Assembly: GCF_036417845.1 (NCBI RefSeq)
Contig: NC_089981.1
Location: forward strand, 38,446,668 to 38,510,667
Direction of reading: 5' to 3'
DNA: 64,000 bases
Source of the DNA: Apteryx mantelli
Lineage: Eukaryota > Chordata > Aves > Apterygiformes > Apterygidae
The notes under the pieces were generated by a model. The model made no database searches. It was not told the origin of the DNA and worked only from the letters and a program-made list of their open reading frames with translations. The position numbers and the translations under genes were made by a program. Positions 1-64,000 of this stretch are shown here, in pieces; the first letter of the stretch is position 1, and each line of letters starts with the position of its first letter.

Positions 1-3000
1 TATGCTTTAGAGCAGCAAGAATTTGAAATAAGGTTTTTACATAGCTTGCTACAGAAAATAAGAATCATCATAGAATTATACCTAAAAAGTTAAGTAACTC
101 AAAGATGGAAGCATTACTTCTATCTTATTTCTTGCTTGGTGTTTTAGAGTAACATTACTACCACTCTCATGTTTGTATCAGAATAAGAGAACAGCATCTT
201 TCACTACTACTGTTTTGAGTAGAGAAAGCTACTTGGTTTCATACATAGCATGATTTTCCTGCATTGAGATTTCCAGTAAGACATGCCTATGCAGCCAGGA
301 GTATCAAATGCTATTCCTTAATATCTATATGAAGTTTGTTACTCCACAGTGATGGTTCTTCTTGTCAAACTGTGCAGTTGAATATGTTTTATATTGGATT
401 GTCCTGAAATATTAAGAGCATGCATTATAAAAACATGGCTAACATTCTGCCTGATTATCTATTAGCTAGAGCAGCTGGTCTGTTGGATTTCAGGTTATAT
501 AATTACACTTTTTTACCTTTAGTCTCAAAGAAAGCTGAATCTAAAGTAAAATGAATATCACCTGATTGGAATTCCTTTATGGTTCATGTTTATATTGGTA
601 GGAGTCCAGTTTCCCATTTTGCCTTTGATCGGGGTAATTAGAAGTCAGATAATCACAATTAGAAGTCTTGGGCTGTCTTCCATCATTCTATTCCTGACCC
701 CATCACCCAAACAGATTGAATTTTAGCTGACATTCATTTCCAGGCCAGAAATTTGCTAAACTAGATTAGATTGGCTTTCCTTGCTGTCTGTTAGTACATT
801 GGAATTTGTCTCCTGCCTGCCCCTCCTCAGAGGCACCTTCAAACATGTGCTTGTTATCCAGGATGGGTCAGGCAGTAACAAAGGATTTCCAAGCAGCTTC
901 TTTTTTGTTGTTGTTTGTTTCCTTTAGTATCTGACCCTGGAATCTGATCATGTCTACTGTGTGTGTGTTAAAGGTATTTGACCACATCAGTTAAGCTAGC
1001 AAGTCTTTTTTTCACTGAGAAGCTTAATTAATCCAGGAAGGGTTTATGACCTTGAACAAACTGTGGGCATTGAAAATTTGGGCAGCGAAGCAGAAAAGTT
1101 GTTGGGAGAAGTTATCAGAGTAACACACAAGTCTTGTATTTGCTTTTGAGTATTGAGAAGTACTAAGAATGAAAAACAAAACTCCGATGGGATTGTTCAC
1201 AGTGAATTTTATATTTTGCAGTTATTTTTGCCAACTCTAAGATGTTCCTTCAGACAAACTGTTCAGCTGATAGCTATCTGAGCAAAAATGATTTGGACAA
1301 AAACACCTAAGATATTTCAAAAATTGTTGTTCACTGAACTGTAGCTTAAGACACAGTCTGTTCATAATAAATTGTAAAGGTTATGTATCTTTAAAAAAAG
1401 TAGAGTTATAACATACTGTCCTCTCAGAATCTCACAGGAAAAAAAATTGTGGTCAAAAATTACCTTTAAATTATGTAGTACAGTGTAATTATTCATGACT
1501 GGACTCCAGAGGGAGAAGAATAGGTATTTAGAGAAATCCTTTTGAATGGTTTGCAAAGTGTACTAATTGCTTATTTCACTTGAATTACTTTGCATATTGG
1601 TTTCCAGAGCTCAAACATGCTGTATGCAAATGGTAGCATTTCCAAAACAAAACAAAACAAAAAAACAGAACCAGGACTTGATTTGCTCTGAAAATAAATT
1701 GGTTTTCAATCTGGAACATTGAACATACTACCTGGATAGAATTGTCCTCAAAAGTGCTGGGCTTCTGAGAACTGAAAAAAACTGAAAGCTTTTTTTATGT
1801 ACTACTCTAATACATCTAATTCCAAATGTGACTGAGGTATGTGCTACAGGGCATGCAAATAGAAGTCTTACAGTCAGAATTGATCTGTCATATCTTGGAA
1901 GGGGTGAAGGGACTTCATAGAAGGCCAGAGGTATGTAGGAGCCAAAGGCATGATGACTTTAGGATATGAGGCGTTTCTTTTTGTCATTTAAAATGCTGTG
2001 TGTCTCTGTCAAAAGGAAATATTACACTAGGGTTTAAACCAGAAAAGGTCATAGGTTATGTGTTTTCAGTGAGCTGTAACTGATGGTCTGATCTGCTTAG
2101 AGGTAGGATTAACCTCCCTCTCTCTCAGAAAGGACTTGCAGAGAATTGTTTGCTTGGGTTTCTAATCTTATTTTACCCCAAATGCCATGTGCCCTTACTG
2201 GTGGCAGAGGAGATTCTTGTGGCAGTGGAATCAGTGAAAAGCTGGTAGATCACACAAGAAGCCTCTGAATGAAGGCAGAATTGAAACTGGGAAATAAAGA
2301 AAACAGCAGGCAGGTCACCCTCTCAGGAAAACAACATTCATTCTCAGTCATGCACATCCTAACACTTTTGACGGCAATTTATCATGGAAGACTGGGTTCA
2401 CCGCAAGGGCTAACACATGTCATAGGTTAAATCAGAAAAGGCAATACTGAAAGGAAACTTCAAAGTCCTTCATACACAGAGTTAAATATGTTGAAAAAAA
2501 GCTTACGATGTTTGTTATAAAGATATGAGTAAAGAGCATGCTGGAGGAATTTTGGCAAAATGTAGTGTGATTGTTTTGCCTATTTAAGGCACCATTTCTG
2601 TGTCCTTGCAATGGATGTATGTGGTTCTGAGGAATACATAGCCCTCATTAGCAGAAAGTTGGATGGGTTGAGCTAACAGGCCTTTTCCGATTCTAATTGC
2701 TGTGGTTCTGTTAGTGGAATTGGATATACCTACTGGTATGTTTTAATGTCTAGGGTAGTTCCCTTTCCCACAGTAGACATGATCTGCTAGGTGCTTTGTG
2801 CTTTAAATCACTGAAGTCAGTGCAAGCAGCGAGGCCCTTGTACTCTCCTGGCCACTCAGTAGGATTGAGTGCACATTCAGCTCTGAGAAACTGGTTGTCA
2901 AGCAAGGGAAAAATATCTCACCCTAATTGAACTGTTGAGGTGAATGCAGTAGCAGGCTGAAAACTTGGCAGGCCTTTTTAATGCATGGCTAGAATATATT

Positions 3001-3920
3001 TGGTGTTGGTTATGAAGGATGTCTCCGTTTTGGGGTCATATAGTCTATTCTCCCCCCCCCCCCAATGCTTTCTGAGTTGGAAATCAATTAGCTAACCTAA
3101 GCTGCCCACTGCTGGAGATATCGGTTGGCAGGTGACATAGGGCATGTACATCTGTCTATCTAGCACGTTTATCTAAGAGCTTCATATCATCAAAACTCAT
3201 GCTTGGAAAGACCACTGTTTATGAAATTACCTATATCATGTCTAGTAGACTGCACTGCCAAAGCATTTCTATGGTTAAAGTAGAAATCATTACAGCATCA
3301 GAGCTATTTGGACCAACTCTGACTCCAGCTCAGTTTCATGTCTTTGTAACTCCACTCATTTAATTAGGATTGATTCATGTTGCTGTCCAGCTAGATTGTT
3401 CATATTTTTCAAAAAGGTATAAAAGCTAGTGAGGTAAAAGATAGTTTGAAATGTCTTTTATGTAACTGCTGAAATGTTACAGCACAGGCAAAGAAGTGTA
3501 GCACAAGCTACATCCTACTGTGTCAAGGTCCTGCCAGGGTAGTGCCATTGTAGTGCAGCTTTCATCACACGTTCAGTCATAGACCTATGGGGGTAAAACT
3601 AACCAAGAAAGGACGCTCAGAGCTAGTCCAGAGGACTGTATACAGAGGTGCTCACTGAGGCCATTAAATAGAAGATGGCAACAGCTAGTTGCTGAAGTCT
3701 AGATCCAAGCTGGCGTCTTGCAGAAAATTTGGTAGCTTAGCCCATCCTTTTGCTGGTCAGTCTTTCTCTTGCTCTTCCCACACTCCTTTCAGTCTGCTGC
3801 CTTCTCAAGTAATTTGATTGTATTTCTCTTGCCTTTTCAAGAAATGGTATTTGGTTTATGATCTCCGTATTTTTCTAAAGGACCCTGGGTCTTTTTCTCC
3901 TTCCATTTAATCTTCTCTAG
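1..3920 (+). other. CCND1: CCND1 last intron (3' part)
   Basis: Everything to the left of the CCND1 terminal exon reads as intron: AT-rich, with stops in all frames, no recognisable cyclin-box exon, and a pyrimidine-rich acceptor ending in TCTCTAG at 3920. A short stretch at 2655-2712 resembles an old CR1 3' end. A run of 12 C lies at 3052-3063. The preceding coding exon is not seen, so it lies outside the window. The assignment follows from the exon at 3921. Confidence 0.75.
2655..2712 (+). repeat. Degenerate CR1 3'-end-like fragment
   Basis: The stretch from GGATGGGTTGAGC through a TTCTAATTGC-type segment to TGTGGTTCTGTT resembles the conserved last 60 bases of avian CR1 LINEs (the 'ttggatgatctttaaggtccc...ctgtgattct' tail) in sense orientation. 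It is short and diverged, so this is a similarity judged by eye only. Confidence 0.35.
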
Positions 3921-4076
3921 GATTGTTTACGAGCCTGCCAAGAACAGATTGAATCCCTCCTTGAATCCAGTCTACGCCAGGCACAGCAACACAACGTATC
4001 TTCAGAAACAAAGACTGTAGAGGATGAAGCAGACCTTTCCTGCACACCTACTGATGTGCGAGATGTGAACATTTAA
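3921..4076 (+). CDS. CCND1: Cyclin D1, terminal coding exon (C-terminal 51 residues)
   Basis: The exon opens directly after TCTCTAG and reads in frame from [20 protein letters not shown] to a stop at 4074-4076, ending [10 protein letters not shown]. These are the hallmark C-terminal segments of cyclin D1: the helix after the second cyclin fold, then a degradation tail whose SCTPTDV contains the threonine (Thr286 in human) that GSK3-beta phosphorylates to trigger nuclear export and SCF-mediated turnover. Cyclin D1 activates CDK4/6 to phosphorylate RB in G1. The long glutamate run of mammalian cyclin D1 is absent and replaced by a short mixed stretch ([13 protein letters not shown]), a plausible non-mammalian form. 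Only this exon is in the window; exons 1-4 lie to the left. The gene is on the + strand, convergent with LTO1. Identification is firm. Confidence 0.95.
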
Positions 4077-5041
4077 GAGGACTTCTACTAATAGGTTTGC
4101 TTGGCAAGAAAAGCAGACAAAGAAAGGGCATCTGAGAAGGAATCAGCATCAGGATCTCCCCCCCAGAAACCCCTTTCTCCAGGACATTTTTATACCAGAA
4201 GGGAAAACCAGTCTTGTTTTTTTTCCTTGCTCTCTCTCCCTTCCATCTGTGACTTCAAACAAACAAATAAACAAAAAATACCCCAAAAACTGTCTTAAAA
4301 AAAGAAAAAAAAATAGTATTTGCATTACCCCCAGGGGTTTGTGCTACAAAAATAGAAGATTTTATACAATAATAATCAACTAGTTTTTATATTAAAGTGT
4401 TCTTGTCTGTATGTTGTAAAAATAGGCATTAACACACAAAATGTCTCCAGGGGAGGTATTAGATTTGATTTCTTACATATAAAACAAACCAACCAACCAT
4501 TTTTAAAGTAGAAGAGGTTTTTTTTTTTTTTTAGATAGTAAATGAAATATTCTTTTTTCTTTAAAAAGCATAGCTTTAACGCAGTTCTAGGCTTTTCTGT
4601 ATCTTGCTTGCTTATGCATTTAGTCACTTTATAATTCATCTGTAAATGTTTATTTTATTTCCTTAGGTTTTTTTTTTTATCCTCTTCACCTTATAAATGG
4701 TTAACGTAACCCATAAGTTAGTATATGTTAGTATACAGCATTATTATATGTTAATCTTTTTTTTGGTGCCTGTGGATTGCCTGTACATTAGGCATTTGTA
4801 GGGTTTCAGCTTAGCATTGTCGGGAAAGGCCAATGTACTACTCATACGATACTCTATTATAAAGAGAAACCGAAATAGTGACATAATATATTATATTTTT
4901 GTAATCTTCATATTTTTGTAGTTACCTGTGTATAAATGCTGGTCTGACCCAACAGATAGATATTCAGCCTAATTATGGTCAGGTTCAATCCACAGTTTAG
5001 TCTTTTTTTTTTTATAATATTCTAAAACCATTCCATTCAAA

Positions 5042-5048
5042 GCACTTT
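5042..5048 (+). promoter_or_regulatory. miR-17/20/106 seed match in CCND1 3'UTR
   Basis: GCACTTT is the exact 7-base complement of the miR-17 family seed (AAAGUGC). CCND1 is an established target of miR-17/20 in mammals. Whether this site is orthologous to the mammalian one is inference. Confidence 0.45.
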
Positions 5049-5764
5049 CAGTCCATTAGATATATAGGAAATACATTCTTTTATTGTGTGGGAATTTTTT
5101 TTTAATGGAATGGTTTGGAAATATATAAGTGCTTGTTCGCAAACTTGGAATTGCAAAGCAAGTGCATTTAACTATGGTGTTAGAGGAAAGGTGATTTTTT
5201 TTTTCCGAAGGTTGTGTTCCAGTGAGAGAAATTGCATTCACAAATTGCCAGGATATCTTCCTATCCTTTTCTATAGAAAAGTTGAAGTTTAGAAATCCTT
5301 TGGTGCCAACTCATCTTTGTAAATTAGGGGCCTTAAAGGTTCACATATAGGACACATAGTTTAAGGATTGTCTCTAGATGTTTTACAACTGAAGGTTTTT
5401 AAACACTAAAATATATAATTTATAGTTAAGGCTAAAAAAGAAAGAATATTTATTACAGAGGATGTTCATAAGGCCAGTATGATTTGTAAAATAATGCAAT
5501 CGCCCCTTTTTTTTTAAAAAAAAAAAACACAATCTTTCTACCCTTGATGTTGCAGTTTTAACAGCTTATTAAAGAAAAAAAGGACACTCTTCAAAGAATA
5601 AACCCAAAACAAAACAGTCTATTTGGCCCCTTCTTATACATTTTCAAAAGCAGTCTAACCATGAAAAACGCCATAGTTATAAACATGAGAATTGGAGTAC
5701 TTGAAAGAAGTTCTTATTCCAGTATATGCCCCCCTTTTTTTTTTATTTAGCTACAACTAGAAAA

Positions 5765-5772
5765 TTTGCACA
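5765..5772 (+). promoter_or_regulatory. miR-19 8-mer seed match in CCND1 3'UTR
   Basis: TTTGCACA is a full 8-mer match for the miR-19 family, which belongs to the same miR-17~92 cluster as the upstream GCACTTT site. It lies in an AU-rich context favourable to accessibility. Confidence 0.45.
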
Positions 5773-5907
5773 TCTTGGCTATGTATCTTTTTATTATTAT
5801 TTTAGAAAGTAGCTGAAGGGACGTGGACATAGCTGTTGAAGTTGACGCTCGAGGAGAATGTGATGGTGAAATGTACGTGAGAAAACTGCCGCTAAGGTGT
5901 TGATTGT

Positions 5908-5970
5908 TTAAAAAAAAAAAAAAGAAAAAGAAAAAAGAAAAAAATTAAAAATTAAAAAAAAAGAAAAAGA
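5908..5970 (+). repeat. A-rich low-complexity tract
   Basis: A run of about 60 bases is almost entirely A with scattered G and a TTAAAAATTAAAA segment, inside the CCND1 3'UTR. It is simple sequence with no target-site duplication that I can see. Confidence 0.8.
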
Positions 5971-6081
5971 GAATAGAAAAGGAGTGGATGCTCCATTTTT
6001 ATTGAGCTGCTATGGATAAATTCCCAGCATGGTTTGAAAAAAAAATTAACATTGCTTTTCTGTATCTTTGTCATTGTGTTT

Positions 6082-6089
6082 TGCTGCTA
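6082..6089 (+). promoter_or_regulatory. miR-15/16/195 8-mer seed match in CCND1 3'UTR (site 1)
   Basis: TGCTGCTA is an exact 8-mer for the miR-15/16 seed (AGCAGCA). Repression of CCND1 by miR-15/16 is established in mammals. A second identical 8-mer lies about 0.7 kb downstream. Confidence 0.5.
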
Positions 6090-6799
6090 TTTTGTGGATC
6101 TTTTTTTTTTTGTTATACAATGTCATATACTGCCATGTTATAGGTTTTAATTTTCTCATAGAAAATTATATTATTGACATCATTTTTTTGTAGATTTTTT
6201 ATGTGATCAATTTTTACTTAATGTGATTACTGCTCTATTCCAAAAAGGTTCCTGTTTCACAATACCTCATACTTCAGTTAACCGTGTCTAGACCAGGTTT
6301 TAATGTTCGTACACAGTGCCTCATAGTTCTACTGCAAACTGAAATGCATCGAACGTTATTCTGAATGGGTCTCGCGATTTGCAACTAGGTTGCATTAATT
6401 TAAAAACAGCAGACATTTCAGAAGATCAAGTAATGTCAGTTTTTTTGTTGTTATGCATTTTATAAAGCTGGATTCTTTGTCTGATCTGGGGTTTATTATC
6501 ATAGTAGTTTTAAGCTGTGTTATTAGCCACATTGATATATGAAAGGTGCATTATAATATAACTCTTGTATGCCAGCTGATGTGGTTTCCCATCAGTTGGG
6601 ACGCATCATTTGGTATGATAGGTTATCTTCTGGAACTCTAAGTATTTTGTGTGTTTAATCTGTTATGATATACTAGTTTTTTGTTTTGTTTTTTTGTTTG
6701 TTAATTATAGCATAATGCTAATTTAAAAAGCCTGTAAATCTCATAAATAAGCCAGCTAACAGAGTTGTATGCTGAAGAATAATCTAGCTGTTGCCTGTA

Positions 6800-6807
6800 T
6801 GCTGCTA
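6800..6807 (+). promoter_or_regulatory. miR-15/16/195 8-mer seed match in CCND1 3'UTR (site 2)
   Basis: This is a second exact TGCTGCTA, flanked by A on the 3' side. Two perfect 8-mers for one family in one 3'UTR strengthen the case that the gene is a target here too. Confidence 0.5.
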
Positions 6808-7653
6808 AACCAAAACAGAATTAGAACTCAATTTTGAGGGCAAATGCAGTTAAGATCCTACATAGTGCATAAATAAAGCATTGCAATGCTACTAGCAGTC
6901 GCAGGACCCAGGAGGACTGGATACATTCTGTCCAAATTTCAGGAACATTTCTTACTGCTTACCTCATAAACACTTCTGTTCGTGGCATCTCTGTGTCTCT
7001 GAACCAAACATGATTATTGAGTTAGTGGTTACTGGTTATATTATGTGTTACACTGAGTGGCAGTGCGTACTGCAAATTTCTTTAAATATTGTAGGTACTA
7101 AAGGGCCAAATCCAGATCAGTGGGTTCATCTGCCAACAGAGATGCTTTATTTCTCACATTATTATAACAATCTGTAGTAAGCAAGCAATTCAGATTTGTA
7201 CATTTTTATATTGTACTTATTGGCATCACTGGTCTGAAATGCACATTTTCACCCACAGACCTGTAACAGACAAGTTTCCAGCAAAAAAAACCCAACAAAC
7301 CTAAAGTCTAGAAATAAAATTGGTAAAACCCAATGTCTGCTTGTTGTGTTTTTTTTATTACGTTCATGAATGCTGAATGGTAGTAACTACCTGATGCAAT
7401 GAGTAAGCAACATGATGTTTTTCTAGCGTCGACTGTCCATGCTTTAATAGTTGCAATGCATCTTTTAGTTAATAGTTGCAATAAATCTTTTTATCATTAT
7501 TTTAGGAAAATGTAGGTGTTTTTAGCAATAGGTAAGTGACTGCCTGTCATAGTAATGTGTATTTTATAAAGCAAAATATACTTTTGCTGAAGATTTTCCT
7601 TTAAACATCTAAGGTAATTATTCAGAGCAAAATACCATTTGGTGGTTCTTTTC

Positions 7654-7670
7654 AATAAAGGTAAAATAAA
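7654..7670 (+). terminator. CCND1: Probable distal CCND1 polyadenylation signals
   Basis: Two AATAAA hexamers (7654-7659 and 7665-7670) are separated by five bases and followed within 30 bases by GT- and T-rich sequence (GTAGGTGTTTG, then TTGTTTGTATTTATTT). This is the classic signal plus downstream-element layout, at a distance from the stop that fits the known long CCND1 3'UTR. Confidence 0.55.
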
Positions 7671-10600
7671 GTAGGTGTTTGATGCTACAGAATGCTTGTT
7701 TGTATTTATTTATCAGTGCAAGGTTTTGTGTCCTAGAACACCTCTATGGAAATGAATTTGTTTTAAAAGCAGTAGGGTTAATATGGCTTCTTTTCCTTTC
7801 CTCCCCCTCACATACAGCTATCGCATGTTACTATTTATCACTAAGATAATAGAGAAAACCAAAGTGGAAAAATTTCAGAGCCCACTAAAAGTACATAAAG
7901 AACTGGACTTAAAAGGAGAGAAATGTAACAGCAGTTACATATGATTATTTAGAAACTAAAATTAGATTAAATTATAACTATGTTCCAATTCACATTCCAC
8001 CATAACTTTCTGAAAATTGGGGATGCACTTTCTCATTATTACAGAAGCCGAACACAGCAGAAACTACTGCTTAGTCTTTGTGGAGAACAGTCAGGCCTCT
8101 GACCTATGTATTTGACTATTTAGCCTAAGAAAGTATGTGAAAATATGATTTCATTTCTGCCTTAAGAAAACACTGATCTATGTAAAAGGTCATGTATTTT
8201 TCTCTCCTGTCTCAAATCAGAAATGTAGCATTTGTCTCCTGAGTTTCCCATTGACTAAACTTCACATTACAACTGATTCTATGCAATAAATACAGCAAAG
8301 GAAACAAAAACTGTATGTGGAAAAATTGTATGTTGTATGTGAATCATAGACTAGAGCAAAATAAGTTGTCTTAATGCAGTTACTGATAGATGGGAAACCG
8401 TCTGCATCAGAAAAATCAAAGTTGAGCCTGTATTAGCTGGTCAACTTACCAATCATTTCAGCTAGGAAACTGAACCATATGGCCTACTGTAAAATCACAG
8501 CTGTAAGATTAGGTAGGTAAAGTAACTACATCCATATCAGTATATAGTTTGAGCTGTAATTCTTTCCATTACAAGTGGGTACCTCCTTAATACAGTCAAG
8601 TCACACTGGTAGGCCATTAAGGTAAATTTATATAGCACTGAAAGAGATGATCTAAGCTAGAGTCACATTGACTTTAAATACAGGTCAAGCTGTAGCTCAA
8701 CTTGGCCTAGATCAAAAAAAAAATTATTTTTTCACCTAAATCTTTTTTTTTTGCCTCAAAATTTCAACATATTTTAAAGAAATGAAAAAAAAAAAGTGTT
8801 GTCTTGCTTTTGTAGCTCTGATGACCAACCCTTCTAATTTTAAATGTTCAAAAATTGAGTGAAGACTTACTTACTTATAAAACCTTGATTTTTTGGACAA
8901 AAAGCTTTTTTACGAAAATAAATGATTCAATGAGAAACTTACTTACCCAGCAATATGTTCAACATGTTAAGTGGGGTTTTTTGGTTTTTTTCTTTCCTTT
9001 TCTAGCCATCCTGTAAACTCTATTCAACTGACTGAAGTATTTGTTGATTTAAGTAGGTTTAAGCCTACATAATCATCACAGTTACTTATGGTTTCCTTCT
9101 CTCTTAAACAACATCTCTGAACGCATCTTATGAAGTCTGGATGTTAGGTGAACTATGCCAGCATTATTCACATGGCAAAGGGCAGGAAGACAATAATGTA
9201 GTTAGAAAAACAATTTACTATTATAGGCTATAAAAAACCCCAACCACATTCATCTAGGCTATGCTCTAACTTATTCAAAGGAAAAATACATATTATACCT
9301 TCTTACATCAGACTGAGAAGTATGCACAACCCCCCCCCAAAAGACTTCCATTCCATTGCTGAATGTAGCCTGAGTGACAAGCTTGTACCTTTTATGAACA
9401 CTTAAATCTGCACACTCTTTAATTAACAGTAAGTAACAATTAACAGTCTGTTAAATGTAAAAACTTGAAACCCACTTGTAGTCAAACATAGCTGGCATTC
9501 GAAGTGAAGGAAAACTGCAGCAGATAGGGGAGAAGGTGGATCTTGGACCTATATTTCAAATGAGTCATAGGAATGACCCAGGCATGTGGGCTAGAGAGTC
9601 TTGATGAAGATTCTTTGCAGCATCACTGAAAAGCTACAATGGGACAAAAGCAGCAAAGCTGTAAATGATGGCATTTTAATGAATTTCTGTCAACATCATT
9701 TTATGGGAAATGCATCTTTTCTGACAAAAACAGTATTTTTATGATGCCACAAATATAACTGATGATATTAATTGTAGTGGCATGGCAAACTGAGACATTT
9801 GACATAGTACCATACAATATTCTGATCAAACGATGAGAAACAGATTGCAAATTTGTCAACTGAATCACATCTATAGTGTAAGACTTGACAAGCCTCTGAC
9901 TGTCTTTTTGGGCTGAGAAGTGCAAATTTAGCAGCAAGACAGAAGCTACTCTTTCATTTCTTCATTGTGACTTGAAGAGGGAAAACAAGTAGTTTCTTGA
10001 CAATCCCATTAAGTATCTGCATAGCCAGATTTAGATCTGCCTCACCGTTTGCCTGTGTGATGCCCACACATCAGAAAGTCCCATATTTTAGGGAGATCAC
10101 AAAGTATTCCCAGCCATAATTTTCCTGAGCACTCTTTACCTGAGCAAGGAACAAGCTACTGGCAGAAAGCCTGCGTGTGTTCACAGCGAGTCAGGAAGAC
10201 AGCACACACAGGATGCAGAAGCATCACCCACAGTATGCGGGCAACAGCTCTGCTCCTGTGACACAGGCGGTACAGGGCATCTTCTACTCCTACTGACCTC
10301 CTGTATACAAAAGCTGTTTGCAATAGGGTGACACAGAACAGCCCAAACCTTCTGGAAGCAGTCACTACCATGCACAGATTAACATGACAACATCTCTACT
10401 TTTCTGAAATCTCCTCTGTGGTCATAGGACGTTATGTTTAGTGGTTGCTCCTGGGTCTTCCCTCTTACCCCACAGGAAAAAAAAAATAAAAATCCATCAG
10501 CGTGGATTTTGGCCCTCTTCTCTTTACTTACAGCTTCTACTACCTTTTTATTTACAATAGTATCCTTGATGAAATATAACAATAAGCCCTTAATTCAGAT

Positions 10601-13600
10601 AAAAACACAGGTAATGATCCATCTCAAAACCAAATACTAGAAGACCGCAATAAAAAAAATGATATTCCCATCATATTCAAAGTATATGCTAATGGACAAT
10701 CACAGTACAGTCTTCCCTACTAACATGTCTGTCCTGGGGTGAAGCCTACCTGCAAGTACTGCCCAGACAAATGAGACCGTGACTACATCTGTTCAGCTCT
10801 GACTAAATGTGCCATAAGCTGAAAAACAAAGAAGCAAGAGGTGAACTTTGTTAGGCAACTGTTGCTGACTCCCTACTTCATAACACATTTGCAGTGGGAG
10901 ACCAGAGGGTGATAGGAACCCCCCCTCCTCATCACTAATTGGGCTTAGATATAGAAAAAGTCAGAGTATCCTGGGACTGCACTGTTAGTGACGCCATGGT
11001 GGCTTATGCCAACAATCAAATATAGGAAGCAATAAATGGTTCAGACAATAACCCTTCGGGGGGTGGGGAGGGGAGGGAGAGCCCCGTACACTGACATCCG
11101 ATACCATTTAGAAGGCTGAGTCCAAGGTGGAAGCGCTGTGTGCAGGGGCCAAGCTGCAAGCCAGGACCTGACACGCTGACTGGTCTGAGCGAGTGTCCTG
11201 TTCCCCTGAGTCCAGGCGATGAAGGTCTATATTGAACTGCAGGTGCTGGGGCTTTGATTTGTATGTGCAGCATGTGCTATCAAAGAACAGAAGTCACTAT
11301 GCAGCCACCCCTCTCAACCTGCTAAGTAAATAAATTTTAGATTACATGCTGCTGAGGGATGTGGTTCTGTTATTTCATCCATCCCACCTGCTTTCCCTGT
11401 GACACGTGTCCTAATCCATCCCGAAGTTGTGTTCCATTAAATGTTTGGTCTCCTAAGACAGCTAACAAGTAACCCACAGTGAGGATATTACCTGTAACAT
11501 TACCTCCAGTCTTCAAGGAACTGCACTGAGATGGGCAACTCACTTAACGAGGCCACTAAACCACTACAGGAGCATTACAACAACTCACTCGAGCCAACAC
11601 TGAACAAGTGCCCTAACTCACTTGTCTGATGGGAAACTGCCTGAAGCAGACAATTGAGCTTTCTGAGAATGTTTTATTCTTCTTTTACCAGATTTTATCT
11701 CTATAGATTGTCCAAATACAGGATAGGATTTTTGAACAACTTTTTTGCTTCTTGAACACCCACAGGCTCTAATTCTTCACATTTCTTTCATTTGGTTGCT
11801 GGTTATTTTAAACATGAAGACCAGTTCTTCAGCTAATTTATTCTGGCCAAAATAGCTATGTTCCTTTATATGTACAGACATGACACCCTCCCAAGCATCC
11901 AGAAGGCATCAGCAATTACTTAATCAAAAGTAAACATTTCTTATAAACATAATACCATTTGTTCTATTTTTTGACTTTGGACACATCTGTAACTGTTTCA
12001 GGCCATGGAGGCCCCTGAAGTGCAAAAGATCAGAACAGTTCCTCCCCTATGGCAACATCCTTCTAATTTAAGTGAAGGTGTTCACCTGCCTTGACTCTTG
12101 CAAGATAGTGCTCAATAGCGCTGCAGAGCCAAACAAGCATATGCCTACACGTTTGGGGAAACACAAGTGTTCTCTCAACCACAAACAGCTTTCCAATCAT
12201 CTAAATGGAGTCCTCCATGTTTTTAAACCCCTCTGCAAACATGCCTCAGGCATCTTCAGGGGGCTTCTCCCATGCTTCTGCCGATGGGAGAATTTTGGGC
12301 AAATCGTACGTGAAAGCTCCTTGAAAAAGTCTCTCCACATTTTTCTCTGTACTACGATATGTTTCTTTCTCATTATTTCCTCATACTAATGATGCTACTG
12401 GATTTTTGTGAAGTCTGTACTCATCTGATTTGCAGAAGAGAACTTGCTCAAAAGAAGAACATGAGATACAACTGTAATGGACCACACCCTGAACACAGTT
12501 TGGACAATGTACTTATCTTGAAGTGGGCTTATAAATTCCTGAATGGCACTCAAAATATTCCCCATATTACTCAGCTGTTCTGAATATGACACAAAAAAAA
12601 GATGCCATAAATCCATGTGGTTTTAGAATTACAACGGTTCTAAATAACTGGACCATACCCGAGGTCTCCTCAAGAGGGAAATATGCACCAGACATAACCT
12701 CTAGTCATCCTTAAAAATGACATACTATTACACTGATCCTTAATTTTACTGAGTACTAATATTAATTTTTCCCTTTTATTTCAGAAACTGTCAAGTGCTT
12801 ATCAAAAATACATTCTGTATGTGTGTTACTTTTAAGGTGGTAAAGGGGGTCTCAAAAATTCAGCGTCTGCACATACATCGCAAAAAAAAAGAGAACAATG
12901 CACGCATGTGTTTTTAAACTACTGTTCGTGCAGTCTGGTCAGGACTGTGTGACACAGTATACAGTGTTTTGTCATCCAAGGAATGTCTTTGATCAAGAGT
13001 TTATGCAAGAAGGAAAAAAAAGCCATGAAACCCTAATCCGTTCCCACAGTCCAGTGAACGTGAGCTGGACAAACAGTGGACAATAGCAGTAAAGCTTGCT
13101 TCTGGAACAATTGCTGCAACTAAAAAAAATAAAGGGTTGCTGACTCACAGTTCCTACAACCAAGAAAGATTCCATGCAGTGTTGATTATTCCCCAGAATC
13201 TGGAGGATGCTGAAGATAAAAATTTACTTACATATCACACTGAAATAAAGCAGCAAAATACGCTGCTAAACAATCAAGAAAAAGACAAATACTGATGTTG
13301 ATTTTGTATAATGCAGAGTCGAGATGCAGAGACCGCATAAGCATTGATCTTCTTTTCTACCTCAATATTTCACTAAAAGTAAACTCCATAATTTGAGATT
13401 ATATTATAAATAAGAACCAGTTTAATGCTTCAGATAATACATCACTATTCCATCCCCACAAATTCTGCATGACTACAGTCAAACTCCCTACTTTCTCAAG
13501 ACAAAAGCTACATACTATTGCTCATAACTATTCAGAAACCTTCTCTAGGTAATTTTGCCATGCTAAAACCAGACGCACAGAACGACATATTGGTTAATCA

Positions 13601-13680
13601 CACAGGTATATGAACTACTATAGGACAATTCAAAACATTTTATAGCAAATGACTTCAGAATCAATTGGCTCTTACTACAG

Positions 13681-13704
13681 CTTTTTTTTTTTTTTTTTTT
13701 TTTT
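13681..13704. repeat. Poly(T) tract
   Basis: A near-pure run of about 23 T follows CTACAG. It is simple sequence and could be the complement of an old retroposed poly(A), but I see no insert body or flanking duplication. Confidence 0.85.
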
Positions 13705-14345
13705 AAGAATATGAGAATGCACTAGTACTACTTTATGTTAGTTTTATGTTAGTCACAAAAAGATTTCCAAAATCCCTTATGTTGGCTACATTTCAGATGA
13801 TCTTAGTGACTACGTTTCCTTTCTCACCATATTACCTCCTTTGATAGAGCTATACATATATTCAGGAGTGGTAAAGTACTTTAGGAATCTTAGCATGAGA
13901 AGTGCTGCAAGAATGTAGGATATTATTATACTTTATACTTTTGGGAACAAACACTTCTGTGATTAGGGTGGAAATAGTCACAGCGTGGTGCCGAAGAGAT
14001 ATCTGAGTGAGCTCCAGAATAATTAATTTTATAAGAAGTATTAAAACAGAGCTCATTTGGGTATTTAACAGCACTGTATATCAGCGAGCAGTGCTTTGCT
14101 CTAACATAGGTGGACTGTTTCTGCTCTTTTAAGCTGGCTTTAATTTTAGCAAAGATACCACCTCATTGCACAGCATAGTCTAGACAGCCCCAAAGAATCA
14201 GGAGCTCCAAGTTCTCTTCTTGTCTCTGTTACTGAAACCAATGTTTTCAAACCTGAGTGCATGAAGTTAAATTCTTAGAAGACTGCTTTCAAAACAGTGC
14301 CCAAAGCACTTTTTTACTTCAGTAGAGGCTGAACTGGTTCTGCTG

Positions 14346-14385
14346 TTCCAAGGACTGTGACACACTTCCAAGGACTGTGACACAC
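14346..14385. repeat. 20-base perfect tandem duplication
   Basis: TTCCAAGGACTGTGACACAC occurs twice head to tail without a mismatch (14346-14365 and 14366-14385). Perfect identity suggests a recent local duplication. Confidence 0.95.
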
Positions 14386-17300
14386 TTACTGAAGTGCCCA
14401 AGTATCAGTAAGCTCTCAGTGGCCTTGATATGTCAATCCTAGACAACAAAAATTGCAACTGGAAACTTGCCACAGAACTCATTCACACCTCCCAAATCAT
14501 CCCCATTTTCTCTTGTAATACATACATTTCTGTGGTAATGCACTGTCATAACTTCACCCAGGAGAAAAGCAACTCTGGCAGACAGTAACATGAGAATCTT
14601 CATGGTCACTTGCCAAATTATGAAAGCTGAAGTTTTAGGATGTAATTAGACCACAGAATCCATTGCCATATGAAGCTGTAAAGGGCAATATTCAAAAGGC
14701 ATTTACATCCATACTGGATAGCATCAAGGATATGAAGACTTAATTATAATGTTAGAAGAAATATTAAACCTTTTGTTTCAAAACAAAGCCTTACTCTAAT
14801 AGAAGATCAGGATGAGAAATAATATCACACATACATTACTCTGTCTGCCTGATTCAGCTTTGTTATAATCTTCTCTGAAATGTCTTGGATGAATTCTTAT
14901 CAGAAATAAAGATTTTGATCCAGACGGACTTCAGATAATTCTAATATTCCAACACATTTCAGACTATATCCTTAGAATCATTAGACCCACAAACACTAGC
15001 ATTCTGTCAAAAATGCTTAGTGCTTCACAGTGCTATTGCTGCAGAACTTCTTTTGGAAAGCAATGACCCTGAGAAGGAGCCCTGTCTTTATCTTGCTTGC
15101 CAATAATTTTATCTCCAGAAAATGCCATTCATTAATATCATCAGCATTCCCTTTCAAGCATGCAACACTGCAGAGGAATTACAAGACATTATAAAAAACA
15201 GAATGTTCGAACAGGCCATCCAAGGACAAGGTACCCACTTTTGAGAATGAAACTGGAAAAGAATCTATGACTGTTAGATCAGATACTGAAACATAGTGCT
15301 GCATTTAATGAAAAATGTATCTTTGGCAGCTTATGAGTTTAAAAAAAAAATCAGTATTAGATGTAGGCCTTTAGTTGCATGATTTTTAAAACTACAAGAT
15401 TAAAATTTTAACGTTCTTTTCTTGTAATATCTTAATGTGGAGATGAGTATTAAAACTTTACATTAAAAATGGACTCAGAAAGCAATGTAAATGCAAACAG
15501 AACAAAAGATGTCAACAGAATAGAATTTAGAGATCTAAAACCTTGCAAATTCAGATGAATTTTATCTCCTTCAGCAGGGTAAGTCATATCTCTTAAAAGG
15601 GTATCAATTCTTATTCTAAAGTACTGTGGAATATTAGGGTGCAGGTAGATTTACGATCTTCATTTTCCTTCATTTGTTCCAATGAAGGAAACTGCATTTA
15701 CAGCCAAAGTGTAAATAATAGTAGAGTGTAAACAGTAGTATTGATCTACTGAAAAATTAAAAACAAGGGATAATTTTACCACTGGATATCTAATACATAT
15801 CTCTAGAAATAGTCATTAAAATGTGCTACCCTTCCGTAATCCCTAAAGAAACAAACTGAAATGTGTGCTTTACTCACTTAGCTTTGCGTCCACGTTTTAG
15901 AAAGAATCTACATTCTACAGTTTCACAGCTAATCCAGCTGAGAAAAGATCATGAATCAAACAAAACAAGCTAGAACTCAGCCCAGACAAGTCAGAAATTT
16001 GTGAGTTAGATGTTTCAAACATTCTTTCTTAACCACTGAGCATAACTAGAGGTGGTGAATACAGCAATGTATTTTAAAATCTTAGTAACTTCAATAACTT
16101 TTCAGAAATTTTCCATCCTGTTTTTTTCAGATCAAGTACTTCCGGAAAATTTCAAACCTGTTAGACCATGTAGCACAGAGCTACAAATCTTAATGTCCAA
16201 CTTTATTAAGAACCAAAATTAGAATCTACAAGATTACATTTTTTCCATATCTTTTCTTCCCAGTTTGCTATTTAGAAAAAAACACAGAAAAATTATTAAA
16301 GCAATTAATATGGCTCATACAAGCTTTATTCAGCCTTTCCATGCATAGATCTTTTGACAGAATCTTTAATTACAACATAATACTTTTTTTCCACAAAAGT
16401 CCTGATCATTCAGTACACAGGATGAATGATAAGGTTGTGAAATTAACCAAGCCAGTTAGAAAAATCTGTTTTAATTTGTTGCCAATTTTAGGAAGGTGTT
16501 AACAAAAGAGGAAGGGCATTGAAAGAAGAGAAACGATATGCTTGTGTCTCACAAAACTGAGTGCCATTTTGAGAAGTGCAGTCTTCCCAAATTTTGATGG
16601 ATTTTTTTCCCAATAGCATTTTAGTTGGTTTACTTAAGAACACCCTTTTCACGGGTGTTTGCTGACTCTTACATTCCTCATTTTCTAGGTGACTCATATG
16701 AGAAACATGCAAAAATACACACATGCAAAAAAACTAGGTACTCATAGCCACAACTGATGTTAACAAGTAGCACATTCTGAAGAATTCAGGTTCTTAAAAT
16801 GCAAAATTATTTGGAAAAAATTAGACCTCTCACATTGGTTAAGGCAAATGAACATTTTTGATGTTTTCTGGGCTTTAACTCTTTATTTGTAAATCACGTA
16901 TGAAAATACCTCTAGAATACGTTGTGAAGACTCCACTGTTACATCCCTGAACATCACAGAAAACCCCACAACTTCTGTTTCAAAAAACAGTTTTAAAAGT
17001 CTGCATTAAGTATAGGGGTACATATCCAACAGAATCTTTAACTGTAGCTCATTTAAGGTAGTATTTCTCAGGTACTTGCAGCTCGGGGCTTGTTCTGATT
17101 GCCTAGTGGTCTAGTTGCATACCAGTCAAAAGTGAGCCATACTCACACTGCCCTGTATGAAGGATCTGCCGTAGTGGCAATATTTGCAAACTCTTACAAG
17201 AAGCATTACTTATAATCTATTTCTTACACAATATAACAATCTTCTCCACTAGATGGCTCTGACATTCACTATATATATTAAGACTGTTTGAACACTTACA

Positions 17301-19104
17301 CACAGAAGCCAATTCTAAAAGAAAAAAAATGCGCACTAGCAGTTTGTTATTAAAAAAGGCCCCTGATCATTGGTATATTCAGGAAAGACAAAAAGTGAAA
17401 GATTATTTTGAAATAAAATGATACATACATATGTGCAGACACACACAGACATTCAACAAAAACATACATTTTGCTGCAATTTTTGGATTACAAATGCTAA
17501 AGGAAAAAATTTGTATGTCCTTCAAATCCCAGATGCAAATACACAGTAAACATTTTAAAAATTCGAGTTGCTTATTTTCTTGTATAATAAAAAAAAGCTG
17601 CGCAAGTAGAACACAAGTGAGGTCTAGATGGCACAAAATAGTGCTATTCAAGGATACAGCCATGTTAGCACATTGCCTTCACCTGAGAGAATTTACCCTG
17701 TGAATAGCTTCCGATATTCATGCTAGTCAAATCTCTCTTCATGAAGCTACATTATGCCATGTAGACCTGGCCAGACACATCTACATTACAGCTTGATGAA
17801 AGATCTTCTACAATTAATTACATAATTGTATTTGCAAATAGTAATCAAAGACATCTAACAGCACAACATAAAATATCTTTCAAGTAAAATAACTGACTTT
17901 TTCTCTTCAGCTAATATAGCTGAATATATAGCTGACAGTACCCATTTTTTGAATGAGACCAACGAGTATATTTTCAAGCCTGGAAAATAATGAGCTATTC
18001 CCAGATACAAGGTACTAATTATCAGTATCACAACTTTTCTGCCAGTCATGTTTGTATTACTGATCATTTACAATTCTTAGTGTTTGAGGTTTTTTGCATA
18101 CTGGATCAGTCTGCAGAGCTAGTAAAAAGAGCAAGTTTCATGTTTTGAGCTGCAGCTACTTTAAGAACAAGTATCTTAGTCTCTCTCCCCTATTCATTCT
18201 TATTCCATCTGCAGTCCTACCCTTCACCCATGAAGATGTTCCCTATTGTAAACTCAGCAGGCAATAGATTACATTTTACCACACATGGTGTAGTGCAATA
18301 TGTACACAGGGTGTAAACTGAACTACATATACAGGCTTTTAAAATAACATACATCCTTTAAATAAGGAAACATTGCAAACACAACCTTTTTCCTCTTAAG
18401 GATTAATCCTTATCAGTGCAAGGTTAGTGAGGAATTAAAGCAGATATTTCTTCTTAAAGGTTTACACACTGGTATTTCAGTGATCCTAAATAAAACCTGG
18501 AGATAGTAACTGTAAAAGGACATATGAGAACTACTATTAAAAGCTCAATGTTCTTCTCTTCCCTCTTTAATGTTTAGCACCTGTTCACTATTTTCATTTT
18601 GTTTAGAGTAGAAGTAGATAAACACTTCCCAGTTATGTGTTCTTTTAATATTTCTTCTTTGTTCATCTGTGTTTATCTTCATCTGTTATACTCAAAATGT
18701 TAATGACGATCTTTCAGTACTGATTCTAAAATCAGACTGAATATTTAGTATTGAACAAACCTAAAAAAGAATATATGTAAGTGTTGCAAAGTGTCTGTTC
18801 TCCAGATAAATGCCCCAAACTCCCAATACCTCCCTTTCTGTTGTTCTAGTCCCACTTGTAATTCGAGTCATTAACAAATGACATTTTCAATTTTCCTTTT
18901 AAAGAATTTATTTTTTCTTTTATTTCGCATTTGCCATCATTTGGAGATTTTTCAACTTATTTTAAGTACTTTTACTATGAGTCCAAAAGGAGAACAGTAA
19001 TTGTTCTTAACTGCACAACAACTATTTTTAAGCAGGTTTAGAGATTAAATCTCTTCAGAAATTAATACCACTTTGTGCTAAAGTAACAACTTAATTCTAC
19101 AAAC

Positions 19105-19222
19105 CTGTTTAAATTTTCCTCTGATTTTTTCCAGATCTTCTTGAAGCTTATCGTAAGTGGGGTCTTCATAAGGGAATTTCCGAATCATCCCTATTAATGA
19201 ATCCAGAACCTTTGTCTTTTTG
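19105..19222 (-). CDS. LTO1: LTO1 coding exon 4 (40 residues)
   Basis: On the - strand, TGTAG precedes the exon and AAACAG|GTTTG ends it. The frame continues from exon 3 (phase 2) and reads SKKTKVLDSLIGMI, RKFPYEDPTYDKL, QEDLEKIRGKFKQ. This matches the C-terminal half of LTO1/ORAOV1, where the conserved 'FPYDDPTYDKLHEDLDKIRGKFKQ' helix follows the glycine repeat domain. The exon is 118 nt and ends in phase 0. A short terminal exon (about 22 residues) should follow at lower coordinates; reading on through the donor gives only a few residues before a stop. Identity is firm on sequence and synteny. Confidence 0.93.
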
Positions 19223-21612
19223 CTACAAAGAATCAAAACAAAAAATAAATTAGTCTTCTATTTTTCCATCTGCTAACATGAAGATTATACTGCTATTTAT
19301 ATATTATAATTCAGAGCACAGATCCCAGTCCTCCATCCCTTTTTTATCCAACTTTTTCCCCATTTAACTCACTAAGGCTATGTTCCTTTGATATATACAC
19401 ACACACGGAAATAGATATACAGATATTTAAGCCATAACTTGCTACTGGAAGTTAAGTTATTGCACAACTAACAAAGTTAAGTTTTCCCTTTTAATTACCT
19501 TCCAAAAATTGAGAAATATTGAAGAATCTTTGAAAATACCAATTAGATGACTGAGTGAAATAAAGAAATGCAATAAGAAAGTTCACCAAAACACATATCA
19601 AGATGGCCGAGAATACGGTGGCAATTCTTTCAGCTAACTTTATCAAAATTGGACAGGAAAAAAAAAATTACAATTCTACCTAACCAAAGGAAAGCCATCC
19701 ATTTTTGGCACAATACACACTTGTGTGGCAAACTAGAAAAATAAAAAAAAAAAAAAAGCAAGACGGATTTCTGCGGCAGTCAGAAAAAAAAAAAAATATG
19801 CAGAGACCATAAAATTCCAGCTAGGGAAGGCAAAGATTTTCAGCCTTATCAAATACTTCTGAATTATTCATGAGATACTGATGCCCTTGCATGTCTCACT
19901 GGCTTTGGGAAACAGAGCCTATAATTATAGCTATTACTGATAGTGAACTGCAGCTCCCTCAAAAAAGTACGATAGCAGTGTAACATGAATGTCAGTCTTG
20001 GATGATGGGGCAACCATATCTCTGAGAATGAACAATGCTAATTAGGGGATAAAATACTTCCAGACTGAACAGTGAATATTGAGTGCAGGTTCTTAAAGAT
20101 TCTAAATACTGCTCATGAATGAAATTCTATTCAGCAACTTCCTATAATGTGGTCTTGTGCCTATGGTCTTATTAAAGCATCTCAAAGATAATACAATTTG
20201 TTAGCAGGTTAGGAAAACACTGTATCTCTCCAGTCAAATAAAATTAAAAAAGAAATAACAGAAATAAAAATACTGGATAAGAATTAAACTATGTATTTAA
20301 TAATCTTCAGAAAACAGACTGTTAAGAATACTAAGGTTCTACCAAATTCAAATTAAAGTATTCTTAGGAAACAAATCCTTTAATCTTCAGAGAATGAACT
20401 CGGAGCCAAAGTTTCTTGCCCAGCTAAATATATTTCGATTTTCAAAAAGCCATGAAGCATATGGATTCTGTGCTTTACAGAGGAAGATATTAACAACACA
20501 CTTAAGCAATTTCACCAGATTTGTACACTGCTAGAATAAGGCCCAAATAATGCAACACACTATATCATTTTTTTCTTTTTGGAGGAACAGTATCTACTCC
20601 TTTCCTCTGCCAGCAGTCTTATGAAAGCTATAGAACCAACAATAGCAAACAAGAGCATATGGATCATGGGTAGAGATGGGACAAGACACCCCATCATAAC
20701 AAATTCTGTCCTTAAGTATACAAATCACTCAGCAAAAGCACACTACAGTCAGCTATAGGCTGGAGATAACATATCCTCTAAGCTGGACTTTGCATGCAGT
20801 ACTTTCTGAAGGCACAGTCTAACTTTACCATCAACTGTTAGCAATTAGACAAGTACAACCTCACCAAAGAACTATTCTAGTCTTTAAATCAATAATATTG
20901 TGCAGCTGTTAACAAGTCACCCTTGCTTGCTACATATGTCAGCATCACAACTTTTATGTAATGAAAAAAGCTCTGCCAGTGGTTAGCAAACTTGACTGCA
21001 GTGATGTAGAAGTGGTGAGTGTTATTAGTACTTCATAAGCATGCACTATTCTCCATTTGGAGAAAAACAACACAGAAATCATAGAAAAATGCAAGTTGAA
21101 AAGGATGTCTATAGGTCATCTAGTTCGCCTCCTGCCCAAAGCAGGGCTAACTTCAAAGCTATATCAGATCAGGTTGCTCATGGTCATCTCCAATCAGATT
21201 TTGAAAGTCTAGAAGGATGGAGCTTCTACAACCTCTCTGGGCAACCTGTCCCAGTGATTAACTGCTCACACTGAAAAGAACTTCCTCCTTATGTCCCATC
21301 AGAATTTCACTTGTTGCAACTTGTAAACACTGCCTCTTGTCCTTTCACTGTGCACCTCTGCAAAGACTGTCTCCATCTTATCTAGAACTTCCCCTTACAT
21401 AGTACAATTATATACCTCCTTTGTCTTCTCTTCTCCACGTTGAACAAACTCTGTTCCCTTATGCTCTCTTCAACATCATATGCTCCAGCATAGGATAACA
21501 TCCTGCTGGCCCTCTGCTCACCTTTGTTCTGCTTATCGATACTGGGGAGGCCAAAACCAGACACCTTAATTTGAATCAGTATTAAAGGAACAATATTTTT
21601 TTTTAACCCTAC
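19223..21612 (-). other. LTO1: LTO1 intron 3
   Basis: A 2.4 kb intron has a consensus GT donor (AG|GTAGGG) and TGTAG acceptor on the - strand. Its donor-proximal fifth is occupied by a truncated CR1 element (21075-21565). It also contains several A-rich runs (19660s, 19741-19757, 19785-19797). No other exon is visible. Confidence 0.85.
21075..21565 (-). mobile_element. CR1 LINE, 5'-truncated 3' portion
   Basis: Read on the + strand this runs ATCATAGAAAAATGCAAGTT, then GTCATCTAGTTCGCCTCC, a region with CAACCTCTCTGGGCAACCTG, TTCCTCCTTATGTCCC, TCTTCTCTTCTCCACG and CTGCTGGCCCTCTGCTC. These are successive landmarks of the complement of an avian CR1 3' region, so the element is sense on the - strand, parallel to LTO1. 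It is moderately diverged, about 490 bases long and lacks reverse transcriptase sequence, which is typical 5' truncation. The open frame in its left part is not a gene. It is the only unambiguous LINE copy I see in the window. Confidence 0.88.
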
Positions 21613-21683
21613 CTGTTCTTTTCATCTGTGCATTTGTGGAGCAGACACTGCCATGTCAGTGCAAACCCAAGGTAGCAGCCAAC
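21613..21683 (-). CDS. LTO1: LTO1 coding exon 3 (23 residues plus split codon)
   Basis: The acceptor CCACAG precedes GTTGGCTGCTAC and the donor AG|GTAGGG follows. Translation gives VGCYLGFALTWQCLLHKC then TDEKN, phase 0 in and phase 2 out (71 nt). It aligns with human LTO1 'IGCYQGFAFAWKCLLHSCTTEKD': the last GX3 unit of the deca-GX3 domain, a tryptophan and two spaced cysteines. The CR1 insertion ends about 47 bases from this exon's donor. Short but well supported by splice sites and phase. Confidence 0.92.
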
Positions 21684-24537
21684 CTGTGGATTTATAAGAA
21701 TGCCATGGGGGAAAAATATATATGTATATATATGTAGTGCATACAGTCAAACAAACAAACAAAAACAAAGCATTGCATTCTAGCTCACTCTTCAGGAAAC
21801 AAATCACTGGATATAGAAATAAGTTTCTGTGTTGGAAAGTTCAGTAAATTAGGGTAGGATAAATAAGGGTAATTGTAGTACATAACATAAGGACTAAACT
21901 ATTTAAAATGCAGCCCAAATAGCAATTCTGAGAAACAATAGCTTATTTTATATGCTTTAAACTCCCAAATTTATGAATCTAAACTGTAGTAGTGGGAAGA
22001 TAATTAGAAAACAACCTGCCTATTTAGGCTTTGATAAGACTTGTTTTTGCAGCAGTGCCAGCTTAAACAGCCCCCCAAACATCTGTACCAGCTCAGCTGA
22101 GGGAGCAGCCAAGTCAAATGAAACAGGAAACTACCTTTTTTGAAAATATTTTGGAAACAATTTTACTAGTCTAACTGAAGATGGTAGCACAGAGTCAGAA
22201 AGTAGTATGAGGAGCTGACTAAGCTAGCCCCACTGCCAGAAGAACTTCTCATTATGACTTTGGATACTAAATGAAATAGGAACGTAGTAACATTTTTCAA
22301 CGCACCTATTGGATAAGATAGCTGGAATCCCTTTCAAAAGTGACTTAGCATTGATAGAGAAATGATGCAGACGCCTAAAGCAAAATTTAGCAGACTTTGC
22401 GGAACTCAAGTCCAAAATTGCAGCCTAATCCCACATTGGTTCTGTATGTGTGCATGTGCATATACCTGACCTTTAAACTAAAAAACACTGTTGGCCTTGG
22501 AAGCTCCTGTAGCTGGCAAACCACTTCAGAGTACAGTAGGTGCATTTGGGATGCCTATGTTTGTTAAAATAGACAGCGGAGGTCTTTCATAAGGCTCAAG
22601 CATGGGTTCGGGATTAATATCCCATTAAGTGCTGGAGCATATTTCAAGTGAGGCTTCCAGTTTATTTTCCTCTAACAGAAGTTTAATTTGCATGCACCAA
22701 AACTGCTTAAAAACCCAAGGTAAATGGAGACAACTGACGGATTTGTTTCAGAGTTGTGCTATAGCTGTAAAACCAAACTACTAAGGTAAAATACATCTGG
22801 CCCCTGGACCCTCAGCAGCAGGCTTCTCAGCATAATGAGCACAGCCCTACCAGAGCAGGGCAGTGCCAGTCTCCTGCTTGAGCCCAAGCAGGTACCTTTC
22901 TAAGCTCCCCCAAAGGATGTGACCTTATATGGATACACTTTAACAATGCTATTTTACTTTAATTCTCTCTCTGGCAAGGCCAGTATCAGATCAGTATCAT
23001 GATTTTGCTCAAGACATGTAACAGGCTGAGAAATCTAAGATTGCCCAGGTCAATCTTTCGCTCATTTAACATGACCACCTACAGCCTTACTATTCTCTGG
23101 AACTTCCTCTATATTAATAGGCTGGAATACTCCTCTATTACACTTTTATCTTGGACCTTTCTGTTTAAAGCCATCCAGTTTTAGGGGCTACTGTTTAACA
23201 TTATCTTCTTAGAACTCCATAACTGTAGCATAAGTAGCAAAATACTTCGTCACTATGCATTTCTGTATCATGCCCAAATGCATGACAAAATTTTATAATA
23301 ATGAGCCTTTCAGATTTTTTTAGTTTACCATTTTCATTTCTTAATGAACCAATACCATTGCTATTGTCCTTTTTGTAGTTAATTAACTTCCTAAACCTGA
23401 AAATGACACATGTAAAATTACCAAAAGGACTTCAAACAGATCAAAGAGATTGAGATTTGTGGTGCTATACTTGAAATAAGCCCTGCTAAGAATCCTGTAG
23501 TACAGTTTCCATGTCAAAGCTGAACTTTAAAAAGACCAGCTCAGGTCCAAAAATACTATAACCACATTATGCAGCACTGAACATGCAACATGACTTGAGC
23601 TGGACACACAAGACGAGTCATGGTGTCTCAATGCCACTCTCTCATTTCTAGGAAGGCTTACTGAGTCAGGCATGGCATTGGGTGAATGTGGCAATACCTG
23701 GAGCTGACTCCATGTACGGAAGAATAATTGCACCTCAACCAAGAGCCCTACCAGTATTAGATATGAGTGCAGCTGAGACACCTGTAATTGTCCCTTTATG
23801 AGGCAATTTGGGTGGAAAACCAATGTTTCATGGTTTTCTCTGTTCTTATATATCTGAACTGCCTGAATCTTTGATGAGTCAAGTCTTGATTAACTGGGAA
23901 TCTTCTATTTGTCCTTAACACTGAGCCACAGATGATCCAGGAGGGCCTTTAGCCTCAGTTTTGTAGTATAAAAAGTAAATAAACACTACATCCATCGTCA
24001 ATTTGTTCTGAGCAAGCTTCTTTGATTTTGTTCATATTTTTCTCCTTTTATCCTCCCTTCCAAAAAACCCCCCACACCTTCAGAACCATACAGCAAATGA
24101 ACTCAGAAAACATGAAACCTTCTATTAAAATGCTCAAATCAAAACACCACCTTTAAACTAGTTTTATGGGCCTTCTTAGACACATACAGAGCAATATAAT
24201 TTAAAAAGAGTTATTATACCTATATATCTATGACTGGAAAGTGTAAATGTACTGTCTTATTCAAAAAAAGAACTCCTCATTATACAATTTAAACTGCATA
24301 ACGTTGATGAAGCTTATGAGAACGTATTCAATTTTCACCTCCTAAATTCCAGATAATACTTTCAGTTTTTTTTCTATATGATGTTATCAACAGGTTCAGC
24401 ACAATCTAAAAAAGAACTGCTTTAAATGATCCTAGAATGGAGCCCTTGGGGCTCAGGCTACCACTATACCAGGCTTTGCTCAACAGTTTCTACGCTACAG
24501 TGAGTTTCTTGTGATTCTAAAATATCTTCCCATTTAC
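21684..24537 (-). other. LTO1: LTO1 intron 2
   Basis: A 2.85 kb intron with donor GAG|GTAAAT and acceptor CCACAG on the - strand. It is AT-rich with no recognisable repeat or exon. An open frame at 23527-23823 (- strand, 98 codons) has no family resemblance and is probably chance. Confidence 0.8.
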
Positions 24538-24643
24538 CTCAGACCCAATCTTGGCACCGTGGAGTGATCCATACCTCCTTCCCTCAACAACTCCGATGTG
24601 GCTGCCTTCAGCATACCCCTCTTGATACCCCTCACCATGAAAC
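24538..24643 (-). CDS. LTO1: LTO1 coding exon 2 (deca-GX3 domain)
   Basis: The acceptor TTTACAG and donor GAG|GTAAAT bracket a 106-nt exon (phase 2 in, phase 0 out). It encodes RFHGEGYQEGYAEGSHIG then VVEGRRYGSLHGAKIGSE. Glycines recur every fourth residue, the deca-GX3 motif that defines the Yae1/Lto1 family. In yeast and human, LTO1 pairs with YAE1 as an adaptor that recruits the cytosolic iron-sulfur assembly machinery to the ribosome-recycling ATPase ABCE1/Rli1. The exon matches human LTO1 residue for residue over most of its length, so the call is firm. Confidence 0.95.
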
Positions 24644-25139
24644 CTGTAAAAAGAGAAGTACGGTTTTTAATGCTTATATCCGTATGCAGCTCATGGTACA
24701 CACAAGCAACTCCTGCAGTCAAAAACATTCTTTATCATTTCGGGAACACAACTGTCCATATTTAGAATTATGCCACAGCAATAATTTCAAATAAGACGCA
24801 TTTATGAAGATTTGGGTATTTTCAAACAAGCTTATAATACTTTACCAAAAACAAGGCACTTCACAATCCAGCTTAATACCTTTACCAGAAGAGCCGCGAT
24901 CGAGGGGCTCGGCCCGTCAGGGAGAAAGAAGGACGAAGAGGGCTCCCGCCGCCGCTCTCCCCCCCGCCCCTTCCCCGGCTCGCCGCCCGCCGCCGGCCCG
25001 GCCCGCACCGCTCCCCGCAGCGCCTCTGGCCGCCCCCTGCCCGGGCGACCGTTACCCGCGGCGCGCTGGGAACCCGCTCCGGCCCCGCCGCCCCGTCCCG
25101 AGCCCCGCCGCCCGGCCGAGGCCACCGTGCCGGCCCCAC

Positions 25140-25198
25140 CTCTCCTCGGCCATCACGATGTCGTCAAACATGTCCGCGCTGGACGCGGCCGCCGCCAT
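25140..25198 (-). CDS. LTO1: LTO1 coding exon 1 with start codon
   Basis: ATG at 25198-25196 lies in a good context (G at -3 and +4) and opens MAAAASSADMFDDIVMAEER, leaving through the donor GAGAG|GTGGGG in phase 2. The motif 'D(M/I)FDDIVMAEERF' with the exon 2 junction (R-F-H-G) matches the N terminus of LTO1 (human 'DIFDAIVMADERF'). Exons 1-4 give 118 residues; human LTO1 has 137, so only the short terminal exon is missing. Exon order, phases and the CCND1-LTO1-FGF19 synteny agree. Confidence 0.94.
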
Positions 25199-25445
25199 CG
25201 CGCCGCGAAAGCCCAAGCCCCGGCTCCGCGCCGGATGCGTTCCGCCGCCGCTCAGCATGCCGGGAAAGGACAGCAAGCCGCAGGGCCACAGCCGGGAGGC
25301 TCCAGGGCGCAGGCGCGCAAGACCCCCACCCAACCCGGGCCGGCCCTCCAGCTGCGAAGGGGCGTGGCCCAAGGGGGTCCAGCGTGCGCGATGGGCGGGG
25401 CCTCCCGCCCCTCGCCCCGCCCCCCGCCCTGCGTCCGTCAAGATC

Positions 25446-25465
25446 GGGGGGGGGGGGGGGGGGGG
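25446..25465. repeat. Homopolymer G20
   Basis: Twenty consecutive G on the + strand sit inside the LTO1 CpG island, upstream of LTO1. It is likely length-polymorphic and sequencing-error-prone, and can form a G-quadruplex on the + strand. Confidence 0.98.
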
Positions 25466-26720
25466 CTGTGCGTAGGTTCGGCCTGTCGCGCCTCGCCGCC
25501 TCCGGTGCGGCGGTGCCTGGTCCCTCCTTCCTGTGCGAGTGGCTGGGCCGGGGTCTGCGGGGCTTCGCGCGGGCCCTCCGGCACCCTCTTCCCTCCCGGT
25601 GCCTTGCGGTTCCAGCGCCGGTGGCGGGCTTCGTCCTCGCGGGCCGCCCCGCGGGCGCCCAACGGCTTCTAACGGCCGCGGCGCGGGGCGCGCGCCCCAG
25701 CGGCCGGCCGCGAGGCGGTGCGAGCCGCGCCAGGGGGCGCCAAAGCGCTGCGGCCGCCGCGGGATAAACCGCCTCTCTTGTGCTAAGTGGGTGGAAGATA
25801 CGTTTCGTTATCACGTTAACTACTGGAAAGCTAAACCTCGGCCTAAAGTAATCTAAGACGCGGTGCTTAACTAAGATTTTGTCCAAAGCTCTGATATCCT
25901 CCAAGTGTAATGAAAAGTCTGATTGTTATCGAAAGCCGTTTGGAAGTTTTTCATCCAAATGAAAACAGTTGGTATCCTGAATACTGCCTTCATAACTGAG
26001 AGGATAGATTATGACTGCTGAAAGGCATAATGTGTTATCTAAATTTTATAAAATGTTCAAAGTGAATCTTATACCTTTTCTCAGCAAGGTGGGGATTGAT
26101 TCTTAGTTCCTAGATGAGAACTTACAAAGCAACAGCTGTACCAAAAGACTTGCTTATATAAGGCAGTCTCAACTCCCTGCAATGAGATCTATGCAGGTGT
26201 GCTGAAATAAGGTTGATTTTGGTTGGATGCCTCTGAGTACAGGTAGATACTCTCTGGATTTAATTGTAGGATTGATTTCCCCAAATTACTTTGCTTTTAA
26301 AAGAGATCCATTTGAAAGCTTATAATGTATTTCCTAAAGACTATAATTCAGTAGATTTTTTTCATTTGTCTTGTTTGCTTGTTAGGTCAAGATGAGTAAG
26401 AGAGGGGAAACTGTTTATACCAAATAATTGCGGTATTGCTTTCCTGTCCTTTCAGTTCACTTCACTTGGTCGCACTTTCTCTAAGGCTTTCAGACCTCTG
26501 CGGTAGGCAGAGAAGCAGTACTTCCTGGAAATTGCTTCCTCTGCCCAAACTTAAGCCCTGGAGCTTCCAGAGCCTGGTTCAAAAGGCTTGTTTAATCCAG
26601 TATTTGCCTTTGGTTTTGTCCAGGAATTTACCACTACATCTTTTTAATGGCTATTAACCTCATTCTTATAAAGCCAATATACTTTTGCTGGTTTACAGCC
26701 AGGGACTATGATATTTAGAT

Positions 26721-26820
26721 TCACACATTTTAGGCAATGAAGAAACCTGTCCTGATCATCTAGTCTGGTCTACACACAACCCAGGCCATGTAGCCAACCC
26801 AGTAATTTCTGCATCAGGCC
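26721..26820 (-). repeat. Ancient CR1-like LINE 3' fragment
   Basis: On the + strand the words GATCATCTAGTCTGGTCTAC, ACCCAGGCCATGTAGCC and CCCAGTAATTTCTGCATCA match the layout of the complement of old amniote CR1 3' ends ('gatcatctagtctgacctcctgtataacacaggcca...cccagtaattcctgcatc'). It is diverged and short; judged by eye. Confidence 0.5.
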
Positions 26821-27565
26821 TTGGACATAGAGGGTTTGAACACCTGATCCAAGTTCTGTTAAACTCAACAAAAAACTGTGATGTTGCTATCACTGGGGAT
26901 TTGGTTTGGCATTAAGGAAACTGTTCAATACCACGGAGGGAATCAGTGGGTGAGCTAGAAGTGGAATGGAAGAAAATAGTGATAAAACTGAAAGGATAAA
27001 TCTTGGTCCCTTTCCCATGAAACTAACAGTTTATAGTGTTAAGGAAGATTTTTACTGTCTATGAATTTTTTTCTCATTTCTTGACCTCATTTCTGGATGA
27101 TTTGTTTCTTTACCAGTCAACCTAGCTGTTGTTTTGTAAGCATAAAATCATGTAAAGAACTATAAGTAAGACTAATTTTCAACAGAAGAAGTTCTAGAAT
27201 CTAATACAGGCCAATTTTGCTTTGACCAGAGACATTTTTGTTTTTCAAATAGTGCATTTTTGATGTATTTATATAACAGCACCAAACTCTAGTATGCCAT
27301 TCTAGACTGCTTTATTACAACATTTATTTATTATTACAGATTAGCACTGGATAAAAGTAAACATTTGTACTTGCTTGTAAACATATATTTCAATGTTAAA
27401 TTATACTGATGTCTTTCAGATATTTATACTTAAGGAAAAATTTGGCCTTAGGCACACCAAAGTAGTCTGTTAATCCAGACATGGGCAAAGCATGTTTGTT
27501 AGCCTTTGAGCCAAACACAGAAAGGCAGAGGACCTGAAAAGACAGCTTTGAAAATATTAGACGTC

Positions 27566-27568
<3 letters not shown>

Positions 27569-27602
<34 letters not shown>
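27569..27602 (+). repeat. Poly(A) 34
   Basis: An uninterrupted run of 34 A. It could be the tail of a retroposed sequence, but the DNA to its left resembles no gene or SINE I know and I find no flanking direct repeat, so I record only simple sequence. Confidence 0.95.
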
Positions 27603-27608
<6 letters not shown>

Positions 27609-28799
27609 CTGCAGAGTGAAATAAAATAATAATACTAAAGGTTTAGATAAATAGATGCACCAATCACAGTTCATTAAAAATGTTCCATGACAACAGGCTA
27701 TGCTGATTTATCTAGAGTGACTGTAGTCAGTCAGCCAGCTCATATTCTCTGTTAATTTAATGTTTAGATTTCCCTGAATCTCACACCAAACCACCAAAGT
27801 TTTTCCCAGGTGTGAAAACCTATCCACTCTACAACCTCTCAATCACAAACGCATATTGTTCACTAACCATCTGATGTTTGTGGAAATGTTAGGTATCTTT
27901 GAAGATTTCCTCTAAGCTAATAACTGCAATTTAAATTTTGTTTTTGAAGTTAGAGACAAAAAGTTCTTTGATCTCAGTGGGTAGCAGGATTGATCCAATA
28001 TGCTGAAAATAGAATATCTTTTTCTGGCAAGTTTTGACAACAAAACTATCTCCATCTTTGGGTCATTCTTATACACCTTCAGCAATGAGTCCAATCCAAC
28101 AGTGTTCCTGATAAACTTACTGTGTGTTATAAATTCACCCCTAATTCAGAGTCCTACTGACATCTTTCCTTGCACTCCCATTTACTTCCAAGGGATATGC
28201 ATCACTACTTCGATCACCTCGGAAGCTGCCTGAATGAAGGATTGGCTTCTGTATTTTTTTGATGAAAGCAAATACATTTGTTTAATTTATCATGTCATTT
28301 TCTGTTCATATATAAAGCACGCTGGTAGCATAGGAAGCACCATCGAAATTGTTCACATACATAGTTTCAGCACCCTGAGCAGAGATAATATTGATATTAT
28401 GGGTCTTGTATAAAGGATTTGCTACTTTTTACACTTCTCCAAATTCAAGATGGAGATGCCCAGTATCTCCTTTTCTACAGCCTTCTCACTACTCTAACAA
28501 CTCTTATTTACATATCATAGCTTCTAATTGAGACTTCACAAGGAGACATTTGGCACCCTAACATTTTTAAAAGAATTTAGGGCTGTAAAATGTATGACTA
28601 CAAATGAAAGCATTGCAATCAACTTACTGTCTTTGACAAACCATGATCAGTCCAGACTTGTATAGTGCAATTTGCAATGGTGGTAGTGTTTACATTCCCA
28701 CAGAACCTACAGCAAGGATGCTTAAAGGTTTTGCACGCCAAGTTCCTGGCCTAATCAGGTGTCTAATGGTAGGGAAAGCATTTTCCAGTAATCAGTCCA

Positions 28800-28950
28800 C
28801 CTCAAGCTGTGATCTTGTCAGATTTCATAAGCAAAACAGCTGGGCCCGGTCAGTGCTTGGATGGGAAACCTCCAAGGAAAACTAAAGTGCTCCAGGAAGC
28901 GGTGTGGGTAATTTAGCTCCTGGCATTCTTCCCTCTGTCTGAATAAATAT
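28800..28950 (+). mobile_element. 5S-rRNA-derived SINE remnant (AmnSINE/5S-SINE type)
   Basis: GATCTTGTCAGATTTCATAA, GCTGGGCCCGGTCAGTGC and TTGGATGGGAAACC line up in order and spacing with the internal promoter of 5S rRNA (GATCTCGTCTGATCTC, TCGGGCCTGGTTAGTAC, TTGGATGGGAGACC). The 5S match ends near CCTCCAAGG and is followed by non-5S sequence (GGAAGCGGTGTGGG, CATTCTTCCCTCTG), so it is a SINE body and not a 5S gene. Several promoter positions have changed, so it is probably inactive. It lies between LTO1 and FGF19. Confidence 0.72.
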
Positions 28951-30520
28951 TGAACCAACCACTCTAACCATGCTGTTACAGTAAGAAACATTGTGCGCTG
29001 GTGGAAGATGCAAATTCAAAGGTGTCAGCAAATGGGGTCACTAAAGATCCCAAGATACTGTTCGCCAATGTAAGGGTGCTCATTTTTGTGCTCTACACAC
29101 ATATTTACAAATAGAGACATTAAAGCTACCTAAAATTCTCTCACTGGTTAAATTAAACAGTGTATCCTATGCATTCTGTTCTTATTTGCTGTTTCCCAGC
29201 AAAACTGGTTTTTGGCAGAAAAGTGGATTTGGGGTGAATTTTTTAAATATTCATGTTCATTTTATTTTGTTTTCTAGTTCTTGAGTTATATGAAGGGGTC
29301 TTGAAAAGTATCCAGTGTTCAAAAAATATATAGTGTCTGATGAAAAGCTGAATGCCCCAAGTCTGAAAACTTTTGGGATAGAACAACTTGAAAATCAGGA
29401 CTACATTTCCCGATACATGAGGACTAGCAACCCGCCGGATGTGTGGCAGTGGCTCAGCACAAAGGAGAATGTGACCCATCATGGGAGATGTTTTCCAGCC
29501 GAGAAATCTACAATTCCTTTGAGTCACCCTTGCAGCATTTCCAAACCGAAATGTTTGATCCTTGATTTCCTGTTAGAAAACAACTTCTTTTTCAGGAAAA
29601 ACAACCCATTTTCTCCCCAGTTGCATTGCTGAGTATACTGCCATTTTTAAAAGGCAGCAGCATTCCACCTGCAGTATTTTTACATTTTGCCAGTGGGCAA
29701 TTTATGTACCAATATAAAAATCCACAGGTAGCGTTTGTGGTGTGGGTTGAGCCTGGCTGAAATCACTGCCAACAGTTCAGTTCCTGTTGGGCGTACAGGA
29801 GCGCACTCCATGGTGTGCCTATACTGACATACGGGATGCGGCTTTGCCTGCATTGGAAATTGGACCTGGCTGCAGCCATCAGCACCCATGCAGCAGAATC
29901 CCCACTGGAAAAGGATGGCAGCAATCACATTTGTAGCAGATTTTTCCATCTCCCCTAGGAATTACCCCCTTGGAACAGCTGGAGGCAAACACTGTAGGTC
30001 CCTCACACTCACATCAGCGTTCAGCACACTGATGGCAGCAAGCAGAGCAAACTGCAGGGTTTAAGGACATAAATGGAATGTAAAAGTGCTACTTTATAAA
30101 ATAGATGTAAATCCATGATCACGACTGCCCACAGAGCTTACAGCTGAGCTTCCTTCATATGTTGTACCAGAGAACAGGAATTTAAGATTAGGTCAGAAGT
30201 GAAAGAGAGGAAGTGACCTTCACATATCTCCACTAAATTATCAAAATTTAGTGAACTGTCTCCCTTGCATAGTAAAAATACCTTTCTTATATTTGCTATT
30301 TACCATGGAGCTCATCAGTAATTGGGAGCAGGCAGATTCTGATTACAGCATTGGCACTCAAAGTCTAGCTCTGGGTAAACTGTTTGGTCTCTCTGTGTCC
30401 CTGTCTGTCATACCTCTTCAACAACATCATCTTCACAAAGATGCTGTGGAGACAAATTTAATAGTTTTATGAAGGTCCTTGATGTCTTTAGGCTAAAGGA
30501 GTTACAAAAGAGAGTCAGCC

Positions 30521-32039
30521 AGGTTTTTGTGTTGAAGATGATTTTTTTATTGCAAATGTACATGTTACACTACTGATAATATACAGAAATTTAAAAAGCT
30601 ACTGTTTCATGATTACAAAACTTCACGAAATTTGTTACAACTAAAAAAATCCACCTTCAAGAGTATATAAATAGAATTTTGAGCATAAATAATAGTAACA
30701 AAATAAACAGATGTATGCATTCAATAAATTAATTATAAATATTGCATTGCCAATGAAGTGCTAGGTCAGAAGAATGCTACTGTTTCCAGCAGAGTTTTTT
30801 TTGTATAGAAATCTGTTATAAATGAACCTTTAGAAAAGAGTAAAATCCCTGAACCTTTTTCCTCACATTCCTTTTTTTGGGTGGGGTTTCAGGTTTGTTA
30901 TTCTTTTGTCAAATTGTTGCAATAAGAGAAGTGAACTGAAGGTATCAGACGTCCACCTCTTGGCCATAAGGTACCCACAATCTTTCCTTGCAAGGTGAAT
31001 GGTATGACTGACCCAGTTCTGCAGCATTCAAGTCACTAAACTGTTTCTCTATTGATTTCAGCTGATGCAGAATCAAGCCTGGAAGGCCTTAAAGGAACTG
31101 CTGATGTTTGAAGGTAAAACATGAAAACTTATTATGCAATCGATTTGACCTATACATCATCCATTTTCAGTCTTTTTCTCCATTTGCTAAAGACATATAC
31201 ACTTATATACAACAGAACTTCTGTTACTGAAGACTAGTTTGTTGGTACTGCTCATTCCCTACCTGATGAACATAAATACTGGGTCCTGTATACACTTCTA
31301 CCCATGTATAGATTTCTCACTAATGTTAATGAGGAGTCTATATTGGATGATGCAGACCCCACAGTAAACATAAATTAGCCTATAAAGGAAATCAAAGATC
31401 CAGTTTTCCAAATTACCCCTTAGCAATAAGGGAAGGAAGAAATATTTCCTTTTCTTCCCTTATGTCTTAAGGGAAAAAGAAACACAATATACAAGCAGAA
31501 TGTTTTTCAGTGGTATGCTTTCAATAGAAAGTTTTCCCAGAACATTGTCAGCAGCTTTTCAAGGGACAGCATTTACTCTAGTTCACATAACCACATTTGC
31601 TAGGTCTTCCTTAATCCTGTTTTCTTCCAAATGTTTGTCTTTAAGGCCTATGAACCTAAAAGATCATTAACTTCCCTGTGAATGAAAAGCATTTGCTACA
31701 TTTGCTCCTATGAGCAAAAATAACAGGTGAACATATGTGGTAATGAGGTTGGTATAGAAAAATTATAATAATTTTATCATCACCACTGTAATGGGGTAAC
31801 TTTGGTGAATTGTTTTTTCTTATTTAATCTTTTTTTTCCCCCCAAATAAAGTATGGATAGGGATGCAATCCTCTAGAATATAGCCTCTGAGCAATCATAT
31901 CTTCCAGGTATAACACATTGCAAGGAAAAGGCTGGCTCCATACTTAAATACAAAAAAATGTTCAAAATACTAGTACATGAAAAGCTAAAAACCTGTAGTA
32001 TTCTGCAATATTTCTTTTACACCATGTTTGTAATTGGAG
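30521..32039 (-). other. FGF19: FGF19 3' untranslated region
   Basis: About 1.5 kb downstream of the FGF19 stop (- strand) is AT-rich, without coding potential, and ends at an AATAAA (30546-30551) with the expected cleavage zone just below. No earlier hexamer is evident between the stop and this site. The extent is inferred from the signal alone. Confidence 0.55.
30546..30551 (-). terminator. FGF19: Probable FGF19 polyadenylation signal
   Basis: The - strand reads TGCAATAAAAAAATC. This canonical AATAAA lies about 1.5 kb after the stop codon and is the first one met downstream of FGF19. Confidence 0.5.
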
Positions 32040-32372
32040 TCATTTCTGAAAGCTCGGGCTCTTCACTGGAGACAGTTTGGAGGTGAGTCCAAAGGGATCC
32101 ATGCTGTCGGTTTCAAGAGGTGAGGAGTACATATCTGATTCGAAAGCCTGGCTATAATCACCATATTCACCAAAGTCTGTTGACTCCACAGGCACAGTGT
32201 TGATCATAGGTAAAAAGTGAGATAATGGAAGAAAATCTTTTCCCTTGAACTGCTGTCTTTGCTTGGCACTGCTCAAAGACACGGAGATCCCGTGTTTCTT
32301 TGATTTATATACGTTGTAGCCGTCTGGGCGTATCTCCTCTTCAAAGGAACAATCTTCAGTAGAATACCTGAG
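32040..32372 (-). CDS. FGF19: FGF19 exon 3 (C-terminal 110 residues)
   Basis: The acceptor CCCTTCAG precedes CTCAGGTATTCT and the exon runs to a stop at 32042-32040. It starts LRYSTEDCSFEEEIRPDGYN, continues with VYKSKKHGISVSLSSAKQRQ and FLPLSHFLPM, and ends SPLETDSMDPFGL then SPVKSPSFQK. The first half completes the beta-trefoil core; the tail from about residue 60 on is the FGF19-type extension that binds beta-Klotho. EEEIRPDGYNVY and SPLETDSMDPFG are diagnostic of FGF19 as against FGF21 or FGF23. Exon 3 joins exon 2 in phase 0, giving a protein of 223 residues (78 + 35 + 110). A diverged second copy of this exon lies upstream in intron 2. Confidence 0.97.
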   Translation of the reverse strand, partial: LRYSTEDCSFEEEIRPDGYNVYKSKKHGISVSLSSAKQRQQFKGKDFLPLSHFLPMINTVPVESTDFGEYGDYSQAFESDMYSSPLETDSMDPFGLTSKLSPVKSPSFQK

Positions 32373-35300
32373 CTGAAGGGCAGGGAGGAAAGAAAATTAC
32401 AAACATGCCCACGGGCCCTATGCCTGGCAGCTGCCAGCATAGAGGCGCAAGGGGGCTGGCAGGTAGGATGCCGGCCCTCGCCATTGCTCCGGGGGCAGCT
32501 CTTTCCTTTACGGACCACAGCCACTGAGACCAGCCTAAAGCTCCCCATGTTGCATGTAGCATGCATTTTAGATTATGAAGCCATTAAAAGAAAACATTGG
32601 CCTAATCCAGAACTCCTCAAGTTAATGTATGTCTTCCCATCCTCTTAAATAATGCAGGGTCTGTGCTTCCACACATACTCTTGCTCTGAACACAGAGAAA
32701 AAACATCTCAGTTGCCAGTGCTCCTTCAGATAAACTGCTGTTAATTGCTGGCAGTATTTAACTGCAGTCATGAGACCTAATCCAATAGTCCTGAAGTATA
32801 AAACCCTAGTTCTATTAGAGATTTGCTTAAAGGCCTCAGGTTCAGGTCTGTAGAAAGGCATCACTATAAAGGACAGCACTTCACAAACATGTCAGTCAGT
32901 AAAAATATATTAAAAAGGTAACTGCTAATGTTTTTACTCAGCATTAATTGAAATTCCAAAAAAACTAATTAATGCAGTATTATTTTCCCATTAGACATTA
33001 CTTAGAACTACACATTTTGTAACAATGTGAGTTCAGATTTTTTATAGAAGAATATATTTTCTTAGGTATGAATTCGTAGAAATGCATTTATGATATACTG
33101 CACATGTAGTATATTAGGATTTTGTATCACGAGGTCAGACCTTTCCAGATCCTTTACATAATCACTGTATTTCTTACAGCTCTGGTGTTATTTCTGGCTC
33201 AGCTATTACAGGTTTTTGAACTCTTGGTTAATAAAAACCCATTGCTGATTATATGTCGGTCATCAGTGATAAAAGTGTTCTTACATGAATGCTCTACCTG
33301 TCTAAATTTAACTTAGAATATAGCTGATACTTTTAAGTCCTTTCTCAAACACCAATGATACAGAGTACAATTAAGTGTGAAATGGGTGCCTTTTTAAAGG
33401 CACTTTTTAAACCATTTAAGTAATTCACAAAAAAGCATTTTCTGCAAATTATACAATATTTATCCTTCAACACACAGTATATCTTGGAAGACTGTATAGG
33501 ATACAAACTGATGGTTCAATTGTTATCTGTCCTTATTTCTATGAGTGGTCAGCCTCACTGATGACAGTGATGAAATAAAAAGGCTTCTTGAGCAAGTGTG
33601 CATTACAAATCACAGCAGTTATTGATTATGCCCCCTCATATCTCAACTATATCAACTATATGCTATGTATATAATATGATAATATTAAGAAGTTACATGG
33701 TTTCCCCTAACCTACAGGAATTATGAAAACAGACTACAGCACACTGCATGTTTGAAATCAACTTTAGTCATCACTTTTCCCGTGTCAGAAAAAGGCACGT
33801 CAGGTACCACATTTGCCCTTTAGTTCTTCCACTCCTGAACACAGTGCTGATAAGGGTATGAATTTCTCCACAGAGCTTGTCTGCCCTGGCTGATAGTGGA
33901 GGGGTGATAGCAGGTGTTGTGAACGACCCGATTTCTCACTCTCAGCCTGAACTGGCTACAGTCTCAGCCAGTGTTTCTTTGGCACTCAGAGGGATATAGT
34001 TAGTGTAGCGGTACACACTGGAAGCCATTTCTTTCTTACTTCCAATAACACAGGCAGATCTCAGAGCAAAGAATCTATAGGAGAGGGGAACTGCATCTCA
34101 AGAGAACGCTTTTCTTTATGTGTCTAATTCTGCTCACTTCTGTGAATGTTGTCACTGAAGTCAACGAAACTATGTTTGAGAATAAAACATACAGAACTCA
34201 TCCACAATGCATAGATCTGATGGCATGGATACATGTCATTATATTTTCAAAAAAACACGTAATTAATACATCAATAAACAGTCTCAGTCAAGGGTTATTC
34301 ACAATCTTTCAAAATGCTGTTATAGGAAAGCTATTTTAAAATTGTGCAACCACTAAAGATCCAGTCTGCAGCTCCAGTGGGAGTGGGATCCAGGCTTTGC
34401 TTAGTTTTCACTGATCATTTTGGTTTGGATATACATTAAAACTTTAAGCTAATAATTCACCTACCGTCCAGACCATCTGAACCTCAAGATCTGTGCACCT
34501 TATCAGTGCACTGATTTTCTGATTCTAGCCAAGAAAAGCAAGGAAATGCAGAAAAAAGACTTCATCCTATGTTATGGACTCAAGCAGTAATCTCACTAAA
34601 TCATTCCGGCTCTTATTAGAGATATTGGGAGTTTTGACAATGGGCCAAGTCGTTGCCCTATTGAAATCAGCAGAAATTTTGCCAGCGTAATCAAAGCAGA
34701 GTAAAACAGTGTATATACTATGGCTGGTAAAAAAATACTCCCTTCTCTCTGTGAAACCTCAGGTTCCTCTAAAGCAGTTACACAAAAACTGAACTTGAAT
34801 CTCACCCTTTAAATTCTAGAGTTGGCAACTTACTTATGTTACTTACAAAGCCACAGTTTATGTCGCTGATAATATTCAGCTGATAGGCTGATACAGTAGG
34901 TGAAAAGCATGAGCTAACAACATTGCATCAGACGGTCGCTAAACTTCTCAGCCTCTAAGTGTCCCACGAGTGTGCTGCTGCGGGTCTCAAGACCAAGTGA
35001 GACAGGGGAGGAGAGTCTCTCCCCCCGTAGTCCTGTTTCTGTCTGATACTTAAGGAGAGAGCAACCCCGCCTTGGTGGGACGTGCATACATGGGAGCCAT
35101 GTGGGCGCACCTCCTCTCCCAAGGAGCACTCTTCTTCGGAGTACTTAATCGGAACAGCAAGAAACTAATTAAAGGAAGTGTGTATAATTCGGGCTATGGG
35201 CTGACTTAATCTATTTCTGTGGCAGAAGCAACCCCCCCCCACCGATAAGGGTTTTTAAACATAAATGAAATTTTGCTCTATATTGTCTTTTCAGTCTCTT

Positions 35301-35578
35301 CTGGGGACATGTAACACGTAATGGAAATAGTAGATTATTCGCGTTAGAAAGCTGTTTTTGTCGTGCTGCGCTAATAACCATGGCGGCCTTTTAGGCAGCA
35401 AGAGTGACAAAATCAGGGTCTTATGGAGGAGAGGGGGGGTCGGAAGCTTTGTTCGCCCGTCGCAGCGGAGGGCTTCAGTCCTTCCCCCTCGCCGCGGCCC
35501 TGGCGCGGCGGCCGGCAAGCCCCTCCGAGGGGCTCCGAAAGCCCCGGCCCGGCCCCGGGGCCCCGTGCCGCCGCTCAC
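32373..35578 (-). other. FGF19: FGF19 intron 2
   Basis: A 3.2 kb intron with donor CAG|GTGAGC and acceptor CCCTTCAG on the - strand. It is GC-rich at the exon 2 end and AT-rich elsewhere. Apart from the duplicated exon-3-like segment (34955-35143) I see a C9 run at 35232-35240 and no recognisable repeat. Confidence 0.85.
34955..35143 (-). pseudogene. Diverged duplicate of FGF19 exon 3
   Basis: On the - strand, 62 codons are open to a TAG at 34957-34955. They read YSEEECSLGEEVRPHGSHV, then VALSLSIRQKQDYGGRDS and PPLSHL. Against functional exon 3, 15 of the first 31 positions are identical (YS, E, CS, EE, RP, G, V and others), and after a one-codon in-frame deletion the PLSH motif aligns too. 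Past the stop, a shifted frame gives GHLEAEKFSDRL, faintly like the ESDMYSSPLE tail. At the ancestral junction the acceptor CAG has become CCG, but an AAG six bases inside (35146-35144) follows a TTTCTTGCTGTTCC tract and would splice in phase 0 from exon 2. Most likely a decayed tandem exon copy; an alternative short terminal exon is possible. Confidence 0.8.
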
Positions 35579-35682
35579 CTGCCCGTGCAGCCGCCCCGCC
35601 GCGTCCATGCAGAGGTAGCGGGAGCTCCGCACGCCCTTGATGGCCACGGTGCGCACCGCCACGGCGCGGATCTCCAGCAGAC
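35579..35682 (-). CDS. FGF19: FGF19 exon 2 (35 residues)
   Basis: The exon is bracketed by CCGCACAG on its 5' side and CAG|GTGAGC on its 3' side. Its 104 nt is the usual length of the middle coding exon in FGF genes. It encodes SLLEIRAVAVRTVAIKGVRS then SRYLCMDAAGRLHGQ, the central strands of the FGF beta-trefoil with the conserved YLCM. Phases are 1 in and 0 out, compatible with exon 1 and with either exon-3 copy. Third positions are almost all G or C, unlike exon 3, which reflects the CpG island. Confidence 0.96.
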
Positions 35683-35775
35683 CTGTGCGGGGAAGGCACA
35701 GCCGGTTAGCGCCGCCGCCGCCCCCGGCCCCGCCGCCGCCGCCGCCCCCGGCCCGCTGCCGGCGGCAGCACTCAC
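35683..35775 (-). other. FGF19: FGF19 intron 1 (93 bases)
   Basis: The whole intron is 93 bases: donor A|GTGAGTGC, a G-rich body with several GGGGGCGGCGG-like runs, a near-consensus branch site GCTAACC about 25 bases before the end, and acceptor CCGCACAG. Splicing restores the frame exactly (Q-S-L-L-E). It is near the lower length limit for a vertebrate intron, and its G runs could form a quadruplex. Confidence 0.92.
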
Positions 35776-36010
35776 TCTGCGGGCTCTGGCTGCCGGCGCC
35801 GTCCACCCGGCCGTCGCTGCCGATCCTCAGGAAGTAGCTGAAGAGCCCTTGCTTGCTGGCGGTGTAGAGGTGCCGCAGCCGTATGGGCTCCCCCCAGCCG
35901 TAGTTCACATGGGGGCCGGCGTCCGATAAAGGCAGCGACCTGGCCCCCACGGCCAAAGCGAGCCCGAGCAGCGCCAGGGAGGCGGGGGACTTGCCCAGGC
36001 GCTCCCCCAT
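35776..36010 (-). CDS. FGF19: FGF19 exon 1 with start codon and signal peptide
   Basis: ATG at 36010-36008 has A at -3 and G at +4; the upstream in-frame codon at 36046 is GTG, so this is the first ATG. It opens MGERLGKSPASLALLGLALA, a signal peptide with hydrophobic core and likely cleavage near VGARS, then PHVNYGWGEPIRLRHLYTA and GLFSYFLRIGSDGRVDG, the first strands of the FGF core. GPHVNYGWGEPIRLRHLY is diagnostic of FGF19/FGF15. The 235-nt exon ends in phase 1. FGF19 is a secreted FGF with weak heparin affinity; it signals through FGFR4/FGFR1 with beta-Klotho as a bile-acid-induced gut hormone and acts in otic, eye and forebrain development in birds and fish. Confidence 0.97.
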
Positions 36011-36149
36011 CGTCCCCGCTTGCTCCGTGCCCCCTCGCCCGCGCACCCGCCTGCCCGGCAGCGCCGACGCCGGCGGAGAGAGCGGCGGCTCAGCGCTCTC
36101 TGGAGCGGATCGCCTCGGGATGCAGGAAAGGCACAGCCACCCCCCGGCC

Positions 36150-36156
36150 TTTTATA
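36150..36156 (-). promoter_or_regulatory. FGF19: FGF19 TATA box
   Basis: The - strand reads GAGCTATAAAAGGCCGGGG. TATAAAA here predicts initiation near 36120-36125 and a 5'UTR of about 110 bases before the ATG. A GATA-type site (TGATAA, - strand, about 36164-36169) lies immediately upstream, and a TGACATCA (ATF/CREB-like, + strand 36267-36274) about 145 bases from the predicted start. Confidence 0.75.
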
Positions 36157-36299
36157 GCTCTCTGTTATCAGCCCGATCGATTCGGCTAAATCCAGTTCCA
36201 ATATAGAGCCCATTTCATAGCAGGAATTGGTCAGATCAGTCACTCCCCCCGAAAATATTGATCGAGTGACATCATTTCACAGGGGACACCCTGAAGTCG

Positions 36300-37240
36300 C
36301 TCCCTCCCCGACCGCACCTCGAAGCTTTCCGCTGCCGCCCCGACCTCCTCTGTCCCCGGCGCGGCGCAGCCGGCCGGGCAGACCTTGCCCAGATGCCAGC
36401 GCAGAGGCAAGGGGCTGGAGGTGGATGCGTATACATATTCATGTACATTAAAAGAAATCCAGGGGTTATGCGGAGTTGAAGACGTGGGCTATGCTGGGGG
36501 GCAGAGAAGCAGGAGTCATTAAGAAGAGAATAAAACCACCGCAGCGGAGGTCAGAGCGCTCGGACTGAACCCGCAGAGCTGAGCTGCCGGGTCGGAGCTT
36601 GCCCATCCTTTATTTCCCTTATCAGAAATAAAGCGGCCGGGCCTTTGTGGGATGCTTTTTTATCTCGTTCAGAGAAATTAGCCCTCGGCAAAACACAGCA
36701 CGCCTTCTCCTCCCCGGACCTCTCAGGCTGCCCGCTCCGCAACGCGCTCAGTGCCCAGCGGCGGCGGCCGCGGGCTTTGCGCCGCGCCCGCTCCGCGCGT
36801 GGCGGAGCGGCAGCAAGGAGCGAGCGGAGCGCCGCGCCCCGGCGGATGGCGCCGGCCGCCCCGCGCAGCGGCCGCGGAGGCAGGCGCGGGCTCTGCGCCG
36901 GGAGGCAACGCGCAGCTCCCGCCGAGCCCGGCAGCGCCGATTCACGGCGGGCCGCAAACTGTCGCCGCTTTGGTCAGAGCGGAGATGCTGCAACCGGGCA
37001 CCGTCGCGGCGGGGTCGCTACCTGCCGTCGGCGGGGGCCCGGCAGCGCTGGGCAGGCCGGCGCCGCCGCGGGCCCCCGAGCCGCCCGGCCATGCCCGGCC
37101 GCGTCGCTAGATGGAGCCTGGCACCCGGGAGGCGGTGGCGGCGCCGGGCGGCTCTGCCCCGCGGGCCGCTCCCCGCCGGCGGGAGGAGCAGCAGCAGCAG
37201 CGGGGGGCGGGGAGGCCCGCGGCGGAGGTTTGGGGAATTT
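36300..37240. promoter_or_regulatory. Second CpG-rich block upstream of FGF19
   Basis: Dense CpG sequence, strongest at 36720-37230, lies 0.6-1.1 kb upstream of the FGF19 start. Both strands carry long open frames (for example 36645-37319, + strand) with arginine/alanine/proline-rich, family-less translations, which is expected of GC-rich DNA. It may be a distal part of the FGF19 promoter or the start of a divergent non-coding transcript. A 9-base inverted repeat around TTATCA is at 36608-36633. Confidence 0.65.
36608..36633. repeat. Inverted repeat flanking a GATA-like site
   Basis: CTTTATTTC and GAAATAAAG form perfect 9-base arms (36608-36616 and 36625-36633) around CCTTATCA, which contains a GATA-type TTATCA. 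It lies about 0.5 kb upstream of the FGF19 TATA box. Role unknown. Confidence 0.9.
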
Positions 37241-37319
37241 TCTCGCATCTCAAGAGGGAAAAGAGGTACCAACGGGATTTCATAAAGAAAAGGACTCCTT
37301 CTCCCGCGGGATGCGTTAA

Positions 37320-40300
37320 ACCAAAATTACACAAAACAGAACTTCCCGCCCCCAGTAATGTCTCTGAAACTACCACCTGCCTGTCAAATCCCAAATACAG
37401 TTTTTACACCTTTTGCTACTCATTTACTTTCGTCATTTTGTCTGTACACTTATGCTTCCATCCTGTAAACACCCATACAAATAGCTTTTCTTCATGAATC
37501 ATCTTAGCTCAGTGAGGCTGTGTGCATAAAGGTCATAAAAAATACAGAATTTTTGTAGGATGATGGCCTGCACTTATAAAAATCCTTACATCTATTATCA
37601 CATGTAGCTTTTGGTACTGAAGTACCATAACACATCAGTTAATCAGTGTTTGAATGATCAGGGTCTTGTATCCAAAGCTCTCTGCAGCAAGGGATTCCAT
37701 GCCACCAGTCATTCCTAAAGCAACTACTGATTTTGAATACATTCATTTTTTTTAATGGTCACCTTGAGACACATGTAAAGGAACCCAGTTTTCTCTACAC
37801 GGGTGATGAATAATTTAGGAAAATCAGGACCACTTCACTTTCAGATGTCTCTAGCTGCATCCTTCAAATCATGGGCTGATTTGAGAAGTGTTGGCCTTTC
37901 AAACACACAAGTTTGCAATATTATAAAAGCAATAAAGAATACCAGGGAGTCTGAGAGCCTCTTTTTTTTCCCTCTACAGAATTTTGCAGCATTATTACAT
38001 GACTGTTACAAAGGCAGTTCACTGCCCTGCAGCCCTGGGCCCCACAGCAGTTGTGCGTGTAACTCATCCCAGCTACATATGCATTCTTCAAGGTACTGAG
38101 CGCCCACCACACACACAGAGGTTACAGACTGAAGTGAATCTGAACGGCTTTTAGTCCGTTTTGTTGTGCATCTCAGTGAATAAAAGCTATTTCATTATTA
38201 CTGTTGCTGTTACACTACGGCATTAATAATATTCGTCATTGTAAGTGTATAGTGTTTTCTTCATGAAGAAGTCAAAGATCTTTCAAGTAGTAAAGACTTG
38301 ATGCTTGCAACTTTTTTATGAATTTTGACAGTATTATTCAAATGTAAAGATAAAAAACTGTGACAGAAAGGGCAAATTATTTGCCCTAAGTGATATTTAA
38401 AATCAGTGAAAAAAATGGCTAGAAGTGAGAAATGCTTAACAATTGATTGAGAGCTTTTAAAATTATTTTCGTTGTTGTTATTGCTGATGTTATGCGGACC
38501 GATGTTAAAAGGTCCAAATCAAATGAAAATGGAACGTTTAGCTCATTTTCTGTAATTGCCTCTCTTTATATAACTGTTTGAAATTATTTATTAGTTGTCT
38601 AAAAATGTAGTGTCTAATCTAAGCCATTTGTCCGCATTCCTCTGCAGCCAATGACAGAGGTAAGTACCTCCAGTACTTATCTGGATTGGAGAGTACCAAT
38701 AGTACCAAACCAGATAGTCCTAGCTCAAAACAGGTGTTTAAGAGAGATGGGATAAATTATCTCTGGAGGTGCCTATTTCCTTAATGGCTCTGGAAAAAGC
38801 CTAGATGATTAGCTCAGATTAGATACCTTATTTTTAGCTAAAGCTAAATGAGATGAATCTCACTGTATGTACACTGTTTTCAAAATATAATAGCTCTAAG
38901 ATATGATTTTCATTTCCATTCCTATCTATATCACTGAACTTTCATTGTTTATTGGCATCTTTTTACCAAAGTTCAGGAGAAAGGCACATGTCTCCTCATA
39001 TTCCCACAAATGCATTTGCAAAGACATTATAGGGTAAATCACACAATCACTTCCAGTGCTGGACCTGCTTTCTGCCTGCAACAGAGTATTCATCAAGCAA
39101 ACCTGTAGTGTAGCACTTTTCACTTTTCTGGGGATGGAAAAAAGAAAGAAGAAAAATCTTGTAGAATAAAAATATCTCCTGACCAAATCATACACAACTG
39201 CAAAAGCATTTTCACCTGTTGTAATGAATCATTTATTTCAACTACACTTTTCAATGCCCCTATATAATTTCTGCAGAACAAGAACTTCAGATTTTTGTAA
39301 TGCTAGAGTTGTATTGAATGTATTTTGGAAGAATGTGACTACCTATGTTTTAAAAGTCAGACATCCAGAGATCCTGGAACATGCCAAAAAGATAAACAAG
39401 GGTTTGTACCTAACTAGGTTAAAACATCATTGGAAGTAACTGAAATAAAACCAAGCAAGGTTGCTACAAGTAATGATCAGAAAGAGGGCATGGCAATGAC
39501 ATGTGAGTTCAAGGCAGTCACAGCAGCCTACCTTGTGATCAAAGGAAAAACTATACAGGTGAGTCACTCAAGGCTGACTGAAGGTCAAAAATGTGAGGAA
39601 CTAGATGCATCTAGGATGAAGATGCATCTGCTCAAAAGTAGAATAGCTTCAGAATATCTCCAGAATATTATGGCATTGACTTTGGATATATGAATCATTG
39701 GGAACCTTTGGGGTTTCTTTGGGATCCCTCATAGATTTAGGAGTAGGCACTATGTGAAAGCGATGCCATGATTCTGGAAAGAGATGTGTAGCTCTTTCCC
39801 CCTTTTCTCTGAGGTCAGAAGTGGAAGAAGAATTACAGAGACTGTAGAAATTATGAGGAAAGTAAGGTCCCGAGCAGAACTGCAGATATCAGTGCTACTT
39901 CCATTGGTTTCTGATTTCTGCTATAGTTCCTGCATATCATCCCAGAAGTGTCAGTAAAAGAAAGTTTTTATTTGCCCCAGTGGCAGAGGGCCAACAGGAC
40001 AGTTCAATCCTTTCTCTTGCTTTTAGCAGAGATGGGTATGTTAGGCAAATGAGGGAAGGCAGAAGTGAAGACATAGTACACTGTGATATGTTGTTATTCG
40101 AGCATGGGAGTTGTTCTATAAAGAGCCTTATCAGCACAGCACAAGTTAAAAAACCTGCCTAAGAAGGAGAGGTTACTCTACCATATGTCAAGGACTGCTC
40201 TGCTTCCCAGCTGCTTCTGCAATCCAAGAGGCATAAAGGTGACAATATTTCTTTCTGGGCTGTGAATGAGGGCAGAATTAAGATTCCACAGTTCCTGCTG

Positions 40301-43300
40301 CCGGCTCCCGCTGATGGGGTGTCATACAATAGGACAAGCATTCATAAAAGCTCTTCCTAGATATCACAAGTGCAATAGTCCCTAGTGATTAGGAGGATCC
40401 AAATACATCAGATACTTTAAGATTTTCAAATAATCAACTTCTTGAGGGGTCTCTGGTTTGAAATTGCTCCACTAAAGTCGATCAATGCACTAGAGAGATT
40501 GTTCCTATTGTAATTTGTAGTTACATGTGTTATCGCTGGTTCTTTTTAACAAATACCTTCAGAGGACTAATTTCAAATATCTCTCACCATTCTGTTATCT
40601 AATGCTTTCTTAACTATTGCTATCAGTGAATGCATTCCTGAGAGCAGTACTTACCCTGGAATTGACTTGAAACTCTCACAGTCAAATAATGTCTTCTGAT
40701 AAAGCCTACTCTAACACTCACCAAAGTCCCTTCAGCTTCAAATGGCCTAACTGCATTTTTTCCTAACTGAAAATAGTTATTTCATATTTTGGAAAAACTT
40801 AATCCATCCCATCTTCTCTGTGTGCTATGAAATTCTTTGTAGTTTTGGTACATAAGAAGTGTTACTGATTTTATGGATACATATTTAGTACAGCAGCTCT
40901 CCAGCACCTAATTTATAAATCAACAATAAGTCTGAAAATGTAGGAACATAATCTAAATATTTAATTTAATTAAAATATTTCAGTACCAAAGCTACTTTAT
41001 GAAGATATCAAGAAACCCGAGATCCTCATTTTATCTAATTTTTCTTTTAGACTTACCTTAATGGAGATTTGTGCAATGTAGCCAGGTTAGTATGTGTGGT
41101 GGCTTCTCCTTTAAGGCAATCTTGCATTGCAATTATTTTTAAGCAAACAAAGCAGTGACTGTGCCTGAGCTTGCTGCATTTCCTGGAAGGGTGGATAGAC
41201 ATACAGAGACATCAGCAAAATGAAAAAAAATGAGTCTTCTCACTCAGGCTGTCCACCACAGAGCCCATGCTCTTGGGTACAAAACTAGGGGAAGTTGCAC
41301 AGACGTGCAGCCCTCTTGATCAGGAAAGCTGCATCCTACCCTGAGCAACTGGGGCTTGGAAGTACCTTCCTTGCCTTCCCTGCCTCACGTTCAGTAATCT
41401 AGTTCCTGAGGCCTGGACTAACATTTATAAACTTCAGCTAACCTGTTCAGCACACTAAAAGTCACTTTCTCACAGACTGTTTCCTCCTAAAATCTGTGAT
41501 TCTGAAAAATTGCTTTGTCTGAATCCCATACTTAGTAAACACCCAGGGCCAAGAGGTATAGAGTTACCATGAAATTAAGTTTAGCGTAAAGTGGCCCTGT
41601 ATCATCAGGATCAGAAGCTTTTCAATAAAGACAGGAAAATCTCCCAGCACTTACTTTTAACCCTGTACTACTTGGATGCTCTGCAAGGGAAAGAAAAAGT
41701 GAATATTCTCTATAGTTCCTTTCTTATACAATAAGATTAATTTCTCCAGTCCATTACAGCAGAACAAGTGTCTTCTCCATATGGTATAAATATTTTATTT
41801 CTAAGCACATTCATGTCTTTGCTAATGGCTTTAGGTCATCTTTTAGGTCCTGAACATAGACAATCTGTTGGCTCAGAAAGGAAATGAAAATGAAATCTCA
41901 CTCTAAATTTTGCAGTGTTTGTGATCATGTGCCAGTGCTTGTGCCTTTCTCTGGTATATTTACTTACAGAACGATGGTGACGCCGCTTCTCCCCCAGCCA
42001 AGGGTGCCTTCCTGGCATTATTTTTGAATGGCTTCGGACATGACTTCGGTTCTGGGAGGAAATAGCCTCCCTCTGTTTGTGTTCTGCTCGTAGAGGTTTG
42101 CTTTAGGTACTGGACAAGTGAATACTATTTGTAAATTTCTTTCCTGGTAGGCCTTGGCTTACATGTCCTTTTCTAGCTTGGCCTAGGGATTAATACTGCT
42201 GGATTTTGTTTATGCAATGGTTCTGTGAAAACCGTGAAAAAAGTCTCTAGCTTTTTCAGAAAAGAGTAATTCCAGATCATCTGCTTCTTAGTCAAAAGCA
42301 GTATCCATCGAGCATTAGCTACACCTTTTTCTTGTCAGTGGCTAAATAGTGTTTGCTTCATGACCAATTTCAACTCCTGCTCCCAAAGGAAATATTTTTC
42401 TTTCCTTCAGTAGACAGAGAATAGGCTATTAGAAGAAGATCATGTACTACAAGAATAGGGAAACAGGTTTGCTATCAAAGTGGGGCTTCCAGCTGCCAAG
42501 AGTATGTGGTCAGAGCTGTGGTCCTGTCCAAACACACTCAAAGCTCTGGAGAGATGTGGTTGATCAGGTGACCCCATCCAGTCTGATAGAGTGACAGTTG
42601 TCAGGAGCTCAGCCCTCAGGAGCTCAGTAGGAAGCCAGGAAGCGTGACGACTTCAGCAACAAGCCTGGTGTAGGCACGTTAAGCCAAACCTGATGGTGGA
42701 GAAATTTCACTGAGTTCTATCTGGGATGAGTTTGTTCCATAAAGTTCTGACTTCATTGCACTGGAAGCCCAAAATTGTTTTCTTTGTTAACAAGGACACT
42801 AAGTCAGGGACTCTTGGTGGTGATTTATAGAAGTTAGAAGTAGGAAGGGGAGGGGAAGGGAAGGGACAAAAGGGGTTTAGCTATGGCTGTCTGTATGATC
42901 AAGCATTGAAACTCCCCTCTAATATCAAGATAAATCTCTTAAAGTCAGGTCTCCTATATGTTGGCGAATGTGATTCTCACTCTTCCTGAAGACATATGTA
43001 AAAGAGATATAGAAGGAGTTAAAGAAGTCAGTTAAGACCCACAATTTTATTGTTGTCTATTATGTCATGTTGCAGACTTGCTGCTTATCATTGAATAATG
43101 AATTGAAAGCTGGGAACAGTGCTGGATAAAGGGTTAGAGAGATGTAAATCATCAGTGAATGCTGATGAATGTTATGTCAAATTGTCAAGTCAGTGCACAA
43201 GTGGGAGGTTGGTGTAATGCTGTTTCACTTACTGTCATCACTTTTGATTATTGTGATATTACAAAAAGGACTTTCACTGAAATGATGAAGCCCTTTATGA

Positions 43301-46000
43301 AACAGTTCTGAACAAATGCAAACTTAAAAGGGTACAAAGTTTCCCAGTGGCATCTTTTAAGACTGTTAAGAATATTCTGCACACAGCTGGATCCTCAGCT
43401 TCTGGAAAGTGAAGTGATTCAGTTAAAATCAGTAGAAGCCTATCTTTCACCTTGGCCCAGACTCTGGGTCTAAAAACAAGGAGAAAGATGTTAGAAGAAA
43501 TAGAATTCTTGTGCAATTACTCTAAAATCTGTTTAAATAAGCAGAGTTACTTCACCCGGATTTTACAAAGTATGATGGTATCTCCGCTCCTTCTTCACAA
43601 GACACCCAAACTCAATCCTTATTATAGTTGACATTAGTCATGTAAAAGTTTGGAGAAGGGCTTGATTGAAGTTTTTCCACTTGGAGGTCATATGAAATAA
43701 TTTGCTGCTGAAAGGAAGCCTACACCATGGCTGTGGAGTAGCTGCATGATTTGCTATGAATCAGGAAGCTGAGTTTATGGTGAATAACTTCCTCTAATGG
43801 TCCTTACTGCAGTTTCTTAACTAGTCACATTTGCTACCATGAAACATGGCTGAGGGCCATTTGGGGTCAAGAACTGAAGGGCAAAGGTTACTGAAGCATC
43901 CTGCCAATGCAGCTAAAATTGACCTTTATTTGACAAAGCAGAAGTAAAATGGGATCCAAAAGAATGGTATTCAGATAGCTAGTCCATCCAAAACATTGCA
44001 TTTGGATTGATCCTAATCAGCCATAATTTCCTAGTTTAATGGCCAATTAAAAGGCCATCTGAAAGTAAGAGAAGCAGAACAAATCAGCATGGAAAAAGCC
44101 TGGATGGTCTTTAAAAAGTAATTCAAGTTTACTTAGGTTTTACACATTTGACTAGTGAGAAAATTAGGAGGTAATGGATGTCTTATTTTGTTTGGAAGTA
44201 ATTCAGATTCATCAAATAACTTGTTTCAATATGAGATAAAATCTGAACCATCGCTGAAAAGTGAGGTGGAATGCCTGCATTTAGGTAAGGAGCTTATCCA
44301 CCTAAACACCACAGCCAATATACAATGTAATGTGAAATCCCCCGCTATTTGGCTATTACTTATGCTACATACTTTGAGCTGATGTAGGAAGCAGAATTTC
44401 AGCTCAGTATTTCTTTTCTGTGTATTTACAATTATGATCATATTTATAATGGTAAGAAGGATTCTAATTTACCACCTTCAGTCTCCAGATGTTTTTATTT
44501 TAAACCCATCTTCATTAAAATTTTTCATTTTGGAAACAAAATGAAGTTCCTTAAACATTATTGACCCAAAGTGAGAGCAAAATTGACCCCAGTTCTTTCA
44601 TGTCTGGAGGTACAAGGAAGACCCTTGCATAACAAGAGGCAGGGACACCTCAGATCTTGAAGAGAACAAAGCAGACCAAAGTGCTGAGTATGAAAAAGTG
44701 GAGTCTTGGTGCCTCTTTCTTATGCATTAGTCCAAATTTGCCTAGTTACAGAAGGATGTGGCTTTTATACTGCTAAAGATTTGGAGGCAGGACTCGATTC
44801 TCAAAATTCATATGCTCTTGAATATAAGTCTGTTTATTTAGGCACTCATTTTGCAATGGGAATTGTGAAGATAGGCTCACATGCTGATTCAGAATTTGAC
44901 CAATTTCAGAAGATTTCCAGAATGGGGCAGGAGTTCCTCTCATAGTTCTATCTGGGGAATCAAGATTTCTTTCAATAGTAAAGGCTCACTGAGACCTAGA
45001 TATTACTCTTTATCAGAGGTCTCTAGAAGATAAAGCCTGTAACAGAACAGCCACTGATCTATGTTACTGTAGTCTCATTCTGCAGAAGAGCTTCTACTAC
45101 TAGACAATAGACTGTCTTTTACCCTCTATCTTGACTAATTGGTCACATATTGCCATCAGTGTGTTTTGGATTCAGTTAGGCAGATGTGTCACTGATTGTA
45201 TTATATTGTAGAAGGAAATAGCCAATACTAATGAAATAAAGAGCAACAAAACTTTAAATGGATGCTACACAAACGCTTCCTATTCGTGGTCGCAATAGCA
45301 ATACTACTATCCCATTCTTAAAAGACAGCGATCTCCAAATCTAGTTTTTTCCTGAAACACACACACAAGCAACAATAATGATATGGATAAAAGCACCCCT
45401 TGAACCATCTTGGGAAATAACAGCGATATAAAAGCTCCTGGTTTAGTCATTTACCTTGCATACTAACTGTCTGACTTACATTACTTTTAGAGCTGCCTTT
45501 TAACTCTATTTTCTGAAATACAGACTTATCAACTATAGCTTTTGCTGGTAATTTGCACCCTCCCTACCTAATTTCCTTCTGTGTTGTCATTAGAAGATGG
45601 TAAGATTTCTGTAGAGTTATGATGTCAATTAACCACTTCGCAGTGAAACAGATCTAATTTTTTGGTTAATGCAGTGGTTCCTCATGGGTAGTTTGTATTT
45701 CAATTTGACTTCATCGTATAGTACTGATTAATAATAGTAATGATCAGTTAACATTCAGAAAAATACTGTTAATACTTAGTTAAGAAAAAGAACTAAAGCC
45801 CAATTCTGCCTTCCATGGAAAGAATACATTTACTTCAATAGGAACAAAACCAGACATTTAGCAATTATTATTATTATTAATAAATTATAGACAATACATA
45901 CTGTACTGTATTAATACATAATGTATTAATACATATAATTAATATGAATACATATAAATATACTATCTATAATAAGTTATATATAATATATAGCATAAAT
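37320..46000. other. Gene-free interval upstream of FGF19 (37.3-46.0 kb)
   Basis: AT-rich single-copy-looking DNA without a recognisable gene, RNA or clear repeat. Open frames are all short and chance-like (for example 39430-39693). A GGGA/GGGGA-rich patch is at about 42845-42868 and an AT-only stretch at 45865-46010. Confidence 0.6.
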
Positions 46001-46010
46001 TATAAACGAT
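45865..46010. repeat. AT-rich low-complexity tract
   Basis: About 145 bases of nearly pure A/T with repeated ATTAATACATA- and ATATAA-type words. Simple sequence. Confidence 0.8.
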
Positions 46011-46429
46011 CTCAATTAATACTTATAGCTGAGTAACAACTTCAGGCTCTGCTCTGCTTCACATTTTACATGAATGCACCAATAAGCAAAGATCTAATGT
46101 TTTACCTTATGCTTCCTAGATGAAATGATACACAGACAATGAATTGATTTTATAGTCTCCCCATCTGTACATTTATTCCTAGAGAGCTTTGCTCATGTTA
46201 CATATGTGAACACATATGGCTACAGCTTTTCCAATTTTAGATCAATGAGCCACACAGAAAACAGCATTGGGTTGGCAGATCCTCCGCACTCATCTGAATG
46301 AAATGAAAGGGAGCTCAGTTCTTGGCTCCAGTTTTCTGTCACTCCATTGTCATTCAACAAAATGGACCAAAGAGAAAAGCGATCAATCCATAAACTCGTG
46401 AAGCCTCAGTCTCCAGCTGTCATCAGCTT

Positions 46430-46640
46430 TGAGCTCTCTCCACTGATCTTATCTGTTGCAGAGTGATTGAAAGTAATTTGTTTTGGTTGAAAGTAATTTG
46501 TTTTGGAGAGTAATTAGATTATCTCTTGGGGGGCTTCCTACCTGGTGACCCAGTGTTTCTCCTTGGCTTGCTGCTCATTAACATCAATTACCATGGAGAC
46601 ACTCTTCAAAGGAAAGCTTGCACTGCCCAGGGTAGGGAAC
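46430..46640. promoter_or_regulatory. Candidate enhancer with X-box, TCF-like and homeodomain-like motifs
   Basis: This segment combines ATTACCATGGAGAC at 46587-46600 (close to the RFX X-box GTTACCATGGAAAC), CTTCAAAGG at 46604-46612 (complement CCTTTGAAG, a TCF/LEF motif), TAATTAG at about 46511-46517, GATTATC/TTATCT sites and a perfect tandem 20-mer at 46467-46506. The density of motifs in complex, non-repeat DNA in the FGF19-FGF4 gap suggests an enhancer. This is inference only. Confidence 0.35.
46467..46506. repeat. 20-base perfect tandem duplication
   Basis: TTGAAAGTAATTTGTTTTGG occurs twice head to tail without mismatch. It lies inside the candidate enhancer and doubles an AAAGTAATTTG motif. 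Confidence 0.95.
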
Positions 46641-49600
46641 CTATTAAGAAATATGCTTCTCATTCCTGCTAGGAGATAATAAACCTTCTGATGTCAAACA
46701 ATTATTTGTGGGTCAGACACATACGATCCCACTGGGGCTTAAGCCTTTTATTTGCCATCCAGTGTAAAATGCTTAGTAATTAGGAAATGAGCAAGATTTT
46801 TCTCTAACGGTGTATACTGACATGAATATAACAGGCTCAAAACAACTTGGATGTGATATTTGTGATATTTGCCAAAGCACTGTAATAAATAAGGTGGACT
46901 GTTATCAAGGCTAGTCTGGAAAAATACAAGTACATATATTCTACACTTGCAGAGATATTAGAAAGGCAAACAGAATATATCTCTGTAGGGGAAAGTGCAT
47001 GGAGACTCAAAAGTTCATGCTATGATTCTTGTCCCCAGAATCAACTCTTTTCAATCAAGACAATTAATACAGCAATGTATATGACACAGCACTGATAAGT
47101 GCCATAATAATGCCAGTACCTCATCTTCTGTAATCATGAGAGCTCTAGATGAGTCATTGCCTGAATGTGACATTTACTGGTAGTGATTACATCATTACTA
47201 CTGTGGGGTCCTACAGAACTTTACAAGATAAACAAGAAACATAATGATCCACTTTTTGGACCGTATCTCTTTTTCAGGCACAACAAATCTGAACAATGAA
47301 TTGCCCCGATTATGCATCAATTTACAAATGTTCAGTCTAAAATTTCCCCTTGTTCCAGTTGATCTTTGTTGCCTTGCTCTGGCTGTAGAAAGAGATTACA
47401 GAGAGGGCAGAAACAGCCTTCAAAGACAACCTTTGGTTTTAGGAGCTTCCCTGGTGTCTCCGCAAGCCCCCAGCCTGGCTCTGGGTGCGCAGGATGTGCT
47501 GGAGTTGACCACAGGGAAGCTGGGGGAAACATGGTGAAAATGTCCTCGTTCTGCAGCTGTTCACAGGAACCTACAGCTGTTGGGAGTCTGCAGGGAGCAA
47601 AATATAAGTTAGAGTAGCCTGAGAGAGTCAGACTGAAAGAGAATCATCACCAATGTTTTTATTTACCAAAACCAATGTTATTGGGTGATACTTGCTCTCC
47701 CATTTTAAATACATGCTGTGAATCCTTTAAATCTTTTTTTTTTTTGGAGAAGCTGCTAAATGCTAACATCTGAAGTAAATAACTGCCATTTTTTTCATTT
47801 GTCTTTTCTCAGTGATTATGTCATTATATATGAAAGTGATTGTTTTATGCGTGCCAAGAAAAAATAATGAAGACCTTTGATGAATAGAGCTAGCAGCATG
47901 TAAATGCGGTGAAGGAATGCAGAGGCAAATGAATGACCTTTCTGAAACAGAATTTCTCCCTGGGCCACCATTTTTATCTGCATTAAAGTCAGTTAATGCA
48001 TTTATTTTTTCCTGCTGTGTATATTATAGTTGATTCCTCAATGCTTCCTTTTCCTAATAAAATGCACGTTGTCCAAAGTGTTTGCTACGTTCTTTAAATA
48101 GACTACTGTGGGCCTGTTTATTAGCCAGCCAGTGGCTGCTTACATAGAACAAAACATTTCCTCTTCCCATAGTTTTCACTGAATACTTCTGACAGATATT
48201 ATATCAGACTGTGCTTATAAAACTTCATATATTAACTCTGAGATATAGATGGGCTTTAGCCCCCCTACCTCCTAAAACCTAATGCTGTAGACTCTAAAGT
48301 GTTTCCACATACAGTCGTTAGTAAAATAATTTCTGCTTTTGTAAGGATAAAATCCTAGGCCCTCCATTGGCTATTGAATAATTTCTCATTTATATGTTAG
48401 TATTGAATTTTACAGCTGTAAACTTTTTTGTTGTAATTGCAAAGGCTTAGTTTTGAAGTATATTTTACAAGCAAACACTCGGCAAATTTCTACTGAAAAC
48501 AGCAAGGTTATTGAATATTTCTCCCAGTGTAATGAAGGGAGCCCTTATCTTAGGACCACTGTCCTAATGTGGATTTAATGTAAAGGTTTCAAACATTTAC
48601 ATATAGATGCAGCTGACTGCAGCTCATAGCATTTACTTTGCTATGAACTCTCACAGCTCTCTGTGGTCAAAAGTGTTTGGATTCATTTATGATTTAAGTT
48701 AAACAAAAGGTAAAAAAATTTGGTTTTATTACTAATGACTGTGTTTGTTAAAAAAAAAAAGAAACAAAGGCAAAGATTGAACAAGCAATGGAAAATAAAT
48801 CACCTTTTTTTTCTCAGGAGTCATCCTCTCAGGATCGGGTAGATGGACTACTTGTACTTAGCTGCTTGTATGAGCAAATGCAGAAGGTAACTCTGCAGCC
48901 CAGCAAAGCCAGGTTGACTTAGTGGCACTCATGTTATAAATAAAACTGAGCAAAGCAAAGAAACTACAGATCTCATCAGAAGACTGGCATCTTTAAGGCA
49001 GGTGGTGTCACCAGTAACACCAATATCAAAACTGTGTTGCTTTGTAGGCATTTCCTGTCAGTCCGGGATCCTAGGATAGCGGCTGGGGCCCGTCAGCCCC
49101 TGAAAGCTTTGCCATCAGTGTGTGCTGATGAAGGCTGCACGAGTGCTCAGTGGAGGGAGTGTGTCCTGACCCTCATGACGTGACCAGTGACCCTGTGATC
49201 CTGCCTCCTGCCTGATGACTGCCAGTAGGAAATAAAACTCAGTCTTTCTCCAGCACTGCTGGTTGTGAGACTGAGGATGTCACAGCAAAATTGAGGTATC
49301 CTGGAGAGGGATGCAAATGCAGCTGCCTTGATTTTGAAGGCTGCTTGGTAGAAAAGAGGAGAAGGTGGCTGAATGCATTTTTTCTGTTGTGCATTTTGGA
49401 TCTGAACAATGAATGATGGAAATTCTTCAGTAAGGAAATACAGGGCAAGGACTGACAAACACACTCTGGGATTTACAGACTAGAAGTGAGTAGGTAGAGG
49501 GAAATGAGCTTCCAGGTGAAGCTGAGTCATGCTGTTCTCATTCCAGATAACCTCAGTCTTGTATTTGCAGGTTTACATATCTGTATACACTACCTTCAGT

Positions 49601-52600
49601 TAACTGGTTAAGGTGACTTAGAAGAGACTGCATTAAAGTTTCTAGATATTTTTGGTGTAGAATTATGTCAGTAGCAAAAATTACAACAGCATTTTATTTT
49701 AAGTCAGGAAAATGGTTTGAAGCAAATTTGATTTTGCTCCTTGCTGTGCTTCAGTCTGCAGTGTGGAGTAAATGGTATCAGAGCATGCGCGCTGGATTCA
49801 CTTTAGATTAAACTAAACTCAAAGACATGCTCAGTGAGCTCCCTTAACATGCTGTAACTGCTGATGTGCATTCAGTCCGTGAGACCAGATTAGAGCTAGT
49901 CTGAAGCAACTCCCCTGAAATGTGTGCCATGTAGACTTTATGTCCTCAGCATCGGCTCTGAAGATCTGCTCCAATTACACTGTGTTGCTTGCAATTGCGT
50001 TGCACTTGCATTGCTTGTAGGCAAAGCCAACGTCTAACTTGAAACTATGGCTATGCTGTTCTTTTGCCAAGATAAAAGAATTAAAAAGAAAACTCATGAT
50101 GGAAATCTGACAATATTGCTTAGTCCTGACATGTTTTCTTCTGAATATGGGACAATTCATAATATTCATAACATCTTTTGCCTTCTAAAATAAAAGGGTT
50201 TCTTCTGTGTGTGGCAGACCATAGGCCCAGTAATTCCAAATCTTGACATGGCATCTGATAAATTCTACTATAGCTTTCACTCTTTTGATCAGTGGGAAAC
50301 ACAGTATGCTTTGTTATGCACTTCAGATATGCTGACTCTATCCTACATCTCCCAATTGACTGCCTTGATAGTTCAGGTAATAAAGTGAAGCACATGTACC
50401 AAACTGCAGTGAATTCTTACACCAGAGATTTTACACTCAGGCTTCCTGCTCTTGGTCTGTGCTGATCTCTGCATACAAGGTGACTTCTGATGCTATTTGC
50501 AGGTTTCTGAAGTGTAGGTCTAAGGAATTATGGAACAGATTGTCATCTACCTCTTATTTATTTGTGGGAAAGCTACCAAGGTAGCTATGCAAAGCAGTCT
50601 GCTAGATAAAAAACTAAATATGGATCAAAGGGATGAAGTCCATGGCATAAATGCTGAATTTCCTCTTGGGAAAATGCCAGTTTATACAGCCAGAAAACTG
50701 CAAATTGTACAAAGTCCTAATGAGGAAATGGGGCAGGCTGCATATCTCAGAAATATTGTGGGCAGATGCTTCAGTTTACAGCTGGTGTACAGTTTTGAGT
50801 ATTTTTCCAGGACTACAGAACATAGCAACACAGTTTTAAAAAAATGAACCTCACATCTGGAATGCAATACAGCAAGTAGGAGCTAATTCTTAAACAAATT
50901 TCTCATCCATGGGATCACAGGATAAGATGTTTCCCTAACAGTTTTGTTAAACAATGTGAATTATGTGGGTCTTATATCTTCTGCTTACAGAAAACCTATG
51001 TCCCGTCTTGCTTCAGTGCCACAGTAGTGAAGAGAAAGCAAGATGGATAAAGTGACAAAGAAGTATCCATTTTTTTTTTTTGTATACTGAAATATTCACT
51101 GTTACAAATGTAACTGCAAAATCATTTTCTGTGAACACTACATAGGAAAAATATTGTTCATTTGGACATTTGATCAGGAATGCTTTGGAAACATAAGAAT
51201 GAGTCATTTTTAAATGTGTAGGTTTTTCACCCAAGGAGAAGAAACATCAGCCAGTCACCCAGAAGGATAGGAAATACCAAATATTTGCAAATTCTAAACA
51301 GGGAACATTCAACAGTTTTTCTTTTTGAGACATATACTGGTGACAATTCATATTAGAAAGTATCCCCTGGCTACTGTTTGCATAAGCAACCAGTTGAAAA
51401 ATGGATCATAGATTAATTAATGGAAGTCATGATCTGCTTGTAGGCATTTCACAAAGTTGCATTTGTCCCTTTCATTGCAAACTGAAGCATCTCTAGCTAA
51501 GAGGTGACTTCTTATTCTACAGAAAGCAAACAAAAGAACCAAATTATAAAATGCCAAATGCTCTTGCAAGGAGTTTGTCAGCTCGTGTTTGCCTGCATCC
51601 TGAGATTTGAGTACTGGCCTTCTTCCAACATTTCCAGTTTATGGCCACAAATTTTACCCACTCTACCTCTGGATGGCTTGGCTGAGTCTGTTTTTTCCCG
51701 CTTGATACTGCTGTATAATCCCACTCAGTTCCTCCTATGGACAAAGCAGCAAGACTGTGTGAGGGGTTTTAGGGACATGAGTGACTCCTAGGAGAAAAAA
51801 GAAAGCAGCAGCACCTCTCTGTTTCACTGACACAGCTATCCAGCACTGGCTGGTTTCCCCTCACACCATTAAAGGGATGTTGCGAGATAATGATTACAGG
51901 GATAGTGCAACTGTTTTTTCTTTGAAATACATAAAGGTGGTGCTCAGGTAATGGTTGTGAAAGTTAGTCCTTTTGATGTCTGTGGGCTTGACACTTGCAC
52001 ATCTGGAAGCCTGTGCACCTAGCTATAAACAGAAATCGCAGCTCTGCTCCACATCTGGCTTTACAAAAGATCAGCAGGACACACATCACTTACAAATGCC
52101 ACTCTTTTCTTTAAACTTGCTTGAAATTGTATGTTGTTAGCTTGTTACTTGCTTTGGTGATTGTTTTATTCATTTTCTTTTTACTCAGCTTCAAAGAATA
52201 GGCCATCTATCACCACAGACCTTGCCGTATTACCCTAGGAACAGCCGGGGCTCGGGGCTGGCATTTGTTCACAGCAGCCAGATTTGAAACCCACCAAGGG
52301 CAGCGTGGTGGCTTTGCCGAGGTGCTGAGTGCCCTCAGCCCTCTGCAAAACCAAGAGGAGCTGAGGTTATGCTGCAGATTGAAGGAGGTGTGATGTGGTC
52401 AGTTATGACATGAGTCTCATTAATTTCAGTTACTATATCCTTTTATTTAATTATCTTTTACTTATAGATTCAATTTCAGTCCATACAAGGGGTGACAAAA
52501 TGTCATTATCATTCAAAAACTGTTTTAGGGTCTATATGAAACTTCTTAGTGTCACAACTCAAAAAGCAGTAAGCATGCTCAGAAGTGAAAGTAACCATCA

Positions 52601-53000
52601 TTACTTTTTGGGAATCTTGGCAAAAATGCCATGGCATTTGAGATACTGTCTGATATGCAGAGTGGGCCCTATCCTCCCAGGTAAGTGCTGTATTGGTCAG
52701 ACTACCTAATGCCATTTCCCTACCTCATGGATTAACAGATTTTAGGCTTTAAGATTGCTGTGTTCAACATAAGATTTTGTATTTTAGAATATAAACTCAT
52801 GATTTCCCTGCTTTCCATTGGGTCTCATGCTGAGGTATCAGAGTTAGACATTTGATAAATCCAGAACCATGGCATTTAATATCCTAATTAAAGTTCAATA
52901 AGTGCATATCGGAGCTCACTGGAACTCTGATAACCTTTGGTAAATATCATAGGTAAATAACCTGTGGTTAATTACTTTGTGGTATTTACTCCAGGGTAAA
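46641..53000. other. Gene-free interval (46.6-53.0 kb)
   Basis: No recognisable gene. 47870-48130 is complex AT-rich sequence with ATGTAAAT (octamer-like), GTTAATGCATT and AACAAAAC words that could be conserved regulatory DNA. Open frames at 47244-47537, 49147-49464 and 50530-50847 resemble no family and lack splice or start context; I treat them as chance. Confidence 0.55.
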
Positions 53001-53005
53001 AATGG

Positions 53006-53222
53006 AAAGAAAATGCAATGGATGGAATGGAAAGCAAACACAATGAATGGACACTTCCTAGTTAAAACATAATTTATATGGAGCTTTTAGACCAAATTGA
53101 CAAAATGTACAGTAGCAATTCACCAGCTCATCTCCCTGTCATAAGAAACTGTCAGTTTGGTCTAAAAGCTCCATATAAATAATGCTTTAACTATGTAAGT
53201 GTCCATCCATTGTATTTTCTTT
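53006..53222. repeat. Long imperfect inverted repeat (hairpin or MITE-like)
   Basis: The arm 53041-53102 matches the complement of 53150-53212: TTTATATGGAGCTTTTAGAC on the left answers GTCTAAAAGCTCCATATAAA on the right, and the match extends to about 62 bases with roughly six mismatches and a one- to two-base gap. The spacer is about 47 bases. Outer words GAAAATGCAATGGATGG (53009-53025) and CCATCCATTGTATTTTC (53203-53219) also pair, with an extra tandem copy of CAATGRATGG in the left arm. No transposon family or target duplication recognised. Confidence 0.85.
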
Positions 53223-53842
53223 TAGCAGAGAATCTCCCACTTTATTCTCTAATTTAAAAAAATATATTGTAATGGACAACAAGGAAGTGCTTTACCTGAG
53301 ACAAGATAGGTTTCCATACAGCCATTTCCCAGGCAAGTCAGTCAGTCTGCCCTGCCCTTCTCCTGCTCAGGAATACATTCCAGCCAAATTTTAGTGAAAT
53401 CACTTTGCTGTTTTCAGCATGCTTTGCCAGTTTGCAACCCATGCCATGACACAGCATTCCTCCCACTTTATTTTGGCTGCTATTCTTTTGGGCTGACATT
53501 TAGCAAAATTGTGTTAATACAAGACTCCTTGTTGAGTTAACTCAGCTGACATTGCCAGTTTCAGGCCTAGGCATGAGTGGGGTGCAGAGCCGTTAATCGC
53601 AGCAGGGAGCTCCCTGGTTTCTCTGGGGCGTATGGCTCATTTTGCTACAGGGCTTGCCTTGGGCACAGGGCACAGGCTCAGGGACAGCTGCGAGGGCAAT
53701 GTTGTTGCTCCTGGGAGGACAGGGACTGCCCTTAGCCTTGGCATTTGAGGTGCACGCGGTGCAGGGAAGATTTTTCAAACTCTGTAAAGACGGTCATATC
53801 ATGCACCCATGTAAGGCTGAGTACAGCTTTGTTGTACTGAAA

Positions 53843-53862
53843 CAGATATATATATATATCTG
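53843..53862. repeat. Palindrome around (AT)n
   Basis: CAGATATATATATATATCTG is a perfect 20-base palindrome, probably a short AT microsatellite with symmetric flanks. Confidence 0.9.
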
Positions 53863-54253
53863 GGTGACATGTTAGGTATATTTCCTTCCTATATTTAGGG
53901 CTTGGCTTCAAACCACTGAAGTCAAAGGAAAATTCCCTCCTCACTTCAGTAGACCCGAATCAGGCTTGCAGGATGAAGTATGCTGCAAATATAAAACCGT
54001 AACTGCATTTGTTACTTAATCAGTGCTGATACACCTTCAAATTGCCAACAAAAGCTCCTTTAAAGCTATCTCAATAAAAGTTTTTCACAACAAACAATCC
54101 ACTGTGCCAAAAGAGGCAGCTTTTGCTAATAGAGGCTTATAGGCGTTAGCTGGATAGGTGAACTAAATAGTAAATGTTTGCTCTCTACTTAGCAAATGTC
54201 TGTCATGACCCTGCTAAGTAGCCAGAAACAAATTATGTGTGAAACTCAGCATC

Positions 54254-54254
54254 C

Positions 54255-54285
<31 letters not shown>

Positions 54286-54297
54286 TTTCTCTCTCCT
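54254..54297. repeat. (CT)n microsatellite
   Basis: About 44 bases of CT dinucleotide repeat with a few interruptions (CACTC, TTT). Confidence 0.97.
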
Positions 54298-54832
54298 GTG
54301 ATTGGTATTAGCTTATGCAGATGATGTTCTTAATTTAATTATCAGGAATATGCTTATTTTACAAATGATAACCTTGTAATCTTCTTAGCAGGAAAAAAGG
54401 AAAAACTTTTACCACAAGCTATTCTTTGTTGCACATCATCTGATTACCAACATTGTTGTGGCCCTCTGTTTATTAAAAAACTAAATTAGCCTTTCTGATT
54501 ATTTCCATTATTTTACAAGTGGATTTTACTTTCAGAACATAGATGGCAAAGCCTGAGAAATATCCAGAAGCTGTGTGTCATTAAACAGCCTTCTATAGTA
54601 GCTAGATTTTTAAAGTGCTTTTATCAGTTAATTATAAAATGAATTATTTTTGATTTGTTTTAACATTTTCTTCAACAGAGTGATTGAGTGGATTCTCCCC
54701 TAGTATCAGTGGTTTGAATAAAGTTGTAAACTGTATGCTTCAGTGAAATTTAAGATCCTAACTAAAGGTAAAACATGAATAGATACTCGTAGTTAGCAAA
54801 AGTATTCTAAGTATGTATTTCTAAGTATTTTA

Positions 54833-54870
54833 TACATATATATATGTATATATCTATATACACACACAAA
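54833..54870. repeat. TA/CA-rich microsatellite
   Basis: ACATATATATATGTATATAT followed by CTATATACACACACAAATAC. Simple repeat. Confidence 0.9.
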
Positions 54871-57800
54871 TACAGGTTGCTATAGAGCTGTGAATGCTGT
54901 ATTTTTCTGAGAACCTTCAGTACAGCATATAAAGAACCCTTGCCAGTTATGCAATACATGTGTATTCATGATCTTCAGTTCATGTGCTCCTCCCTTTTAC
55001 CAGGCATATATCCTTTACTGCATTCCTACTAACACAAAAGAAATCTTTTTAATTGATGGTCACATGTAAAGGCAATTCTATTAACACAGCAACTTGTACA
55101 GATACATGCTTGACTGTGTCCCTAGGAAATCAGTAGACATCTGTAAACCTAATGGGACTTTCTGCAGAATCATAGTGACAGTGTTTGATACTCCTATGAA
55201 TAGAACCAGAATAAATAGGCAAGCAGATACATATCTGCATCCCTATTTTTTTTCAATTAACCTTTGGAGAGTGTAAACAATGAACAAATGCAAATTTATA
55301 CTGCGTGATCTTCCAAAATTATAATGGAAAGAAACCTGAGACTTACGTGGCCAAGAGGAGTGAACATGAATATTTTGACCTGCCACTGTGATACTCTGGT
55401 GGCTGGAGCTGAGTAGCTAGATCAGCCTGTGGGAACACATAGAGCTTTTTGTTAAACACATCTATTCCTTATTTGTGCATATGTTCACTTTGCTTTAAGA
55501 GTCACTAGGTGATTACAGCAGAATATGTTTATGACTATTTACCTAAAATTAACTGTGGTTCATTTGATAACTGCCCTGGTAGCCTTATTTATTTTCTATG
55601 ATTGTTCTGCAGAAGAGCAAGAACTCAGTGAGCTTTAAACTAATAATGTAGAATATGCACCCAAGTAGGTGCATACCCCCATTCTGCGGGGTCACTGATT
55701 CACCCTCACCTGACTTGTGAGCACAAATTCACCATCAGACTTCTACAACCAAATAAAGCAACCTGTATTTCAAAATTTGAAACATCTAAGTCTCAGTGAT
55801 CTGCTCTCATCTGAACTATGAGCCAAGAACTGACTGGTGAACCTTTACGAGCAACTGACACATGCATTATTGGTTTACGAACAAAAAGGAAGCAAAATGG
55901 AATGAGTTACCTCGCTTGTTATGGGTTATTCATCCAACTGTCCTGTTAACTAGTGAAATATTAGGAGATCCTTTTTCCACCAGTTTTGTCCAACTAGTTA
56001 AAACTTAATGAAAGAGGTATTTGTTGATTTTTTTCAGCCTTTATTCACAAAACATTTCAACTCATCCATTTTTCTGTTCTCTGTTTTTGCTGGTTACCTG
56101 TGAATAGTTTGCTAAGGCATAAAGGGTCTAAATAAGTCGTAATGATTTAGCATATGTGTTAATTATTCTACTGAGATCAATCTAGGTGTGCACAGTAATT
56201 AGCAGAATAATAAAAGGTAGAATAATTAGCACCGATGAATCTAAAACAAGTAACTATCTTGGATGTAATTCTAGCATTATTAGAATAAAGATTTATGACA
56301 GACACTACGTTTTTGAAATTCAAGGTCAAAGAATTTAAATTTTATCTTATTATGTAATGTTTTAGGTATTTATAGATTTGTCTTTAGCAGCATCTCTGTA
56401 TTCAAATTTTTAAAATGCACTCACTATTTAACACAAAGCTATGTCTAGAGATGCCCTCTATTTAGGCATTTCTCTGCCTAAAATACACTTTGCTTTGATT
56501 ATTCCATCAAGGCATACCTTCACTGTATGACATAAGACTATCATAATGGTATTTATAACTTACATAGAGCTATAAATACATAAGTGCTTTTGCTTGATCA
56601 TGCTAAGCATATTAAAAATCCCTGCCCTGAACTGCCCACACTGTGAATACACAAAACAGATATGATTCAATGAATCATGTCTGATATCATATCAGTGAGC
56701 GCTTGTACTTTATGTTTTTCTGACACTTAATGGTCTCACTCTGCTTTCATTACAGTTTGTGGCTGACTTACCTTGCTCTTTGCTGCCATAGTGAGGCCAC
56801 AGCTTGCTGAAGGCTGGTCTGGGCATCCCTACACAATGCAGCTGCTGAAACTGGACAGCAACTTTAAGCCATTCAGGAGACAACCTGTGAAAGCCTGGGA
56901 GGAAGGAGACGTGTGAGTGAAAATAAAATATGGACAAGGGAAAAGTTCTGCAGTAACCTGAAAGCAAGCTTGAACTTGATGCAGATGACAAAGACTGAGG
57001 GCAAATCCTGATCAGAAGAGTAAGCAAACAAACCTATCCTGACGACAGTGTAACAGATAGTCCATGCACATCAACATCTGCAGGAAGGAATCTGAGTCAC
57101 AGGGTCAGATATAGACATAAATTGCTCCCATGTTTGTGGAGTTTGCTTTGACCCATTACAACTGCAATATCCAGGTACATGCCTGGGTAAAGCTAGAGTG
57201 TCCTTGACTGGCTTTGGCTTCACTCAGATTAATAAGGCCTCAAGAATAAAATCTGACAAAAATCTTAGGGAAAGAGAAAGGGTAGAAAAAGAAGGCACAG
57301 GAAGGGAGGGCGAGTGGAGCTAACATAACTAAGAAAAATAAGAAAAGAGGAGTATGAAATGGAAGCATGAGTATGAGGGGGAAAAGAGGAACAACAAAAC
57401 CAGAGGAAAAGGTGTCAAAAATGGGAAGTGTAGAAGAAAGAGTGATGCCATATTGAACGGGAAATATTTCTGGGCACAAGCAGCTCAGGCAAAGCTGGGA
57501 GGAAGAAGTTGCTCACGTGCATCTTCTTTTGTGGTTCCTGCCTGGGTCCCGACCTGCCTTTCTGGGCTGGTGGTACCATTTCTCCGGCACAGGCATGGCA
57601 GGATGGCTGATGTGGCCGCACAGGGGGAACCCCCAGCACTGCACGTCCACGTCCAGGGAAACCACCAAATCTGTATCAAACCTCACTGAAAGGACAGACA
57701 CCAAGAAAAACCCACGCTGACTCCAGATCAAGACCACATGGATGCGATACCAGTCTAACCGCCCCGGTTAATGTTTAACTCCTTGTGGAGGAGCTCCTAC

Positions 57801-58029
57801 ATGCAGCAGTGCCGGGCTTTCCCACAACAGCCACCTGAGAGGGCCTGGACAGGGAAGGAGAGTGCCGGGGCGTCTCAGTGCCCCCTTGCCCGCCGGGCAG
57901 TGCGGGGCTGCCCTGCTGGCCAGCGTTGACTGGGGAGGGAGACAGGGGGAGGTGCCGGCCCCCACGGCCTGCCGCAGCCATGCTCTGCCCTCCGGATGCT
58001 GCCGGCGTCGGCCCCTGCGCCAGGAGGGC

Positions 58030-58372
58030 GCGTGAGGAGGAGGAAGGAAGCGAGGAGGAGGAGGGAAGCAAGGAGGAGGAAGGAAGTGAGGCACAGGAAG
58101 GAAGCGAGGCAGAGGAAGGAAGTGAGGAGGAAGGAAGTGAGGAAGAGAAGGGAAGCGAGGCAGAGGATGGAAGCAAGGAGGAAGTGTCACCGAAATAAGG
58201 AAGCAAGGTGAAGGAAGGAAGTGAAGTGGTGGAAGGAAGCAAGGAGGAAGGAAGTGAGGCAAAGGAGGAGGAAGGAAGTGAGGAAGAGGAGGGAAGTGAG
58301 GAGGAAGGAAGCAAGGCAGAGGAAGGAAGCAAGGAGGAAGGAAGCGAGGAAGAGGAGGGAAGCGAGGCATGC
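58030..58372. repeat. GGAAGGAAGYGAGG-type polypurine minisatellite
   Basis: About 340 bases of almost pure purine on the + strand are built from 15- and 18-base units such as GAGGAGGAAGGAAGY and GAGGCAGAGGAAGGAAGY, with one interruption at about 58186-58197 (GTGTCACCGAAA). Unit lengths are multiples of three, so several frames stay open on both strands (glutamate/glycine/serine on +, serine/leucine/proline on -), producing a 374-codon open frame on the - strand (57775-58899). I see no gene signature and treat the frame as a by-product of the repeat. Confidence 0.93.
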
Positions 58373-58920
58373 CTGGCCTTCCCGCGCTCCCAAGGAAGCG
58401 ACGGAAGCAGCGAGGCTGCTGCCGGTCCCCCCCGCCGCTGCATGCCCCACTGCGGCCCGTTTGCGTAAGTCGAAAGTGGGCCCTGGCTGCGGGGTGCCAG
58501 TGTGCAGCCGCCCCCGTCGCCCCGTGCTGAGGCTTGGCCATCAGTGCTGGTGTTCCCTGGTGAGGGCTGGCCACCTCGCCGCACTGGCAGGGCGCAGCCC
58601 ACCACAGCCTTCATGCCGGTAAAAGGTCTCCTGAAAGGTCCAAAGCAGTTGGCACGCTCGAGCACCCAAGCTGGCCGAGCAGCACAGCAATGCATTTTTT
58701 CCTCTAAACTTCCCCCAAAAGCCCCCTGCCAGGCAGGGGTCCCGGCAGCCCTGCTCCCTGGTGAGTGCCCGTCCCCGTGCACCACTCCTGCAGTGGTGGG
58801 TCCTCCCTGGCCGTCACAGGCACCCTCTACCCCGACATTAAACAGCTGTACCAGCCTCGCTAACATTGCAAACACCCTCCTCGGTGGCACCAGGAGCAAA
58901 CAGATGTAGCTGCGGAGATG
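58373..58920. other. GC-rich segment beside the minisatellite
   Basis: GC-rich, moderately CpG-rich DNA flanks the polypurine repeat (also 57540-58029 on the other side). Long open frames on both strands have low-complexity or family-less translations. It may be a GC-rich island or an old minisatellite-associated hotspot; no exon recognised. Confidence 0.45.
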
Positions 58921-61900
58921 ATGAGAAAGGATATAAACAGCAGCTCACCAGAAACCACAGAGTTTTACCAAGTGGCTTTGACACTTGCCAAATACCTTTA
59001 AGCCGATAAAGATCCGATTTGTACTTCAGAGGTAACCTGATTAGCAGCCAATTTGAATCTGGAATATGTTAATTGGTACAAACATCACTAAATCACTTTC
59101 TTTAACCTATATGAAGTAGTGTGAATGAGCGATAGTGAAGGTCAACGCAGCCTGGGGAGTCATAGAAAATGATTACTTGTGTATCTACCCACAATAAAAT
59201 AGAAGGATTAGTAATAAAATGTAATTGTATGTGCACACAAAAAATTACACTGGAAGGTATCCAAGGTCAATCCAGCACTGTGAATTTAAGAAAAAAACAA
59301 ATTAAATCTTCCCATACAAGCAAAATCTAGTCAAACACCACCCATTTTGTCAGGATTCCTGCCTCACTCAGTGTCCAATATAGACAGGGCTCACTAAATG
59401 AGCACCTATTCCTTGTTTTATTTCATTCAACAGGAAGACTTATGGCTTGTTCATCACACAGTCTGAGGAAAGAAATGTTTGTTTTCTCATAAGCTTTCTA
59501 TAGCTTTCATAAGTTCAGTATCTGTGTGCCTCACAAATATTAATAGGTATTAGCATAAGAATGGATATATTTTGAATACTTTAGTGACAACTTGGAAATG
59601 GTAGCTGAAGCACAGAGACATTAGTGTTGAAAAGGTGCAGTAATGTAAACTGCCTAGTCTGAAACCTTCCTGACATGTTATTTCATAGTGATTGTCACTG
59701 CCAAGACATCATTTATGTTCACCGTGCGGCATGGCTGATTTCAGTTTCAGATGCTCACCATATTTGCCAGACGTCGTGGTGTCAGGCTGGGCATTCAGAA
59801 AACAAAGCCAGACCATTTGCTGCAGTATATTACTGGCATCATGTGGGAAGCTGGTGGCGGAGATGACACCAACATCTGATTCTCCAGGGTGGCACTGGAC
59901 TAATTCTGCCTTGAAAACCTTTCATTCACTTTATACTTTCTGCTGCCATAACAAAGCAACTAGGGATCCTATACACAGCTGCCTCCTTCATTCCCCTCAC
60001 TTGTGTCACTCCCAGCACAGGACCGTTCCTTGTGCTGAGTGAGGCAGGGGTCCTACTGAAAAAAAAGCAAGTGATGATGTACTGAGGCATAATGCATATA
60101 TGCCAAGAAAGTGAATTTGTGTTCTAATGTTAAATTCTAAGAAGCATTCCTGCTTACTTGGACGTCTTCCCCCCAGAAATCTCCATACTTGGTCAAATGT
60201 ACACATATCTCTTGCAGATGAAAAAGAAGCATTTTCCTAACACCAGACTGACTGTCCACACTAGTTCAGGTTGCAGGTCCATTGGCAGCATGAGGCCTTT
60301 ACAAGCAATTGTTCTCAAAATTCAGCTTAACATGGACAAAACATGTCTTCTGCTAATCTCATTCTCCAAAGGGGTTGCAGAAGTTCTTGAAAAAAAAAAA
60401 AATCCTAAATTGTCAGAAACCTTTGTCCAAATCTGATAAATCTTTAAGTATCTATAAATAATCTTAAAAAGGAAGGATTAATGAATCTTTTCTATAGACA
60501 GCATTAACCAGCTTTTTTTTAATATAAAATGAAGCATGATATAATAAAATGTCATTTTTTAAAAAATAAGTAATTGTCGACCTGAAGTGACTGACTGCAG
60601 GCATTTCTTGGCGCAGTATTAAACTGTTTTTTTTGAGTAATCAATTTAAAAAAAAACAAACAGGGCAGGGCAGTATTTCTCATTTGAAGACCATAAATCA
60701 TGGCAGATGCACAGGACACTGGCATTGTGCTGTGCCTTCCTTTTTCATGTTGTATTGCCTGAAAACAGCTGGGTATTACAACCTTTCACTATTCCCTCCA
60801 TGTTTCAATTACCTGGTAAAAAGCAAAAAACCCTGTATTTTTAGCTTCAGACAGAGTTTTCTACATTAAAAAGCTGTTCTTCTCATCTGTGCTTTATAAG
60901 CAACAATAATTTGTGTAATATAAAGGGAGATGCAGTATTTCAGGGAATTCCTTTTAACTTTCATACTGAAGTGCTTGGTAGCCTTTATCAAAAGACTCCT
61001 CACCCCTTAACAGACTCTCTTTAATTGGCCACTTGCATGGTCAGTTAATATACTGCAGTAGAAACCAAGTGGTAAAGTGTGAGCAACTGAATCTGGTACT
61101 ATAAACTCAGTGACCACTCTGAAACCTATGGCTATTTATATACAAGCCAGTGTTTTGTCATGCTGATTTTTATTAGCACAGATTAGATACAGACAACTTG
61201 GTAGATGTCACAGAGGAGTCAGAAAATGTTAAGCACAGACCATTTAAGACAGGCAAGTCTGCAAATGGGTGATGGTGCGTGAAGCCAAGTGTCTCCTCTG
61301 CCACTGGCAAGTGCCCAACTCTGCCTGGGCACTCCATCAAGGATGCAACCAGCCACCACGATATCTGCCTATGGGCCAGGACTGGCACTGGTTCCCTTGG
61401 TTTATCTTACGTGATGGCTGGACCACCAGTCTGATGTGGGGTGAAATGTGCCTGGCTTACAGAAGGGGTTAATCCACTTTCAGGAAAGATTTCAATAGTT
61501 GTTCAGTGCAAAGAAATGTTTGTCAGAGGATGCCAGAAGCCCTGGGCATGCCTGGAGCCTAGCAATGCTCCCAGTGATTTCAGAAATGCAGCACAACATT
61601 GTATACCATGGCAGTTTATTGGTGTTAAAATTCACTCTCACCTTCAGTGAGTTTCTTTCACTACCTCCAAAGGCAAAGGGAGAAAGGCTGGGTTAGCAAT
61701 GAAGTAAAAACAGGTGATGCTAGAGGAGAAAGAAAAGTTCTCAAGAGTTCTCTGCAACATCTCAAGCTACTCCCTTTGCGGTGGCAACAGGCTCTTTAAT
61801 CTTCCTGTGGGTAAGACAACTACTGAATTCATGCAATACAACTATTCTGGGTGCTATGAACCCACAAAACCACCACGCTGAAATCTCACCTTGCTAAGAG

Positions 61901-64000
61901 CCAAGTCTTAGGAATTACCTCTGATCTTAATATTATAATGGAATGTCTCCCCAGTGCTCAGACAAATTCTTTTCCCCAGCTGTAATTTTTGGCTATAGTT
62001 TTGGAAGACCCTGCAGTCTTCCAAATTTATGTTTGTTCATTGTTTACAAACAGTGTAAACAAAAAGTTAATTGTGAAAAATTATTATATATGTTTGCTTG
62101 CCTATTCATTCTGATTCTATTCATAGGAGCATTAAACACACAACGTCTATCCTTGTTCAGTAAAAAAAATAAAAATCTATGCTGCATACTTATAGAACCT
62201 GTATAGCTTCACAGAGAAATTGCTCTTGCTCAAAGTGAGGACACTGACCATTCACAGCTCATTTATTGGCATCCCCTTTCTAAGAACAGGGAAGGGAATA
62301 TCATTCAGTGGAAAATGGAAAAGTCTGTATCTCAGATCTGGCTTTCTTGGCATCTGGCTTTCTATTTCACATAGCCCTTAGCTGAACAAACTCCCTTTGC
62401 CATCAAGGAATGCAAGATGAAACCTGAATATTGTCATTCCCATTACATATCCTTCCTTAATCCTAGGAAGGGGTTTATCCATGAGTAAAACTGAAAGTAT
62501 AGAGATTTGACCTGGTGTGCATGTGGCAAGTGTGCATGAGCACATATGCATTAGTATTTATAAATAAAAATTGTGCAAGTGGATCTTGCCGTAAGGTGTG
62601 CTACAAAGCACTTTATCTCTGTATACACCTGTAAGAGTGTAATCAGTATTTGTAAAAGGAGACAGTATCTTAAATCAAACAGGTAACCCTAGAATATCTA
62701 AAATCAATGTAAACTTATTTCACTGAAGCATGGCAGACAGAGAGAGCAGCACTCTTTAAAGCCAAGGAAAAGGCAATCAGGTTTCATTTGTATGACTAAC
62801 ACCCAGCAACACAAGCCCCCGAACTGGTTTGTCTCTAGTCATTAATTTTAGATGCTGCATGAAAAGCTGTTGTTGTTAATAAGCACACAGCTAATACAAA
62901 TAAGAATGCTAATTTGTGGCACATGGAAGTCTGCAGATTTATAATCAAGTTCATGAATCTGGACTGTCCTGGATAAATTCCAACTCTGGGTGAATTTTAG
63001 CTGAATAAGAAATCCAGATTGGCATTCCTAAAGGATCTGGCATAGACGCAAAGGCTCCCCTACCTTTGTGAAAATGAAATAGCAATTTTTGTCTTTCATT
63101 ACAGAATGCATTCCACTCTATATAGTTAAAATCAATATGAGGGTGCCATATGTTGTAAATGTTTATCATTTATTATGCATTTAAATGTGCACAGCACATA
63201 CACCACAGTCTTGAACAGCACCTGTATAAAACTACAGACAGATTCTGGTAAATGGTGAAAGCTCATACCATGTAACATTGTTATCAAGGTTTTATCACAA
63301 TTTTTCAGCGTTACAACTACTACCTCTGAATATATCTTGTGCGAGGCTGTCAGTTGTGGATTTCAATGGAGTGAAAAGTGACAAAGAACCATTCCCAGGC
63401 AAATTCTTTGTGATCTGGTTTTGCTGTCTGAAACTTGGAACAAAATCATCTGTTGTCAGAGGTAGTGGTGATAATTACACAATGATCACTCACATATAGG
63501 AAACACAGAAAGTACAGAAATCCCCCAAATTAAAGAAAAAAAATCCTTAGGCATGACATTTCCTAGGTTATCTCTTGATTTGGCTTCTTTTTTTTAATTA
63601 TTATTTTTGTTTTGACAGAAGCTGGCTTGAGGTATGGTCCTGCTCTACTCTGATTTTACTGAACTTTGGTGAGTAGATTTTGTCTTCAAGGTCATTTGTA
63701 AGTAGGCAAGTGTATATGATTCCAATAGAACAAAAACTTTTGTATAGGAATGTAAAAAGAAAAAAAGCCAAACTCAAATTACCTGCAGCCTTGAGATTTG
63801 CATATAGTTAAAAATAATTTGTTCAAATTGGAAGATGATCTGTAAACATCTTCTAATTCGCTAAACATTGTGGTTAGTCCCAGTTACAACTTAATGTATT
63901 GATGTCACAAAGAAAATATGTCATTTAAAGAAATGAAAGAAAAAAAGCAAAAGTAAAGGATTCTTTTTGTGATTCCCCCATAATCAAACCTGTCTTTTCC
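58921..64000. other. Gene-free interval to the window end
   Basis: AT-rich DNA with no recognisable exon, RNA gene or clear repeat. FGF4 is expected further right by synteny, but no FGF exon is seen here. Open frames are short and chance-like. Confidence 0.6.

Follow-up and report, generated by a model that had tools for sequence, protein, structure and literature searches.

Full-exon duplication events affect about 4 to 7% of vertebrate genes according to the available text of the Exonize report, which also finds that the number of genes carrying partial, inter-boundary, or intronic events is significantly larger (PMC12343006). Tandem exon duplications missing from annotation, some of them expressed, are likewise described in the accessible part of PMC9013439, whose main text makes no mention of FGF. 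The exon structure of FGF19 is simple: the available text of a chicken FGF survey gives three exons and two introns (PMC9996274). The last of these exons has a special role, and in the part of PMC4586497 available to us, the FGFR-Klotho binding site is placed in the C-terminal tail. FGF19 signals through this Klotho-binding tail, and a duplicated last exon offers an obvious way to arrive at a form that lacks the tail and is not endocrine. In the literature covered, in part and mainly outside subscription journals, we found no duplicated exon in FGF19.

Here, we analyze a second, diverged exon 3 in intron 2 of a bird FGF19 gene. Our preferred reading, to which we give a probability of roughly 78%, is that it is an ancient tandem duplicate of exon 3 which has decayed into a fossil exon and is not a working alternative ending.

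The FGF19 gene and its neighborhood

The window, by which we mean the whole stretch of 64,000 nucleotides analyzed, lies on a contig of 90.8 Mb (C4) and carries a complete FGF19 gene on its minus strand. The coding part of exon 1 (35776..36010) begins with ATG GGG GAG and matches human FGF19, and exon 2 (35579..35682) is immediately followed by the donor gtgagc. Functional exon 3 (32040..32372), also on the minus strand, is preceded by the acceptor ctgcccttcag; its coding part (32372..32043) includes the full C-terminal tail and ends at a TGA stop (32042-32040), with poly(A) signals further 3' (ATTAAA at 31828 and AATAAA at 30551). The product of 223 residues matches human FGF19 in PDB with an E value of 5.6e-81. 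The gene that hosts the exon 3 copy is probably the FGF19 hormone gene of this bird.

Two further FGF-like loci lie nearby, both on the minus strand like FGF19. An FGF4-like exon (C4:38512156-38512338) is found about 1.5 kb past the window's right edge; farther along the same contig, at approximately 38.546-38.550 Mb (locus C4:38540000-38549999), is an FGF3-like gene. We name both from their likeness and take them to form, with FGF19, the conserved FGF19-FGF4-FGF3 cluster order. Within the window, a GC-rich region on the minus strand (25055..25807) holds a frame, MAAAASSADMFDDIVMAEERW, that resembles the first exon of LTO1 (ORAOV1), a usual neighbor of FGF19, and is named from this likeness. 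A long repeat tract with minus-strand frames rich in LPSSS and LPPCFLP (57778..58944) is probably a minisatellite.

Whole-genome searches covered an assembly of 1.504 Gb in 408 contigs. With exons 2 and 3 of FGF19 as the query and an E value threshold of 10, ten places were listed, of which the best candidates were scored. The FGF loci that were aligned resemble FGF23, the FGF4/6 types, and a paracrine FGF on contig C15. No FGF21-like locus was among them, two of the ten listed places not being included. This agrees with the absence of FGF21 from birds reported in the available part of PMC4586497, yet the evidence is weak because the best candidates alone were scored and two listed places were left out. 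A single cytochrome b match was listed in the assembly (C5:76869236-76869688), and it is broken by four TGA codons and one TAA. In the mitochondrial code, TGA also codes for tryptophan, which touches the four TGA codons of this copy. This cytochrome b match is probably a nuclear fragment, and a mitochondrial contig may be missing from the assembly.

A diverged copy of exon 3 in intron 2

An earlier note on this DNA had claimed that a minus-strand frame of 62 codons at 34955..35143 is a diverged copy of FGF19 exon 3. The frame is present, with 62 sense codons at 34958..35143 and a stop at 34957-34955, and it begins 436 bases past the end of exon 2 (35579), close to the distance of about 430 bases first given. 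The note's count of 15 identities among 31 residues at the start of functional exon 3 is also correct. The homologous part of the copy extends over codons 1 to 51 (35143..34991), from YSEEEC to PPLSHLV. When the copy, YSEEECSLGEEVRPHGSHVCTSHQGGVALSLS-IRQKQDYGGRDSPPLSHLV, is aligned with functional exon 3, YSTEDCSFEEEIRPDGYNVYKSKKHGISVSLSSAKQRQQFKGKDFLPLSHFL, 24 of 51 codons are identical in residue, and one codon is deleted in frame. The FGF signature GYNVY (motif GYNxY) reads GSHVC in the copy and is thus broken. The copy keeps six of the nine sites that are identical across human FGF19, the window FGF19, FGF21, and FGF23, and, over that stretch, 7 of 15 other sites at which human FGF19 and window FGF19 agree; both counts are small.

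The copy is homologous to FGF19 exon 3. Its BLOSUM62 score against that exon is 123. The runner-up among 2912 frames of the window scores 43, and 20000 residue shuffles reach 51 at most. In a second test, with 2000 dinucleotide shuffles, the best score was 50 against 119 for the copy. A phmmer search of PDB at an E value of up to 10 returned three distinct sequences, all of them FGF19, the best at 3.6e-6.

Profile searches agree. Our main exon 3 profile was built from human FGF19, FGF21, and FGF23 plus the FGF23-like exon of this genome, leaving out the genome's own FGF19, and it finds the copy at 32.0 bits (E 5.2e-8). The background was real DNA, namely 8856 six-frame segments from the window and 200 kb of flanking sequence, and its maximum was 8.4 bits once the copy, functional exon 3 of FGF19, and the exon of FGF3 (16.9 bits) were set aside; the profile comparison that the earlier note had proposed thus comes out clearly on the side of homology. 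When the profile is built from human FGF19 and window FGF19, the copy reaches 45.5 bits; with a wider set of eight FGFs, it has 21.2 bits (E 1.3e-4) over a background of 11.7. Pfam assigns the copy to no family; functional exon 3 taken by itself likewise stays under the Pfam cut-off.

Searching the whole genome with the copy at an E value of up to 0.001, with three candidates scored, recovers the copy itself and functional exon 3. In the search with exons 2 and 3 of FGF19, the copy comes out ahead of the FGF23-like locus, with an E value of 1.5e-6 against 0.0013. As expected, scans with functional exon 3 found no relatives in collections of viral and genome contigs without vertebrates. A protein tree groups the copy with FGF19 and places it, at 40% support, outside the pair of bird and human, which is too little to separate an origin before the bird-mammal split from one after it. 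At the 12 sites that differ between human and window FGF19, the copy agrees with the window at four, with human at three, and with neither at five.

Splice acceptors and poly(A) signals

The former acceptor region of the copy (35144..35152, minus strand) has changed. CCG (35152-35150) stands where exon 3 has CAG, and ATT AAG is aligned with CTC AGG. The replacement of CAG by CCG and the in-phase AAG at 35146-35144, both described in the earlier note, are seen directly, and the AAG is a candidate acceptor. We add a second in-phase candidate, a TAG that follows CTTCCTTTAAT (35165..35184, minus strand); splicing to this TAG, which ends at 35165, would put FLAVPIK ahead of YSEEEC.

These sites bear on the possibility that the copy remains in use as an alternative last exon. 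Spliced at the AAG (35144) or the TAG (35165), exon 2 would lead into a predicted FGF19 of 175 or 182 residues without the Klotho-binding tail; the shorter length is the one already put forward, and the sum (113 + 62) is right. Such a putative tail-free FGF19 could perhaps act as a local signal, as a decoy, or as a means of lowering output. We consider present use unlikely, even though the 62-codon frame is open in phase 0, its only codon deletion is in frame, and two in-phase AGs lie upstream. The ancestral acceptor is gone, and the GYNxY motif is broken.

The 3' side tells further against it. An ordinary last exon requires a poly(A) signal. The rest of intron 2 between the copy and functional exon 3 (32373..34954, minus strand) measures 2.58 kb and has no canonical signal, AATAAA or ATTAAA, on the gene strand from 34954 to 32373; the rarer variants AATATA and CATAAA are present. 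The lack of a canonical signal between the stop of the copy and exon 3 weighs against use as a last exon. Use as an internal exon, with splicing for example to GTAAGT at 34846, would introduce a premature stop. Among the matches listed for a two-sequence profile of the Klotho-binding tail, none lies at the copy.

The same 34954..32373 stretch is fairly AT-rich, and a rough estimate predicts a few AATAAA or ATTAAA hexamers where there are 0. Premature poly(A) signals in intron 2 have perhaps been selected against.

Coding constraint, present and past

Differences between the copy and exon 3 number 15, 14, and 28 at codon positions 1, 2, and 3, respectively, over 51 codons. An excess at third positions is possible even for a neutral copy, because the functional exon contributes mostly third-position changes. 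We rely on a three-branch codon model in which seven values of omega were compared and the third tip consisted of human amino acids, not human DNA. Omega 0.1 fell below the best value by 3.75 (clock) and 4.09 (no clock) log-likelihood units at kappa 2 and by 3.81 (clock) and 4.23 (no clock) at kappa 4, so that strong coding constraint on the copy would fit poorly. Omega 1 is not rejected, twice the log-likelihood difference being 3.2 (kappa 2) and 1.5 (kappa 4) with a clock and 0 and 0.1 without; this, too, argues against a working exon.

The open frame is less easily explained by neutrality. For a neutral copy with 0.42 substitutions per site, the probability of no stop in 52 codons is 0.14-0.19, and that of neither stop nor frameshift falls to between 0.04 and 0.0007 at assumed indel ratios of 0.03-0.10. 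In the copy, the homologous stretch of 52 codons is free of stops and frameshifts, which counts against the fossil-exon account. In forward simulations with equal clocks, the observed differences together with an absence of stops arose in at most 1.4% of neutral runs, compared with 27.5% at omega 0.5 and t 0.7 and 20.9% at omega 0.2 and t 1.4. This preference for relaxed constraint over neutrality speaks for a working exon. When results were averaged over t, a past in which the copy was coding for half or more of its life fitted better than neutrality from birth in 30 of 32 cells; the advantage ranged from 1.6-fold to 45-fold, with a median of about 5. In the other two cells, where the copy was coding throughout at omega 0.1, the fit was poorer than under neutrality.

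These figures come from 1500 runs per cell in the forward set and 300 in the t-averaged set, with chosen acceptance windows of +/-3, equal clocks, and indels ignored, and the neutral reference cells of the t-averaged set rest on few accepted runs. Ascertainment also enters, since the open frame helped to draw attention to the segment. The models are consistent with a copy that was not dead on arrival, may have been coding for part of its life, and would now be decaying. The hint of constraint in the earlier note is weak but keeps some substance: a coding past fits better under equal clocks, strong constraint at omega 0.1 is disfavored, and without a clock there is no preference.

The note's tail-free truncated isoform is not supported in this light, as the ancestral acceptor has gone, the copy is followed by no canonical poly(A) signal, and omega 0.1 is worse by 3.7-4.2 log-likelihood units. 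In a related scenario, which also seems improbable to us, the copy would be an alternative last exon of great age, possibly predating the bird-mammal split, that mostly served as an ending without the Klotho tail and is still spliced at a low level or was lost recently. If this were true, endocrine FGF19 would once have had a built-in non-endocrine form.

Origin of the copy

The old tandem exon duplication proposed earlier is supported by the PDB, genome, and profile matches, all of which lead to FGF19 exon 3. The simplest origin would be a tandem duplication that placed a second exon 3 in intron 2, since the copy lies on the same strand and in the same gene and is homologous from the exon boundary onward. 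Its 30 upstream bases are somewhat more similar to the functional acceptor region than expected by chance, 4.8% of 3000 random stretches scoring as high. This upstream flank is a pyrimidine tract and scores -13 against the end of exon 2. Downstream, no clear alignment was found between the flank of the copy and that of exon 3.

A larger event is conceivable, in which exons 2 and 3 or the whole of FGF19 were duplicated in tandem and the present gene joins exons 1 and 2 to the exon 3 of the other copy. We regard this as quite unlikely. It would be supported by exon remnants in the intron, and three candidates came up. An exon-2-like stretch, LIEIRTDNN*TISLYPIQSSKIYCV (33545..33471, minus strand), scores 40, which 1 of 300 intron shuffles equals. 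A frameshifted tail-like stretch, LVGHLEAEKFSDRL (34970..34929), scores 38, equaled by 1 of 3000 shuffles. Human exon 1 scores 48 at 35008..34904, and none of 6720 background segments reaches this value (top, 46).

However, exon-2 and tail scores of like size occur elsewhere in real DNA, and neither stretch is among the matches listed for the exon-2 and tail profiles. For the exon 2 remnant, 20 neighboring 10-kb stretches contain one other segment scoring 40 besides the true FGF3 exon; a human exon 2 query gives 35 in the intron, a score equaled by 27 of 6720 segments; and the stretch is absent from the best 14 profile matches and the best 8 minus-strand matches in the window. We reject this candidate. 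The score of the tail-like stretch is equaled by 2 of 726 window frames and 4 of 6720 neighboring segments, and the bird tail query yields 16 to 20 there; we set this candidate aside as unproven. A gapped match to the human tail (33967..33818) scores 40, but by profile it reaches 5.0 bits with an E value of 13. The human exon 1 match is taken as chance because it lies inside the exon 3 frame of the copy and the bird exon 1 query gives 26 at that place; it shows that short queries can mislead. In the intron, the window exon 1 query scores 32, which 125 of 300 shuffles equal.

It is very improbable that the copy is a 5'-truncated retrocopy of FGF19 mRNA inserted into the gene's own intron, although exon 3 is the sole exon sequence attached to it. 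The copy begins at an exon boundary after a pyrimidine tract, with no exon 2 sequence upstream, and an upstream flank that is acceptor-like rather than exon-2-like speaks against this origin. Moreover, the copy lies on the gene's own strand. Retrocopies usually retain the 3' end, and the copy has no visible tail.

Tandem duplication of exon 3 thus remains our preferred origin, and the history of the locus may be pictured as follows. Long ago, a tandem duplication would have taken in a segment with FGF19 exon 3, so that exon 2 was followed by two versions of it. The one nearer exon 2 may have stayed coding for some time. Its acceptor would then have been lost as CAG became CCG, and with it the Klotho-binding tail and whatever canonical poly(A) signal was present. 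Today, the copy would be a fossil exon, apparently out of use and spliced out with intron 2, while normal FGF19 is made from exons 1 and 2 and the downstream exon 3.

Age of the copy

In the omega 1 fit, the branch leading to the copy measures 0.40-0.43 substitutions per site with a clock and 0.33-0.36 without, and a coding past would raise these values. The neutral rate in birds is about 2 per thousand sites per million years. At such rates, we infer an age of some 150 million years or more, and an age this great is also suggested by the retention of the residue in just 24 of the 51 codons. A fossil as old as it appears would be expected across birds generally, at least as ruins.

Persistence of similarity at such divergence, together with the fact that FGF loci contain intronic enhancers, might suggest a regulatory element (enhancer or splicing control) reusing exon-derived DNA, but the 15/14/28 codon-position pattern is not expected of an element acting at the DNA level, and we give this idea almost no credence.

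Comparison with known systems

Over 51 codons, the copy is clearly homologous to FGF19 exon 3, an exon of the endocrine FGF subfamily, from which it differs in having no detectable Klotho-binding tail, no ancestral acceptor, and no intact GYNxY motif. The open frame of the copy is a caution for gene predictors, since it could be mistaken for an isoform. If the copy once worked, it would make the step from a duplicated last exon to a tail-free form testable.

As far as the available texts describe them, the degenerate or unannotated tandem duplicate exons reported previously (PMC12343006, PMC9013439) are of the same nature: exon-like intronic sequences that lie beside their parent and are detected by similarity. 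The FGF19 copy differs from ordinary tandem duplicate exons in being a terminal exon with a stop codon, and for this reason, it could not have served as an internal exon of the usual mutually exclusive type. The copy in intron 2 of FGF19, probably a fossil exon 3, is a real instance of an ordinary kind of duplication in an unusual place.
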